Assembly (NCBI GenBank): GCA_001803045.1 | Contig: MHAR01000093.1 | Span: forward strand, 1-54,001 | From: Ignavibacteria bacterium RIFOXYB12_FULL_35_14 | GTDB taxonomy: Bacteria; Bacteroidota; Ignavibacteria; Ignavibacteriales; Ignavibacteriaceae | DNA: 54,001 nt | Direction: 5' to 3' | Shown: positions 1 through 54,001 of the stretch, piece after piece | How the letters are laid out: every line of letters starts with the position of its first letter | Position numbering within the stretch: position 1 is the stretch's first letter | Position numbers and translations under genes: made by a program | Notes under the pieces: generated by a model | Seen by the model: only the letters and a program-made list of their open reading frames with translations | Database searches by the model: none | Told to the model about the DNA's origin: nothing

Positions 1-331
1 ATTTTATAATTGTGGATGGATTGAATGGATTAGGGTAATTCTGTTCAAGCTTAAATTCTATTGGCAGTATATCGTCGTTCGTAACATTTACCATTACATT
101 CTGATAGTACAGTTGCCAAAAACCAGCATGTGCCTGGTGAATAGTATTATCGCACTTACCGATAAATGTTTGCCCCAAGCTTCCATTAAGTATATAAGCG
201 GAGCTTGTTTGCTGTACACCTCCACTGCTAAGAATACTGAATGGTATTTGGTTTTGTGAAAATACTTGAAGATGAAATAATAGTAGAATAGAGGAAATTG
301 AAAGTAGAAATGTGCTTTTAAGATTAATCAT
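1..331 (-). CDS. T9SS cargo protein, 3' end cut by window edge
   Basis: The reading frame opens at an ATG at 331 and runs off the left edge, so about 110 residues are visible and the C-terminus is missing. A strong Shine-Dalgarno (reverse complement of ctcctcc at 334-340) sits just upstream. The protein starts with a signal peptide (MINLKSTFLLSISSILLLFH, probable cleavage after VFSQ), followed by a short module with SSGGVQQTSSAYILNGSLGQ and AHAGFW, a pattern I associate with Ignavibacteria surface proteins. It ends in the window with EQNYPNPFNPST, the hallmark start of the Por-type sorting domain recognised by type IX secretion. It is therefore likely exported and placed on the surface or released. 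No enzymatic domain is visible; the body is very short, so it may be a small structural protein. Confidence 0.8.
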   Translation of the reverse strand, partial: MINLKSTFLLSISSILLLFHLQVFSQNQIPFSILSSGGVQQTSSAYILNGSLGQTFIGKCDNTIHQAHAGFWQLYYQNVMVNVTNDDILPIEFKLEQNYPNPFNPSTIIK

Positions 332-641
332 AACTCCTCCTTTGAATTAGAAATATTTATTTATAACATTTCCGCTTCGGGAGAGTATTCCGGTGTGTTA
401 ACTCTGCGGGGTTTATTCAGCATCAAACTCTGTAATTCTTCCTCCCTCGGAGTAGAACTATTTTGTGCGTTGAAAATTGCTAATAATTGTATTGAAAGTC
501 AAAAATTATTATGATACGAAATGAGCTCGTGGTTTGAGATAAATGAAACAATATCGATCAGTTTTCTTGGAGCATTGCATAAATAATAACTGATTAGGCG
601 AAAGGCATGTTGAGTGAATATTCTATGGGGAAATATTTTGG
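332..641. other. Intergenic stretch with a possible small-gene remnant
   Basis: No complete gene is supported. On the minus strand the frame from 498 to 361 is open for about 45 codons and ends with a protein-like string (NSSTPREEELQSLM followed by LNKPRRVNTPEYSPEAEML), but it has no good start codon and begins directly after a stop at 499-501. It could be the tail of a decayed small gene or chance. The rest shows nothing recognisable. Confidence 0.3.
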
Positions 642-2090
642 TTAGCGACTCATTTTTTTCCAAAGAAAATATATCGGTATGCCCATTAACACTATAATTA
701 AACCAGGCCAGGTATAAAGCGGTTTGTAAATTAAAAGAATCAGTGAGATACTTACTGCTAAGATGATATAAATAATTGGAAGGATAGGAAATCCGAAAGC
801 TTTGTAGGGCCGCTCTACTTCGGGTCTTTTTGTTCGTAAAATAAAGATACCGGTAATCGTTAGAACATAGAAAATAAGTACAGCAAAAATTACGTAATCC
901 AGTAACTCCCCATAAGTTCCCGAAAGACAAAGAAGACTCGCCCAAATTCCTTGAAAAATTAAGGCTGCAGCAGGAACAGAGTTCTTGTTCAATCTTCCCG
1001 CTGCTTTAAAGAACAAATTATCCTTCGCCATTGCGTAATAGACTCTTGCCCCGGATAGTATTAAACCATTATTGCACCCAAATGTAGAAATCATTATAAA
1101 CGATGCCATAAGAACAGCAGCAGCACTTCCAAAAATGTAATTGGCGAATGCAGTGCCAACTCTGTCTTCGACGGCAAACTGAATTCCTAATTCAAATACA
1201 CTTTTACCATCAGGTGAACCATTTAAAGGAAGTACAACAAGATATGAGAGGTTAGTTAGGACATATAAAAACGTCACAATCACAGTTCCATAAAATAAAC
1301 TTAAAGGTAAATTTCTCCTGGGATTTTTAACTTCTGCTGCAGTGAACGTTACATTATTCCATGCATCGCTTGAAAATAAAGAACCCACCATTGCCGCACC
1401 AATCGCAGATACAAGTGTAAATCCGGATAAAGATTCTATGATAGAAATTTTACCATCCACTATCTGCAGCCATTGACCGTTCCATAAATTCGAAAAATTC
1501 AATGCAATCGCTTCTGCATTTGCTCCAACAATAAAACCGAGAAGAATGATTCCGATTAGAACGATGGTTTTAGAAAAAGTGAAAATATCTTGAACAAACT
1601 TTCCTTCTCTAATGCCAAGCATATTAATTAAAGTAAGAACCACAATCGATAATATGGCTAGAATATGAGCAGAGGAAATCTTTAACCCTAAAAATGAAAT
1701 CAAAATATTTTTCTCAGAGAAGAAAGGAATTATTACAGAAGTAAATTTAGAAAATGCAACAGCTACAGCAGCTATTGTTCCCGTTTGAATTACTGCAAAT
1801 AACGTCCAACCATAAAGAAAAGCAATCAAAGGATTATATGCCTCGCGAAGAAAAACGTACTGACCGCCTGCTTTAGGAAACATTGCGGCTAATTCGCCAT
1901 AGCTTAAAGCGCCTATTAAAGTCATTATTCCGGTAATTACCCAAACAGCTATCAGCAAACCGCTTGAGCCGACAGTTCTTGATATATCGGCACTAACTAT
2001 AAAAATTCCCGATCCAATCATTGATCCTACAACGATCATTGTCGAATCAAAAAGACCAAGCTCCTTCTTAAAACTTTGATTTGATGTCAT
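642..2090 (-). CDS. APC-superfamily amino acid permease
   Basis: A 482-residue integral membrane protein with about 12 hydrophobic segments, the usual length for the APC (amino acid-polyamine-organocation) superfamily. The TM1 glycine motif GSMIGSGIF lies at about residues 22-30, where family members bind the substrate amino group and carboxylate. It is followed by YGELAAMFPKAGGQYVFLRE, the conserved TM2-TM3 region of LAT-like permeases. It is expected to import or exchange amino acids across the inner membrane; the substrate cannot be read from sequence. It stands alone, divergent from the gene at 2293 with about 200 bp between, and has no visible Shine-Dalgarno. A longer minus-strand frame at 499-945 in another phase is a shadow. 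The family call is firm, the substrate is open. Confidence 0.9.
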   Translation of the reverse strand: MTSNQSFKKELGLFDSTMIVVGSMIGSGIFIVSADISRTVGSSGLLIAVWVITGIMTLIGALSYGELAAMFPKAGGQYVFLREAYNPLIAFLYGWTLFAVIQTGTIAAVAVAFSKFTSVIIPFFSEKNILISFLGLKISSAHILAILSIVVLTLINMLGIREGKFVQDIFTFSKTIVLIGIILLGFIVGANAEAIALNFSNLWNGQWLQIVDGKISIIESLSGFTLVSAIGAAMVGSLFSSDAWNNVTFTAAEVKNPRRNLPLSLFYGTVIVTFLYVLTNLSYLVVLPLNGSPDGKSVFELGIQFAVEDRVGTAFANYIFGSAAAVLMASFIMISTFGCNNGLILSGARVYYAMAKDNLFFKAAGRLNKNSVPAAALIFQGIWASLLCLSGTYGELLDYVIFAVLIFYVLTITGIFILRTKRPEVERPYKAFGFPILPIIYIILAVSISLILLIYKPLYTWPGLIIVLMGIPIYFLWKKMSR

Positions 2091-2292
2091 AGTTTAAATT
2101 TTCATAGCTGTTAGAGACTATTCCTTGACAATGTCTTTCTATTATGGTGTTGAGCCTGTTACAGAACTTGATTTAGTCACTCTGTGAAAATATAGAAATA
2201 TTTGACAATTTTATGACAACTCTCAACCGCTGATTATATAAATTCCACATGGAAAATTCACGTATTATACATGCAAGTTCTATAAATATTTA

Positions 2293-4362
2293 ATGTTGAT
2301 AAATCAAACGAATAGAATCATTAAGATCATACTTGCAACACTTTTCATAACGATTATTCTATACCCGCAAAGTAGAACGGTAAAAATTCTCACTATCAAC
2401 GTTTGGTCAGGACTAGATTACCGCGGCACGTTCAGCTTTGGTGAATATGAAAATGATGAAACACGGGATAAGCGATTTGATGTTTTAGTCAAACAGATCA
2501 AGCAATACGATCCTGATATTATCTTTACACAGGAATCAAATCCTGTAAATAAATTCGCCTCTAAATTAGCTGATGAATTGGACTACGATGAAATTCATCA
2601 AGTCTGCAATGCTGGAATAAAATTTGGACCGGTTGGTATACCAACGAATTTTAAAGAAGGGCTGGTTATTCTGGCAAGAAAAAATTTACAGTTAGAAGAA
2701 CATAATGTAGAAAAGCTTACCGGGTCTATTGGAATTTATGGCGACTTGCTCACTATCCATTTTGATGAATCACATTTTTACTTAGCAGGTAAAATAAAAG
2801 TAAATGACATTCCGATCTATCTTATCAATGCTCATTTAGGTGCTGAACCACCTTACGATTCAGTTGGAGTTCAGAAAAGGAAGAATGAAGTCGAATCAAT
2901 TTTGAATTACATAACCGAACTGAATCAACATCCAGTAATTTTAGGCGGAGATTTCAATGCTGCGCCTGAATCTGAAGAAATTAAAAATATTAGCAGGAGC
3001 GAACTTCTATTCGACACTTACTCTAAAAACTATTCTAAAAAAACGTTTACCTGGGATCCGCTTCAGAATTCAAATATTATTTTTTCTGCAAACCATTTTG
3101 ATGCTTGCGGTGAAAAACTAAGTGATGAGGAAATTAAATCGGCAGATTATGACAATACTCCAAGAAGAATTGATTACATCTTTGTCAACCATAAGTTTTC
3201 AGCTGATGATGTGCTGTACACCGATATCGTGCTTAATTCTCCGTTTGACAGTATTTATGCATCCGATCATTTCGGTTTATTGACAAACATCAGCTTGGAT
3301 AACACCATTCAAAATTCTCCCAAAGATTATTCAACCTTAACTGATCTTGATGAAACAACGTTAGAACCTCTGCCGATAATTTCTTATGATACCGATGTGG
3401 GACTCGGTTACGGAGCAAAAGCTTTTTTCTTAAATCACCTGGGACTAAATGAATCTTTTGATCTTGTCCTTTTCAACAGTACCAAGGGAGAAAGATGGTA
3501 TCGTTTTGTATTTTCAATTCCCGATTTTGAACTGAGGCAAGGTAAAATTTATCCTTTTTCTCTAGATATTTTGGTTGACTATGACAAGTGGATTAAGAAT
3601 AGTTACTTCGGTATTGGAAACGATTCTAAGTTTGAAGATCGAGAGTATTACACCCGCGAGCCAATTGAGCTAAGCTTAACTGCAAGCCGGGGATTTACTC
3701 AAACGCTTGTCGGACAGTTGGGAGTAGAATTTAAATCAACCCGTAATTTTAACTTTGAAGAATCTGATGAACCGAAAAGTTTGATCAACCTGCCCCATGA
3801 ATTGAATCCGAAAAACGCTAAATATTTATCATTCTTTGTGAATATGCGGTACGATACGAGAAACAGCTTTATCAATCCTTCTCACGGAATTGTCGTGCAA
3901 GCTGAAGGTGAATTATCGCCAAATTTTTCTTTCACGAATGTATCTTTTAACCGTTTGGGATTAATGCTTCAGAGTTATTCAAAATTATTTTACCCTACAA
4001 CAATTTTAGCGCTTCGATTTAATTTTCAAAATGCTTACGGAGATAAAATTCCTATTCAGAATTTATTATCGCTTGGAGGAAATCAAACTCTGAGAGGTTA
4101 TCCTCAGGATAGATTTTTAGATAAAATAGCCGCAGCCGCAAATGCCGAACTTCGATTCCCAATTTATTGGAGATTTGGAGGAGTAGCAGGAATTGATCTC
4201 GGAAGAGTGTGGAATAAAAATTCGGAAATTGGATTTACCGGCTGGCACATGAATCCGAATTTCGGTTTGAGATTTTATTTTGAAACTTTCATTGTCCGCT
4301 TAGATGTCGGCATGAGCAGCGAAACGACAGGATTCTACTTCAACTTTGGGCATATTTTCTAG
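2293..4362 (+). CDS. Secreted EEP-domain protein fused to an Omp85-like outer-membrane barrel
   Basis: A 689-residue two-part protein. After a signal peptide (residues 1-28, ending LYPQS) comes an endonuclease/exonuclease/phosphatase (EEP) domain at about 30-335, with the metal and catalytic motifs TQESN (about 78), NAHLG (about 178), GGDFNAAP (about 218), DYIFVN (about 296) and ASDHFGL (about 323). This family cleaves phosphodiesters in nucleic acids, sphingomyelin or inositol phosphates. From about 365 to the end (GLGYGAKAFF onward) the sequence is a beta-barrel of the BamA/TamA (Omp85) type, with LSLGGNQTLRGYPQDRF near 595-610 carrying the family LRGY lid-loop motif, and a final aromatic strand ending FNFGHIF. 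There is no room for POTRA domains. The layout resembles patatin-Omp85 (type Vd) proteins with an EEP enzyme in place of patatin. Substrate and topology are inference. Confidence 0.85.
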   Translation: MLINQTNRIIKIILATLFITIILYPQSRTVKILTINVWSGLDYRGTFSFGEYENDETRDKRFDVLVKQIKQYDPDIIFTQESNPVNKFASKLADELDYDEIHQVCNAGIKFGPVGIPTNFKEGLVILARKNLQLEEHNVEKLTGSIGIYGDLLTIHFDESHFYLAGKIKVNDIPIYLINAHLGAEPPYDSVGVQKRKNEVESILNYITELNQHPVILGGDFNAAPESEEIKNISRSELLFDTYSKNYSKKTFTWDPLQNSNIIFSANHFDACGEKLSDEEIKSADYDNTPRRIDYIFVNHKFSADDVLYTDIVLNSPFDSIYASDHFGLLTNISLDNTIQNSPKDYSTLTDLDETTLEPLPIISYDTDVGLGYGAKAFFLNHLGLNESFDLVLFNSTKGERWYRFVFSIPDFELRQGKIYPFSLDILVDYDKWIKNSYFGIGNDSKFEDREYYTREPIELSLTASRGFTQTLVGQLGVEFKSTRNFNFEESDEPKSLINLPHELNPKNAKYLSFFVNMRYDTRNSFINPSHGIVVQAEGELSPNFSFTNVSFNRLGLMLQSYSKLFYPTTILALRFNFQNAYGDKIPIQNLLSLGGNQTLRGYPQDRFLDKIAAAANAELRFPIYWRFGGVAGIDLGRVWNKNSEIGFTGWHMNPNFGLRFYFETFIVRLDVGMSSETTGFYFNFGHIF

Positions 4363-4408
4363 ATGAGTTTAAATGCATGTCACAGCTTGCCTCGAATTAG
4401 CAGAAGAT

Positions 4409-4462
4409 GATTCCTTGACATCATCTTTTTGTCATGGTGCGACCGCCGTAAAGTGGGACAGG
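4409..4462 (+). repeat. Dispersed repeat family D, copy 1
   Basis: Shares GATTCCTTGA, TGTCATGGTGCGA and GTGGGACAGG with the copy at 4678-4735. Contains a TTGACA...TGTCA mini inverted repeat. Diverged relatives are visible at about 2118, 5251 and 33249. This looks like an intergenic dispersed repeat. Confidence 0.7.
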
Positions 4463-4491
4463 GAATGTCAGCCTTTGAAAGATATAATATT

Positions 4492-4654
4492 GAACTCCTA
4501 CGGAGTTCTGTTTTGTTAGGGTGATGTTCTTTTTACAAACATTTAACTCCTGACGGAGTAAATAGATAGTGATTAAAAGTTTTAATTAGTCCCATCGGGA
4601 CTAAATATTTGTAGAAATATAAAAGAAAAGAATACCGCACTCCGTTAGGAGTGC
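4492..4654. repeat. Cluster of four short palindromes
   Basis: Four hairpins follow one another: GAACTCC/GGAGTTC (4492-4508), ACTCC/GGAGT (4546-4559), TTAGTCCC/GGGACTAA (4586-4604) and GCACTCC/GGAGTGC (4637-4654, extendable to AATAC...GTATT). Three share a CTCC...GGAG core. Arrays like this are typical of REP-like elements mobilised by IS200-type transposases in this phylum; that link is inference here because no transposase gene is adjacent. Confidence 0.6.
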
Positions 4655-4677
4655 AGTATTTCATGGCTATTAACGAC

Positions 4678-4735
4678 GATTCCTTGATAACATCAAATTC
4701 TCTGTCATGGTGCGATTACCGTAACGTGGGACAGG
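4678..4735 (+). repeat. Dispersed repeat family D, copy 2
   Basis: Second direct copy of the 4409-4462 repeat, sharing GATTCCTTGA, TGTCATGGTGCGA and GTGGGACAGG. With copy 1 it brackets the palindrome cluster in a block of about 327 bp. Confidence 0.7.
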
Positions 4736-4762
4736 CAAGCAAGAAAAGATGAGATTCACCTC

Positions 4763-5206
4763 TCACCGTTGCGATAACGTAAGGTGAGTCTCATCTGTAT
4801 AACGAAGACCGTAGAACCCTTTACCAAAAGCTATGATCTCAGGGAATTTACTTTCGGTAACGAAGACCCAGGCATTCTGAACATGTAAAAAGAACCAACC
4901 CGGGTTGTCATAATCTCGGTTCGAAAATCCTTTTCCATCAGAACGTTTGGCAGCCCAGACGCGAACTTCTACAAACCACAGCTCTTCAAAGATTTCTCGT
5001 CCAGCCTGTACAATCTCTACCTTATTTACAACCGAGTAGTATAGCGCAATTAACTCTTGTGCGCCCTTTTCTGGTGTTACATAAACCTCTTGACCTCTAA
5101 GGGCTTGCAATTGTTTCGTGGAGTATACCCAAGTTGCGATAAAAAAAGCGCCCACTACAAAGATTATAGCAGCAAAGATTACCAAGAATTTTCTTCTCTT
5201 ACTCAT
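4763..5206 (-). CDS. Hypothetical single-pass membrane protein
   Basis: About 147 residues from the ATG at 5206 (MSKRRKFLV). An upstream GTG at 5239 would add 11 residues, but neither start has a good Shine-Dalgarno. The N-terminus is a positively charged stretch followed by one hydrophobic helix (about residues 6-28, FLVIFAAIIFVVGAFF), so the rest (about 115 residues) is probably periplasmic or extracytoplasmic. That part has many aromatic residues (LWFVEVRVWAAKR, PGWFFLHVQNAWVFV) and looks like a compact beta-rich fold. I do not recognise the family. It is isolated between repeat-rich spacers, and both its style and surroundings would fit an acquired gene, but this is weak. Confidence 0.55.
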   Translation of the reverse strand: MSKRRKFLVIFAAIIFVVGAFFIATWVYSTKQLQALRGQEVYVTPEKGAQELIALYYSVVNKVEIVQAGREIFEELWFVEVRVWAAKRSDGKGFSNRDYDNPGWFFLHVQNAWVFVTESKFPEIIAFGKGFYGLRYTDETHLTLSQR

Positions 5207-5343
5207 TGATAATTCATATAGTAAAAGCTTACCTCGCACTGCGGGTGGAAGATTCCTTGAAATTATAAAACTTAATTGCTTTTAATGTTTAGTGTGACTA
5301 TGACAGCCTTAAACAGGTTAATTAAGTATTAAAAATAATAGAA

Positions 5344-6621
5344 CTATGTGCTGCGAGCATTAGTAAGCAAAATATTGGATAGTGATTTCAAAAAGTATTG
5401 CAAATCTGTAACTATTGGATTTTTTTCATATTTAGATAAATATTCTTCTTCAGATTTATATATTTCCTCAATTGATCTTGGTAAGCTGAAATAATAAGGC
5501 GATATAAAACCAGGTTTAAATTTCGATCTCTTAAATCTAAGATCAATGGGGTATAAATTTAGATAATGCGCGCTCAATGGACGAACACCAACGATTTTGA
5601 TATCCCCTTTTAAGAGATTTATAAACATTGGCAATTCATCTAACCATAATCTTCTAATTATTTTACCTAAAGCGCTAATTCTAAAATCATCAGTAATAAA
5701 GCCATCACTATTTAACTTATGTGTCTGATAAATAAAATCATTTAAATATTCGGCATAGGGGTAAAGCGTTCTAAATTTATATATATAAATTTCTTTTCCT
5801 CCTTTGCCAATTCTCTTTATTTTATAAATTGGACCATATTTAGGACCTTCAGAATAACTTATTTTTCTTTTGAGCACTGCAATGACAACGCTTTGATGAT
5901 CATTATCTACATTTTCTAATATTTCAAAACCATTATAAACAAGTCTACCGAGTATTTCAGCTCTTGAATAATGATAACTTTTAACAATTATCTTTTTATG
6001 AATAACTTTAGAAAAGAAATTAAAAAATTTAGTTACTTGTCGCTGAATAAAATTTTTAGTCTCAACTAAATATTTTTTTCTTTGCTGCACAGTTTGATAA
6101 TACAAAATTACTTTCCCATCTTTTGATAGATAATTGTTAATACTGTATAAAAATAGATTCAGATTGGGAATACAATTCAGCATCAGCTTACATTCTAGTT
6201 TATCCTTAGTTTCGGATACTTTTATGAAAATATTTTCAGCAATTGTTATAAAACTAAAATTTCGTCTTAATTCTGAGTCAGGTATTTCAATTATATCAAA
6301 ATAATTAAGAACATTTTTCATCAATAGTCTGCTAGTAAAAAAGGAATCTTTTATATTTTGTTTTGGTTGTATACCTAAAATTTCTAAAAATTTATTTGCT
6401 TTCTCCGATAAATAATACCCACCTTCTTTTTTTAAGATATAGCCATTGTTTAACAAGAAAAGTAAATTTTCATTTTGGCTATATAAGTCATTCACTAATG
6501 TTCCCAACTCATTTATTTTGAATAAAATCTCTAAAGCTTTATCATTCTGAAATAATGATACTTCTGTTTCGTAGTTTCGATCAAGAATTTCTTCATAAGC
6601 CTTTGGCAGTTGAAAGTCCAT
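5344..6621 (-). CDS. Sugar transferase (initiating phosphoglycosyltransferase type) with methyltransferase-like N-terminal half
   Basis: 425 residues. The C-terminal part (about 245-425) is a bacterial sugar transferase domain: GKEIYIYKFRTLYPYAEYL, then RRLWLDELPMFINLLKGD with the conserved Asp-Glu pair, and VGVRPLSAHY. This family moves a sugar phosphate from a nucleotide sugar to undecaprenyl phosphate to start O-antigen or exopolysaccharide units. The N-terminal half has no membrane-anchor helix; its middle (YLSKDGKVILYYQTV, then YSRAEILGRLVYNGFEI) resembles the distal half of SAM-dependent methyltransferases, but the SAM-binding glycine loop is not evident. Similar fused proteins occur in Bacteroidota. 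The start has an AAAGGA Shine-Dalgarno. It lies 16 bp downstream of the gene at 6638-7183 and is probably co-transcribed with it. Confidence 0.8.
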   Translation of the reverse strand: MDFQLPKAYEEILDRNYETEVSLFQNDKALEILFKINELGTLVNDLYSQNENLLFLLNNGYILKKEGGYYLSEKANKFLEILGIQPKQNIKDSFFTSRLLMKNVLNYFDIIEIPDSELRRNFSFITIAENIFIKVSETKDKLECKLMLNCIPNLNLFLYSINNYLSKDGKVILYYQTVQQRKKYLVETKNFIQRQVTKFFNFFSKVIHKKIIVKSYHYSRAEILGRLVYNGFEILENVDNDHQSVVIAVLKRKISYSEGPKYGPIYKIKRIGKGGKEIYIYKFRTLYPYAEYLNDFIYQTHKLNSDGFITDDFRISALGKIIRRLWLDELPMFINLLKGDIKIVGVRPLSAHYLNLYPIDLRFKRSKFKPGFISPYYFSLPRSIEEIYKSEEEYLSKYEKNPIVTDLQYFLKSLSNILLTNARST

Positions 6622-6637
6622 AAGATTATCCTTTTTA

Positions 6638-7183
6638 CTAACTTAATAGTTCCAATTCAAGTTTTCTCAGATATTCAGCAAATTGTAATTTATCAATGAA
6701 TTCTTTAATAATTGTAATGATTATCTGTTCATTGTAAGTACCTATTCTCTGTACCTGATTTTTTACACTGTTCCAGTTTTCTTGGGAGAGACTTGTTTGT
6801 AATACATCCCATAACTCATCCTCTACAAAAATCAAAGATTTTCGTGCAAATTTGTCGTACTTTAAAATCCTATCAAATTCAGTTTGGGTTCCTCTAGATC
6901 TGTATAGAACAATAATTATTTGAGCTGCATCTGCGTGAAAGAATTCGTCGATTATTGGGTCAGGAGCAGATTTGTCCAAACCTTCATTTAAAAGTTCTTC
7001 GCTAAATTTTGCACTATGCCCGAGCCCATTTAAATAATCTTTAATTTTTATTCTTATTAGATATAATTCTTTATCTTGTAAAGAAGGTCCCCATATGAGT
7101 ATATCAAATCTAATTTTTCGTGCGTTCGATCTATGTCTATCAATAATTTCCCAACTCAAGATAGTAATCCAATAATCAAACAA
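6638..7183 (-). CDS. Hypothetical Rossmann-like protein (SLOG/TIR/deoxyribosyltransferase-like)
   Basis: About 181 residues from a TTG at 7183; no ATG is available near the N-terminus, so the start is uncertain and could be some residues later. The core shows an opening beta strand with a glycine (RFDILIWGPS, about 25-34), a central ADAAQIIIVLYRSRGTQTEF (about 83-102) and a later LIFVEDELWD. A strand ending in a small-residue loop, followed by an acidic residue in a GTxxEF setting, is the pattern of SLOG, TIR and nucleoside 2-deoxyribosyltransferase-like domains that bind or cleave nucleotides. I cannot decide among them and claim no activity. It sits directly upstream of the sugar transferase, so a role linked to nucleotide sugars or a signalling role are both open. 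Confidence 0.5.
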   Translation of the reverse strand: MFDYWITILSWEIIDRHRSNARKIRFDILIWGPSLQDKELYLIRIKIKDYLNGLGHSAKFSEELLNEGLDKSAPDPIIDEFFHADAAQIIIVLYRSRGTQTEFDRILKYDKFARKSLIFVEDELWDVLQTSLSQENWNSVKNQVQRIGTYNEQIIITIIKEFIDKLQFAEYLRKLELELLS

Positions 7184-7314
7184 TCAAAATTTTTCAATTC
7201 AAAATGGTTCATAATATAAAATTGGTTTCCAATTGCTGAAATAAGAAATGAAATTAGTAATGTTATATTAATACTTAAAATTTACATCTTGCTGACTCAA
7301 AAATCAAAACAAGC

Positions 7315-8616
7315 TCAATACGGATAAAAAATGTAAAACAAGATTGAGAAGCAGAACAGAATCCACATTCCTAAAGTAACGGTTTTAATTCTTCCGGCAA
7401 TCAGCATCGTAAGCGGATAAATGGCAAAGCCAGCAGTCATCCCAATTCCAAGATTGTAAGTAAAACTCATCAAAGTAATGGTTACAAATACCGGTATTGC
7501 TTCTGCAAGGTCATCAAAATTAAAATTGGAAATTGGGGAAATCATCAGCACACCAACTATAATTAAAGCGGAGCCGTAAGCATAAGCCGGTACTATCGAA
7601 AGTAGAGGTGCAAAAAAGAGTGCTGTCAAAAATAAAAATGCGGTTACAACAGCAGTCAATCCGGATTTACCGCCCGCCTCAATTCCCGCGGCTGACTCTA
7701 TATACGCTCCAGCCGTGGTTGTTCCGCAGACTGCTCCAACAACTGTAGCAAGTGCATCGCACAGCATTGGTTTTTCAATTTCAGGCAAGTTACCGTTTTC
7801 ATCAAGCATCTTTGCTTTGTAGCCGAGTCCGAGTAACGTTCCCATTGTATCAACAAAATCCATCACAAACACGACAAGAATCACTGAAAAAAATCCCCAG
7901 CTAAGTGCGCCGGTAATATCCATTTTAAGAAAAATCGGACTGATATCAGGCGGCGGACTAATAAACTCTGACGGCATTGGAGTAACCTTCATCAATATTC
8001 CCAGCACAGTTATAATAATCATCCCGATTAAAATTGCGCCGTTAATTTTTCTAATCATTAAACCACCGATGAGAAGAAAGGAAAATATTCCTAGCAGAAC
8101 TGACGGCTCACGTAAATTTCCAACATGAACAGGCGCACCGGGAACACCGATAGCAATTATTCCGGTATCATTTAATCCAATGAAAGTTAGGAACAATCCG
8201 ATGCCGGCGGCAAATGCAATCTTCAAGCTTTCGGGAATAGCATTTGCAAGCCAGCTTCTAATTTTAAACAGAGTTAACAGCGTGAATAAAACTCCGCCGA
8301 TAAAAATTGCACCGAGCGCCGTCTGCCAGCTAAAGCCAAGCACTTTAACGACAGTGTAAGCGATGAAAGCATTTTCTCCCATGTAAGGTGCAATAGCAAA
8401 TGGACGTTTAGCGTAAACTCCCATTGCCAATGTTCCGAAAAATGCGCTGAGGATTGTTGCGACCATTGAAGCGCCGAATGGCATTCCGGCAGCTTCTAAA
8501 ATTTTGGGATTGACGATGATGATGTACGCCATCGTCATGAAAGTTGTAAAGCCGGCAATCACTTCCTGCTTTACCGTAGTTCCAAGCTCATCTAACTGAA
8601 AGTAATTTTTTAGCAT
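7315..8616 (-). CDS. NCS2/AzgA-family purine (hypoxanthine/guanine) permease
   Basis: About 433 residues with 12-14 membrane segments. The opening MLKNYFQLDELGTTVKQEV and the motif ESAAGIEAGGKSGLTAVVTA (about residues 287-306) are diagnostic of the AzgA/PbuG branch of the nucleobase:cation symporters, which import hypoxanthine, guanine or adenine with protons. I chose the ATG at 8616 over the one at 8622 because AGGA lies five bases upstream of it. The promoter side is occupied by dispersed repeats (8637-8820). I looked there for a purine riboswitch and saw none. It is transcribed alone; the neighbours are unrelated. Confidence 0.92.
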   Translation of the reverse strand: MLKNYFQLDELGTTVKQEVIAGFTTFMTMAYIIIVNPKILEAAGMPFGASMVATILSAFFGTLAMGVYAKRPFAIAPYMGENAFIAYTVVKVLGFSWQTALGAIFIGGVLFTLLTLFKIRSWLANAIPESLKIAFAAGIGLFLTFIGLNDTGIIAIGVPGAPVHVGNLREPSVLLGIFSFLLIGGLMIRKINGAILIGMIIITVLGILMKVTPMPSEFISPPPDISPIFLKMDITGALSWGFFSVILVVFVMDFVDTMGTLLGLGYKAKMLDENGNLPEIEKPMLCDALATVVGAVCGTTTAGAYIESAAGIEAGGKSGLTAVVTAFLFLTALFFAPLLSIVPAYAYGSALIIVGVLMISPISNFNFDDLAEAIPVFVTITLMSFTYNLGIGMTAGFAIYPLTMLIAGRIKTVTLGMWILFCFSILFYIFYPY

Positions 8617-8636
8617 AATCATCCTTTAATTTAAAC

Positions 8637-8726
8637 GTAGGGATCGACCACCACCAGAGGCGGTCAGGTCCTGGTCGATCCGCTGTTAACGTTAGTTTCT
8701 GGAATTACCAGGAGGTAATTCCCTAC
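8637..8726. repeat. Composite hairpin repeat family C, copy 1
   Basis: A 90-bp unit bounded by GTAGGGA and TCCCTAC. The left half folds as GATCGACCA...TGGTCGATC, the right half as GGAATTACC...GGTAATTCC, with TGTTAACGTTAGTT between. The same architecture with different stem sequences is at 21700-21778. A CCAGAGGCGG segment seems to sit in the left loop. Confidence 0.65.
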
Positions 8727-8769
8727 AATATCACTACGCCGGACTGTTAAAAATATTATTGCAGCATTG

Positions 8770-8820
8770 ACAAACCCAGTTTCTTAGAAACAGCTACGAA
8801 CCGTGAGAAACTGGGTTTGT
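8770..8820. repeat. Dispersed hairpin repeat family A, copy 1
   Basis: Perfect 15-bp inverted repeat ACAAACCCAGTTTCT / AGAAACTGGGTTTGT with a 21-base spacer. Related copies lie at 15476-15522 and 24697-24749, with a half copy at about 21819-21834. Confidence 0.8.
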
Positions 8821-8862
8821 TGCGCCCGGTCATGGAGTGGTTTGTGACTACATAGTAAAATA

Positions 8863-9669
8863 TTAGTAAATGATATTTATATCCTTCGGTAATCCCCATG
8901 TTTGCTTATAAATCTCATAAAGCTGCTGAGTAAGTTGAATTAAGATTGGATGTGCAGAATAATCCAACCAGTTTATTATTTCTTTCATCTTCACCGGCTC
9001 CATTTCAGTGCATCCCGCTGATGTTTCATCCGGTGCTGCCCAGTTATGAAGAAAAATACAGGAGCCAGCGCCCTTCTCAATCGGATTTATATTTTGATCG
9101 ACTAACACACCCTGCTCGTAATAAATATCGGCAAAGTACATTTTTTCCGATGACTGCCAATCGATTGCTTCCACTTCGTTATTGTTAATTAACTGATTAT
9201 AAAACTCTGATTCAACATCATCGATGCATTCCCGCATCGCAGTAATTTCCATGTAAGGAATTTTCAGTCCTTTCATTTCGGATGCAGGAGCATAACCAAA
9301 AGCGTAAGTTAAAGTGAATACTCCAGCCGGTGATTTGCCGTCTCCCTCGGTTTTTACATCAAGTATGGAAGAATCGATTTCATGCAAACCTCTTCCCCAT
9401 GCCATCCCATTTCTGCCAAGTACAATTGGAATTTTTTCTGCTGATTGTTTCCAATCTGCATTTCTGCTTTCTCTTTCAAAGCGATATAAATATCCTTTTG
9501 TAGAACTAATTGAGTCAGTTAATACTAATATAATTTGTCGAGTATTTCCGGGAATGGGTGAATCTCCAATAGTTTGAGGAATGTAAAATGCTGAAAACAA
9601 TAAAATGAAAAAGGGAAAATATTTTGGAATAGCAAATTTTTTCTTAGTCATAAACCTTTTAACCATCAT
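8863..9669 (-). CDS. L,D-transpeptidase family (YkuD-like) secreted protein
   Basis: 268 residues, with a signal peptide (hydrophobic PFFILLFSAFYI within the first 35 residues). The conserved parts are GDGKSPAGVFTLTYAFGY (about 108-125) and the catalytic block CIFLHNW followed by TSAGCTEM, where the Cys of SAGC (about residue 219) is the YkuD nucleophile and the upstream His is its partner. L,D-transpeptidases form or alter 3-3 cross-links and lipoprotein attachments in peptidoglycan in the periplasm. The N-terminal portion GRNGMAWGRGLHE is also typical of this subgroup. A second in-frame ATG at 9651 could be the true start, but its AAAAGG is very close. It is a monocistronic gene between repeats and the dehydrogenase gene; the exact substrate is unknown. 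Confidence 0.85.
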   Translation of the reverse strand: MMVKRFMTKKKFAIPKYFPFFILLFSAFYIPQTIGDSPIPGNTRQIILVLTDSISSTKGYLYRFERESRNADWKQSAEKIPIVLGRNGMAWGRGLHEIDSSILDVKTEGDGKSPAGVFTLTYAFGYAPASEMKGLKIPYMEITAMRECIDDVESEFYNQLINNNEVEAIDWQSSEKMYFADIYYEQGVLVDQNINPIEKGAGSCIFLHNWAAPDETSAGCTEMEPVKMKEIINWLDYSAHPILIQLTQQLYEIYKQTWGLPKDINIIY

Positions 9670-9790
9670 AGGTTATAAAATACATATCGAATGAAATTTA
9701 GTTGATTTTAATTCCAGTTGGATTGAAGTCAAACTCAATGCCTACAACAAGTATAAGCAAAAATCAATATAACCTGATATTCGCTACTTC

Positions 9791-11494
9791 TTATTTTAAA
9801 AGCAGTAATTTCTTTGTATCGGTATAGTCTTCAGATTTTAATTGACAGAAATACACTCCGCTTGGGAAATAACCAGAATTCCAAACCACATCATAATATC
9901 CTGCTGGTTTATCGTCGCTTAAAAGTGTTTCGATTTCTCTCCCAAGAGTATCATAAATTTTTAATGTTACAACTTGTCTGTTACTTAATGTGAAATGAAT
10001 TTTAGTTGAAGGATTAAATGGATTTGGATAGTTCTGGATCAATTGGAATTTGTCTGGAATTGCATTTAGCTCAACTGGTATTGCGGTAACTACTGAAGTT
10101 GTGTTACTAAAACCAGACGATGCTGTGGAATTGTAAGCATAAACACGATATGAATACATTTGTGTGTCAACGACAGAATTATCCGTAAAAGTTATAATGT
10201 TTTCATCGACAGATTCAAGAAGTACAAAATTTTCCGAACCAACTTTTCTTTCTATCCTAAAACCATTTTCGTTATTAGAGTTATCATTCCAATTTAATGT
10301 AATAGAATTCGGACTGTTGACTGTATATCTTAAATTAGTCGGAGCGATAATTGAAGCTGTCGGAGTGAACCGATAAATTATTCCATTGTACCCAACAACA
10401 TAAAGTTCATTATTGATATCAACGCCAAATGATGCGATTGAGACGCTTGAAGTTAACAGCAGCTTATTTGTTGGCGGATTAATTCCATCATAAGTTAAAG
10501 CCCAAATTTTTCTGGTGCCAAAATCTCCATAAATGTATTTTCCGTAAAGATCAGGCAAATTAGGTCCTCTGTAAACATAACCACCTGTAATCGAAACACC
10601 GTCACTGTGCGAATATTCCCAAACAGGAAATATGTAATTTGTATCAGTGCATCCACTTAGATCATAATTATGATTTCCTTCGTAGCATCTCCAGCCGTAA
10701 TTGCCGCCTTTAACAATCAGATCGATTTCTTCCCAGGCATTTTGACCAACATCAGCGCACCATAATCTGCCGGTTGGCGAATCAAAACTAAATCTCCAGG
10801 GATTACGCAATCCATACGCATAAATCTCTTCTTTAAATCCTTGAGTGTTATTCTTAAACGGGTTGTTTAGCGGAATTGCATAATTAATTGAACCTTGAGT
10901 TTGATCAACATCAATTCGCAGCAGCTTTCCTAGCAACGACGATTTGTTCTGGGCATTACCTTGAGGATCACCACCAGAACCGCCATCACCTAAAGCAATG
11001 TAGAGATAACCATCTGGACCAAATGCCAATTGCCCCCCGTTGTGGTTGCTGAATGGCTGAGCTATCTCCATTAAGATTTTCGAACTCGATCTATCTGCGG
11101 AATCCGGATTCGCATTGCTGACTTGAAATCTTACAATCAAAGTTCTTCGATAAGGTGATGACTTAGTATAGTTTACGTAAAAGTATCCGTTGTTTTCATA
11201 ATTAGGATGAAATGCTAATCCCAATAATCCCATTTCGCCACCGCTTGAAACGCTGTCAGTTATATCAAGAAACTTTTTCTTTACTGTAACACCTGTATTA
11301 TTTTCAAAAACGTAAATTTTTCCAGATTGTTCAACCACAAAAATTCTGTCAGTTCCATCCCCGGCATTTTGTAAATCCAACGGACCCGAGAAAGTCAAAT
11401 TCGGGAAAGCTTCTTGAAGTGTGTATTGCGGTAATGATTTTTCTGAACAACTAAGAAAAAGTATAAACGACAATAATATTTCTTTTTTGAGCAT
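9791..11494 (-). CDS. Secreted PQQ-type sugar dehydrogenase with FN3 and T9SS sorting domains
   Basis: About 567 residues. The first 370 form a six-bladed propeller of the soluble aldose sugar dehydrogenase (GSDH/YliI) family: SNHNGGQLAFGPDGYLYIAL carries the catalytic His, and YGLRNPWRFSFD and GWRCYEGNHNYDL are further family signatures. These enzymes oxidise sugars using PQQ, though some homologues have lost the cofactor. A fibronectin type III domain (about 380-470) follows, then the sorting domain from QNYPNPFNPST to KKLLLLK (about 485-end), so export by type IX secretion is expected. The N-terminus LSFILFLSC could be read as a lipobox, odd for a T9SS client; a plain signal peptide cleaved near PQ is the alternative. 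I used the ATG at 11494, since AGGA precedes it; a GTG at 11500 is also possible. The FN3 domain may aid binding to polysaccharide. Confidence 0.88.
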   Translation of the reverse strand: MLKKEILLSFILFLSCSEKSLPQYTLQEAFPNLTFSGPLDLQNAGDGTDRIFVVEQSGKIYVFENNTGVTVKKKFLDITDSVSSGGEMGLLGLAFHPNYENNGYFYVNYTKSSPYRRTLIVRFQVSNANPDSADRSSSKILMEIAQPFSNHNGGQLAFGPDGYLYIALGDGGSGGDPQGNAQNKSSLLGKLLRIDVDQTQGSINYAIPLNNPFKNNTQGFKEEIYAYGLRNPWRFSFDSPTGRLWCADVGQNAWEEIDLIVKGGNYGWRCYEGNHNYDLSGCTDTNYIFPVWEYSHSDGVSITGGYVYRGPNLPDLYGKYIYGDFGTRKIWALTYDGINPPTNKLLLTSSVSIASFGVDINNELYVVGYNGIIYRFTPTASIIAPTNLRYTVNSPNSITLNWNDNSNNENGFRIERKVGSENFVLLESVDENIITFTDNSVVDTQMYSYRVYAYNSTASSGFSNTTSVVTAIPVELNAIPDKFQLIQNYPNPFNPSTKIHFTLSNRQVVTLKIYDTLGREIETLLSDDKPAGYYDVVWNSGYFPSGVYFCQLKSEDYTDTKKLLLLK

Positions 11495-11504
11495 CGTCAC
11501 ATTC

Positions 11505-14500
11505 CTAATTTTTTATGGTTTGTTCTTTAAATTCGAAACCGCTGATCAAGTCGTCAACCTTATAACCTGCTTGATCCGATGCTTTTTTAAGATTATTGAA
11601 AAACTCATAATTCTTTTTAGTATGTGAAATGATCTTTTTAGTCAATTCTTTCTCTTTCTCTTCATCTTTATCATTCTTAGTCCTCTTTTTCCTCAACAAG
11701 TATTCATCCCCCAAAAGTTTCTTGGTGAATGAAAAATTATTCAATGTGAACATCCAATCCATAAGATTTTCAAATCGTTCCTTCGAGTAATAGTATATTC
11801 CATCATATTCATTGTAGTTTAAGTAATCGCGAATGTAAGCACTGTCAAAAATTTTATTCAGAAGAATTGATTCTATCGTAATTACAGCATCTTCAATATT
11901 CTCTTTTGATTTTTTACCCCTGAGAGTTTTTTTCTTCGTTACATTAAAATCTATATTAAGCAGCCCGTGCTGGAGACTTAAACACTTTATTAAAGCTATA
12001 CATCGTTCCTTTGCATCATAGCTGTATTGCCATTTATCAAAAAGTTCGGCAAGCTTTCTTCCAATCCATAAACGGTCAAATATATTCTCATAGTTAAATT
12101 TATATATTTGCTTACCATTCAAGTTTTTGATAGTGTTGATTATAAAAAGTACTTGTCGATTCTGTTTTGCATTAGAATTGAAAATGGTGAGTGAATCTTT
12201 TATGTCCTTAAGTGATTTTTTGATTCTGGTTTCTCGTAGCGCTTGCTTCCAGCTCTCTGAAAAATATTTTACGCTTGATAAATCACTCTTAAGTTCTTTC
12301 GTTATTTCTTCCTTGCTTAAAGGAATGCTTTCAATATGATTTATTTCGGAGATTAAATGTTCAACTTTAGCCATTGCATTTTCGGGAATAGAAGATTTCT
12401 TGATGCTTTTTTCATCGTCAAAACAAAATGAATTTACCTCACTAAAAATCTTCTCGCTGAATAATTCATTGAACACTTTGTGAAGAGGAATTAGTGTATG
12501 TTCCTTAATCGCATTCTCGATTGAAGCAACTCCTCTTCCTTGCAGCCAGTGATACAATTTTTCATAGATACCGTTTGTGTCGTAAACTTCTCTGAAATCC
12601 AGGAACACTTTATATTCATAACCTTGAAGATGAAAGAAAAATCCATGATCAAGAATGTTTTTCCCGGAGAAAAGGTGCTCAAGTGTTGTTTTATGATCAC
12701 GGCAGATGCAGAAAAATTTATGATCGTATTTTAGCTGAAGTGCATCTCCCAATTTAATTTTTGCAAGATATTTTGATCCGTCATTTGCAGTTACAGATTT
12801 TGGAACGGAATAATTAATTGTACCCTTGCATTCAGCATAGGCATTATTGTAGATCACGAATACTTTTTCACCACCGAATCGATTAGTATATGCAAAAACA
12901 TTGTGATTTATGTTTCCGAAATCATCGATGAATTCAAAAAATTCAAAGTTGGCAACTTGACTGAACAAATATCTTTTTTTAGTAAGCGGGAAGATTTCAT
13001 GCTCATGCCTGTGAATTAAATATTCATCCACACTTTCATCATAATATGCGCGCTTGTACTCCATGCCATACTTTTCAGAAAATCCTTCGATTTGTCCATG
13101 ACCAAACATTGGTAATCCGGGTAGAGTAACCATTAACATTGCGATTCCAAAATATTTGTCACCTTTGCCAAATTGATTAACAGCGGTTTCTTCATCGGGA
13201 TTACTCATGAAGTTTACGTATCTCTTCAAAATATCCGCGTTAAAGTCTAAGGTGTTCTTTATTAAATCATGGTACTTATCATTCTCTTCCTTCATAAGCA
13301 TGTGCATAAAGGCAGAGTTGTAAACTCTGTGCATCCCTAACGTTCTAACGAAATAGCCTTCCATCAGCCAAAACGCTTCGGCAAGAAGAAGAGTGTTCGG
13401 TAATTCGTTATTTATTCTATCAACTAATTCTCGCCAAAATTCTTGCGGCATTGCATTATCAAAATCTTGTCGTGATAATGCGTAATCGGAACGCGAAGGA
13501 ATTGCTCCGCCCGTTCCGGGAACAGGAAACCAAAGCCGCTGATAATGTTTCTTTGCGAGAGTCATCGCTGCATCAAAACGAATTATCGGGAATTTTTTCG
13601 CTACATGCATAATCGTTTGAATCAATGATTCACGTACTTCAGGTATAAGAAGATTTAACTGAGCAGTATCATTCCACGGCATGTGAGTTCCGTCGTTTCC
13701 ATGATAAATATATCTAACATCACCGGTGTACCGGTCTCTTCTCTGAAATACAACTGCAGCATCCTGGCGCGAAAAATATTTGTCCTCAATTCTAACTTCA
13801 ACTCTGTCATCTTCAGAAAGGTTTGGTCCTGTAAAGTTGTAACCGGGAAAAGGTGGATAGCTTGTTTGAATAAAGTAATCCGGTTTTTCGACAACCCATT
13901 TCGAATAAATGCCGGTATGATTTGGAACCATATCGCTGGCAATTCTAATTCCGCGCTGCCAAGCCCGATGTCTTAAATTCTCAAATGCTTCCTCTCCGCC
14001 AAGCTCATTCGCAATTACATAATCATATAATGAATATGCTGATGAGATGGCATCAATATTTCCGGCAATGTGCTTTATTTTTTTTGAAGCGCTGCTTCGT
14101 TCCCAAATTCCGATAAACCAAAGTGCGGTAAAATTCCATGATGCCAACCGGTCAAGTTCTTCATCGGGAATCTGATCGAGTCGATGTATGTGTCTTCTGT
14201 ATTTTTTTGAAAGCTGATCGAGCCACACGTAAGTATTTTTTGCAATCATAACAACTTTAGGCATCCAATCAGTATCTTCTGTAAATTTTTCAAACTCCGA
14301 GTGATAAAAAGCACTTTCATCAGGCGAAAGATCAGCGCCGGATCTTAATTTTGATTTTAAATATTCATAATAATCTTTAAGCTCCTGGAACTGTGGAACA
14401 GGAGGTGTTCCTTTTTCGCCACCGCCATGCTGAATGTAAAGTTTAATATCTTCTTGGATCAGATCTTTTCCTGAAAGAATTCTTTTGTGGAAGGCATCAT

Positions 14501-15236
14501 AGACATAAACGCCCCATTTTGTAAGAATGTAATCAAGCTGTCCTTCCAAATTGTGAGGATTGCTTATGATAGGTTTTCGTAGAAATTGAATCAGCGGTAA
14601 ATTTTCAGGTCCAAAAGTTTTTTCTGTGGTCAGATAATTTTCGGCTGCATCAATCACCTCAATGTACTTTGTCTTTTCTGAAATAATTTTATCGGTGTAA
14701 AATTCTTCAAGTAATTTTCCTGAAGGATTTATGTTTTCAAGCTGAAGCAGAATAAGCTCCTCGAGAACAATCTCTGTGTTGGATTTTCCATTCGTTGAAG
14801 AAACCAAATAATCTTCAGCAGTTATTTTTCCAAGATGAACATCAAGCGGGGGGAACTCTTCCACGTATTTAAGAAAAACCTGCGTCAGCTCTTTTTCACC
14901 TAAATGCTGATATAACGAATTTAATGTTCTTTTAAGAACGCCAGGATTTTCTTTTTCTTCATACCATCGAACAAGAAAGTGAAATATTTCATGCATTAAA
15001 CCGACAGCATTTATCAAGCCGGCAGAAATTAGCTGATCATTTCTGCCTTCGCTTTTTCTTTTCTCATTAATTTTATTTGAAAGTTCCCGGGCAAGCCGAA
15101 AGTTTGCAACAATTAGATCTCCATTGAGGGAGAATAATGATTTATCAAGCTGATACTTTAGACGGAGATTTTTTGCTACATGAAATTCGTAAGCAGCTTT
15201 TACCGAGTGCAATTTGTTTAAAGGAAGCGGTCCCAT
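11505..15236 (-). CDS. Giant GH13 alpha-amylase-family protein
   Basis: 1243 residues from the ATG at 15236, chosen because GAGG lies just upstream; an ATG at 15311 would add 25 residues. The central third is a GH13 barrel: SDMVPNHTGIYSKW (about 435), RFDAAMTLAKKHY with the nucleophile Asp (about 552), LLLAEAFWLMEGYF with the acid Glu (about 618) and MSNPDEETA with the third Asp (about 677), then LPGLPMFGHGQIEG. No signal peptide is visible, so it is probably cytoplasmic and would act on storage or transported alpha-glucans. Roughly 350 N-terminal and 480 C-terminal residues match nothing I recognise; the C-terminal part is helical, lysine-rich and ends in charged stretches (KNDKDEEKEKELTKK). 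It sits upstream of the dehydrogenase gene (11-bp gap) and next to the ATP-grasp cluster, beyond a repeat block. Confidence 0.85.
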   Translation of the reverse strand: MGPLPLNKLHSVKAAYEFHVAKNLRLKYQLDKSLFSLNGDLIVANFRLARELSNKINEKRKSEGRNDQLISAGLINAVGLMHEIFHFLVRWYEEKENPGVLKRTLNSLYQHLGEKELTQVFLKYVEEFPPLDVHLGKITAEDYLVSSTNGKSNTEIVLEELILLQLENINPSGKLLEEFYTDKIISEKTKYIEVIDAAENYLTTEKTFGPENLPLIQFLRKPIISNPHNLEGQLDYILTKWGVYVYDAFHKRILSGKDLIQEDIKLYIQHGGGEKGTPPVPQFQELKDYYEYLKSKLRSGADLSPDESAFYHSEFEKFTEDTDWMPKVVMIAKNTYVWLDQLSKKYRRHIHRLDQIPDEELDRLASWNFTALWFIGIWERSSASKKIKHIAGNIDAISSAYSLYDYVIANELGGEEAFENLRHRAWQRGIRIASDMVPNHTGIYSKWVVEKPDYFIQTSYPPFPGYNFTGPNLSEDDRVEVRIEDKYFSRQDAAVVFQRRDRYTGDVRYIYHGNDGTHMPWNDTAQLNLLIPEVRESLIQTIMHVAKKFPIIRFDAAMTLAKKHYQRLWFPVPGTGGAIPSRSDYALSRQDFDNAMPQEFWRELVDRINNELPNTLLLAEAFWLMEGYFVRTLGMHRVYNSAFMHMLMKEENDKYHDLIKNTLDFNADILKRYVNFMSNPDEETAVNQFGKGDKYFGIAMLMVTLPGLPMFGHGQIEGFSEKYGMEYKRAYYDESVDEYLIHRHEHEIFPLTKKRYLFSQVANFEFFEFIDDFGNINHNVFAYTNRFGGEKVFVIYNNAYAECKGTINYSVPKSVTANDGSKYLAKIKLGDALQLKYDHKFFCICRDHKTTLEHLFSGKNILDHGFFFHLQGYEYKVFLDFREVYDTNGIYEKLYHWLQGRGVASIENAIKEHTLIPLHKVFNELFSEKIFSEVNSFCFDDEKSIKKSSIPENAMAKVEHLISEINHIESIPLSKEEITKELKSDLSSVKYFSESWKQALRETRIKKSLKDIKDSLTIFNSNAKQNRQVLFIINTIKNLNGKQIYKFNYENIFDRLWIGRKLAELFDKWQYSYDAKERCIALIKCLSLQHGLLNIDFNVTKKKTLRGKKSKENIEDAVITIESILLNKIFDSAYIRDYLNYNEYDGIYYYSKERFENLMDWMFTLNNFSFTKKLLGDEYLLRKKRTKNDKDEEKEKELTKKIISHTKKNYEFFNNLKKASDQAGYKVDDLISGFEFKEQTIKN

Positions 15237-15410
15237 AATTTTTTCCTCGAAGTGAAATTTTTTTATCTGAATTCGTGGACTATACGATGGAAATATAATA
15301 AAACTGTTCATAAGAAATTACAATATCTAAATTCCAAACAACAAATAAATCGGAATAATCAAATCTAAAAAAGAATGGAAGTTAAATTTGTTTTAAGTGA
15401 TGCGATAACG

Positions 15411-15463
15411 AGGTATGCCAGATTTCACATCACAGCTTCCGGTATCGCAAATCTTGTGTATCT
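15411..15463 (+). repeat. Dispersed hairpin repeat family B, copy 1
   Basis: About 53 bp, of the form AGRTATGCCAGATTTCACAT ... CGCAAATCTNGNRTATCT, with ends that are imperfect inverted repeats. Very similar to 15574-15626 and 21838-21889. Confidence 0.75.
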
Positions 15464-15475
15464 ATGTGGGCAATT

Positions 15476-15522
15476 AACCCAGTTCCTCACACACGATTTC
15501 TGAAACTTGAAGGAACTGGGTT
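15476..15522. repeat. Dispersed hairpin repeat family A, copy 2
   Basis: AACCCAGTTCCT and AGGAACTGGGTT flank a 23-base spacer. The change from TTTCT to TTCCT is matched by a compensatory change on the other arm (GGAAC), suggesting the stem is maintained. Confidence 0.75.
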
Positions 15523-15573
15523 AGTGAATTAAAAATTATACTTGAATACCAAAGTGGTGCAGGTGTTATGTTT

Positions 15574-15626
15574 AGATATGCCAGATTTCACATCACAACT
15601 TCTCGTAGCGTAAATCTTGCATATCT
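15574..15626 (+). repeat. Dispersed hairpin repeat family B, copy 2
   Basis: AGATATGCCAGATTTCACAT at the left, AAATCTTGCATATCT at the right. An extra right-half copy (GCGTAAATCTAGTATATCTA) follows at 15633-15652. Confidence 0.75.
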
Positions 15627-15751
15627 ATGTTTGCGTAAATCTAGTATATCTATGTATGAATTTATGCCTGCGTGTTTAATTAGTTTTTGCAACCATAAAG
15701 TTTGCGACTACCAATTTTCGAATAGTCTGGATTCTTTTGGAAATGGTGCGT

Positions 15752-16927
15752 TTAAGGATGATAAGCTAAGTTAGACCCAACCCATGTTTTGTCCTTGTTG
15801 AAATCCACTCCCATCATTTTACCTTTGCTTGTGCGAATCAGATTAGTCGCAAGAATTGGTTTTTCGTCCCAAAGAAACATTAACCTAATTTCAACCTTGG
15901 CAAATTCATCAGGTGTTTCGATAACCGGTGCATATTCAACTTTTTCTTGAAGAATATAATTTGATTTATCAGGCAGCTTATCAAGTGTTGCTTTTGTTAC
16001 ATCAACTTCAACTCCTAGTCCTGCAAAGGAAAACAATGGTTTGAGTACAAATCGATTTAGGTCATCAGGAAATTTTTCAATCTCGTTCAAGAAATAACAA
16101 CGTGGTACATATTTTCCCTTTAGCAAGGGGAGGGAATGCTTACTAATCTTGAAAAACCAGTTCGGGTGTCCAGCCCATTCAACATTAAGATCATCACCAA
16201 AATTAAAGCTGTATTTAAAATCTTTTCGGTTCAGTTCGTCATAAATTACACGGTTGTAAATTCGTTCAATAAAAAGTTCGTTACCACTGTCATTATAGTA
16301 AAGTCTGTTCCCGCGCTTCTTAACATCCGAAAGGTTAACAGTTTTAATTCCAACTAATTCTTCAGTGCATGCAAAATCAACTCGGGTTTTTTGCTGAGCC
16401 GGATCAATCTCAAGCAGAACAACATTTTTCGGATCGTGATTGGATAGAATAACTTTTCTAAGCAACTGAATATATCTCTCGCCATTAAGTCCACTGAAAA
16501 AGCTTGAGAAATTTTGAGGAATATCAAAATGTTTTCTTACTATTTTATCGAGGAAATACTGATAACTAAACAGGGAAGGGAAACCTTGCAGCTCAATCAA
16601 TTTTGGTGTAAAGTTTCCAGATTCATCTTTTGTAATTGCAAAATCCAAGCATAAGAAACAAGGATGTGAATCTTCATTCGGGACAAGAAGATTTTTAGGT
16701 ATCGCATCGTTAGATTTTTTTTTGAAGCTTTCATTATTTAACTGAGTTAATAAATCTTCTGCAGCTTCAAGAAACCTACTGGTAAGGTTTGCATCGAGAA
16801 ACAATGGAGTTTCCGAAACTCTGAAATCTATGGGATAGTAGGTAAATGTTTCTAAATCTTTAATGAAACGATTATAAGCATTAGGATCAAAGCTGTTGTT
16901 ATACTTTTTACGTAATTCGGTAATCAT
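15752..16927 (-). CDS. ATP-grasp-type ligase, putative (first of two)
   Basis: 391 residues, apparently cytoplasmic. The C-terminal half has ATP-grasp features: RFVLKPLFSFAGLGVEVDV (about 295-313) with the nucleotide-binding Lys and glycine loop, NYILQEKVEYAPVIE (about 328) supplying the adenine-contacting Glu, and VEIRLMFLWDEKPI (about 350). The N-terminal half (PCFLCLDFAI, LIELQGFPSLFSYQYF) resembles the front of glutathionylspermidine-synthase-like or circularly shuffled ATP-grasp proteins. Such enzymes join a carboxylate to an amine through an acyl-phosphate. It lies 18 bp downstream of the carboxylate-amine ligase gene, indicating co-transcription, with a second ATP-grasp and an esterase upstream. 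The substrate is unknown; the ligase role is inferred from family and context. Confidence 0.7.
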   Translation of the reverse strand: MITELRKKYNNSFDPNAYNRFIKDLETFTYYPIDFRVSETPLFLDANLTSRFLEAAEDLLTQLNNESFKKKSNDAIPKNLLVPNEDSHPCFLCLDFAITKDESGNFTPKLIELQGFPSLFSYQYFLDKIVRKHFDIPQNFSSFFSGLNGERYIQLLRKVILSNHDPKNVVLLEIDPAQQKTRVDFACTEELVGIKTVNLSDVKKRGNRLYYNDSGNELFIERIYNRVIYDELNRKDFKYSFNFGDDLNVEWAGHPNWFFKISKHSLPLLKGKYVPRCYFLNEIEKFPDDLNRFVLKPLFSFAGLGVEVDVTKATLDKLPDKSNYILQEKVEYAPVIETPDEFAKVEIRLMFLWDEKPILATNLIRTSKGKMMGVDFNKDKTWVGSNLAYHP

Positions 16928-16945
16928 GAAATAAAATCTATATCT

Positions 16946-18079
16946 TTAATTTGTTGATGAACCACTTTTTTCATCTAATCCAATGTGTGTTTCATCAATT
17001 ATATAATCTACAACTGCTTTTGTATCATATGATTGTTCCCATATTTCAAGCTGTCGGTCGGCGCCTGTTCCATATTCGCAGATTTTTTTTATGTACTCTA
17101 ATTCATGTCTTGAGTTCAATTCATCGGCAACATCATCAACAAATTCTAAAAGTTCTTCAATTAACGCTTTGGTATCAACTTCCTCTTGCTTACCAAAATC
17201 AATTAATTTTCCAGAGATGCCATAACGAGAAGCACGCCATTTATTTTCTGCGATAAGTGCTCTTCGATAAAGTCTGAATCCTAAATTTTGTTTAATAAGC
17301 CGATGCAATTTTGCAACAACCGCTTGGCACAAAGCCGCAAGTGCAATAGTCTCATCGATTCGCATCGGTACATCGCAAATACGGAATTCTAACGTTTCAA
17401 ATGTTGGATGAACTCTAATATCCCACCAAATTTTCTTAGCATTATCTATGCAGTTAGTTTTCACAAGAAGTTTTATATAGTTATCATATTCTGAAACGCT
17501 GCTAAAGTAATCCGGAATTCCGGTGCGTGGGAATCTGTCAAACACTTTGCTTCTGTAAGATTTGAAACCTGTATTTCTTCCAAGCCAGAATGGTGAGTTT
17601 GTAGATAAAGCAAAAATGTGAGGAAGAAAATAACGCGCAGCATTCATTATGTGAATTGCGACTTCGCGGTCATTTACGCCAACATGAATATGCAGACCAA
17701 ATATTAAATTTGCCCGGGCAACTTGTTGCATATCCGAAACAATATTTTTATACCGCGGATGAACAGTAATCTTTTGATCTTTCCAGTGAGAAAAAGGATG
17801 AGTTCCTGCAGCTGCAATTCTTAAATTATTTTTCTTCGCTAATCCAGAAAGGTCACGTCTTAGTCTAGTTACCTGGCGCCGGGCATCATTTATATCATAA
17901 CAGACATCTGTTCCCATTTCAACAACTGATTGATGCATTTCAGCTTTTACATTTTCAGCAAGGATTAATTTACCGTCTTCAAGTATTTGCTGTATGTGTG
18001 ATTTTAACTCCCTGCTTTCAGGATCAACTATTTGAAACTCTTCCTCTATCCCCAACGTAAACAACTTTTTTTCTTCCAT
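16946..18079 (-). CDS. Carboxylate-amine ligase of the GCS2 (YbdK) family
   Basis: 377 residues, the normal length for the GCS2 family, related to plant and proteobacterial glutamate-cysteine ligases. LGIEEEFQIVDPESREL at about 8-24 holds the metal-binding Glu residues, HIHVGVND (about 126) the conserved His pair, and HPTFETLEFRICDVPMR (about 219) the later acidic/arginine block. YbdK-like proteins form gamma-glutamyl-type or other amide bonds from ATP, a carboxylate and an amine; the natural product is mostly unknown. It is in a minus-strand set with ATP-grasp genes on both sides (18 bp to the downstream one, 233 bp to the upstream one) and an esterase further upstream, arguing for a multistep amide-forming pathway. 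No leader or regulatory site is evident. Confidence 0.88.
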   Translation of the reverse strand: MEEKKLFTLGIEEEFQIVDPESRELKSHIQQILEDGKLILAENVKAEMHQSVVEMGTDVCYDINDARRQVTRLRRDLSGLAKKNNLRIAAAGTHPFSHWKDQKITVHPRYKNIVSDMQQVARANLIFGLHIHVGVNDREVAIHIMNAARYFLPHIFALSTNSPFWLGRNTGFKSYRSKVFDRFPRTGIPDYFSSVSEYDNYIKLLVKTNCIDNAKKIWWDIRVHPTFETLEFRICDVPMRIDETIALAALCQAVVAKLHRLIKQNLGFRLYRRALIAENKWRASRYGISGKLIDFGKQEEVDTKALIEELLEFVDDVADELNSRHELEYIKKICEYGTGADRQLEIWEQSYDTKAVVDYIIDETHIGLDEKSGSSTN

Positions 18080-18156
18080 AATTGTCTCTAATTCAATTTC
18101 TTGTCGGTTACTTATTTATAAATTTTTTCATCAAAAACTTCATAGGTTAATTTTTA

Positions 18157-18292
18157 GAATTCCATAAACCAAGCACCAAATAACAAATAAATCACAATTA
18201 TCAAATTCCAGAATTCAGAAGTTTAATAAGTTTTAAATTTGATTTTTGAAAATTATTTGGGATTTGTCTTTTGTTATTTGGAATTTAATCCA
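18157..18292. repeat. AT-rich inverted repeat between ATP-grasp and ligase genes
   Basis: AATTCCA, CCAAATAACAAATAAATC and ATCAAATTCC on the left face GATTTTTGAAAATTATTTGG and TTTGTTATTTGGAATTT on the right, giving a long imperfect hairpin. A shorter relative is at about 15330-15365. No gene is present. Confidence 0.5.
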
Positions 18293-18312
18293 CCTGCTTC
18301 ATTATAAGTAAA

Positions 18313-19272
18313 TCAAACTTTTAACGGTTTATTATTCACAAACGAATTCATAAACTCACCCCAGGTTAAATTATTCAATCCAGGCTTGTGAGTTTTTGCT
18401 CTTCTGATAGCCATGTTTGCAGCAGCTTCAACAATCCATTCAAAATTATCTTCTCCAACTGAGCGAACATCAGCATCGGGAGCCGGGTTGCAAAAATCTA
18501 TTGCATATGGAATTCCATCTCGAACAGCAAACTCAACTGTGTTAAAATCATAACCTAACGCTTTATTTAAAGCCAGTACTCCGTCACGTATTTTATCTAA
18601 CATTTTTTTCTCAGTTTTCATTGCACCGCGAACATAACGCAAATGATGCAGCTGCTTAGGATCATATTGCATTATGTGCACATCTTTTCTATCAAGGCAG
18701 TAACATCGAAAGTATTCTGTAAAGATTATTTCTTCCTGTAACATCATAACAAGCTGTCCGGTCTCGTTGTAGGTCTTAAAAAATTCATCTGCATTATTCA
18801 GTTTGTAGACATTTTTCCAGCCGCCGCCGGCAAAAGGTTTGAAGTAAGCTGGAAATCCAACATAATTAAACATCCCTTTCCAATCTAAAGGATAGCTCAA
18901 ATTTCTAAATGAATTCGCATTGGTATCAGGCGGATGCTGATTTGACGGCAGCAATACCGTTTTAGGAACAGCAACTCCTATTTTGGATGCGAGGGCATTA
19001 TTAAAAAACTTTTCGTCCGCACTCCACCAGAAAGGATTGTTAATAACTGCAGTTCCGCTAATGGCGGCATTCTTCAGGAATCCGCGATAGAAGGGAACAT
19101 CTTGAGAAATACGATCTATGATTACATCATATCCGCATGGTTCACCCTGAATAACTTTATCAAGCTTAAGAAGTTCAGCAGTTATTCCTGATTCTTTTTT
19201 TGAATTCACTCTTTCAACAAATGCTGGCGGGAATGTATTTTCCTGTCCGAATAGAATTCCAATTTTTTTCAT
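18313..19272 (-). CDS. ATP-grasp ligase, RimK/glutathione-synthetase-like (second of two)
   Basis: 319 residues, cytoplasmic. The N-terminal pre-ATP-grasp domain starts MKKIGILFGQENTFPPAF. The ATP-grasp core has FPAYFKPFAGGGWKNVYKL (about 145-163; binding Lys and Gly-rich loop), VMMLQEEIIFTEYFRCYCL (about 175-193) and YDFNTVEFAVRDGIPYAIDF followed by CNPAPDADV (about 240-270; the metal-binding acidic residues and Asn). It is expected to ligate an amino acid or amine to a carboxylate. It has a GAAGG Shine-Dalgarno. The gene heads the cluster with the GCS2 ligase and first ATP-grasp, separated from the esterase by a 550-bp scar zone. Its partner substrates cannot be told from sequence. Confidence 0.8.
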   Translation of the reverse strand: MKKIGILFGQENTFPPAFVERVNSKKESGITAELLKLDKVIQGEPCGYDVIIDRISQDVPFYRGFLKNAAISGTAVINNPFWWSADEKFFNNALASKIGVAVPKTVLLPSNQHPPDTNANSFRNLSYPLDWKGMFNYVGFPAYFKPFAGGGWKNVYKLNNADEFFKTYNETGQLVMMLQEEIIFTEYFRCYCLDRKDVHIMQYDPKQLHHLRYVRGAMKTEKKMLDKIRDGVLALNKALGYDFNTVEFAVRDGIPYAIDFCNPAPDADVRSVGEDNFEWIVEAAANMAIRRAKTHKPGLNNLTWGEFMNSFVNNKPLKV

Positions 19273-19341
19273 GCTGTCACCTTCAATAATATAATTTTGA
19301 TAATGAATGAGTTCACTCTAAAATTTATTTTTTGTTTTCGA

Positions 19342-19366
19342 CATTGCGAGCGGAGCGAAGCAATCT
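19342..19366. repeat. CATTGCGAG...GAAGCAATC repeat, left flank of GIY-YIG relic
   Basis: CATTGCGAGCGGAGCGAAGC then AATCT; overlaps the stop codon of the pseudogene at 19365-19367. The same repeat occurs on the other flank at 19674-19718 and 19730-19810. Confidence 0.75.
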
Positions 19367-19655
19367 ATACAATTTCTTCATAAAGGTCTTCCCATTGGGG
19401 ATTTATCTGAGTTATTAAATCTTCCTTCTTTTTTCTGGACCCACCCTTTATTTGTTTTTCTCTTGATATTGCATTTATTGCTTCTTGATATTGCTCATAC
19501 CAAACTCATTTTGAACAATTGTATTTCTTTGTAAATCCTTCTAAAAGTTTTTCCTTGTGCTCGAATACTCGTCTGACCAGATCATTCGTAACTCCGGTAT
19601 ATAAAACACTATTGTTTTTATTGGTCATTATATAAACAAAGTAAGTTTTATCCAC
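19365..19655 (-). pseudogene. GIY-YIG endonuclease-like gene with internal stop
   Basis: Read on the minus strand from a GTG at 19655: VDKTYFVYIMTNKNNSVLYT, then GVTNDLVRRVFEHKEK, TKKYNCSK, a TGA stop at 19506-19508, and in the same frame VWYEQYQEAINAISREKQIK, GGSRKKKEDLI and NPQWEDLYEE. This is the whole length of a small GIY-YIG family protein (about 96 codons) interrupted by one nonsense codon exactly where homologues have a Leu (C-S-K-L-V-W-Y). GIY-YIG domains are nucleases; these short stand-alone ones have unclear roles. The gene is flanked on both sides by the CATTGCGAG repeat, and its stop codon lies inside the left copy. It is a recent loss, since the rest of the frame is intact. Confidence 0.85.
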
Positions 19656-19729
19656 TTTTATTTACCTTAAAAGATTGCTTTGGTCATCCGTCAATTGACC
19701 GATTTCCTCGCAATAACTGAATGTCTTGT

Positions 19730-19810
19730 CATTGCGAGCGAAATGAAATGAAGCGAAGCAATCCCTACTAGATATTCTAGATTGCTTCGGTCGTTCCTCC
19801 CTCGCAATGA
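19730..19810. repeat. Long hairpin of CATTGCGAG repeats, right flank of GIY-YIG relic
   Basis: CATTGCGAGCG ... GAAGCGAAGCAATC on the left arm and GATTGCTTCGGTCGTTCC ... CTCGCAATGA on the right arm, around a CTACTAGATATTCTAG centre. A further inverted half copy lies at 19674-19718. Confidence 0.75.
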
Positions 19811-19823
19811 CTAAGCAAATAGA

Positions 19824-20543
19824 TCATCCAATTTGAGCAAGATATTCCGGAAACATTTGATGCCACCACTGCCAATCGTGTCCAGCCCACTTTTTAATAT
19901 CGAGCCAATGATTTATTGCTTTAGAATTAAGAATATTTGAAAGCTGAATATTATCATTCAAGCACATGTCCCATTCACCGGTTCCGAGAACAATTCCCAT
20001 GTTTTTTAACCTATCGAGATACCAACTATCCGATAGATTAGGTAAATAATCTGGTGGATTATTGAAGTAACAATTGTCGTCATAATAGCCCATAATAAAT
20101 TGCTTAATGTCGAATGAGCCGCCCATTGAAATTAAATATCCAATTTGATCAGGATGACGAAAAGCAATATTTGCAGCATGATAACTGCCAAAGCTGCAGC
20201 CGCCAACAGCGACTTTGGGCTGCCCGGTTTCATATTTCGCAAACGGAATGACATCATGTAAGATTACATTCTCGTAACCGATATGAGTTTTTACTCTATC
20301 AGCAGGATGAATTGAATAATTATACCAGCTCATTTCATCAATACCATCGGGGCAATAAATTTTTACTCTGCCGGTATCAATTAAATGTTTGGCGGATTCT
20401 ATCAACTTAAAATCTTTGTACTCGTAATATCTTCCTTTTGAAGTAGGGAAGAGGATTACCGGAAATCCGGAATGACCAAATACCAGCATTTCGAAGTCTC
20501 TGCTTAAATGATTAGTATACCACTTGTGATATTCTTCTTTCAA
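19824..20543 (-). CDS. Esterase (alpha/beta hydrolase, esterase D-like)
   Basis: About 239 residues from a TTG at 20543 (reading MKEEYHKWYTNHLSRDFEML). I chose this start because relatives begin with the EYHKWY block; an upstream TTG at 20621 would add 26 residues. The nucleophile elbow is GGCSFGSYHAANIAFRHPDQ, with Ser in GCSFGS, then YYDDNCYFNNPPDYL, LGTGEWD and KKWAGHDWQWWHQM, which holds the catalytic His. This is a subgroup of the putative esterase family (PF00756-like) that often neighbours ATP-grasp and carboxylate-amine ligase genes. No signal peptide. It may release or trim an amide or ester product, or act as an editing hydrolase; that is inference. It is the most upstream gene of the set, 551 bp before the second ATP-grasp. 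Confidence 0.82.
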   Translation of the reverse strand: MKEEYHKWYTNHLSRDFEMLVFGHSGFPVILFPTSKGRYYEYKDFKLIESAKHLIDTGRVKIYCPDGIDEMSWYNYSIHPADRVKTHIGYENVILHDVIPFAKYETGQPKVAVGGCSFGSYHAANIAFRHPDQIGYLISMGGSFDIKQFIMGYYDDNCYFNNPPDYLPNLSDSWYLDRLKNMGIVLGTGEWDMCLNDNIQLSNILNSKAINHWLDIKKWAGHDWQWWHQMFPEYLAQIG

Positions 20544-20830
20544 TGTAAACCAATTTTGTTGAATAATTTCGGGTGAAATTAAGAAATGATGTAGTACCCA
20601 ACCCGATAATTTTAGTGGCAAATATAGGAAAATATGATTTTAATGCAAGCACGTCATAGCTTAAAAATCCCCTCTTGAGAGTGGATTGCGCTATTACATT
20701 TATATTGCCAGTAATTTGAGTTACTTACACATCCCCGCCAGAGGCGCGCAGGCTTTCGTTCCCTTCTCAAGTTTACCAGCCATTGGCTGGAAAGGAATTG
20801 CACCGTTATTAAAATTTTTAAAAGCGTTTT

Positions 20831-20861
20831 GTCCCCTCTTGAGAGGGGCGAGGGGTGTGTC
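20831..20861 (+). repeat. Left inverted flank of the DUF559 relic
   Basis: GTCCCCTCTTGAGAGGGGCG followed by AGGGGTGTGTC. It is the inverted counterpart of 21302-21334, with the dead gene lying between. A looser copy lies at 20668-20685. Confidence 0.75.
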
Positions 20862-20884
20862 TTTTGCAGATCCTTTCTCCATAT

Positions 20885-21262
20885 TTAACTTTTTCTAGCT
20901 TCATACTCATCAATCCAATTTTCAATTCTCCTTATCACCAAATCAAGTTTATGACAATATCCAAATCATCAAACCTCAGAAATTCAATTCCATAGCTCGC
21001 AATTTTCTTTTTTCGTCGTGCATCTCGCATTTCATTGCCATAGTGGCTTTCTCCATTAACTTCTATCGCGAGCATAAGTTCGCTATCAAAGAAGTCAACG
21101 ATGTAATTATCAATTGGCTTTTGGCGGTGGAAGTTGTATCCTTTCATTTGTTTGTGCTTAAGATAGTTCCAAAGCATTATTTCTGTATATATATACAGTG
21201 TTTCTTAGTTTTCGTGCTTTTTCTTTGAGAGCTGGATTGTATGGAATGATTGTTCGTTTCAT
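20885..21262 (-). pseudogene. DUF559 (Vsr-like) endonuclease-domain gene with two frameshifts
   Basis: The minus strand from the ATG at 21262 reads MKRTIIPYNPALKEKARKLR, the typical start of DUF559 proteins. The frame is then lost in a TA-repeat (GTATATATATACAG), where removing TATA restores TEIMLWNYLKHKQMKGY. The main frame continues with NFHRQKPIDNYIVDFFDSEL, MLAIEVNGESHYG and GIEFLRFDDLD, and is broken again at about 20950, after which LDLVIRRIENWIDEYEARKS in another frame finishes the protein at 20885. The two shifts leave a complete but unreadable gene of about 125 codons. DUF559 is related to very-short-patch-repair nucleases. Inverted palindromic repeats flank the gene on both sides. 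Confidence 0.85.
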
Positions 21263-21301
21263 GGTTTTGATTTTATTGGTTTGTTGATTAATCAAGTTGT
21301 T

Positions 21302-21334
21302 GACACACCCCTTCCGTTCCCCTCTCGAGAGGGG
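21302..21334 (-). repeat. Right inverted flank of the DUF559 relic
   Basis: GACACACCCCTTCCGTTCCC followed by CTCTCGAGAGGGG; its reverse complement aligns with 20831-20861 over nearly the whole length. It includes the CCCCTCTCGAGAGGGG palindrome. Confidence 0.75.
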
Positions 21335-21699
21335 AAAATGTACGTGGTGTCCCCTGCTTGGAGAGGAGTAAAATGTGTGTTACGGTACACATTTTATTAT
21401 GGTACAAATATATTATTGTGTAATCTAAGTTGCTTACACCCCACCGCCAGACCTGTAAGCCTCTACCAAACCTGTAAGCCTCTGGCTTAGGCGGACAGGT
21501 TTGGCTTAGGCGGTTAGGTTCTGGTCTTTCCGCAATGTTGTTTTCACTAGTTCCAATTTTAATATCTTGCACTAACGGCGGATCGAGCAGGAGCTCGATC
21601 CTTACTCCCCACATTTTTATGGATACTTGTGAAGGAAGAAAAGATTCACAGAGTTGAGGTTATGATGCAAGGTAAAGGTGGGCATTGATGTTTATCCTT

Positions 21700-21778
21700 G
21701 TAGGGAGCAAGCTCCTGCTTGTTCCGAATACAAGGTAGCTAACGTAAACTGCGGATTGAGCAGGAGTTCGATCCCTAC
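21700..21778. repeat. Composite hairpin repeat family C, copy 2
   Basis: Bounded by GTAGGGA and TCCCTAC like 8637-8726. The left stem is AGCAAG/CTTGTT-like around CTCCTG, the right stem is GGATTGAG...TTCGATCC around CAGGAG, with AGCTAACGTAAACT between. A right-half copy is at 21576-21606. Confidence 0.65.
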
Positions 21779-21837
21779 AATAAAATGCACAATTGTACCA
21801 GATATTGTTAACAGTTGCAAGGAACTGAGTTTTAAAC

Positions 21838-21889
21838 AGATGTGCCAGATTTCATGTTACGATTAGTGTAGCGCAAATCTGGCATATCT
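21838..21889 (+). repeat. Dispersed hairpin repeat family B, copy 3
   Basis: AGATGTGCCAGATTT at the left and AAATCTGGCATATCT at the right, the best-preserved inverted ends of the three copies. It is preceded by a half copy of family A (AAGGAACTGAGTTTTA). Confidence 0.75.
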
Positions 21890-22005
21890 AAGTTTTTCAT
21901 TTTTAACGTTTGACCTTTCACGTTTCACTTTTCACTATCTCTCGCTATAGAATTGATATTATACGCTCATTAAGGTAATTTAGCATTCATTTTTATTGCT
22001 ATGCT

Positions 22006-24624
22006 ATGAATCAAACTCCTTTGATGACACAATATTACAGGATCAAGGAAGCAAATCCTGATACGATACTTTTATTTAGGATGGGCGATTTCTTCGAAAC
22101 ATTTGAAGAAGATGCAAAAATTGCTTCTAAGGTTCTTGGCATTACTTTAACTAGACGAGCAAACGGAGCAGCAGAGGATGTTCCTCTCGCCGGTTTTCCT
22201 CATCATGCAATTGATTCATACTTGCCTAAGCTTGTTCGCGCTGGATATCGTGTTGCGGTTTGTGAGCAGGTCGAAAATCCAAAATTTGCGAAGGGAATTG
22301 TTAAACGAGAAGTAATTGAAGTCGTAACACCTGGAGTAGCATTTTCTGATAAACTGCTTGATCATAAAAAGAATAATTACCTTATGGCTGTTTGTCAGAA
22401 AGATGAAATGGCAGGAATCTCATTCAGCGATATTTCTACAGGTGAATTTTTTGCATTTGAAATTTCATCAACTCAAATTTCTCAGCACATCGAATCAATT
22501 TCGCCTTCGGAAATCCTTGTTCAAAAAAGAGATAAGGAATTCTTCACTGGCTTAGTTCAGAAATTAAATCCAACGATACGAATATCTAAGCTTGATGATT
22601 GGATTTTCAATTTTGATTATGCTAAGGAATTGTTGTTAATGCAATTCAAAACTGTAAATTTGAAAGGATTTGGAATTGAGAATTTTTCAGTCGGAATCAT
22701 TGCAAGCGGAGCTATCTTAAATTATTTGCAAGAGACTCAGAAAGCAAACTTATCTCATCTTAACAAAATCTCTGCCCACAATCCAGGCGAGTATATGATC
22801 CTCGATTATTCTACCAAACGAAATCTTGAAATTACATTCAACATTCAGGAAGGCGGCAGGGAAGGATCGCTAATTTCAATTCTTGATAAGACACAAACTG
22901 CAATGGGCGGTAGAATGCTAAAGAAATGGATTTCGGCGCCACTCATTAAGCTCGAACCAATATTGAAAAGACAGGAATGTGTGGGAGATTTACTCTCAAA
23001 TAAAATGGCGAGAACGAAACTATCCGAATTATTAAAAGAGATTGGTGATCTCGAACGATTAATCTCCAGAATTTGTACCGGCAGAGCAAATCCTCGAGAA
23101 GTTGTTGCTATAAAATCCTCACTTAAAAAAATTCCCGAAATAAAAACCTTGCTTAGCACTTCAAAAACAAAAACCATAAAGCAATTAGGCGAATCGTTAG
23201 CATCTCTCGAGAAACTAGTTGAGAAAATTGAGAATGCGGTTATTGATTCACCTCCGCTTGCAGTGATTGACGGCGGTGTAATTAAATTTAATCATAGTCC
23301 TGAGCTGGATGAGCTTAGAGACATTGCTCTTCATGGAAAGGATTGGATTGCGGCACTTCAGAAATCCGAACGAGAAAGAACAAACATTTCATCTCTCAAG
23401 GTCAGTTATAACAAAGTATTCGGATACTACATCGAAATATCGCACGCACATAAAGAAAAAGTCCCGGATAATTACATCCGCAAGCAAACATTGGTCAATT
23501 CAGAAAGATTCATCACACCCGAACTAAAAGATTATGAGGATAAGATTCTTCATGCAGAAGAAAAAATTTACGATCTAGAATTCCAGCTATTTAATGAAGT
23601 TAGATTGATGATTGCTGAGGAGGCGGAATCAATTCAGCTTAATGCAAGATTGATTGGTATGCTTGATTGTTTTCTTTCTTTCGCTGATTGTGCTGAACAA
23701 TATAAGTACTGTAAACCGACTCTAAGCGATGATGCAAAGCTTGAAATTGTTGAGGGCAGGCATCCAGTTGTTGAAAGAATTCTTCTGCCGGGCGAAAAGT
23801 TTACGCCAAATAGCTGCTACATCGATAATGTGAAGGATCAAATTATTTTGTTAACCGGTCCGAATATGGCAGGTAAATCGGTTTACTTGCGTCAAGTCGG
23901 TTTGATTGTTTTGATGGCTCAAATAGGTTCTTTCGTTCCGGCCAAAGATGCAAAGATTGGTTTGGTTGATAGAATATTTACGCGTGTCGGTGCTAGTGAT
24001 AACATTTCCGCAGGAGAAAGCACATTTCTTGTTGAAATGCAGGAGGCAGCAAATATTTTGAATAATGCTACCGATAAAAGTTTAATTCTGCTGGATGAAA
24101 TTGGCAGAGGTACAAGTACATTTGACGGAATATCTATTGCATGGGCGATCACCGAGTACATTCACGAGAATCCTTTAGTAGCCGCCAAAACACTTTTTGC
24201 AACTCATTATCATGAGTTGAATGAAATGGCTGATCTTTTTCCCCGAATAAAAAATTATAAAGTGGAAGTCAGAGAGTACGATGATAAAATTATCTTTCTT
24301 CACAAAGTGAATTCCGGTAGAGCAGATCACAGCTATGGAATTCAAGTAGCTCAAATGGCTGGGCTGCCGCGATTCGTTACAAATCGCGCAAAAGAAATTC
24401 TTACTAATCTTGAAAGCAAAGAATTAACTCCTTACGAAATAAAAAAGGAAAAATTGAAAAAACTGGCTGGTGTTGAAATGAATCAAATCTCTTTATTTGA
24501 ATTTCAAGATGATAAGATCAGACAAGAAATCGGCGACTTAGAGATTGATCAGCTTACTCCTATCGAAGCGCTAAATAAATTAAGTGAACTCAAAAAGAAA
24601 GTGAAGCAGGATGAAAAGCAGTAA
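22006..24624 (+). CDS. mutS: DNA mismatch repair protein MutS
   Basis: 872 residues, standard for MutS1. The mismatch-reading Phe-x-Glu is in RMGDFFETF (F29-E31), then the connector and lever regions follow. The ATPase begins LLTGPNMAGKSVYLRQVGLI (Walker A, about residue 617), with STFLVEMQEAANIL, LILLDEIGRGTSTFDG (Walker B and D-loop) and THYHELNEM. MutS binds mismatches and recruits MutL to start strand removal. The C-terminus has the short LTPIEALNKLSELKKKV helix typical of the dimer/tetramer-forming tail. The gene opens a plus-strand block after the repeat zone; the spacer carries no clear Shine-Dalgarno. The following lipoprotein gene most likely starts about 100 bp after the stop, not inside mutS as a longer in-frame reading would suggest. 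Confidence 0.98.
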   Translation: MNQTPLMTQYYRIKEANPDTILLFRMGDFFETFEEDAKIASKVLGITLTRRANGAAEDVPLAGFPHHAIDSYLPKLVRAGYRVAVCEQVENPKFAKGIVKREVIEVVTPGVAFSDKLLDHKKNNYLMAVCQKDEMAGISFSDISTGEFFAFEISSTQISQHIESISPSEILVQKRDKEFFTGLVQKLNPTIRISKLDDWIFNFDYAKELLLMQFKTVNLKGFGIENFSVGIIASGAILNYLQETQKANLSHLNKISAHNPGEYMILDYSTKRNLEITFNIQEGGREGSLISILDKTQTAMGGRMLKKWISAPLIKLEPILKRQECVGDLLSNKMARTKLSELLKEIGDLERLISRICTGRANPREVVAIKSSLKKIPEIKTLLSTSKTKTIKQLGESLASLEKLVEKIENAVIDSPPLAVIDGGVIKFNHSPELDELRDIALHGKDWIAALQKSERERTNISSLKVSYNKVFGYYIEISHAHKEKVPDNYIRKQTLVNSERFITPELKDYEDKILHAEEKIYDLEFQLFNEVRLMIAEEAESIQLNARLIGMLDCFLSFADCAEQYKYCKPTLSDDAKLEIVEGRHPVVERILLPGEKFTPNSCYIDNVKDQIILLTGPNMAGKSVYLRQVGLIVLMAQIGSFVPAKDAKIGLVDRIFTRVGASDNISAGESTFLVEMQEAANILNNATDKSLILLDEIGRGTSTFDGISIAWAITEYIHENPLVAAKTLFATHYHELNEMADLFPRIKNYKVEVREYDDKIIFLHKVNSGRADHSYGIQVAQMAGLPRFVTNRAKEILTNLESKELTPYEIKKEKLKKLAGVEMNQISLFEFQDDKIRQEIGDLEIDQLTPIEALNKLSELKKKVKQDEKQ

Positions 24625-24696
24625 GAGATTAAAATCTGTCCACCTCTGGTTGATGAAGATTAAGATGAAGCCCCAAATTAAAATTATGAATCATGA

Positions 24697-24749
24697 ACAA
24701 ACCCAGTTTCTCTACGAACGATTGCGAATTGTGAAGAAACTGGTTTTGT
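24697..24749. repeat. Dispersed hairpin repeat family A, copy 3, overlapping a gene start
   Basis: ACAAACCCAGTTTCT (24697-24711) and AGAAACTGGTTTTGT (24735-24749), one mismatch between arms. The right arm contains the probable GTG start (24731) and the first codons of the DUF1684 lipoprotein. Confidence 0.8.
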
Positions 24750-25375
24750 CTAGCTTTAATTTAGCTTTTATAAATTATTTAATTTTAATTGTTCTAATAG
24801 CAATATTTATCTCTTGCGGTGAGAATTATACTTCCGAGCAAAAGGAATATATCGCATCAATTGAAAAGCAGCGACAAGAAAAAGATGACTATATGAAAGC
24901 TGATCTCAACTCTCCTTTTAATTTCAAAGGTAAAGTTGAGTTTCATCCGCTAAAGTACTTTGACGTTAATCCTAATTTTGTTTTTAAGAGCAAGCTTTTT
25001 GAATATCCTGTCAAGGACACAATCTCAATTTTCGGAACGAAAGGTGAGGAACGGAAAGTAGTTCGTTATGGTTTTGTGAGTTTTAATTATCAAAAAAAAT
25101 CTTACCGGTTGAATGTTTATAAAGGATCAAGTAAAAGCGGGGACGAATATTTTAGCATCTGGTTTACTGATAAAACAACTAATGAGGAATCTTACGGTGT
25201 AGGAAGATATTTGGATTTTAAATTGTATGCCGAAAAAGATTTCATTTATACAATTGATTTTAATATAGCTTATAATCCATATTGTGCTTACAGTCCTGAT
25301 TATACATGTGCGATTCCTACGAAGGAAGATTATGTTGATTTGGAAATTGAAACCGGTGAGAAAAAATATCATTAA
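24731..25375 (+). CDS. DUF1684 lipoprotein
   Basis: About 214 residues from the GTG at 24731, which gives a classic lipoprotein leader: MKKLVLSSFNLAFINYLILI, further hydrophobic residues and the lipobox FISC. An ATG at 24686 in the same frame is the alternative and would give a long N-terminal extension encoded by a repeat. The body matches DUF1684: YIASIEKQRQEKDDYMKADL (about 40-60), then VEFHPLKYFDVNPNFVF and the C-terminal block NPYCAYSPDYTCAIP ... KEDYVDLEIETGEKKY. The function of DUF1684 is unknown; members are small, often secreted and cysteine-containing at the end. It follows mutS by about 100 bp and precedes the DAHP synthase gene by 15 bp. The start of this gene seems to have been supplied by a mobile-like repeat. 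Confidence 0.8.
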   Translation: MKKLVLSSFNLAFINYLILIVLIAIFISCGENYTSEQKEYIASIEKQRQEKDDYMKADLNSPFNFKGKVEFHPLKYFDVNPNFVFKSKLFEYPVKDTISIFGTKGEERKVVRYGFVSFNYQKKSYRLNVYKGSSKSGDEYFSIWFTDKTTNEESYGVGRYLDFKLYAEKDFIYTIDFNIAYNPYCAYSPDYTCAIPTKEDYVDLEIETGEKKYH

Positions 25376-25390
25376 TAAAATGGAGTTATC

Positions 25391-26404
25391 GTGGTTGTAG
25401 TTTTAGACAAGAATGTTGCTGACAAACAGATTGAAAATGTAATCAAGCATCTTGAGGATTTTGGTTTTGCGGTTCATAAATCTACAGGAGTTGAGCAAAT
25501 TGTTCTCGGTGCAATTGGAGTAAAACCCGACTTTGACATTCGCAAAGTTAAAATATTAGACGGCGTTGCAGAGGTTTATAGAATTACTGAACCTTTCAAA
25601 CTTGCCAGCCGAAGCTTTAAAAAAGAAAATACCGAAATAAAGATTAAAGATGTTACCATTGGAAGCAATGAAGTAGTAGTATTTGCAGGTCCGTGTTCGG
25701 TTGAAAGTGAAAAACAAATTTTTACTATAGCGGAAATTGTTTTCAAATCCGGAGCCAAGGTTTTAAGAGGAGGCGCTTTCAAACCACGTACATCGCCTTA
25801 TGCGTTTCAAGGATTGGGAGAAGATGGTTTGAAGTTGTTAAGAAGAGCAGGGGATAAATTCAATTTACTTGTAATCACCGAAGTAATGGAAATATCACAC
25901 ATAAAATTGATAGAAGAGTACACAGACATTTTTCAGATCGGCGCAAGAAACATGCAAAACTTTTCATTGCTTCGTGAGATAGGTAAAGCCTCTAAACCTG
26001 TGATGTTAAAGAGAGGTTTAGCTGCAACAGTTGAAGATTGGCTAATGTCGGCAGAATACATTCTATCAAACGGAAACATGAATGTAATGCTTTGTGAAAG
26101 GGGAATTAGAACTTTTGAAACTTACACTCGCAACACATTTGATCTTTCAGCAATTCCTGTTGTTCACAAGCGAAGTCATTTACCTGTTGTTGCCGATCCT
26201 TCACATGCAACAGGACTGCGTGACAAAGTGCTTCCCATGGCGCGAGCTGCGGTTGCTGCCGGTGCAGATGCTTTGATGGTGGAAGTTCATCACGATCCCG
26301 AAAATGCACTGTCCGATGGTCCTCAAGCGCTTCTTCCAGATCAATTTTATGAGATGATGAGACAGATCAAGCTGATTGCTGAAGTGATTGGAAGAAAGAT
26401 CTGA
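25391..26404 (+). CDS. aroF: 3-deoxy-7-phosphoheptulonate (DAHP) synthase
   Basis: 337 residues from a GTG start with GGAG five bases upstream. The N-terminal ~70 residues form the ferredoxin-like extension (VVVLDKNVADKQIENVIKHL) found in the AroAI-beta group of DAHP synthases. The TIM-barrel part has VVFAGPCSVESEKQI (metal-binding Cys, about 100), AKVLRGGAFKPRTSPYAFQG (about 125) and VVADPSHATG with the metal-binding His. The enzyme condenses phosphoenolpyruvate with erythrose 4-phosphate, the first step to chorismate and aromatic amino acids; the N-terminal domain usually mediates feedback control. No other shikimate genes are adjacent. The symbol follows common usage for this subgroup. Confidence 0.95.
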   Translation: MVVVLDKNVADKQIENVIKHLEDFGFAVHKSTGVEQIVLGAIGVKPDFDIRKVKILDGVAEVYRITEPFKLASRSFKKENTEIKIKDVTIGSNEVVVFAGPCSVESEKQIFTIAEIVFKSGAKVLRGGAFKPRTSPYAFQGLGEDGLKLLRRAGDKFNLLVITEVMEISHIKLIEEYTDIFQIGARNMQNFSLLREIGKASKPVMLKRGLAATVEDWLMSAEYILSNGNMNVMLCERGIRTFETYTRNTFDLSAIPVVHKRSHLPVVADPSHATGLRDKVLPMARAAVAAGADALMVEVHHDPENALSDGPQALLPDQFYEMMRQIKLIAEVIGRKI

Positions 26405-26565
26405 GAGTATATTTTCCTTTGATCACTATGCTGGCGGAATCTCAAGATAAACTTATAATGCTATCAATAATCAAACTCGTATGGAAAATGTAATCATGGT
26501 ATAGTACATTTTCGAGGAAAAAGCCATTGGGAAAGAAAGTAAAGACACTCTATGCAAATCTGCTA

Positions 26566-29500
26566 TTATTTTGCCCTTCGGTGCCTTAAATAAATCTTAA
26601 CTCTTTCGCCGGCACGTTCGAAAACGATGTAAAGTACTGGAATTACAATTAAAGTAAGTATAGTGGTTGCAGTTAATCCACCAATTACAGCTCTTGCCAA
26701 TGGCGACCATGTTTCGGAACCCGAGCCTAATTCAATTGCAAGCGGGACCATACCGAGAATTGTAGTTAAAGCCGTCATTAACACAGGTCTCATTCTTGCT
26801 TTACAACCGAGCTTAACAGCTTCATATAATTCCATGCCTTTGTGGCTTTGTTGATTAATGTAATCAACTAATACGATTCCGTTATTAACAGCAATTCCTA
26901 CAAGCATGACAATTCCAACAAGAGCCATTACGCTGAATGATGTTCCGGTTATTGCAAGAAAGATGAACACACCGATTATTGAAAGAGGAACTGTGAACAT
27001 TATAATCAATGGGTCAACCAAAGATTCAAACTGCGAAGCCATTATCATGTAAACTAATAAAACAGCCGCGATGAAAGCTAATCCCAAGTAAAAGTATGCT
27101 TCCTGCTGATCTTCCGCTGTTCCACCAAGTATTATTTGATAATCGGAAGGGATAGGAGTATCCGCAATAATCTTTTTAATCGTAGTAACAGCGGCTGAAA
27201 GGTCAATACCGGATAATCCGCATCCAACTGAAACGAACCTGCTTTGGTTCTCTCTAAATATTGTTGGACTCGATTGTTCCTCCACTATTGTGGAAATATT
27301 TTTTAATTTTACTCTGCCGCCTGTCGGCAAGGCAAGTTCGATTTGTTCCAGCGATTCCTTTTTGTTTCGATACTCCTTTGCGAATTGAACATAAATATCG
27401 TATTCATCTCCCGCTTCACGGAATTGGGAAGCAACTTTTCCTTGAATTGCAGTTGAAATATTTCCAGCAACTTGCAGTGTGGATAAGTTATAATGATTCA
27501 ATAAATCCTTGTTAAGATGAACCTGTAGTTCCGGCGTAGTTTCTTTTGTGTTCAAAGAAATATCAACCAGTCCGTTTACTTTTTCCATTTTAGATTTCAA
27601 CTCATTTGCAATAACCTTTGCCCCGGCTGCATCAAATCCGATAACTTTTACTTCAATATCCTTCTCGGTTGTAAACGAACCGCCTTCCTGGAATATATAT
27701 GTAACACCGGGTATTTTATCAAATTTTTCTCTCAACCCATCCTGTATTTCGAACTGTGATGTTTTTCTTTTCTCCTTGGGAGTTAATTTTACCATAATCT
27801 CTATAGTATTTGAGGTTACTCCAAAAGCACCAAGACCTTCTCTTTCGCCATAAAATATTGACAGTGATTCAAAATCTTCTTTACCAACTGTTTCTTTAAT
27901 AATATCTTCAATGTTGTAAGCATACATTCTAGTTCGTTCAATGGGTGTACCGGACGGCGATTCCATAACAACATACATCAAGCCCTGATCAGATTTAGGC
28001 ATAAATTCGCCGCCAAGCAATGCAGCTAATCCCAATGATAAAACGAACAGAACAGTAACAGAAATTAACACCGTTTTTTTATGATAGATAGACCAGTGCA
28101 AAGTTTTACTATAATAGTTTGATAACTTTATCAGCCAGTCGCCCATTTTGTTTTTTATTCGTGTGAAGCGGTTATCTTTCTTGTTCATTTCGAGTTTTAG
28201 AATTCTTGTAGCCATCATCGGCACAATCGTAACCGCAACAATTAATGAAACAACCAGACTGTACGATATTGTAAGCACCATATCCTTAAATAGCTGCCCG
28301 GTGATATTTGGAACGAATAAAACCGGCAAGAATACAGCTATTGTAGTTAATGTTGAAGCCGTAATTGCCATTCCAACCTCTGTTGTTCCAATATCTGCGG
28401 AATCCATAAGATTCTTTTCCATCTCATGGTGTCTGTAGATATTTTCGAGAACAACTATCGAGTTATCCACCAACATTCCGATTGCAAGCGCAAGACCAGC
28501 CATTGAGATTATGTTTAAAGTAATGTTCGCTGCATACATAACTGCAAAAGTAGCTATTACGGAAAGCGGAATTGAGATACCTAATATTATGCTTCCGCGT
28601 ATATTCCTTAAGAAGAAATATATTACTGCAAATGAAAAGATAAATGCAATTAATGCAGAATCCCGCAAATTATTCACTGATTTCATTATAAATTCCGACT
28701 GGTCCCAGATAACGCTTAACTTTGTACCCTGGGGTAATCCAGCAATAATATCGGGAATAGCTTCTTTAACTTTTCTGCTTGTAAGGACAGTATTAGCGTC
28801 TGATTGTTTCATTATCATTATCAATACGCCTTCACCGTAATCTGCCCTAACCTCATTAGTATTTTCTTTGTAATCATCCACTACATTAGCAACATCGCTA
28901 ATGTAAACCGGCACACCGTTTTTATAAGTTAAAATCATTTTCTTAATCTGATCCAAAGATGAATATTCGCTTAGTACGCGGAGATTATAATTCTTGACTG
29001 AAGTTTGAATAGCACCTGAAGGCTGTAAACCGCTGCCAAGTTGAATTGTCTGTAGAACATCATTTGGAGATAAATCGTACGATGCTAGCAAAACGGGATT
29101 AATATTAACATTTATTTGCCTTTGTTGACCACCCATCGTTTGGACTGAAGCAACGCCGTCAACTCTTTCAAGCAAAGGTTCTATCTTATCTTCGGTTAAC
29201 CTTCTTATTTCTGCGGGACCGAGATAAGGAGAACTTATACTAAAATAACTTATCGGCATCATCGACGGATCGAAAACAAAAACGAGTGGTTCAGTTGCAT
29301 CGGCAGGTAAATAATCTCTTATATAATCCAGATTTTTACGGATATCGTTTTCCGCTTTGTCCATATCGGTTCCGTATTTGAATTCGAGAGTAACAACCGA
29401 GGAACCTTTATAAGACTGCGAATTAACTTTTTCAATATTTTTTACAGACGATACAGCTTCCTCAACGGGTCTCGTTATCAAGTTTTCTATATCATCGGGC

Positions 29501-29664
29501 CCAACGCCTGAATAACTTGTGATTACTCCCGCAAACGGAAAAGTTATATCTGGGAAGAAATCGATTTTTAATTGTGAGAGTGAGAAGAAGCTGAAAAAGA
29601 TTATCACCGCATAAATCATTACGAGGGTAATCTGTCTCTTTAGAGAAAATCTTGTTAGTAGCAT
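26566..29664 (-). CDS. RND-family efflux transporter permease (HAE1-like)
   Basis: 1032 residues, standard for inner-membrane RND pumps. An N-terminal helix (LVMIYAVIIFFSFFSLSQLK), a large periplasmic loop, then TM2-6 with GMLVDNSIVVLENIYRHHEM, which holds the proton-relay Asp in TM4 (about residue 405), a second periplasmic loop (PSGTPIERTR, IFQEGGSFTT) and TM8-12 with GIVMLVGIAVNNGIVLVDYI. It uses the proton gradient to move drugs, detergents or lipids from the periplasm to the TolC channel. It is the last gene of the operon; the adaptor stops only 14 bp before its start. Substrate not predictable. Confidence 0.95.
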   Translation of the reverse strand: MLLTRFSLKRQITLVMIYAVIIFFSFFSLSQLKIDFFPDITFPFAGVITSYSGVGPDDIENLITRPVEEAVSSVKNIEKVNSQSYKGSSVVTLEFKYGTDMDKAENDIRKNLDYIRDYLPADATEPLVFVFDPSMMPISYFSISSPYLGPAEIRRLTEDKIEPLLERVDGVASVQTMGGQQRQINVNINPVLLASYDLSPNDVLQTIQLGSGLQPSGAIQTSVKNYNLRVLSEYSSLDQIKKMILTYKNGVPVYISDVANVVDDYKENTNEVRADYGEGVLIMIMKQSDANTVLTSRKVKEAIPDIIAGLPQGTKLSVIWDQSEFIMKSVNNLRDSALIAFIFSFAVIYFFLRNIRGSIILGISIPLSVIATFAVMYAANITLNIISMAGLALAIGMLVDNSIVVLENIYRHHEMEKNLMDSADIGTTEVGMAITASTLTTIAVFLPVLFVPNITGQLFKDMVLTISYSLVVSLIVAVTIVPMMATRILKLEMNKKDNRFTRIKNKMGDWLIKLSNYYSKTLHWSIYHKKTVLISVTVLFVLSLGLAALLGGEFMPKSDQGLMYVVMESPSGTPIERTRMYAYNIEDIIKETVGKEDFESLSIFYGEREGLGAFGVTSNTIEIMVKLTPKEKRKTSQFEIQDGLREKFDKIPGVTYIFQEGGSFTTEKDIEVKVIGFDAAGAKVIANELKSKMEKVNGLVDISLNTKETTPELQVHLNKDLLNHYNLSTLQVAGNISTAIQGKVASQFREAGDEYDIYVQFAKEYRNKKESLEQIELALPTGGRVKLKNISTIVEEQSSPTIFRENQSRFVSVGCGLSGIDLSAAVTTIKKIIADTPIPSDYQIILGGTAEDQQEAYFYLGLAFIAAVLLVYMIMASQFESLVDPLIIMFTVPLSIIGVFIFLAITGTSFSVMALVGIVMLVGIAVNNGIVLVDYINQQSHKGMELYEAVKLGCKARMRPVLMTALTTILGMVPLAIELGSGSETWSPLARAVIGGLTATTILTLIVIPVLYIVFERAGERVKIYLRHRRAK

Positions 29665-29678
29665 AATTCAAATTTTCC

Positions 29679-30785
29679 TTATTCAATTACATTTACAGTT
29701 TGACCTTCCTTGACAATATTCTGTCCGACAATTATTACCGAGTCGCCAATAGTAAGTCCGTTGGTAATTTGTATTTGACCGTTGTTGGCAATACCGGTTT
29801 TTACTTCTTTCATTTTTGCTCTGTTTTTTTCAATTACAAATAGGTAGTATTTCTTAAATGTGTTTTGCAAACCGGTTTCCCTGTCAATCTTGATTTCTGT
29901 TTGAGGAATCAATGCAGGTTCGGGAATAACAAGACTATTTGCAATGTATTCAGTCTCAATTAAAAACTCACCGAACAAACCGGATTTAATTCTATTATCT
30001 TTTGAGAGAAATGCAATTTCAACTTCTAACGATTTTGACATTGGGTCGATTGCAGTATTTATTTTATTAACCCTTCCGGCAAATACTTCACCGGGAATTG
30101 TCGGGAATTTAATAAGCACCTTTTGCCCGACTTTGACATTTTGAATGTCCTCTCCGGTTAAATAAATTTTTGATTTCATATTCGAAGGTGAAACTACCTG
30201 AACAACAGGCTGGCCGATGTTCACCATTTGGTTTTCTTCAACAAATAATGCAGCTACAACACCATCGAACGGTGCTTTGACAAAACTATTTTCATGTTGT
30301 TCTTTTGCCTGTTCGTAACCGGATTGAGCTTGATTAAATGCCTGTTCGGCTGTTTCCTTTGTAGTTTTTACTTGATCGAATTGCTGCTGGCTGATTGCTT
30401 TTTCAAAATAGAGTTTGTTAATTCGTTCAAATTCCTGAGCAGCAAACTTGGCTTGAGCTTCAGCGGTTTTTAGCGATGAGTTTGCAATTTCCAATCCCTG
30501 TTTTTGAATATCATTTTTCTGTTCTGCAAGTATCTGGTTTTTAACAACTCTCTGACCGGGTTTAACATGAATCTTTTCAATACGTTCAGCTATTTTACCG
30601 TATACAATCACATCTTCTTCTGCAGTAACTGCACCTGTTGCTCTAATATATTTTGAAATCGATTCGGATTTAACCTTATAGATTTTTACCGGAACTGCAT
30701 TCTCCACATTTTCTTCATCTTTCTTTGAACATCCATTCATGAGCAGCATAATAAAAAAGATAAAAACAATTATTCTTGTGTGCAT
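29679..30785 (-). CDS. RND efflux periplasmic adaptor (HlyD/MFP family) lipoprotein
   Basis: 368 residues. The lipobox LLMNGC at about 14-19 predicts lipid anchoring. It has a lipoyl/barrel-sandwich half (VIVYGKIAERIEKIHVKPGQ), an alpha-helical hairpin (about 95-170: NSSLKTAEAQAKFAAQEFER ... NQAQSGYEQAKEQHENS), then the second half NSFVKAPFDGVVAALFVEEN, and the beta-barrel and membrane-proximal domains ending GDSVIIVGQNIVKEGQTVNV. It links the RND pump to the TolC-type channel. A GAGGA Shine-Dalgarno precedes the ATG. Gene order outer-membrane channel, adaptor, pump in one operon. Confidence 0.94.
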   Translation of the reverse strand: MHTRIIVFIFFIMLLMNGCSKKDEENVENAVPVKIYKVKSESISKYIRATGAVTAEEDVIVYGKIAERIEKIHVKPGQRVVKNQILAEQKNDIQKQGLEIANSSLKTAEAQAKFAAQEFERINKLYFEKAISQQQFDQVKTTKETAEQAFNQAQSGYEQAKEQHENSFVKAPFDGVVAALFVEENQMVNIGQPVVQVVSPSNMKSKIYLTGEDIQNVKVGQKVLIKFPTIPGEVFAGRVNKINTAIDPMSKSLEVEIAFLSKDNRIKSGLFGEFLIETEYIANSLVIPEPALIPQTEIKIDRETGLQNTFKKYYLFVIEKNRAKMKEVKTGIANNGQIQITNGLTIGDSVIIVGQNIVKEGQTVNVIE

Positions 30786-30800
30786 ATTATCCTCAAAAAA

Positions 30801-32147
30801 TTATTCCCAGATTTTGTTTAACAATCCAACCGACTTAAGTAAAGCCAACTGGCTAATGTTATAATTAAATATTCCCTGTAAGTAATCGCTTTTGCTTTTT
30901 GCGTATAGGAGCTGTGCGTTGAGTACATCAAGCTGGTTACTCATACCTTGTGCATAAAGTAGATTTGAAATGCGAAGACTCTCTTGATATTGATCTAATG
31001 CATCTTTTAGGCTCAGCAGGCTTTTCGATGTTTCGATATAACTGTAGTAATTTTGTTCAATGTCCAATTCAACTGCAAACTGCATTTGCTTAATAAGCAA
31101 ATCCATTTGCTCTGATTTAATTCTTGCAATTTGATAATCGAGTATTTTTTTACCACCTTCGAATAAAGGCCAAGTGACCGAGAGCGTAATGGACTTAGAT
31201 CGTATATAATCATCCCATCTTACTTTTGAATTCTCCAAGGGAGCAGCTTGATCAACACTTGCCGAAATAGAAACAGAAGGAGCAAACTGTCCGAGCGCAA
31301 TTTTTTCACCAGTATTTGTCGCCTCCTCCTGATATTTTAATGCCCGGATGTCATTCCTATTTTCTCTTGAGAGTGATTTAAACTCTTCCAACGACATTTT
31401 CGAATATTCACCCAGGAATTCCGTTTTATCCAAAAAATCTGTAATTACAATCGAATCAGTCAAAGGAATGTTCAATAAGCTTTTAAGTTTTTGCATCGAA
31501 AGTTTTTTGTTGGAGAGTGTTGATTCTAAAATTGGAAGAGTAGATGAATACTGTGCTTTTGCCCTTTGCAGGTCAAGTTCGGTGGCAGTTCCTGCATTGT
31601 AGAATTTTTGCACCTGATCCAAATTTTGTTTGGCAACAGAAACTGCGTCTTCGGCGGACTTATTTAATTCTTCTGCGAGGATAATTTCATAATAAGCCTG
31701 AATTGAATTTAGAACTGTCTCTTCCTCTTTCCCTTCTAATTCTTCCTTTAAAGATTTTTTAATGCTTCTCTGAATATCATAATTAAACCATCTGCTTCCA
31801 CCGGTAAAAATCGGGAAAGATAGACTTAGCGAGTGCTGGAAATTATATGGAGATCCAACAGCGAACTTCTGGCCCATAAATACGAAAACAGGGAGTTCCA
31901 CATTCCGCTGCATAATTCCTTGGTAGGTCAACGATGGTAAGAATAACGACAAAGATTTCCACGTTTCCAAGCCTTGTATTTCATAATCAAGTGATTTCAA
32001 TTTAAGATCAAGGTTTTCCTCAAGTGAAATATCTACGACATTTTTCCAAGATAAATAAATGATATGTTTTTCATTTTGTCCGTTTGATGTATTCCATGCA
32101 GTTATCAACAATAAAAAAACATACCACCAACTTTGATTTTTAATCAT
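30801..32147 (-). CDS. TolC-family outer membrane efflux channel
   Basis: 448 residues with a signal peptide (WWYVFLLLITAWNTSNG). Two tandem outer-membrane-efflux repeats are visible as long helical stretches: LDLKLKSLDYEIQGLETWKS with QAYYEIILAEELNKSAEDA and QNLDQVQKFYNAGTATELDL, then the second half with QNYYSYIETSKSLLSLKDAL and QESLRISNLLYAQGMSNQLD. These form the trimeric channel through the outer membrane. Start chosen at the ATG at 32147 with GGAGAAG upstream. First gene of the three-gene efflux operon; the TetR gene starts 773 bp upstream and reads the same way. Confidence 0.94.
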   Translation of the reverse strand: MIKNQSWWYVFLLLITAWNTSNGQNEKHIIYLSWKNVVDISLEENLDLKLKSLDYEIQGLETWKSLSLFLPSLTYQGIMQRNVELPVFVFMGQKFAVGSPYNFQHSLSLSFPIFTGGSRWFNYDIQRSIKKSLKEELEGKEEETVLNSIQAYYEIILAEELNKSAEDAVSVAKQNLDQVQKFYNAGTATELDLQRAKAQYSSTLPILESTLSNKKLSMQKLKSLLNIPLTDSIVITDFLDKTEFLGEYSKMSLEEFKSLSRENRNDIRALKYQEEATNTGEKIALGQFAPSVSISASVDQAAPLENSKVRWDDYIRSKSITLSVTWPLFEGGKKILDYQIARIKSEQMDLLIKQMQFAVELDIEQNYYSYIETSKSLLSLKDALDQYQESLRISNLLYAQGMSNQLDVLNAQLLYAKSKSDYLQGIFNYNISQLALLKSVGLLNKIWE

Positions 32148-32311
32148 ATTAACTTCTCCGAAAAATTAACTTAATAAAATGATACGGTTTAATATTTTAA
32201 CGAAGTACTAAATTGGTTTCCCAGAGCATTCTCAAATACCAGTTACTTCTATTACAAGCTTTAATAATGAATTTTATAAATTCTATTCTTAATTATCTCA
32301 TAGTAGAAGAA

Positions 32312-32920
32312 TCAATCTTTTATTTCTTTATAGAAATTATCCCACAGAGTAAGCATTTCTGCAGTAGCATTATCTAATTTTCCTTCTATTAAAAGACGTA
32401 AACCGATGCCATCATTTGAGTAAACAAACATTCTTGCAATTTGTTCGTCGGTCATTGGTGATGAAAATTCTCCCTTCTCCCTGGATATTTTAACGATCTT
32501 AATCCACGCATTAAGTTCATCATTTTGTGCAACGATCAATTTCTCTTTGAATCCAGGGAACAATTTCATGGCATCAAACATTAGAGTGATATAGTTTATA
32601 TCTATGCTTGAATTTGAATTGGAAGTATTCAGCCCCCTCCTAAAATCACGAATTGAATTTTGGATATGGGAGATATAATCATGATAAAAGTCCCACAGCG
32701 AATTGTGATTTAATTTTTGATAATCGACCAGCATTACTTGTAAATAAAATGTATCAACAACCTCAAAGAAAAGCTGTTCTTTACTTGTAAAGTGATGGTA
32801 AAATGCACCTTTTGATAATCCTGTTTCCTTTACAATTTCTTTCAAGGTCACATCCTTGAAGCATTTGTGGAGAAAAAGGCTGAAAGCGATACTTAGTATA
32901 TGCTGTTTTGATTGTTTCAT
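32312..32920 (-). CDS. TetR/AcrR-family transcriptional regulator
   Basis: About 202 residues from the ATG at 32920 (MKQSKQHILSIAFSLFLHKC); an upstream start at 32971 would read through a palindrome and seems less likely. The N-terminal helix-turn-helix is FKDVTLKEIVKETGLSKGAF then YHHFTSKEQLFFEVVDTFYL, clear for TetR. The C-terminal ligand domain is unlike any specific subgroup I can name. It lies directly upstream of and in the same direction as the efflux operon (164-bp gap), so it probably represses both itself and the pump genes until a substrate binds. A palindrome at 32923-32936, just before the start codon, is a good operator candidate. Confidence 0.92.
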   Translation of the reverse strand: MKQSKQHILSIAFSLFLHKCFKDVTLKEIVKETGLSKGAFYHHFTSKEQLFFEVVDTFYLQVMLVDYQKLNHNSLWDFYHDYISHIQNSIRDFRRGLNTSNSNSSIDINYITLMFDAMKLFPGFKEKLIVAQNDELNAWIKIVKISREKGEFSSPMTDEQIARMFVYSNDGIGLRLLIEGKLDNATAEMLTLWDNFYKEIKD

Positions 32921-32943
32921 AAACCGACCGTTTGGTATGTCAA
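32921..32943 (-). promoter_or_regulatory. Candidate TetR operator
   Basis: ACCGACCGTTTGGT at 32923-32936 is palindromic at 10 of 14 positions and resembles the ACCGACC/GGTCGGT operators of many TetR proteins. On the minus strand a TTGACA (32943-32938) lies immediately upstream, so binding could block transcription of the regulator gene. Inference from position and symmetry only. Confidence 0.4.
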
Positions 32944-32971
32944 ACATAAAAAAATCAGATTTATGTTGCAA

Positions 32972-33383
32972 ATCGCTCTCCTTAGATGCACTATACTTAT
33001 GTTATGAAAGAAACGGTTAAAATTTATCTACTTGAAATACTATCCTAATTGAAAACTATTGGGACGATAATTGGCTGACTAATTACCTCACAACAAGGGG
33101 AATATTAAAATGAAATTTTATAAGTACACAACTCTCCTTGAAAATGATTTTTTCTTATCCTCAACAAATCAAAGTCTGTCATGATAAAACTACATGATTG
33201 TCACAGCCTGTCCGATACATCAATGAAATACTCAACGACAGATGGTACTTTGTCACGATGCGACTGTGTCATCCATGGAAGATGCAGCAAATTGCCAATT
33301 CTCAATTCACAATCAACAATGTAGTAATCGTCTATCTTCGTTCATCAATTTGCAAATCGTTGGTTTTTAAATTGTCAATCTTT
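32972..33383. other. Intergenic region without a gene
   Basis: No coding frame is convincing. It contains degenerate repeat-like text: GTCATGAT ... ATGATTGTCACAGCCTGTCC (about 33178-33212) and TTTGTCACGATGCGACTG (33249-33266), both reminiscent of family D at 4409. Probably old repeats. Confidence 0.45.
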
Positions 33384-34565
33384 TCATTTTTGTTTTACAA
33401 TTGTAGGTAGGTGATTTTTTAGGAAGGAAATAAGCGAACATACATGAATCTTCTCTTTAGTGAGATAATCATCGCTGTTGGGAGTAATTATAAAATTCTT
33501 CTGAGTTTTTAAGTCGGAAACGCATTCATAAAAACCTTTTGATATAGCGGGCGAGTTAGAAAGTTTTATTTCAATGGCTGTAAGCGGTTTGATTCCTTTA
33601 ACTAATACAAGGTCTGCTTCAGCACCATGATGAGTACGATAATAATACGCACTTAAATTTGATGGTAAAAATGTTACGATCTGTTCTATAGTAAATCCTT
33701 CCCACGAATTTCCCGCACCGGGATGTCCGTACAACTCATTTGGTTCATCAATGTTTAATAATGAGTGCAGAATACCGCTGTCTCTTAAAAATATTTTTGG
33801 AGATTTGACTAGTCTTTTTTTAGCATTGGCATACCAAGCATAAAGTCGTCTAACAAGAAACGCGCCTTCCATGTAATCAAGATAACGGCGTACGGTTGGA
33901 GCAGTAACACCAAGCGAACTTGCAAAAGTGTTTGCGTTCCAGATACCGCCATTAAAATGAGCTAGCATTTGCCAAAAATTCTGCAGGACAATAGGCGTTA
34001 GATTAACATGAAAAAGTCTAGCAAGTTCTGTTTGAATATAACTTTTTACAAAATTGCTTCGCCAATCCAATGAATCGGAAAGCTTTTTCGTAAGCAGTGA
34101 AAGCGGAAAACCGCCTTTCATCCATAAAGTTTCCTGATTTATGGATTTTGACTTTAATTCTAAAAGATTAAACGGTGTTAATTCGATGAACGCAATCCTG
34201 CCTGCAAGATATTCTGAAACACCTTTTATCAGTGATGGTGAGGCGGAACCGAGCAGTAAGAATCGTCCGGCTTTTCTATGGCTATCAATTGCAGGTCTTA
34301 ATACCTTAAAGAGATGTGGCAGCACTTGCACTTCATCTATAATTACATGTTTGTCATTGTTTCTTTCAAAAAATGAATATGCATCATCAAGTTTTCTTAT
34401 ATCTCTTGGGTTTTCAAGGTCTAAATAAACTGATTTTTCTTTTTTAATCAGCTCGATATGCTTTGCTAATGTTGTTTTACCGACTTGCCTGGGTCCAAGC
34501 AAGGCAACTGCGGGATTATTCTTGAGTCCAGCAAGAATCTGTATTTCTTGTGCTCTTTTTATCAT
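33384..34565 (-). CDS. AAA-family ATPase with DUF4143 (archaeal-type ATPase/nuclease-like)
   Basis: 393 residues. The N-terminal P-loop domain shows LLGPRQVGKTTLAKHIELIK (Walker A, about 23-42) and KHVIIDEVQVLPHLFKVLRP (Walker B, about 72-91), with GRFLLLGSASPSLI as sensor. The C-terminal DUF4143 part has GAPTVRRYLDYMEGAFLVRR-like text (TVRRYLDYMEGAFLVRRLY) and a restriction-endonuclease-like ending, HHGAEADLVLVKGIKPLTAI then EIKLSNSP, where the E-A-D and E-I-K residues suit a PD-(D/E)XK-like fold. The biological role of this very common, patchily distributed family is unknown; links to mobile DNA have been proposed. It is a solitary gene preceded by a perfect inverted repeat. Confidence 0.88.
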   Translation of the reverse strand: MIKRAQEIQILAGLKNNPAVALLGPRQVGKTTLAKHIELIKKEKSVYLDLENPRDIRKLDDAYSFFERNNDKHVIIDEVQVLPHLFKVLRPAIDSHRKAGRFLLLGSASPSLIKGVSEYLAGRIAFIELTPFNLLELKSKSINQETLWMKGGFPLSLLTKKLSDSLDWRSNFVKSYIQTELARLFHVNLTPIVLQNFWQMLAHFNGGIWNANTFASSLGVTAPTVRRYLDYMEGAFLVRRLYAWYANAKKRLVKSPKIFLRDSGILHSLLNIDEPNELYGHPGAGNSWEGFTIEQIVTFLPSNLSAYYYRTHHGAEADLVLVKGIKPLTAIEIKLSNSPAISKGFYECVSDLKTQKNFIITPNSDDYLTKEKIHVCSLISFLKNHLPTIVKQK

Positions 34566-34586
34566 GGCAGCTAATATAATTAGTTA

Positions 34587-34623
34587 CCGTGAAAATTGAA
34601 AGTGTTATTTTCAATTTTCACGG
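34587..34623. promoter_or_regulatory. Perfect 15-bp inverted repeat upstream of the DUF4143 ATPase gene
   Basis: CCGTGAAAATTGAAA (34587-34601) and TTTCAATTTTCACGG (34609-34623) around GTGTTAT, ending 21 bp before the start codon at 34565. Its symmetry and place suggest an operator or an RNA hairpin in the leader; a self-recognition site for the ATPase is conceivable. Confidence 0.5.
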
Positions 34624-34823
34624 ATGATTCTGGGGAAGAAATGTTACTGATATTGTGGCAAAAAGATTTACCGCTTTATATAGCTGCTTACTTCTGAATA
34701 GAAACTCCATTATAAGAAGATAATGTTCTTCAGGTTCTTCCATATTCAATTTTTCTTATCATCAATAAATCTTAAGTTTGCGATGGTTTTAATTGGATTC
34801 TAACAACTGCAACAAAGGTACCG

Positions 34824-36152
34824 TTGAGAAATACTGTTTTAATTTTATTTCTATTTCTTTTTATCAATTCATGTTTATTTGCGCAAGACTCTTCCTCCGT
34901 TGAAGTAAAGCGAACTTACTATCCAAATGGACTCCCAAAAACTCAGGGTGATTACTGGAATGGTCAGCTTCACGGAGATTATCTAGAATTTTACCCCAAC
35001 GGAAAACTTTGGAAAAAGTGGCGCTTCTTTAATGGTAAGGAAGATGGCATTTCCACTTGGTTGTTTGACGATGGACTTGTAAGCATCGAATGGAATTATA
35101 AAAATGGAGTGAAAGAAGGAATTTCTAAATGGTACTATGAAACCGGTGAGCTTTGGTCCGAACAGCTTTATGTAAATGGAAAGCTTGACGGCGTGACCAA
35201 AACGTATTACAAAACCGGAGAGCTTCAGGGAGAGTGGAATTATATTGATGGACTGCTTCAAGGAAGATCAACAACATATTATAAAAATGGTAAACCGGAA
35301 GTTTCAAGCTATTACGTTAACGGAATCCAGGATGGGAAAACAATTGTGTATCATGAAAACAGCATGGTTGCTCTCGAAGCAATGTTTGTTAATGATAGGA
35401 TTGAAGGTGAAGTTCGGCTGTATGATGGTGCGGGAAATTTGAGAGTAAAAGATTCTTACAAAAATGGAGAGATAACCAACCGTATCAAGTACGATTTTCA
35501 GGGTAAGTTTGAAGAAGAAGAAAAAACGATTAAAAACTATTATGATAACGGCACACTCAAAGAAGAAATATTTTTACGTGACGGTAAAAAAGAAAATGAA
35601 ATGAAAACTTATTATGACAGCGGCTTTCTAAGAGAAGTTTGGAATTTTGTAAGCGATACTCTGGATGGAAAATCGTACAAGTATTTTGAGAACGGTGTGC
35701 TTCAGTTAGAAATGGATTTCATTAAAGGAGTTCAAAAGGGAATTACAAAAGAATATTTTGAAAATGGGGCAATCCAAGCAGAATACTTTTATGACAATAA
35801 TGTGAAAGACGGTATTGCACTTACTTACTACCCCAATGGAATTTTAGAATCGGCAGTATACTATAGAAATGATGAGCTGAACGGCGAGCGAAAAACCTAT
35901 CATGAAAATGGTGTTATGAAATCTTTAGATAATTTAGAGAATGGTAAAATCGTTGGTGCTCGAAAAATTTATTATAAAGATGGATCATTGTTTCGCGATG
36001 AATATTATATTAACAATTTGCTTGAAGGATGGGTTAAAATGTTTAGCGCAAATGGAGTATTATCTAAAGAGGAGTATTATTCCTCTGGGATTCTTCAAAG
36101 ATCGAGAGATTATGATGCAAAGGGTAATTTAGTCTCAAGTAAGAGTTTTTAA
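34824..36152 (+). CDS. Secreted MORN_2/YwqK-type repeat protein (17-18 repeats)
   Basis: 442 residues from a TTG with AAAGG five bases upstream. A signal peptide (LILFLFLFINSCLFAQ) is followed by 17-18 tandem repeats of 23-24 residues, of the type YYxNGxLxxExxYxNGxxxG (for example YYPNGLPKTQGDYWNGQLHG and YYETGELWSEQLYVNGKLDG). Such repeats (MORN_2, also labelled YwqK-family antitoxin) form an extended beta-solenoid-like sheet. Beyond structural or binding roles their function is unclear; the antitoxin label comes from a Bacillus homologue and should not be carried over. The whole protein is repeats, presumably periplasmic or on the surface. The second repeat gene starts one base after its stop, so the two are co-transcribed. 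Confidence 0.88.
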   Translation: MRNTVLILFLFLFINSCLFAQDSSSVEVKRTYYPNGLPKTQGDYWNGQLHGDYLEFYPNGKLWKKWRFFNGKEDGISTWLFDDGLVSIEWNYKNGVKEGISKWYYETGELWSEQLYVNGKLDGVTKTYYKTGELQGEWNYIDGLLQGRSTTYYKNGKPEVSSYYVNGIQDGKTIVYHENSMVALEAMFVNDRIEGEVRLYDGAGNLRVKDSYKNGEITNRIKYDFQGKFEEEEKTIKNYYDNGTLKEEIFLRDGKKENEMKTYYDSGFLREVWNFVSDTLDGKSYKYFENGVLQLEMDFIKGVQKGITKEYFENGAIQAEYFYDNNVKDGIALTYYPNGILESAVYYRNDELNGERKTYHENGVMKSLDNLENGKIVGARKIYYKDGSLFRDEYYINNLLEGWVKMFSANGVLSKEEYYSSGILQRSRDYDAKGNLVSSKSF

Positions 36153-36153
36153 G

Positions 36154-37068
36154 ATGATAAAATTTACTTGTTCAGTTTTTATTTTGGTTTGTTTTTGTTC
36201 ATTCACTTATTCCCAAGATGGAGTAAAGAATACCTTTTTCTCAGATGGTAAGCTTAGACAAATTGAAAATTTTAAGAACGGAAAGTTAGACGGTGAATCC
36301 AGACATTATTATAAAACCGGAATTTTGAAAGAGATAACTAATTATCGAGATGGAAGAAAGAATGGTTTGTCCTCATCATTTTATGAAAGCGGAATTCTTA
36401 AGGAATATGTAAACTATATTGATAATAGATTCAATGGTGAATTTAGAACATTCCATGAAAAAGGAATTCTTAAAGAAGTTGGAGAATATACAAATGGTTT
36501 ATTAGTCAATTCCTACAGGGCTTATTACGAATCTGGTGAATTAAAGTCCGAATACCTTTTTGTTAACGGTGAGAAAGTTGGAGTAAGCAGAGATTATTAC
36601 AAGAACGGTGTTCTTAAAGCAGAAGCTAATTTTGACAGTAATTTGCAAAACGGAATGACAAAATGGTACTATGAAAGCGGCAAGCTAAAAGGTATTTTCA
36701 ATTATGGGGGTGGAAATCTTCATGGCCAAGCGAAAGAGTTTTATGAGAATGACAGTTTATTATCAATTAAAAATTATCTGTACGGCAAACTTGATGGCGT
36801 AGGTTACGAATACTATGAAAATGGAAAAATCAGAGTTGAGAGTAATTTTAAATCCGGCTTCAGAGAAGGAATAACAAAATCATTTTATGAGAACGGAAAT
36901 TTGTGGACAAAACAGAACTACAAAAAAAATATACTCGATGGTGAAACTAAGATTTACCGAGATAATACTTCATTGTGGTACATCGAAATTTATGAAAATG
37001 GAAAGTTGGTTTTGAGTAAAGAATATTCCGAAGATGAAAAATTAATTGAGGAAAAGATTCTACGTTAG
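36154..37068 (+). CDS. Secreted MORN_2/YwqK-type repeat protein (about 12 repeats)
   Basis: 304 residues with a signal peptide (MIKFTCSVFILVCFCSFTYS). About 12 repeats of 23-24 residues of the same kind as the gene upstream (for example YYKTGILKEITNYRDGRKNG and YYESGELKSEYLFVNGEKVG), with no other domain. The one-base gap to the upstream stop indicates translational coupling. The paired genes look like a tandem duplication followed by loss or gain of repeat units. As both start with signal peptides, the products probably act outside the cytoplasm, perhaps as a pair. No toxin gene is adjacent, so an antitoxin role is not supported. Confidence 0.87.
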   Translation: MIKFTCSVFILVCFCSFTYSQDGVKNTFFSDGKLRQIENFKNGKLDGESRHYYKTGILKEITNYRDGRKNGLSSSFYESGILKEYVNYIDNRFNGEFRTFHEKGILKEVGEYTNGLLVNSYRAYYESGELKSEYLFVNGEKVGVSRDYYKNGVLKAEANFDSNLQNGMTKWYYESGKLKGIFNYGGGNLHGQAKEFYENDSLLSIKNYLYGKLDGVGYEYYENGKIRVESNFKSGFREGITKSFYENGNLWTKQNYKKNILDGETKIYRDNTSLWYIEIYENGKLVLSKEYSEDEKLIEEKILR

Positions 37069-37074
37069 GAAATA

Positions 37075-37190
37075 CTGCCACTAATCCGTTAGCTAACGGA
37101 CACAAATTTTCACGAATCTATTTGTGTTTATTCGTGCAATTCGTGGCAATACTATTTTGTTCTCGTAGATTCGCGGTATTCAAAAACATA
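37075..37190. repeat. Small hairpin repeats before aguB
   Basis: ATCCGTTAGCTAACGGA is a palindrome, and ATTCGTG / CACGAAT elements follow (CACGAATCTATTTGTG, TTCGTGCAATTCGTGGC, CGTAGATTCGCGG). No gene in this 136-bp gap. Typical of dispersed hairpin repeats. Confidence 0.45.
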
Positions 37191-37204
37191 AGTGGAATTT
37201 CAAT

Positions 37205-38110
37205 ATGGGTAAAATAAAATCGGCGGCAACAACTAAATTTAAAATCGGGTTGATTCAAATCAGCTTAAGCAATAACCCCAATGATAATTTGGAAAAAGCC
37301 ATAACGTGGATTGAACGAGCAGTTAAAAAAGGCGCCAATGTAATCTGTCTTCCCGAATTATTTCGCTCACAATACTTTTGTCAAAAAGAGGACATTGATA
37401 ATTACAATTTGGCAGAGACTATTCCCGGTCCTTCAACTGAAGCCATCTCAAAAATATGCAAGAAGCTCGGAGTTGTTGTCATCGCATCGCTATTTGAGAA
37501 ACGGGCAGCGGGAATTTACCACAACACAGCCGCAATTATAAATGAAGAAGGAAAGCTCGAGGGGATTTACCGTAAGATGCATATTCCTGATGATCCATCG
37601 TACTATGAAAAATTTTATTTTACTCCAGGTGATTTAGGTTACAAGTCTTTCAATACAAAATTTGGAAAAATTTCCACACTGATCTGCTGGGATCAGTGGT
37701 ATCCCGAAGCTGCAAGATTAACTGCAATGCAAGACCCCGCTGTAATTTTTTATCCTACTGCAATTGGCTGGCATCCTCATGAGAAAACAGATCATGGTAA
37801 TGCTCAACTCGAAGCTTGGCATACAGTCCAACGCGGACACGCCATTGCTAATGGAGTTTACGTTGCATCAGTAAATCGAATTGGTTTAGAGAAGCCGGAT
37901 AAAAATTCTGCTGGAATAGATTTTTGGGGTTCATCATTTGTCACAGACCCGCAAGGTGTGGTGATTGCACAAGCATCTTCTAATAAGGAAGAAATATTGA
38001 TTGCAGAAATTGACTTGGATAGAATAGAATACATTCGGCGCAATTGGCCATTTTTACGAGATAGAAGAATTGATTCGTACGATGGAATTACTAATAGATT
38101 TTTAATGTAA
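37205..38110 (+). CDS. aguB: N-carbamoylputrescine amidase (nitrilase superfamily)
   Basis: 301 residues, normal for AguB. The carbon-nitrogen hydrolase catalytic triad is visible: Glu in VICLPELFRSQYFC (about 50), Lys in IYRKMHIPDDPSYYEKFYF (about 120) and Cys in TLICWDQWYPEAARL (about 158). The sequence DPSYYEKFYFTPGDLGYK is typical of the AguB branch. It hydrolyses N-carbamoylputrescine to putrescine, CO2 and ammonia. Agmatine deiminase (39204-40262), the preceding enzyme, lies downstream on the same strand; the pair is split by an IS200-like element, so they may once have been a tight operon. Confidence 0.95.
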   Translation: MGKIKSAATTKFKIGLIQISLSNNPNDNLEKAITWIERAVKKGANVICLPELFRSQYFCQKEDIDNYNLAETIPGPSTEAISKICKKLGVVVIASLFEKRAAGIYHNTAAIINEEGKLEGIYRKMHIPDDPSYYEKFYFTPGDLGYKSFNTKFGKISTLICWDQWYPEAARLTAMQDPAVIFYPTAIGWHPHEKTDHGNAQLEAWHTVQRGHAIANGVYVASVNRIGLEKPDKNSAGIDFWGSSFVTDPQGVVIAQASSNKEEILIAEIDLDRIEYIRRNWPFLRDRRIDSYDGITNRFLM

Positions 38111-38154
38111 GTCTATTTATTTCTCAAGTTAATCGATTGGTTTAACTCTGGAAT

Positions 38155-38230
38155 TTTGTTAAGCCCGAAGGGCTGGTATTACTAAAAAAAATTAGAGTAA
38201 TATGTTTCTAAACCCCAAATGGGTAAAATT
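38155..38230. repeat. IS200-unit hairpin module 1
   Basis: Contains AGCCCGAAGGGCT (38162-38174) and AACCCCAAATGGGT (38211-38224). Corresponds to the modules at 38440-38512 and 39115-39192, which suggests three boundaries of two tandem units. Confidence 0.7.
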
Positions 38231-38260
38231 ATTTCAGCACTTTGAATTATTGGAATAGTA

Positions 38261-38510
38261 TGAGATTGAAATCAACGAATAATATTTATCTGAATGGATT
38301 GACATTTAATTTCATCCCATTGGGATTTGTTTTATCCTTCTCTTTATGGTTAAACTATAATCATGTCACCACTTCGTGGTTAACTTTCATAGATATGGAT
38401 ATTGTAATTTTTAGAAGTATTTATTTACACTCGGTATTAAAATAAACCCGAAGAGCTGATATTATCATAATAAATTATCGTATTGTGTTTTAAACCACAT
38501 AGGAGTAAAA
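38261..38510 (+). pseudogene. Relic of an IS200-like transposase unit (3' tail and palindromes)
   Basis: From 38261 the sequence parallels the 3' end of the intact transposase at 38938 and its downstream region for about 250 bp. The frame EIEINE, then stop, then YLSEWIDI matches EIEFNEKYLFEWIDI of the intact gene. The trailing palindromes ATCCCATTGGGAT and ACCACTTCGTGGT, and the AAACCCGAAGAGCT and TAAACCACATAGGAG module, are shared with the downstream copy. So a preceding copy of the element lost its body and kept its tail. It lies between aguB and the intact transposase gene. Confidence 0.8.
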
Positions 38511-38521
38511 GGATAAAAATT

Positions 38522-38986
38522 ATGGCTGGAACATATTCGCAAGTTTATATTCAAGTTGTTTTTGCAGTTAACGGCAGGCAAAATTTAATTGGTAAGATTT
38601 GGAAGGAAGAGTTGAATAAGTACATTGCAGGCATTGTGAAGGGAAAGGAACAAAAGTCAATAATTGTAAACGGAATGCCTGATCACATTCATACCTTCAT
38701 TGGTTTAAAACCAGTAATGGCAATTTCAGATTTGGTCAGAGATATCAAAAACAATTCCTCAAAATTTATTAATGATAGAAAATTTGTTAGAGGAAAATTC
38801 TCCTGGCAAGAAGGTTATGGAGTATTTTCATATTCTCATTCACATATTTCCAGGGTATATAATTACATTCTTAATCAAGAAAAACATCATCAGAATATAA
38901 CATTTAAACAAGAATATCTAGAATTACTCAAGAAATTTGAGATCGAATTCAACGAAAAATATTTATTTGAATGGATTGACATTTAA
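38522..38986 (+). CDS. IS200/IS605-like (Y1/REP-associated) transposase TnpA
   Basis: 154 residues from the ATG at 38522 (MAGTYSQVYIQVVFAVNGRQ); an earlier in-frame start would only add upstream repeat sequence. Signature residues of single-strand transposases with a HUH fold are present: NGMPDHIHTFIGL (His-x-His, about 57-60) and YGVFSYSHSHISRVYNYILN followed by QEKHH, where the Tyr of VYNYI is the nucleophile. The protein cuts and joins single-stranded hairpin DNA at palindromes flanking the unit. It is flanked by the tail repeats 38261-38510 and 38938-39190 and appears intact. Confidence 0.92.
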   Translation: MAGTYSQVYIQVVFAVNGRQNLIGKIWKEELNKYIAGIVKGKEQKSIIVNGMPDHIHTFIGLKPVMAISDLVRDIKNNSSKFINDRKFVRGKFSWQEGYGVFSYSHSHISRVYNYILNQEKHHQNITFKQEYLELLKKFEIEFNEKYLFEWIDI

Positions 38987-39190
38987 TTTCATTCCATTGG
39001 GATTTGTTTTATCCTTCTCCATACGGTTAAACTATAATCATATCACCACTTCGTGGTTAGCAATTATAAATATTGTTATCGCAAATTTTAAGAAGTGTTT
39101 ACTTTTCTTAGGATTAAAAAAGCCCGGAGGGCTGATAGTATTATAGATATAAATCATAATCTGATTAAGAAAACCCCAAAGGGGTGAAAC
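38938..39190 (+). repeat. IS200-unit 3' tail and hairpin module
   Basis: Overlaps the transposase C-terminus, then ATTCCATTGGGAT, ACCACTTCGTGGT, AGCCCGGAGGGCT (39121-39133) and AACCCCAAAGGGGT (39173-39186). The same order occurs at 38261-38510. The palindromes are candidate TnpA recognition sites. Confidence 0.8.
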
Positions 39191-39203
39191 TATTCTAACA
39201 ATT

Positions 39204-40262
39204 ATGCGAAATAAAAAACCCAACTACCGTCTCCCCGCTGAATGGGAAAATCACGAAGCAACCTGGATTGGCTGGCCTCATAACAGGGAGGATTGGCCGG
39301 GGAAGTTTACACCGATCATTTGGGTTTACTGTGAAATTGTAAAGAAAATTGCTGAGGGTGAGAAGGTTAGAATAATTGTTGAATCCTCCGAGCATAAGAA
39401 AAAAGCAATTAGAGCTTTAAAAGATTCAAATACTGATTTAACTAATGTTGAATTTTTTATACTTAAAACTAACAGAGGATGGACAAGAGATTCAGGTCCC
39501 ATTTTTGTGAAATCAAAAACTTCAAGTGAACTCAACCTTGTAAGTTTTAAGTTTAATGCCTGGGCTAAGTATAATAATTACAAAAAGGATGCTCATCTGC
39601 CCGGTTTTATTTCTAAAAAGATGAATCTGAAAAGTATTAAGCCGATTCATAAAAATTTTCATGTAGTTTTAGAAGCCGGTTCCATTGATTCAAATGGTGA
39701 TGGTGTATTACTAACAACCGAAGAGTGCCTTCTTGATCCCAAAGTCCAGGTGAGAAACAAAGATTTTTCAAAAAGTGATTATGAAAAAGTTTTTCATGAT
39801 TATCTTGGCATTCAAAAAGTAATTTGGTTAGGAAAGGGAATTGTAGGCGATGATACTCATGGTCATGTTGACGATCTTTGCCGGTTTGTAAGTAAGGACA
39901 AAGTAGCATTAGTTCAGGAAGAAAATTCGAAGGATGATAATTACAAAATTCTAAAAGAAAATAAAGAACGGCTTGAGTCTGTGATTTTACCAGATGCCTC
40001 TAAATTAGAAGTGATTGACTTACCAATGCCTTCGCCTGTTGTTTTTAAGGGACAAAGACTGCCGGCAAGTTATGCTAATTTCTATATCTCGAATTCGTAC
40101 ATACTTGTTCCCACTTTTAACGATGTAAAAGACAAAGCAGCAATAGGAATTCTTAGTGAAATATTTAGTGATAGAAAAGTAGTTGGCATTCATGCAGTTG
40201 ATTTAGTTTGGGGACTTGGAACATTGCATTGCCTTACGCATGAACAGCCATTAATGGATTAG
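39204..40262 (+). CDS. aguA: Agmatine deiminase
   Basis: 352 residues, normal for the peptidylarginine-deiminase-like (PPAD/AguA) family. Conserved blocks: WENHEATWIGWPHNREDWPG (about 12-31), RGWTRDSGPIFVK (about 92-104), GDDTHGHVDDLCRFV (about 215, with His and Asp of the active site) and LGTLHCLTHEQP (about 337, catalytic Cys). It converts agmatine to N-carbamoylputrescine, which aguB upstream turns into putrescine. Together with aguB this gives the arginine-decarboxylase-linked putrescine route; the decarboxylase is not in this window. It follows the IS200-like unit by 18 bp, so its former promoter region may have been altered. Confidence 0.95.
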   Translation: MRNKKPNYRLPAEWENHEATWIGWPHNREDWPGKFTPIIWVYCEIVKKIAEGEKVRIIVESSEHKKKAIRALKDSNTDLTNVEFFILKTNRGWTRDSGPIFVKSKTSSELNLVSFKFNAWAKYNNYKKDAHLPGFISKKMNLKSIKPIHKNFHVVLEAGSIDSNGDGVLLTTEECLLDPKVQVRNKDFSKSDYEKVFHDYLGIQKVIWLGKGIVGDDTHGHVDDLCRFVSKDKVALVQEENSKDDNYKILKENKERLESVILPDASKLEVIDLPMPSPVVFKGQRLPASYANFYISNSYILVPTFNDVKDKAAIGILSEIFSDRKVVGIHAVDLVWGLGTLHCLTHEQPLMD

Positions 40263-40404
40263 TTTTCCGGTTGTCTCGAATGTGAACTTAAGCGCAATTT
40301 AACGGAAGAGTTCCAATATTATCAAAATAACTTTTGTTTTTTAATCAAATCCCTTTATGTTTTCAACAAGAAATTTCTTCAATTTTACCAGAGGAGAATA
40401 GATT

Positions 40405-41550
40405 GTGGTTATAGGCATTCCAAAAGAGATTCTGCAAGGCGAGAATCGAGTCTCAGCCGTGCCAGAAGTTGTATCTAAGTACATCAAATCCGGATTTACA
40501 GTTAATGTTGAGCAAGATGCGGGCTTAAGTGCCGGTTACACAAACGAAAAATATTCTGATGCCGGTGCAAAAATTATAAGCGGCACCGCCGAGTTATTCC
40601 AATCCGCAGATGTTATTCTAAAAGTTCAGCGCCCAATTGAAAATGAATCCTTAAAAAAACATGAATTGGATTTGATGAAGCCTGGAACTTTGCTAATCAC
40701 TTTTCTTTATCCTCTTCATTACGATGAATTGGCAAAAAAATGCGCCGAGAAAAAAATAAATGTCATATCTATGGATATGATTCCTCGTACAACTTTAGCT
40801 CAAAAAATGGATGCGCTAAGTTCACAGGCAAATATTGCAGGATACAAAAGTGTTTTACTTAGCGCAAATGCACTAGGTAAAATTTTTCCTCTGATGATGA
40901 CCGCCGCAGGCACGATTTCCCCGGCTAGAGTTGTGATAATGGGTGCGGGAGTTGCCGGTTTACAAGCATTAGGTACAGCAAAAAGATTAGGTGCGGTCGT
41001 TGAAGTTTCCGATATAAGACCTCAAGTTAAAGAGGAAGTTCAAAGCCTTGGCGGCAGATTTATTGAAGTTCCAACCGATGCATCTATGCAGGATGCCGGA
41101 GGTTATGCAAAAGAAGTTTCTGCGGAATTTTTGGAAAAGCAAAAAGCGTTGATCTTCAAGCATATAACAGAAGCCGACATTGTTATTACCACAGCATTAG
41201 TTCCGGGCAAGAAAGCACCCATTCTTGTTACAGAAGATATGGTTAAAAAGATGAGACCCGGCACCGTAGTTCTAGATATGGCGGTTGAATTCGGTGGGAA
41301 TTGTGAAATCAGTGAGTTGGGAAAAACAGTTAAGAAGCATGGAGTAACAATCATTGGTGAGCCTAACCTTCCAAGCTTAGTACCTCAACATGCAAGTGAA
41401 ATGTATTCAAAAAATATTCTTAGTTTAATTCAGCATATCAGTAAAGAAGGTAAGGTTGAATTGAAACTTGAAGATGAAATTGTAAAAGGCTCTTTGATTA
41501 CTTTTAGTGCGGAGGTTGTTCATCCTCGAATCAAAGATCTAAACAAATAA
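40405..41550 (+). CDS. pntAA: Proton-translocating NAD(P) transhydrogenase, subunit alpha part 1
   Basis: 381 residues from a GTG (VIGIPKEILQGENRVSAV) with GAGGAG 8-10 bases upstream. It covers only the soluble NAD-binding domain I: RVSAVPEVV, the Rossmann loop VVIMGAGVAGLQALGTAKRL (about 175-194) followed by VEVSDIRPQV, and DMAVEFGGNCE. The membrane part is a separate gene (pntAB), as in Rhodospirillum-type three-subunit enzymes. It pairs with PntB to move hydride between NADH and NADP+ coupled to proton entry, supplying NADPH. Operon order pntAA, pntAB, pntB. Confidence 0.96.
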   Translation: MVIGIPKEILQGENRVSAVPEVVSKYIKSGFTVNVEQDAGLSAGYTNEKYSDAGAKIISGTAELFQSADVILKVQRPIENESLKKHELDLMKPGTLLITFLYPLHYDELAKKCAEKKINVISMDMIPRTTLAQKMDALSSQANIAGYKSVLLSANALGKIFPLMMTAAGTISPARVVIMGAGVAGLQALGTAKRLGAVVEVSDIRPQVKEEVQSLGGRFIEVPTDASMQDAGGYAKEVSAEFLEKQKALIFKHITEADIVITTALVPGKKAPILVTEDMVKKMRPGTVVLDMAVEFGGNCEISELGKTVKKHGVTIIGEPNLPSLVPQHASEMYSKNILSLIQHISKEGKVELKLEDEIVKGSLITFSAEVVHPRIKDLNK

Positions 41551-41587
41551 GTGAAATGCAGAATTTCTTACAAATGAAGGAAAAAAT

Positions 41588-41872
41588 ATGGACGCATTAG
41601 GAATTTTAATGCTTATATACGTTTTTGTATTGGCAATTTTTGTGGGATTCGAGTTAATAACTAAAGTTCCTCCCACATTACACACACCGCTGATGTCCGG
41701 ATCCAATGCAATTTCAGGAATCACAATAGTAGGAGCAATACTAAGTGCAGGGTTGGAAGAATTTACCATCAGCACAATTCTCGGATTAGTTGCTATGGTT
41801 TTTGCAACAATAAATGTGGTCGGGGGTTTTCTAGTTACCGACAGAATGCTAAAAATGTTTAAGAAAAAATGA
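41588..41872 (+). CDS. pntAB: Proton-translocating NAD(P) transhydrogenase, subunit alpha part 2
   Basis: 94 residues with three membrane segments (ALGILMLIYVFVLAIFVGFE; ISGITIVGAILSAGL; TILGLVAMVFATINVVGGFL). The motif TLHTPLMSGSNAISGITIVG is diagnostic. This is the small membrane part that corresponds to the end of fused PntA proteins. The start has GAAGGAAAAAAT. It lies 37 bp after pntAA and 8 bp before pntB. Confidence 0.96.
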   Translation: MDALGILMLIYVFVLAIFVGFELITKVPPTLHTPLMSGSNAISGITIVGAILSAGLEEFTISTILGLVAMVFATINVVGGFLVTDRMLKMFKKK

Positions 41873-41880
41873 GGTAACTA

Positions 41881-43275
41881 ATGAAAATCATAATTGAAAT
41901 ATCTTACTTAGTAGCATCAATACTTTTTATTTTTGGAATTAAGCAGCTAAGTTCTCCCAAAACAGCTAGAAAGGGCAACTTCCTCGCTGCTTTAGGAATG
42001 TTCATTGCTATCGTAGTCACTCTTTTGGATCAGCATGTTCTTACCTACGAATGGATAATAATTGGATTTATTATCGGTGGAACCACTGGTACTTTAATGG
42101 CATTTAAAACACCGATGACAGGAATGCCGCAAATGGTTGGTTTGTTAAATGGATTTGGAGGTGGGGCTTCACTTTTAGTTGCCCTGTCGGAATTCTATAA
42201 AATGAAAAATTTTGCTCAGTGGAGTTTTGCCACATCTACAAATGTTACTGTTACCCTAAGTATTTTAATCGGAGCAGTTACTTTTACGGGATCTTTAATA
42301 GCATTTGGAAAATTACAAGGTATTGTAACGGGAAAGGTAGTTAAGTATCCGGGTCAGCATCCATTCAATTTATTTTTACTGATTGCTGTGGTAATTGCCG
42401 GAGTATTCTTTGTTGTTGATCCATCTTTAGAGTGGATTATACTTACTATCACTGCTGTGTCATTGGTTCTCGGTATATTGTTAGTGTTACCAATTGGCGG
42501 TGCGGATATGCCGGTTGCAATTTCATTGTTAAATTCTTACTCTGGGTTAGCTGCTTCGGCAACAGGTTTTGTCCTGCAAAATAATCAATTAATTATCGCT
42601 GGTGCATTAGTTGGTGCTTCAGGAATTATTCTAACAATGATAATGTGTAAAGGGATGAATAGGTCGCTGATGAATGTAGTGCTTGGAGGCTGGGCATCTG
42701 CTGGAGGATCTGGTCCTACCGCAGAAGGTGCTTCTCCCAAAGGTGATGTTAAATCTGTTGATTCGGAAGAACTGGCAATGATTTTTGACGTTGCAAGTAA
42801 GGTAGTGATTGTCCCGGGCTACGGAATGGCTGTTGCTCAAGCACAACATGCTGTAAGAGATTTAATGAACGTACTTGAATCAAAAGGTATCAACGTTAGA
42901 TATGCAATTCATCCTGTTGCTGGTAGAATGCCTGGGCACATGAATGTCTTACTTGCTGAAGCAAACGTAGCTTATGATAAGCTCTATGCTATGGAAGATA
43001 TTAACGATGATTTTCCAAATGTTGATATTGCATTAATTATCGGTGCAAACGATGTGGTTAATCCTGCTGCAAGACATGATCAGAACAGTCCTATTTTTGG
43101 TATGCCAATACTAAATGTAGATTATGCCAAAACTGTTGTTATTAATAAACGATCAATGAATGTAGGTTACGCGGGAATTGATAACGAGTTATTCTTTTAT
43201 CCAAATGCACTCATGTACTTTGGCGATGCGAGAGATGCAATAGTTAAGCTTACACATGCTCTAAAAGAAGCTTAG
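41881..43275 (+). CDS. pntB: Proton-translocating NAD(P) transhydrogenase, subunit beta
   Basis: 464 residues. The N-terminal half holds about nine membrane helices, with GGGASLLVALSEFY and LLNSYSGLAASATGFVLQN. The C-terminal NADP-binding domain III starts about 290 with VVIVPGYGMAVAQAQHAVRD, then YAIHPVAGRMPGHMNVLLAE, IGANDVVNPAARHDQNSPIF and GMPILNVDYAKTV. It forms the proton channel with PntAB and binds NADP(H). Its start has GAGG seven bases ahead. A terminator-like hairpin follows the stop at 43299-43332, ending the operon. Confidence 0.97.
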   Translation: MKIIIEISYLVASILFIFGIKQLSSPKTARKGNFLAALGMFIAIVVTLLDQHVLTYEWIIIGFIIGGTTGTLMAFKTPMTGMPQMVGLLNGFGGGASLLVALSEFYKMKNFAQWSFATSTNVTVTLSILIGAVTFTGSLIAFGKLQGIVTGKVVKYPGQHPFNLFLLIAVVIAGVFFVVDPSLEWIILTITAVSLVLGILLVLPIGGADMPVAISLLNSYSGLAASATGFVLQNNQLIIAGALVGASGIILTMIMCKGMNRSLMNVVLGGWASAGGSGPTAEGASPKGDVKSVDSEELAMIFDVASKVVIVPGYGMAVAQAQHAVRDLMNVLESKGINVRYAIHPVAGRMPGHMNVLLAEANVAYDKLYAMEDINDDFPNVDIALIIGANDVVNPAARHDQNSPIFGMPILNVDYAKTVVINKRSMNVGYAGIDNELFFYPNALMYFGDARDAIVKLTHALKEA

Positions 43276-43298
43276 GTTTTAGGATTTATATTATGATG

Positions 43299-43332
43299 AA
43301 AATGGCGGACATTTAGTTCGCCATTTTTATTA
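43299..43332 (+). terminator. Rho-independent-like terminator after pntB
   Basis: AAAATGGCG (43299-43307) pairs with CGCCATTTT (43319-43327) around an 11-base loop, followed by TATTATTAT. It separates the transhydrogenase operon from the envelope gene block. Confidence 0.7.
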
Positions 43333-43382
43333 TTATCCGCCGATATTGGTATATTTCTCTACCAAAATTTAATTATTTGTTA

Positions 43383-44108
43383 ATGAGATATTCTATTCTT
43401 TTAATTGCTTTTTTCTTCAGTCAAATCGGTTCACAAGCTCAAGTCGACACTACCATTTTTAATTCCTACCTGGCTTTAGTTGAAGTAAATTTGATGAAAG
43501 TTGTAGATGCCCAAGGTGAATTAGTATTTCAAAAACAATTCTATAAACCCTATGAGTATCTCGCGGATATCGATGCCGATCAATTTGACGAGCTAATTAT
43601 CCTTGATTCAATTATTACCGATGGCAACCTCAATTTTATTATTTATCTTTTTAGCGGCGAGGAAATATTTAAGCTGATCGATTCAATTTATTCAGGATTG
43701 TTTTTTCCTTTCATCACATATTCCGACGAAATAAAATCTATGATTATTGAAACCGGCATTCCTGAGTTTGAAAAATTCAACCAGGCAAGCGAAGCGGCTT
43801 CTCTTCCTATAAATTTATGGAAAGTTGAAAACAATGAGCTGTTTTTGGTTAACGATGAGCTTTATGAACCATTTATTTTTGAGAATACAAATTTGATTCA
43901 ACTAATTGATTTTTATACTCAAAAAAAAATAATGGACTGTTCTTTATCCCGGCATTATAAAGGAACAATTGCTTCTGTATATGCAAATTACATTAATGCG
44001 GGAGAACAATCCCTTGCTGCTCAAATGTTAAAAAAGTATTATGTGTGTGAGGATATTGAGAACTTTAAACAGGAGATTATGGATTTAATTTATCCAAAGG
44101 CAAAATAA
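43383..44108 (+). CDS. Hypothetical secreted protein upstream of T9SS plug gene
   Basis: About 241 residues from the ATG at 43383; a TTG two codons earlier is possible. It has a signal peptide (MRYSILLIAFFFSQIGSQAQ) and then a soluble domain with a beta-rich core (YLADIDADQFDELIILDSII; IIYLFSGEEIFKLIDSIYSG). DIDADQFDE looks like a short acidic calcium-type loop. I do not recognise the family. The next gene overlaps its stop codon by one base (44108), which indicates tight coupling, and the T9SS plug-like gene follows, so a periplasmic role in envelope or secretion is plausible but inferred from position only. Confidence 0.65.
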   Translation: MRYSILLIAFFFSQIGSQAQVDTTIFNSYLALVEVNLMKVVDAQGELVFQKQFYKPYEYLADIDADQFDELIILDSIITDGNLNFIIYLFSGEEIFKLIDSIYSGLFFPFITYSDEIKSMIIETGIPEFEKFNQASEAASLPINLWKVENNELFLVNDELYEPFIFENTNLIQLIDFYTQKKIMDCSLSRHYKGTIASVYANYINAGEQSLAAQMLKKYYVCEDIENFKQEIMDLIYPKAK

Positions 44109-44347
44109 TGAAGATGGATTGGCACTCTCATCTGGGTAAAACATTATATGTCACAATGCATGAGAATTTTGGATTGGCAATTGATCCTAAAACCAATTCG
44201 CCGATATTTGAAATAGTATTCAAATCTGGAAAGCTTATCGATGTTTATGATGATGCATTACTTCTTGAAACTTTGCGGGAAAATCAAATCGTGAAAATTT
44301 TTATTCCGTTCAACTCAATTAAATGCGTTGAGATTTTTAACATTTAA
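44108..44347 (+). CDS. Hypothetical small protein
   Basis: 79 residues from the ATG that overlaps the preceding stop (TAATG). There is no signal peptide and no membrane helix. It has an alternating pattern with ALLLETLRENQIVKIFIPFN near the end, like a small beta-rich fold (somewhat Sm-like), but I have no family to name. The position between a secreted protein and the T9SS plug gene and the coupled start suggest it is a real gene. The next gene was given a downstream start to avoid an overlap of about 20 bp. Confidence 0.55.
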   Translation: MKMDWHSHLGKTLYVTMHENFGLAIDPKTNSPIFEIVFKSGKLIDVYDDALLLETLRENQIVKIFIPFNSIKCVEIFNI

Positions 44348-44360
44348 CCCGGCAAATACT

Positions 44361-45593
44361 TTGCAAAAATTTTTTCAGCTTCTTCTTTTTATATCAATCT
44401 ATTCGGTTCTTATCTTTCCACAGAAATTAAACATTAAAAGTTTAAGGGTTTATTCTGATAGTGAAACTTCATTCCCAATTTTAACTCCTTTAGAAGAGCA
44501 CAATAAAAAATTAGGCATTGAGTTCGATATTGATTCCGACGTTCTGCCCAACATGAATATTATTTTTAGGTATTGTGATAATAATTGGATACCGTACGAT
44601 AACATATTTTTAGCTAACTATGGAAAAAATATCGAGTACGATCTGGATTTCGAAATTCTTCCTTTTACATGTGAAGATGCACGGTATCATTACAAAGGAT
44701 TTTTTCCGAATGAAAATGAATTTGTAGATTTTCCATTTTCCGGTAAATGGATGTTTTACATTACAGATGTACAGGATACGACCAAAGTTTATGGTTCGGG
44801 AAAATTCTATGTAGTTTATAATGAAGTGAAGATGGATGTTAATTTTAAAAAAGAAATGCTTGAAGAAAAATCATACAGCCCTTTGGAGATTGGCAGAATA
44901 ATAAATCTCACCTTATCTTTTAATCTTCCTGAAGAACTTTATCCAAATTTTGTTGACCACGTTGAAATTGTTCAGAATAAAAGAATAAGTTCACCCATAA
45001 TTGTTGATAGAACTTTTAACACTAATACACGTCAATATTCATGGGATGCCGATAGAAGGTTTACTTTTACCGCAAGAGATATTTACCCTGGAAATGAATA
45101 TCGCCAAACTGACATCCGAGATATTAATAAATTTAATTCCAAGGATGTGAACGCACAATTTTCAGGTTTTGAAATGTCCAGGTTTTTCAGGCTTGGCAGA
45201 CGCGATTTAAACGGAAGCTATTTGCTAACAAACTATAAAAATGATTTTGCAACTTATTTGAACGTAAATTTTCGTATCAAGCCTCCGGAAGAATTTTTAG
45301 AGGATATTTTCCTTGTCGGTTCATTTAATAATTGGCAGTTGGGCGAGCAATACAAGCTTGAAAAAAATGGCGGGGTTTTTGCAAAGACAATTCAGCTAAA
45401 ACGTGGAATTTATGATTATCAGTTTGTTACCGGCTACATGGATAATGGTTTAATTAAGGATGAAAATTGGATTTACCTTGAAGGAAATTTTTGGGAAACT
45501 TCAAATGAGTACCATATTTTTCTTTACTACAAAGATCCCAATTACGGCGGGTACGATAGAATTATCGGATTTAAAAAAGTATTAAGCAGATAA
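44361..45593 (+). CDS. T9SS plug-like protein (DUF5103 family)
   Basis: About 410 residues from a TTG at 44361 (reads MQKFFQLLLFISIYSVLIFP), preferred over a TTG at 44328 because it yields a clean signal peptide and no overlap. The family is the type IX secretion plug/DUF5103 type: early LNIKSLRVYSDSETSFPILT, FEILPFTCEDARYHYKGFFP, and a glycogen-binding-like ending FLVGSFNNWQLGEQYKLEKN then GVFAKTIQLKRGIYDYQFVT. In Flavobacterium johnsoniae the Plug protein closes the periplasmic side of the SprA channel when it is empty. The T9SS sorting domains elsewhere in the window fit. The gene is coupled with two unknown genes upstream and is two bases before the oxidoreductase gene. Confidence 0.85.
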   Translation: MQKFFQLLLFISIYSVLIFPQKLNIKSLRVYSDSETSFPILTPLEEHNKKLGIEFDIDSDVLPNMNIIFRYCDNNWIPYDNIFLANYGKNIEYDLDFEILPFTCEDARYHYKGFFPNENEFVDFPFSGKWMFYITDVQDTTKVYGSGKFYVVYNEVKMDVNFKKEMLEEKSYSPLEIGRIINLTLSFNLPEELYPNFVDHVEIVQNKRISSPIIVDRTFNTNTRQYSWDADRRFTFTARDIYPGNEYRQTDIRDINKFNSKDVNAQFSGFEMSRFFRLGRRDLNGSYLLTNYKNDFATYLNVNFRIKPPEEFLEDIFLVGSFNNWQLGEQYKLEKNGGVFAKTIQLKRGIYDYQFVTGYMDNGLIKDENWIYLEGNFWETSNEYHIFLYYKDPNYGGYDRIIGFKKVLSR

Positions 45594-45595
45594 AG

Positions 45596-46591
45596 ATGGA
45601 AAAATTAAAAGTTGGTATTATTGGCACAGGGCATCTCGGCAAGCTTCACGTTAAAATGTTTAAGCAAATCTCCGAGTGCGAAGTCGCTGGAATTTTCGAT
45701 AGCAACAGTCAAACTGCGAAAGTTGCTGCGCGGGAATTTAATACAAAAGCATTTGACAATTTAGATGACCTTCTAAACGAAATTCGAGCAGCATCAATTG
45801 CTGTTAACACAACGGCGCATCATGAAATTGCAAAAAGATGCATGGAAAAAGGAGTTCACATCTTTGTAGAAAAACCGATTACTGCAAGCATTTCTGAAGC
45901 AGAAGAATTAGTACAGTTGTCTTCGGACCGAAAATTAAATTTACAGGTTGGTCATATCGAAAGATTCAATCCTGCAATTATCTCTCTCGAAAAATTTATC
46001 TTCGAACCAATGTTTATTCAAACAGACCGGCTCGCTCAATTTAATCCACGGGGAACCGATGTTGCAGTAGTTTTAGATTTGATGATTCATGACATTGACA
46101 TTATTCTCAGCTTAATTAAAAGTGAAGTAAAAAATATTGAGGCAAATGGCGTCGCTGTCGTATCGAACAATTTGGATATTGCAAATGCAAGAATTGAATT
46201 TGAGAATGGGGCAGTTGCAAATGTTACTGCAAGTAGAATCTCGCAAAAGAAGTTGAGAAAGATGCGCATCTTCCAAAGAGATGCATACATTTCATTGGAT
46301 TTTATTACAGGTGTTTCTGAAGTTTATCGGCTTCTTCCTATCGATCAAAATCCCGAATCAACCACAATGTCTTTTGGTGAAATTGGAATCGGGGAAAAGA
46401 GAAAAAGATTAATTTACGAACAGCCTGAAATAAAAGATGTTAATGCTTTGAAATATGAACTCGAACTTTTTATCAAATCAATTCTTTATAAATCTAATCC
46501 GGTTGTTTCCGGAATGGATGGCTTGAGAGCCCTGAAGGTAGCGGATATTATTATGGATAAGATAGCAGAAAGTCAAAAAAAGTTTAATTGA
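45596..46591 (+). CDS. Gfo/Idh/MocA-family oxidoreductase
   Basis: 331 residues. The N-terminal Rossmann fold is KVGIIGTGHLGKLHVKMF (about 5-22), with the family motif HIFVEKPITASISEAEELV (about 87-105) carrying EKP. GHIERFNPAIISLE and LDLMIHDIDIILSLI, together with ANARIEFENGAVANVTASRI, resemble the GnnA-like branch that oxidises UDP-GlcNAc for a 3-amino lipid A sugar. That is inference: lpx genes are not visible here, though an LptD homologue is 1.7 kb downstream. It starts two bases after the T9SS plug gene stop. Confidence 0.85.
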   Translation: MEKLKVGIIGTGHLGKLHVKMFKQISECEVAGIFDSNSQTAKVAAREFNTKAFDNLDDLLNEIRAASIAVNTTAHHEIAKRCMEKGVHIFVEKPITASISEAEELVQLSSDRKLNLQVGHIERFNPAIISLEKFIFEPMFIQTDRLAQFNPRGTDVAVVLDLMIHDIDIILSLIKSEVKNIEANGVAVVSNNLDIANARIEFENGAVANVTASRISQKKLRKMRIFQRDAYISLDFITGVSEVYRLLPIDQNPESTTMSFGEIGIGEKRKRLIYEQPEIKDVNALKYELELFIKSILYKSNPVVSGMDGLRALKVADIIMDKIAESQKKFN

Positions 46592-46616
46592 ATCAAAAAA
46601 AATCAGAGAATAGAAA

Positions 46617-47228
46617 TTGAAAAAAATATTATATCCATTTATTATTCTTTTGTTGATTTCAAATTTAAGCTGCAGCATATTCCAAACCATAAGTAACATA
46701 GGACGATTGAAATTTAAGCTTGGTAACGTTAGAGATTTTTCTTTAAGCGGTATTTCAGTCTCTTATAAATCTAAGCTGTCCGATTTCAATGCGTTGGATT
46801 TACTTAAGCTCTCCTCATCGTTTGCTCAAGGAAACTTCCCGGTCTCATTCATATTAAATGTCGAAGCCGTTAATCCAAATGATGGAACAGGCGGATATCC
46901 AAGCACCAATGCAACCCTTAAATCATTTGCCTGGAGATTACTTCTCGATAATAAAGAAACAATATCCGGTAACATTTCGCAACCGGTTACTATACCGGGG
47001 ACTGGACAAGCTGAAATAATTCCGTTACAAATAAATATGGATTTACTAAGCTTCTTCAGGGATAGAGGTTATGAAAGTTTGATAAATCTTGCACTTAATC
47101 TTGGCGGCAATGGAGGATCAGCATCCCAAATAACTCTTTATGCTAAACCCGTTATCTCAACTATGCTTGGTGATTTAGCCTATCCTCAAGAATTAAAGAT
47201 CGTAGATTTTGAGTTCACAAAGGATTAA
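46617..47228 (+). CDS. Hypothetical lipoprotein, LEA14/WHy-like
   Basis: 203 residues from a TTG (reads MKKILYPFIILLLISNLSCS). The leader ends in a lipobox LSC at about 19, so it is probably a lipoprotein. The body includes GISVSYKSKLSDFNALDL, then FPVSFILNVEAVNPNDGTGG, ATLKSFAWRLLLDNKETISG and PGTGQAEIIPLQINMDLLSF, a repeating strand-and-NPN pattern like LEA14/WHy (water stress and hypersensitive response) domains. Gene order with the upstream oxidoreductase and downstream ROK kinase (25 and 44 bp gaps) suggests co-transcription. The function is unknown. Confidence 0.75.
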   Translation: MKKILYPFIILLLISNLSCSIFQTISNIGRLKFKLGNVRDFSLSGISVSYKSKLSDFNALDLLKLSSSFAQGNFPVSFILNVEAVNPNDGTGGYPSTNATLKSFAWRLLLDNKETISGNISQPVTIPGTGQAEIIPLQINMDLLSFFRDRGYESLINLALNLGGNGGSASQITLYAKPVISTMLGDLAYPQELKIVDFEFTKD

Positions 47229-47272
47229 TTCATTAAAGTCAATTTTGTAAACCATTCAAGTGAAAAAGTATT

Positions 47273-48235
47273 ATGGCTAAAACTGAAAAGTACGCAATTG
47301 GAGTTGACCTTGGAGGTACAAATATTAAAATCGGAATCGTTTCTCAGAGAGGAAAACTCCTAAAAAAAATATCGCTTAGCTCTAAAGCTGAAGGAGGTCC
47401 CGATAAAGTAGTAAAGCAAATCAGGCTTGGCATAAAAGAAATTCTATCAAAGAATAAGAAGAAAATTCGTGGAATTGGAATTGGCTCTCCTGGCGTTGTA
47501 TCAATTAAAAAAGGTACAGTTGAAAATCCTCCGAATTTTCCCGGATGGACAAAAGTGAATCTTGGGAATATCATTAGCAAAGAATTTGATATTGATTGTC
47601 ATGTGGAGAATGATGCAAATGCTGCTGCTATTGGTGAAATGATTTTTGGAACAGGCAAGAGATACAACTCTTTTGTAATGATAACACTTGGAACGGGAGT
47701 TGGCGGTGGAATCATATTAAATCGTAAGTTATATCGCGGTGAAATTGGAGCTGCGGGCGAAATCGGTCACATCACAATAAATTATGAAGGACCTCGATGT
47801 AATTGCGGTTCCTTCGGCTGCATCGAAGCATATGTCGGTAATAATTATTTAATATCAAAAGTAAAAGCCGATTTAACGGCTTCACCTAATCCTAAAATAT
47901 TAAAGCTTGTCAACAATGATCTAAATTTGCTTACTCCGCTCATTATTAATAAAGCGGCCGAGGATGGCGATGCTTTTGCTAAATCAGTAATAAGTGAAAT
48001 GGGAGAACAAATCGGATCTGCTCTTGCATCGGTGAGTAATTTATTAGATGTTAGCACATTTATTATTGGCGGTGGTGTTTCAGGTTTTGGAAGATCACTA
48101 TTTACTGCAATAAATAAATCACTTGTTGTGCGTGTTATTACTTCGCTAAGAAATCGAGTAAAAGTTCTTCCAGCTAAGCTAAAGAATGAAGCTGGGATTA
48201 AAGGTGCGTCGGCTTTGGTATTTTACAAATCATAA
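47273..48235 (+). CDS. ROK-family sugar kinase (glucokinase-like)
   Basis: 320 residues, standard for ROK glucokinases. The phosphate-binding motif AIGVDLGGTNIKIGIV is at about 8-23, GIGIGSPGVVSIKKGTVENP then PNFPGWTKVNL near 65-100, ENDANAAAIGEMIFGTG with the catalytic Asp near 114, GTGVGGGIILNRKLYRGEIG, and the zinc site GPRCNCGSFGCIEAYVGN near 176. It phosphorylates glucose or a related sugar from ATP in the cytoplasm. The specific sugar is not certain; a glucokinase would fit central metabolism, and the nearby envelope genes permit an amino sugar too. Confidence 0.92.
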   Translation: MAKTEKYAIGVDLGGTNIKIGIVSQRGKLLKKISLSSKAEGGPDKVVKQIRLGIKEILSKNKKKIRGIGIGSPGVVSIKKGTVENPPNFPGWTKVNLGNIISKEFDIDCHVENDANAAAIGEMIFGTGKRYNSFVMITLGTGVGGGIILNRKLYRGEIGAAGEIGHITINYEGPRCNCGSFGCIEAYVGNNYLISKVKADLTASPNPKILKLVNNDLNLLTPLIINKAAEDGDAFAKSVISEMGEQIGSALASVSNLLDVSTFIIGGGVSGFGRSLFTAINKSLVVRVITSLRNRVKVLPAKLKNEAGIKGASALVFYKS

Positions 48236-48274
48236 AAATTTTGCAAAATATTGATGAGTAAACTTTAACTATTT

Positions 48275-50833
48275 ATGAAGCTTGCCAATTTAGTTTTGGT
48301 TTTGATCATCTATTCAATTCTGGTCTTTCCTCAGGAACCGGAAATTAATTTTTTAACTCCGCAGGATTCTATCTTCACAGATCAATCTGACACATCCTTC
48401 ACATCGGTTGAATTGAAAAAAAAATCTTACGATGTAGATACAGTTATCTATACTAAGGCAAGTGATTCACTTATTTTCTTTGTTAAAGATCGGAAAATGA
48501 ATATTTATGGTGAAGGTTCACTCAATTACAAAGAGACAGATCTTAAAGCCGCAAATATATTCGTAGATTTTGAAACCAGTAACATTGAAGCAATAGGTGT
48601 TCCATCAGATACTCTTGCAAGTGCATTTAATGGTACGCCAATCCTAAAGGATAGGGGAGAAGTCTACGAAGGATTTCGTATGAAATATAATTTTAAGACA
48701 CGGAAAGGAATCATATCTTCTGCCCAAACAGAATCTGAGGGTACTTACTATACCGGATCAAAAATTAAAAAAGTTGATAGCGAGACGTACTTTGTTCAGG
48801 ATGGAATCTATACAACATGCAGCGAAACCGATCCTCATTATTGTTTTTATTCACATGAAATGAAAGTTGTTCACAAAGAACAAATAACTGCTAAATGGAT
48901 TTGGTTATTGTTCGGAGGTGTTCCGTTTCCTATTCCTTTACCGTTCGCAGTTTTTCCAATCGAATCAGGAAGAAGATCGGGAATTATAGCGCCTGCTTTT
49001 GGTGATGATGGAACTTACGGTCGTTACTTTTCTCGCTTCGGATATTTCTGGGCAATAAGCGATTATATGGACTTGGCACTTCAGGGTGATTACTACACTC
49101 GCGGCAGTTACAGATTCGACAGCAGATTAAGATATGCAAAGCGTTATGATTTTACAGGAAACTTAGAGGCGCAATATGAATTTCTGAGGAAAAATGAATC
49201 AACCGATCCTAATTTTGTTGAGCAATACAACTGGAGATTAATTTGGAATCATAACCAAAATTTTGATCCCTCACTAAGATTTGATGCACGTTTGGAATTT
49301 CTTTCAGGAAATATTCTTCAAAGAAATCTTGTGAACTTGAACGATGTGCTTAGAAACGAAATAAGATCTAATGCAACTTTTTTTAAGAATTGGGAACAAT
49401 CCGGGAACAGCATGTCGCTGAACTACAGCAGAAGACAGGTATTGGAAACTGGTGAGATAAATGAGGTTCTTCCGAATTTAACATTTAACATTCCACAAAA
49501 GTATCCTTTCAGAGGAAAGATAGCTTCAAGTGAGCAGAAGTGGTACGAGTTTATCGGATATAATTACAGCGGTCAATTTCAGAATAACCGTGATAAAAGA
49601 GAAGGTCAATTAAAAATCAGAGGTGGAATGCAGCACAATATAAATTTAAGCGCATCACCTAAAATTGGGTACATCAGCATTACCCCGAATTTTCGTTATC
49701 AGGAAAAATGGTATAATAAAAGAATTGAACAATCATTTGTCAAATCATCTTTTTCAGGGCAAGATTCTCTCGTTACGAACGATGTGAAAGAAATTAATTT
49801 TGTGCGAACTTTTTCTATGGGTGTTGGAGCTTCAACAAGATTTTATGGTATCTTCCAGCCAAATATGCTTGGAATTAATTCCATCAGACACACTGTCAAT
49901 CCGAGTATTTCATACAATTATCAACCCGATTTTTCAAAGTCGCATTGGGGGTATTACGGCACTTATAAGGATTCAACAGGTAAAGAAATAATGTACAATA
50001 AATATCAGAATGAAATTTTCGGTGGTGCTTCTTCAGGCGAGCAACAAAATTTGTCATTCTCGGTATCAAATATTTTTGAAATGAAAACAGCAGTTGATCC
50101 AACCGATACAACATCGAAAGAGAAAAAAATTCAGCTTCTTAACCTGGATGCCAGTATTAGTTATAACTTAGCAGCTGATAGTGTTAAGTTCTCGCGACTG
50201 AATTTAGGGTACAGAACTCAAATCGGTGATTGGCTTAACCTTTCCGGTAATTCTGTTTATTCTTTGTATGAATCGAATGAGACAGGTCAGGAAATAAATC
50301 AATTTTTAATTAATAACAAAAAAGGATTGCTTCGTTTAACCAACTTCCAATTCTCTTTGTCAACAACTTTATCCGGAGAAAAACTAAGATCACAAGAAAA
50401 AGATGAAGGCGAAGTTCATTTGCCAGAAGGTGAATTTGAACTTGGCAGAGCAGATAGAAAAATTTATCAAGGTCTTTATGATGATAGTGATCCGGATTTT
50501 ACAATCCCTTGGGACATATCGTTAAGTTATAATTATGTGATGGATAAATCTTCTCCGACAAGCACTCGAAGCTTTTCAAACATGAGCGGCAGCTTAAATT
50601 TCAATCTTACTCCAGCCTGGAAATTTTCAGTTACGGGCAGCTACGATTTTGATAAAAAAGAGTTCTCTGCACCTCAGGTAAAAATATCGCGCGATTTACA
50701 TTGCTGGCTAATGAACTTTACATGGAACCCGATAGGTACCTTCACCGGTTACAGATTTGAAATCAGAGTTAAAGCGCCACAGCTTCAAGATCTTAAGGTT
50801 ACTAAACAAGATCAGTTCTACGAAGGAAGATAA
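48275..50833 (+). CDS. lptD: LPS-assembly protein LptD-like outer membrane protein
   Basis: 852 residues with a signal peptide (ANLVLVLIIYSILVFPQE). The N-terminal OstA-like part (about 55-215) shows strand repeats: NIYGEGSLNYKETDLKAANI, FVDFETSNIEAIG and FRMKYNFKTRKGIISSAQTE. The conserved LptD signature is GIYTTCSETDPHYCFYSHEM (about 180-199), followed by WIWLLFGGVPFPIPLPFAVF and PIESGRRSGIIAPAFGDDGTY, the start of a large barrel ending near EIRVKAPQLQDLKV. LptD with LptE inserts lipopolysaccharide in the outer leaflet. Cysteines are sparse and the disulfide pattern of E. coli is not evident. The NYN gene follows 10 bp after the stop. Confidence 0.92.
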   Translation: MKLANLVLVLIIYSILVFPQEPEINFLTPQDSIFTDQSDTSFTSVELKKKSYDVDTVIYTKASDSLIFFVKDRKMNIYGEGSLNYKETDLKAANIFVDFETSNIEAIGVPSDTLASAFNGTPILKDRGEVYEGFRMKYNFKTRKGIISSAQTESEGTYYTGSKIKKVDSETYFVQDGIYTTCSETDPHYCFYSHEMKVVHKEQITAKWIWLLFGGVPFPIPLPFAVFPIESGRRSGIIAPAFGDDGTYGRYFSRFGYFWAISDYMDLALQGDYYTRGSYRFDSRLRYAKRYDFTGNLEAQYEFLRKNESTDPNFVEQYNWRLIWNHNQNFDPSLRFDARLEFLSGNILQRNLVNLNDVLRNEIRSNATFFKNWEQSGNSMSLNYSRRQVLETGEINEVLPNLTFNIPQKYPFRGKIASSEQKWYEFIGYNYSGQFQNNRDKREGQLKIRGGMQHNINLSASPKIGYISITPNFRYQEKWYNKRIEQSFVKSSFSGQDSLVTNDVKEINFVRTFSMGVGASTRFYGIFQPNMLGINSIRHTVNPSISYNYQPDFSKSHWGYYGTYKDSTGKEIMYNKYQNEIFGGASSGEQQNLSFSVSNIFEMKTAVDPTDTTSKEKKIQLLNLDASISYNLAADSVKFSRLNLGYRTQIGDWLNLSGNSVYSLYESNETGQEINQFLINNKKGLLRLTNFQFSLSTTLSGEKLRSQEKDEGEVHLPEGEFELGRADRKIYQGLYDDSDPDFTIPWDISLSYNYVMDKSSPTSTRSFSNMSGSLNFNLTPAWKFSVTGSYDFDKKEFSAPQVKISRDLHCWLMNFTWNPIGTFTGYRFEIRVKAPQLQDLKVTKQDQFYEGR

Positions 50834-50843
50834 CACAACCCGA

Positions 50844-51296
50844 ATGAAGAAATACATTATTGACGGAAATAATCTAATCGGCAAAATTCAGTCTCTAGCA
50901 AATCTGCAGAAAAAAGATAAGCAAGCCTCGCGAGAGAAACTTGCACATTTAGTCGATAGATATTTTACAAATAAAAAGATCGAAGTAATATTAAACTTTG
51001 ACGGATTTGCAAATCAAAAAATTAACACCTCTAAAATAAAGTTAGTTTATTCAGACAAAATTTCTGCAGATGAAAAAATCAAAAAGCAGATTGAAGCAGA
51101 GAAAAACAAAAGAAACATAGTCGTTATCAGTTCAGATAATAACGTTAGAGAATTTGCCAAGGTCTGTGGTTGTGAAGTTATCCTGGCCGAAGATTTCGGA
51201 AAAGAAATAACAGAAGACAAAAATACGGATGACGAAGAATCGAGAATAAAAGCAATGGATGACATTGACACATTTAAAAAAATGTTTGGTGTTTAA
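50844..51296 (+). CDS. NYN-domain RNase-like protein (YacP-related)
   Basis: 150 residues from the ATG at 50844 (MKKYIIDGNNLIGKIQSLAN); an earlier in-frame ATG inside lptD was rejected because it would fuse 29 residues of unlike sequence. The NYN fold motifs are IIDGNNLIGK (first catalytic Asp), NFDGFANQK (about 52) and VVISSDNNVREFAKVCGCEV (about 90-109). YacP/Rae1-type proteins are PIN-like nucleases, the best studied cutting mRNA on ribosomes. The lysine-rich segment DKISADEKIKKQIEAEKNKR may form an RNA-binding helix. Last gene of the plus-strand envelope block. Confidence 0.88.
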   Translation: MKKYIIDGNNLIGKIQSLANLQKKDKQASREKLAHLVDRYFTNKKIEVILNFDGFANQKINTSKIKLVYSDKISADEKIKKQIEAEKNKRNIVVISSDNNVREFAKVCGCEVILAEDFGKEITEDKNTDDEESRIKAMDDIDTFKKMFGV

Positions 51297-51482
51297 CTTG
51301 AATCATTCGATGACCGAGAATTTGTGCGGATATAATTGGAAGCAGTTTGTCAAATGCTTATTGAGTGCAGCTTGTTGCAATTTAGTGCAGCGCTGATTAC
51401 ATTTATATGTAATAACTGTAATTGAATACGAATCAATTGCAAAATGTTGTTATTGGAATAACATTTCAATACGGTTTTGCTC

Positions 51483-52490
51483 ATGGTAAAAAAATCTTTT
51501 CTTTTTATATTACTTATTTCATGCTTTTCCCTGCATGTTAGTGCTCAAGGAGTTGGGCAAGGTACAAGAATAGACCTAAACTCTAATCTTGGACTAAATA
51601 ATGGAACAACAGGACAGTTTGCGCAGTTGTTCATCCCAGATTATTACCAAGCTCCCACTGATGGAAAATTTGATTTAGTTTTCCACCTTCATAGTGCCTC
51701 ATGGGCTGCTGAGGATGAAGTTTATAAAGCAAATGCGAATGCAATACTTTTTAACATTCATCTTGGAGGATTTTCAAGCTCATATCAAAATTATTTTGTG
51801 AATCAATCTTACTTTCAGAATATCTTAGACACAGTTGCTGCAATCTTGGATAGAAATGGAATAATCTCTAATCCCCAAGTCAAGTATTTGATAGTCACCT
51901 CATTTAGTGCGGGTTATGCAGGAGTCAGAGAAATACTCAAAAACTCTGCTTATTATGATAAGATAAATGTCTTAACATTAGCTGATGGTCTACACTGCAA
52001 TTCCGATTCTGCAACTAAAACAATTCAGATGAAAGACTTTTTAAGCTATGCAAATGATGCTAAAGCTAAAAAGAAAATTATGCTTCTCACTCATTCAAGT
52101 ATTTTAACAAACGGATATGATAACACAACTCAGACAGCTAACTATCTGATAAATGGAATTGGTTCTATTCGAATTGCTTACTCCGCAGTTGATGAAATAG
52201 GGATACAATATTCAAAATGCGATACGGGACATTTCCATTTGAAAGGATATTACGGTGATGCTGCAAACGATCATCTTAAACATTTGTATGCTATGAATAA
52301 AATGCTTGAAGATGCACTGAATATCTTGTATAATCAAACGACAGGTCTAAATGATGTTGAACCAAGTAATGATAATTCTACTTTAGAGCAGAACTATCCG
52401 AACCCGTTTAACCCAAGCACTAAAATCAGTTGGCAGTCACCAGTCGGAAGCTGGCAAACTTTGAAAGCTTTATGGTGTACTTGGAAATGA
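51483..52490 (+). CDS. Secreted hydrolase-like protein with frameshifted T9SS tail
   Basis: About 335 residues from the ATG at 51483; a TTG at 51477 precedes it. The signal peptide is FLFILLISCFSLHVSAQ, and then comes an alpha/beta-hydrolase-like domain: FDLVFHLHSASWAAEDEVYK, LIVTSFSAGYAGVREILKNS (a nucleophile-elbow-like S-F-S-A-G-Y) and KCDTGHFHLKGYYGDAAND with a His. A catalytic triad is likely but unproved. From about 300, LEQNYPNPFNPSTKISWQSP begins a T9SS sorting domain, but an extra C near 52468 shifts the frame, giving LKALWCTWK and a stop. In the other frame KVYGVLGNEVATLVDEYKPE and GSYEVGFSAK follow, then unrelated sequence to a stop near 52610. So sorting is likely lost or reduced. 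Confidence 0.75.
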   Translation: MVKKSFLFILLISCFSLHVSAQGVGQGTRIDLNSNLGLNNGTTGQFAQLFIPDYYQAPTDGKFDLVFHLHSASWAAEDEVYKANANAILFNIHLGGFSSSYQNYFVNQSYFQNILDTVAAILDRNGIISNPQVKYLIVTSFSAGYAGVREILKNSAYYDKINVLTLADGLHCNSDSATKTIQMKDFLSYANDAKAKKKIMLLTHSSILTNGYDNTTQTANYLINGIGSIRIAYSAVDEIGIQYSKCDTGHFHLKGYYGDAANDHLKHLYAMNKMLEDALNILYNQTTGLNDVEPSNDNSTLEQNYPNPFNPSTKISWQSPVGSWQTLKALWCTWK

Positions 52491-52673
52491 AGTGGCGACA
52501 CTTGTTGATGAATATAAACCAGAGGGAAGTTATGAAGTTGGATTTTCCGCCAAAGTCGAATTAGTATCAAGTGTCCAGCATTTAATATCCGCCATATATT
52601 ATTATCGTTAGCAATTAGGTAATTTCGCAACCCCAGGAAAATAATTTTGGCAAGATGAAGACGAATGAAAGCT

Positions 52674-52707
52674 TGTGGCATGATCACAAAGTGATGACCA
52701 TGCCACA
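52674..52707. repeat. GC-rich hairpin TGTGGCATG...CATGCCACA
   Basis: TGTGGCATG and CATGCCACA, with ATCAC...GTGAT as the inner stem (34 bp in total). It could be a terminator or a repeat; no U-run follows, so a repeat is more likely. Confidence 0.5.
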
Positions 52708-52805
52708 TTCCTTAATATATGGAATGATATCGAGCAAAATAATAAGTTAACTAATAGTCAGGTATTTAAATAAAAGTTATAGGGGATTTTTGTGAATACC
52801 ATATC

Positions 52806-53037
52806 TGTCCAAAATAAATTGAACTCACTCTCATCTCTCTCTTAAAAAGAGAGAGACTTATTGTCAATAAAACCACAAATGACAATGTTCTGACAGAATG
52901 TTAACATTAAGTCATAAGATGTAATAAGTCCTTCTCTTCATAAGAGAAGGGTTGGGATGAGTTCCATTATTGTCTAAAATCATTAGAATATTATAACTAT
53001 TCAAAATAAATTTTTATTTGCAATTTTATTTTGGACA
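52806..53037. mobile_element. MITE-like element with terminal inverted repeats
   Basis: Begins TGTCCAAAATAAATTG (52806) and ends CAATTTTATTTTGGACA (53037), matching end to end except for one base. Inside lie two hairpins in inverted orientation: CTCTCTCTTAAAAAGAGAGAG-like (52835-52856) and TTCTCTTCATAAGAGAA (52933-52949), each next to a GAACTCA motif. No protein is coded and no clear target duplication is seen. The hairpin class resembles that flanking the DUF559 relic. Confidence 0.6.
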
Positions 53038-53064
53038 CTACTGGTGAATACAAACAAAATTGAA

Positions 53065-53502
53065 ATGAGAATTGCAAATTTTATAGTCATTTTATTTTTT
53101 ATTACTTGTGTTTCATCTTGTGATATAGCTGTTGATCCAGATGGTGATTTGAAGAAGATAAATTGTGATAGTTTGAAAACTGGCATTGTTAATATGGACT
53201 CAAGAATTGTAAAATATGAGGTAAATAAATTAGTGGCTGATTTAAAAACTAAAAGAACATCAGATGATTTTATTGGCCAAAAAGAAAATTTAGCGCAATT
53301 AATTAACCGCTTGGTGGCGAGCTGTGACGATATGAATGTGGGATTGATTTGCTATGCTTGCATCGAAACTAATCCATCTCAATCGGAAATATTAATAAAA
53401 ACCGATTCTGTAGGCACTCCTATAAAAAGTGTTATGGATATTTCAACACCAACAGATTCTAATTTAAAATGTTTGGGAATACACGGATATACTGGTGGAT
53501 GA
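53065..53502 (+). CDS. Hypothetical lipoprotein
   Basis: About 145 residues from the ATG at 53065 (MRIANFIVILFFITCVSSCD); a GTG at 53044 is also in frame but lies closer to the MITE-like element. The lipobox is VSSC at about 19. Beyond it there is a stretch with several Cys residues (NCDSLKTG, ASCDDMNVGLICYACIETNP), which may form disulfides, and DPDGDLKKINCD with an acidic loop. I recognise no family. It follows the MITE-like element, so its promoter may lie within or be replaced by that element. Confidence 0.6.
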   Translation: MRIANFIVILFFITCVSSCDIAVDPDGDLKKINCDSLKTGIVNMDSRIVKYEVNKLVADLKTKRTSDDFIGQKENLAQLINRLVASCDDMNVGLICYACIETNPSQSEILIKTDSVGTPIKSVMDISTPTDSNLKCLGIHGYTGG

Positions 53503-53572
53503 TGGTATAAAAATTCAATTAGAAAATGCATCTAACTGCTTAATAAAGCAAAATGTCAACAGAATATAAAAA

Positions 53573-53944
53573 ATGGAGAATATGGGAGATGAGAAAAACG
53601 AAACTTGGACTAAATATTATTATAAACTTTCTCCACAAGAATTTAGCCTTTTTGAAGATTTAGAATTGATCGATCACACGAAAATCCATAAGTCCTTTAT
53701 TTTTTCTACTATTAAATTTAGTATAAATGACTTAAAATATTTGGTGTCTATTTTCCAGCAAATATTTGGTGTGGATTTACTTGGTAAGGATGAATTTAAT
53801 GATAAAGATTTTGATCAAATAACAACAGATAACTTCTGGTTCGGAAGAATGTGGGCGGATTATGAGAAATATAAATGTACTGTTATGATTTCGTTTGATA
53901 CTAATGGACCTAAACTTGATTTGTGTACCTTAAATCCGATATAG
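53573..53944 (+). CDS. Hypothetical protein
   Basis: 123 residues from an ATG, no signal peptide or membrane segment. The sequence is rich in aromatic and acidic residues (WTKYYYKLSPQEFSLFEDLE, GKDEFNDKDFDQITTDNFWF, WADYEKYKCTVMISFDTNGP) and reads like a compact alpha-beta cytoplasmic protein, such as a small immunity-type or adaptor protein; that comparison is only by style. It follows the lipoprotein gene by 70 bp on the same strand. It might be accessory, near the MITE-like element. Confidence 0.5.
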   Translation: MENMGDEKNETWTKYYYKLSPQEFSLFEDLELIDHTKIHKSFIFSTIKFSINDLKYLVSIFQQIFGVDLLGKDEFNDKDFDQITTDNFWFGRMWADYEKYKCTVMISFDTNGPKLDLCTLNPI

Positions 53945-54001
53945 AGAGGTGAAAAGAAAATATTTCTGTGTTTTTAATAGGTGATTTGTCACGAAGTGCT
54001 T

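Follow-up and report, generated by a model that had tools for sequence, protein, structure and literature searches.

Described systems closest to the locus

Operons that link several ATP-grasp, GCS2 and peptidase genes were reportedly catalogued by Iyer et al. in 2009, and the module described here resembles them in its logic of successive amide ligations accompanied by hydrolases. The individual ligases also have described counterparts. RimK ligates glutamates to ribosomal protein S6 (PMC4431377). For the GCS2 family, to which the YbdK-type carboxylate-amine ligases belong, the metal/ATP signature has been written as GhExE (PMC2588565). The glutathione/glutathionylspermidine synthetase fold superfamily includes GspS as well as YgiC and YjfC, both named peptide--spermidine ligase in RefSeq. 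The same fold is found in Cp1B, a fungal ATP-grasp enzyme of E-64 biosynthesis; Cp1B forms an acid-amino acid amide, which shows that the fold can use an acid other than an amino acid, and its motif residues are R139, D141, E163 and N165 (PMC12568646). Among the open-access matches listed, judged by titles and abstract openings, there was no literature on the module itself.

Organization and conservation of the module

The window is a stretch of 54,001 nucleotides from Ignavibacteria bacterium RIFOXYB12_FULL_35_14. Positions 15752-20543 of its minus strand hold four genes in a row, with place and strand as given in the initial annotation: an esterase (19824..20543), an ATP-grasp ligase termed P3 (18313..19272), a GCS2/YbdK-type carboxylate-amine ligase (16946..18079) and, closing the module, P1 (15752..16927), the other ATP-grasp ligase.

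Are these genes only accidental neighbors? For many relatives they are not. A comparison of gene order across Ignavibacteria and Bacteroidota finds a conserved set, since the order esterase-P3-GCS2-slot-P1 recurs in both, and also in Verrucomicrobia. Among 148 genomes of the phylum, P1 is present in 49, of which 48 have P3 and 47 have GCS2, and all gene pairs no more than 3 kb apart share one strand. Median gaps are 1.5 bases for GCS2-P1 (n = 16), 39 for P3-GCS2 (n = 87) and 15 (n = 47) between P1 and GAT, a class-I amidotransferase-like gene often found in the slot; the esterase and P3 are separated by at most 100 bases in 48/63 relatives. The genes lie apart in families f6, f8 and f30, yet these genomes still have all of P1, P3 and GCS2, save for P3 in one genome (G144). 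Of 22 loci labelled as lying outside Ignavibacteria and Bacteroidota, 14 were covered, and P1 was found in 13 of these 14 genomes, in two as fragments only. Because of its gene order, strand and co-inheritance, the set behaves as one pathway.

These counts leave out a 26-residue P1 fragment in G047 (50 genomes becoming 49), weak GAT matches in G050 and G133 (42 becoming 40), esterase matches weaker than about 1e-40 (72 becoming 61) and weak second matches to P3 and GCS2. They do include the GCS2 of G004 (34% identity) and, from G007 and G087, a distant P3. At five of the 80 loci P3 went unscored because the ORF picker chose an overlapping frame. Counts by locus are not independent, since a genome can be represented more than once (L019 resembles L079, and L021 resembles L091). 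As a guide to whether family f6 are green sulfur bacteria, the chlorosome marker PF02043 was uninformative, with matches in 0/16 genomes and likewise in 0/14 controls. A plasmid search with P1 gave no match.

The giant GH13-type gene next to P1 (11505..15311, minus strand) had been taken as a hint of a link to storage-glucan metabolism, which did not hold up. Of the 148 genomes, 62 have a strong GH13 match, and 17 of these also carry P1 (17/49; one-sided Fisher p=0.92). GH13 directly follows P1 in 4/120 fetched loci, each of them with a label or a placement close to the window's family. GH13 was rejected as a module member for want of co-inheritance with P1, being a neighbor by position only.

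Three amide-bond ligases

The GCS2 protein (377 aa) matches PF04107 (E=6e-63, 213 bits, cut-off 21) and the NCBIfam model PRK13515.1 (551 bits, cut-off 371), both above cut-off, and lies close to YbdK (PDB 1r8g, E=9e-68), in keeping with its first description as YbdK-like. It is homologous to the YbdK-type ligases over most of its length and shares their GxExE signature (G10, E12 and E14, in 20/20 rows); unlike them, it scores as PRK13515.1 and belongs to a conserved module. G037 and G064 have P1, P3 and GAT, but no GCS2 turned up in either, and the gene is absent from locus L139 (a statement about the locus only).

P3 (319 aa) is the best conserved member of the set. Its sequence match to RimK is weak (E=1.2e-4), and its score of 21.5 bits against the NCBIfam rimK model TIGR00768 lies below the cut-off of 143.4. 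On the strength of its structure model, which matches RimK with Z 22.0 over 261 residues at 2.8 A, P3 is predicted to have the RimK fold. Candidate lysine and acidic residues are kept in 31 or 32 of 32 rows. The likeness to RimK, LysX and ArgX extends over residues 2-294 (Z 19-22), but identity in those structure matches is just 11-17%, and P3 carries invariant NNPFWW and NPAPD signatures that set it apart.

Since RimK is the nearest fold of P3, could the module tag proteins or a cell-surface polymer, with P3 and its partners adding amino acids that a thiol hydrolase or peptidase then removes? The presence of both ligases and hydrolases in the module fits such a scheme, as does a second, divergent esterase-like gene seen by BLAST at many loci (PF00756 being confirmed for L107). 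On the other hand, no conserved acceptor gene was noticed when frames of at least 90 aa were compared between loci, the short esterase-P3 gap argues against one there, and the fold of P1 is that of a small-peptide ligase, so that tagging appears unlikely. ATP-grasp macrocyclases are also among the fold matches of P3, which would suit a graspetide, a ribosomal peptide cyclized by ATP-grasp ligases. The same comparison of ORFs of at least 90 aa, however, gave no recognizable precursor gene, and the esterase-P3 gap is short in most relatives and in the window holds only unsupported frames of 49 and 38 aa; a graspetide is thus highly improbable.

Searches of Pfam, with E values allowed up to 1, and of NCBIfam, up to 0.1, give no family for P1 (391 aa). 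Its structure model (pLDDT 91.3) is most similar to YgiC (Z 26.6), GspS (25.3) and human glutathione synthetase (24.6), with YgiC, YjfC and GspS all at Z 25-27. In all, 26 entries of the glutathione/glutathionylspermidine synthetase fold superfamily match at Z 19.4-26.6, after which the scores drop to 12.8 for a putative gamma-glutamylcysteine synthetase and 8.5 for LysX. By its modeled whole-chain fold, P1 is therefore a predicted member of this superfamily. The initial annotation made no mention of this fold of P1; its statement that the locus encodes two ATP-grasp proteins is borne out by the structure models of P3 and P1, not by family models, and its premise that each ligase family forms amide bonds agrees with all three folds.

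In sequence, kinship between P1 and YgiC is suggestive only. The window P1 has no match to PF03738 (cut-off 29.3 bits); the best score at any P1 gene is 19.0 bits (G133), followed by 14.1 and 13.8, and genes above the cut-off occur in 11/148 genomes, all at sites other than P1. YgiC and P1 align with E=0.026 in a block with the lysine and glycine-rich loop, and a profile comparison with an E. coli YgiC/YjfC/Gss alignment gave a probability of 6.8% and E=0.0053, again over the K/G-loop block only (the probability for P3 in that comparison was 0.1%). Candidate lysine and acidic residues of P1 are kept in 31/31 rows, and D95 and E112 occur in 31/31. Aligned by eye with the YgiC motif counterparts R100/D102 and E115/N117, P1 differs at two positions: 93 is C, Q, A, T or V, and 114 is Gln in 31/31 rows, giving D...ExQ where the superfamily has RxD...ExN. 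In contrast to these enzymes, P1 has no fused amidase domain and shares its module with two more ligases. Cp1B shares the fold (Z 23.3) but has different partners.

A YbdK-type GCS2 together with a ligase of glutathione synthetase fold brings to mind a low-molecular-weight thiol that replaces glutathione, with GCS2 making gamma-Glu-Cys and P1 acting as the glutathione synthetase. This would leave the third ligase and the esterase without a role, and the bacillithiol gene bshC is present in 147/148 genomes, the window's own included, so that a replacement thiol seems not to be needed and this explanation is improbable.

The slot and the hydrolases

The slot between GCS2 and P1 is empty in the window; in many relatives it holds GAT, and in the window genome GAT lies on another contig (G000:C87:195-1007), outside the coordinates 15752-20543. 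Neither GAT nor the other slot gene, of M29 type, figured in the initial annotation. From its sequence, GAT is assigned the class-I glutamine amidotransferase fold with a Cys-His-Glu triad: 4/4 scanned relatives score above the PF00117 cut-off, and C107, H210 and E212 are present in 16/16 rows (the window genome's copy has CHSF at 105 and FHPE at 207).

Across 80 loci the slot holds GAT in 34, an M29-type gene in 9 and both in none. GAT occurs with P3 in 40/40 genomes, and 10 genomes with P3 and GAT lack P1; in 5/5 of those fetched, a circularly permuted ATP-grasp gene lies in between. Another 18 genomes have P1, P3, GCS2 and the esterase without GAT; a close M29 relative is found in just two of them, and neither GAT nor M29 was seen in 16. 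The window genome and other relatives with GAT have distant M29 paralogues (26-31% identity) at other sites. Rather than acting as a hydrolase, GAT could be a source of ammonia. That an M29-type protein can stand in for it favors hydrolysis, only softly, because M29-like proteins can be non-peptidases and because of the 16 genomes with neither gene.

The constant company of GAT and P3 also suits amine utilization or detoxification modeled on the PuuA/PuuD pathway, in which GCS2 would gamma-glutamylate an imported amine and a class-I amidotransferase-like hydrolase would release it once altered. As uptake would have it, a sodium:solute symporter gene lies ahead of P1 in G133, and in G125 the two form one fused gene. 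This link, however, is seen in one family only, f30, where two of the three genomes examined, out of four, show it (in G079 a tRNA synthetase gene precedes P1). Over the 80 loci, no recurrent oxidase was recognized among identified neighbors and no unlabelled neighbor family exceeded 10 loci. With two further ligases superfluous as well, such a role is quite unlikely.

The esterase, first gene of the module, is a PF00756-like alpha/beta hydrolase. Its annotated start is right, because relatives align from about there. Its catalytic candidates, the Ser in GCSFG, the Asp in WDMC and the His in HDW, are conserved: Ser117 and His222 in 15/18 rows, the window included, and Asp192 in 18/18, with Ser and His replaced in L024-L026. 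Within the window's family it adjoins the other genes in L080 and L093 but not in L019 and L020. Its inclusion in the set is thus upheld by its place in the recurring order, but it is a looser partner, not always adjoining or with Ser and His intact.

A proposed pathway and its product

What does the module make? A small peptide-like or gamma-glutamyl metabolite, as first suggested, is the natural reading for a set of three amide-bond ligase folds, and we consider it somewhat more likely than not that the module serves both to build and to turn over a small amide-linked metabolite. This would be a gamma-glutamyl peptide or a peptide-amine, acted on by hydrolases dedicated to it. What the data show is a conserved module with predicted folds and conserved residues; from these we infer an order of steps, substrates, a product and roles for the hydrolases, no ligase substrate being readable from sequence. 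The symporter gene linked to P1 in G133 and G125 and the peptide--spermidine ligase name of YgiC and YjfC count in favor of this reading, whereas the genomes lacking GCS2 or P1, those with neither slot gene and the poor sequence match of P1 to YgiC count against it. GCS2 would activate the gamma-carboxyl of glutamate, or of a like acid, for amide formation with an amine. A further amino acid would be added by P3, with its RimK fold. The closing step would fall to P1, which would link the carboxyl of the growing product to a final amino acid or to an amine, for instance a polyamine. GAT may act as a gamma-glutamyl or amide thiol hydrolase, serving to deprotect or recycle the product, its place being taken in other lineages by the M29-type protein, and the esterase may take off an ester or acyl group.

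More tentatively, and with rather less than even likelihood, the product might be an amine-capped gamma-glutamyl peptide, an analogue of glutathionylspermidine, its level set by the dedicated thiol hydrolase or M29-type peptidase. The last ligase, P1, would then share the fold of GspS, as modeled, and hardly its sequence. Such a product would be a new and widely distributed class of small molecule in Bacteroidota, Ignavibacteria and Verrucomicrobia, existing alongside bacillithiol.

Three amide ligases and specific hydrolases would imply a metabolite of common bacteria, some of them cultivable; the records with the module include the names Mucilaginibacter, Dyadobacter, Algoriphagus and Pontibacter. 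P1 represents a family without a Pfam entry. Because glutathione, trypanothione-type conjugates and peptide-spermidine amides are the products of known enzymes with its fold, its substrates can be guessed and tested directly.

Gene content and folds

The four genes are transcribed from the minus strand in the order esterase, P3, GCS2, P1. The esterase (20543-19824) and P3 (19272-18313) have weak family matches only, GCS2 (18079-16946) scores far over its family cut-offs, with YbdK as the nearest solved structure, and P1 (16927-15752) has no match among the Pfam and NCBIfam family models. AlphaFold models of P3 and P1, each built on an alignment of the window's own protein with relatives, are of good quality (pLDDT 88.3 and 91.3, respectively). 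In structure comparison, the P3 model matches RimK with a Z score of 22.0 and, on this model, P3 is a RimK/LysX-type ATP-grasp. The P1 model matches YgiC, YjfC, glutathionylspermidine synthetase and eukaryotic glutathione synthetases over its whole length (Z 19-27), ahead of a putative gamma-glutamylcysteine synthetase (Z 12.8) and other ATP-grasps (Z ≤8.5). Both ATP-grasp calls of the initial annotation therefore hold. Since a by-eye alignment of the active sites has P1 differing from YgiC at two motif positions, it is unlikely that the two share one substrate.

Co-inheritance and linkage

Are these genes accidental neighbors? Positions of P1, P3, GCS2, the esterase, the amidotransferase-like gene GAT and GH13 were obtained by searching one set of 148 phylum genomes, and weak rows were removed before genomes were counted. 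P1 was found in 49 genomes, P3 in 60, GCS2 in 52, the esterase in 61 and GAT in 40; P1 shares 48 genomes with P3 and 47 with GCS2, and no GAT was found without P3 (40/40). G144 is the single genome with P1 and GCS2 that lacks P3, and the GCS2 search gave no match in G037 and G064. Fisher tests of co-occurrence gave p from 1e-10 to 8e-35, values that are descriptive only, as they ignore shared ancestry. Pairs lie within 3 kb in 29 (P1-P3), 29 (P1-GCS2), 32 (P3-GCS2), 28 (P3-esterase), 28 (P3-GAT) and 20 (P1-GAT) cases, always on the same strand. P1, P3 and GCS2 are all kept in G043 and G059 (one contig each), though far apart; this is an argument for a shared pathway that goes further than adjacency alone. 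(In two scattered-module genomes from two families, the reading frames of P1 and a PF07969 amidohydrolase share a few bases; L053:5931-7388, L057:5237-6763.)

The suggested link to storage glucan through the GH13 neighbor (11505-15311, minus strand) did not survive. Strong GH13 matches occur independently of P1, in 62/148 genomes and 17/49 with P1. Among 120 fetched loci, 4 have GH13 as the next gene after P1, and two of these 4 appear to come from the same genome. GH13 is judged not to be a module member. The GH13-like protein, of 1268 aa, has long unmatched N- and C-terminal parts.

A wider P3 scan of one-genome-per-species contigs gave at least 587 relatives. Among the best 80 of these loci are Ignavibacteria, Bacteroidota and Verrucomicrobia, besides single records labeled Calditrichaeota, Cloacimonetes, Thermoanaerobaculum and a delta-proteobacterium. 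Of the 22 loci whose labels fall outside Bacteroidota and related groups, 14 had their genomes searched for P1; 13 of these genomes have it (two as fragments only), and the one miss was the delta-proteobacterial genome.

Variation in the module

Many relatives carry a gene between GCS2 and P1. It encodes a class-I glutamine amidotransferase-fold protein (GAT; PF00117) in all four relatives scanned, with the Cys-His-Glu triad kept in 16/16 aligned rows, and an M29-type protein in others (PF02073 match in L023). Among the best 80 of at least 587 P3 loci, GAT occurs in 34, M29 in 9 and both in none. The slot gene is not in every genome. In the window's genome the slot is empty and GAT lies on another contig (C87); the order mates G035, G116 and G070 likewise have GAT elsewhere. 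Eighteen genomes have P1, P3, GCS2 and the esterase and no GAT, two of them with a close M29 relative.

Ten of the 148 genomes have P3, GAT and the esterase without P1. In all five that were fetched (L059-L063), P1's place between P3 and GAT is taken by a circularly permuted ATP-grasp protein (L059:5643-7058, L060:6629-8053) with 52-63% identity to the copy in L059, and three also have a second, L059-like esterase.

In three loci (L024:7061-7789, L025:7170-7895, L026:6755-7471), the module esterase has its catalytic Ser and His replaced and its Asp kept; these are apparently inactive copies retained in place. In many loci of Bacteroidota and Verrucomicrobia, a second esterase-like gene sits immediately upstream of the module's own esterase, in divergent orientation (L107:6254-7069, with PF00756 confirmed in this one only, and L138:6339-7157).

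Proposed pathway and novelty

What might the module make? The three ligases have amide-forming folds and conserved candidate catalytic residues, and are co-inherited; in many cases a putative thiol hydrolase and an esterase accompany them. GCS2 would form a gamma-glutamyl amide, P3 would extend this product and P1 would add an amino acid or amine as its cap; a residue would be removed by GAT or M29, and an ester group by the esterase. GAT shares its class-I amidotransferase fold with plant GGP1. This plant protein is a gamma-glutamyl peptidase (PMC3042935). The product could alternatively be a substitute thiol, but bshC, found in 147/148 genomes, speaks against this; it is no argument against a second peptide cofactor.

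Operons that combine ATP-grasp ligases with further genes for amide ligases have been described before (PMC4431377). The source cited for them there (reference 16) is presumably the 2009 catalogue of Iyer et al., which may include parts of the module. In the titles, abstract openings and passages covered by the literature search, no description turned up of the fold assigned to P1, of the exchange of GAT for M29 or of the permuted ATP-grasp in P1's stead.

In G133, of genome family f30, the gene directly before P1 encodes a sodium:solute symporter (L011:2692-4077), and in G125 symporter and P1 are fused into a single frame of 867 residues (L048:3637-6240); a tRNA synthetase gene precedes P1 in G079 (these being three of the four f30 genomes). 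The symporter link in two f30 genomes is a possible clue to a transported substrate or product.
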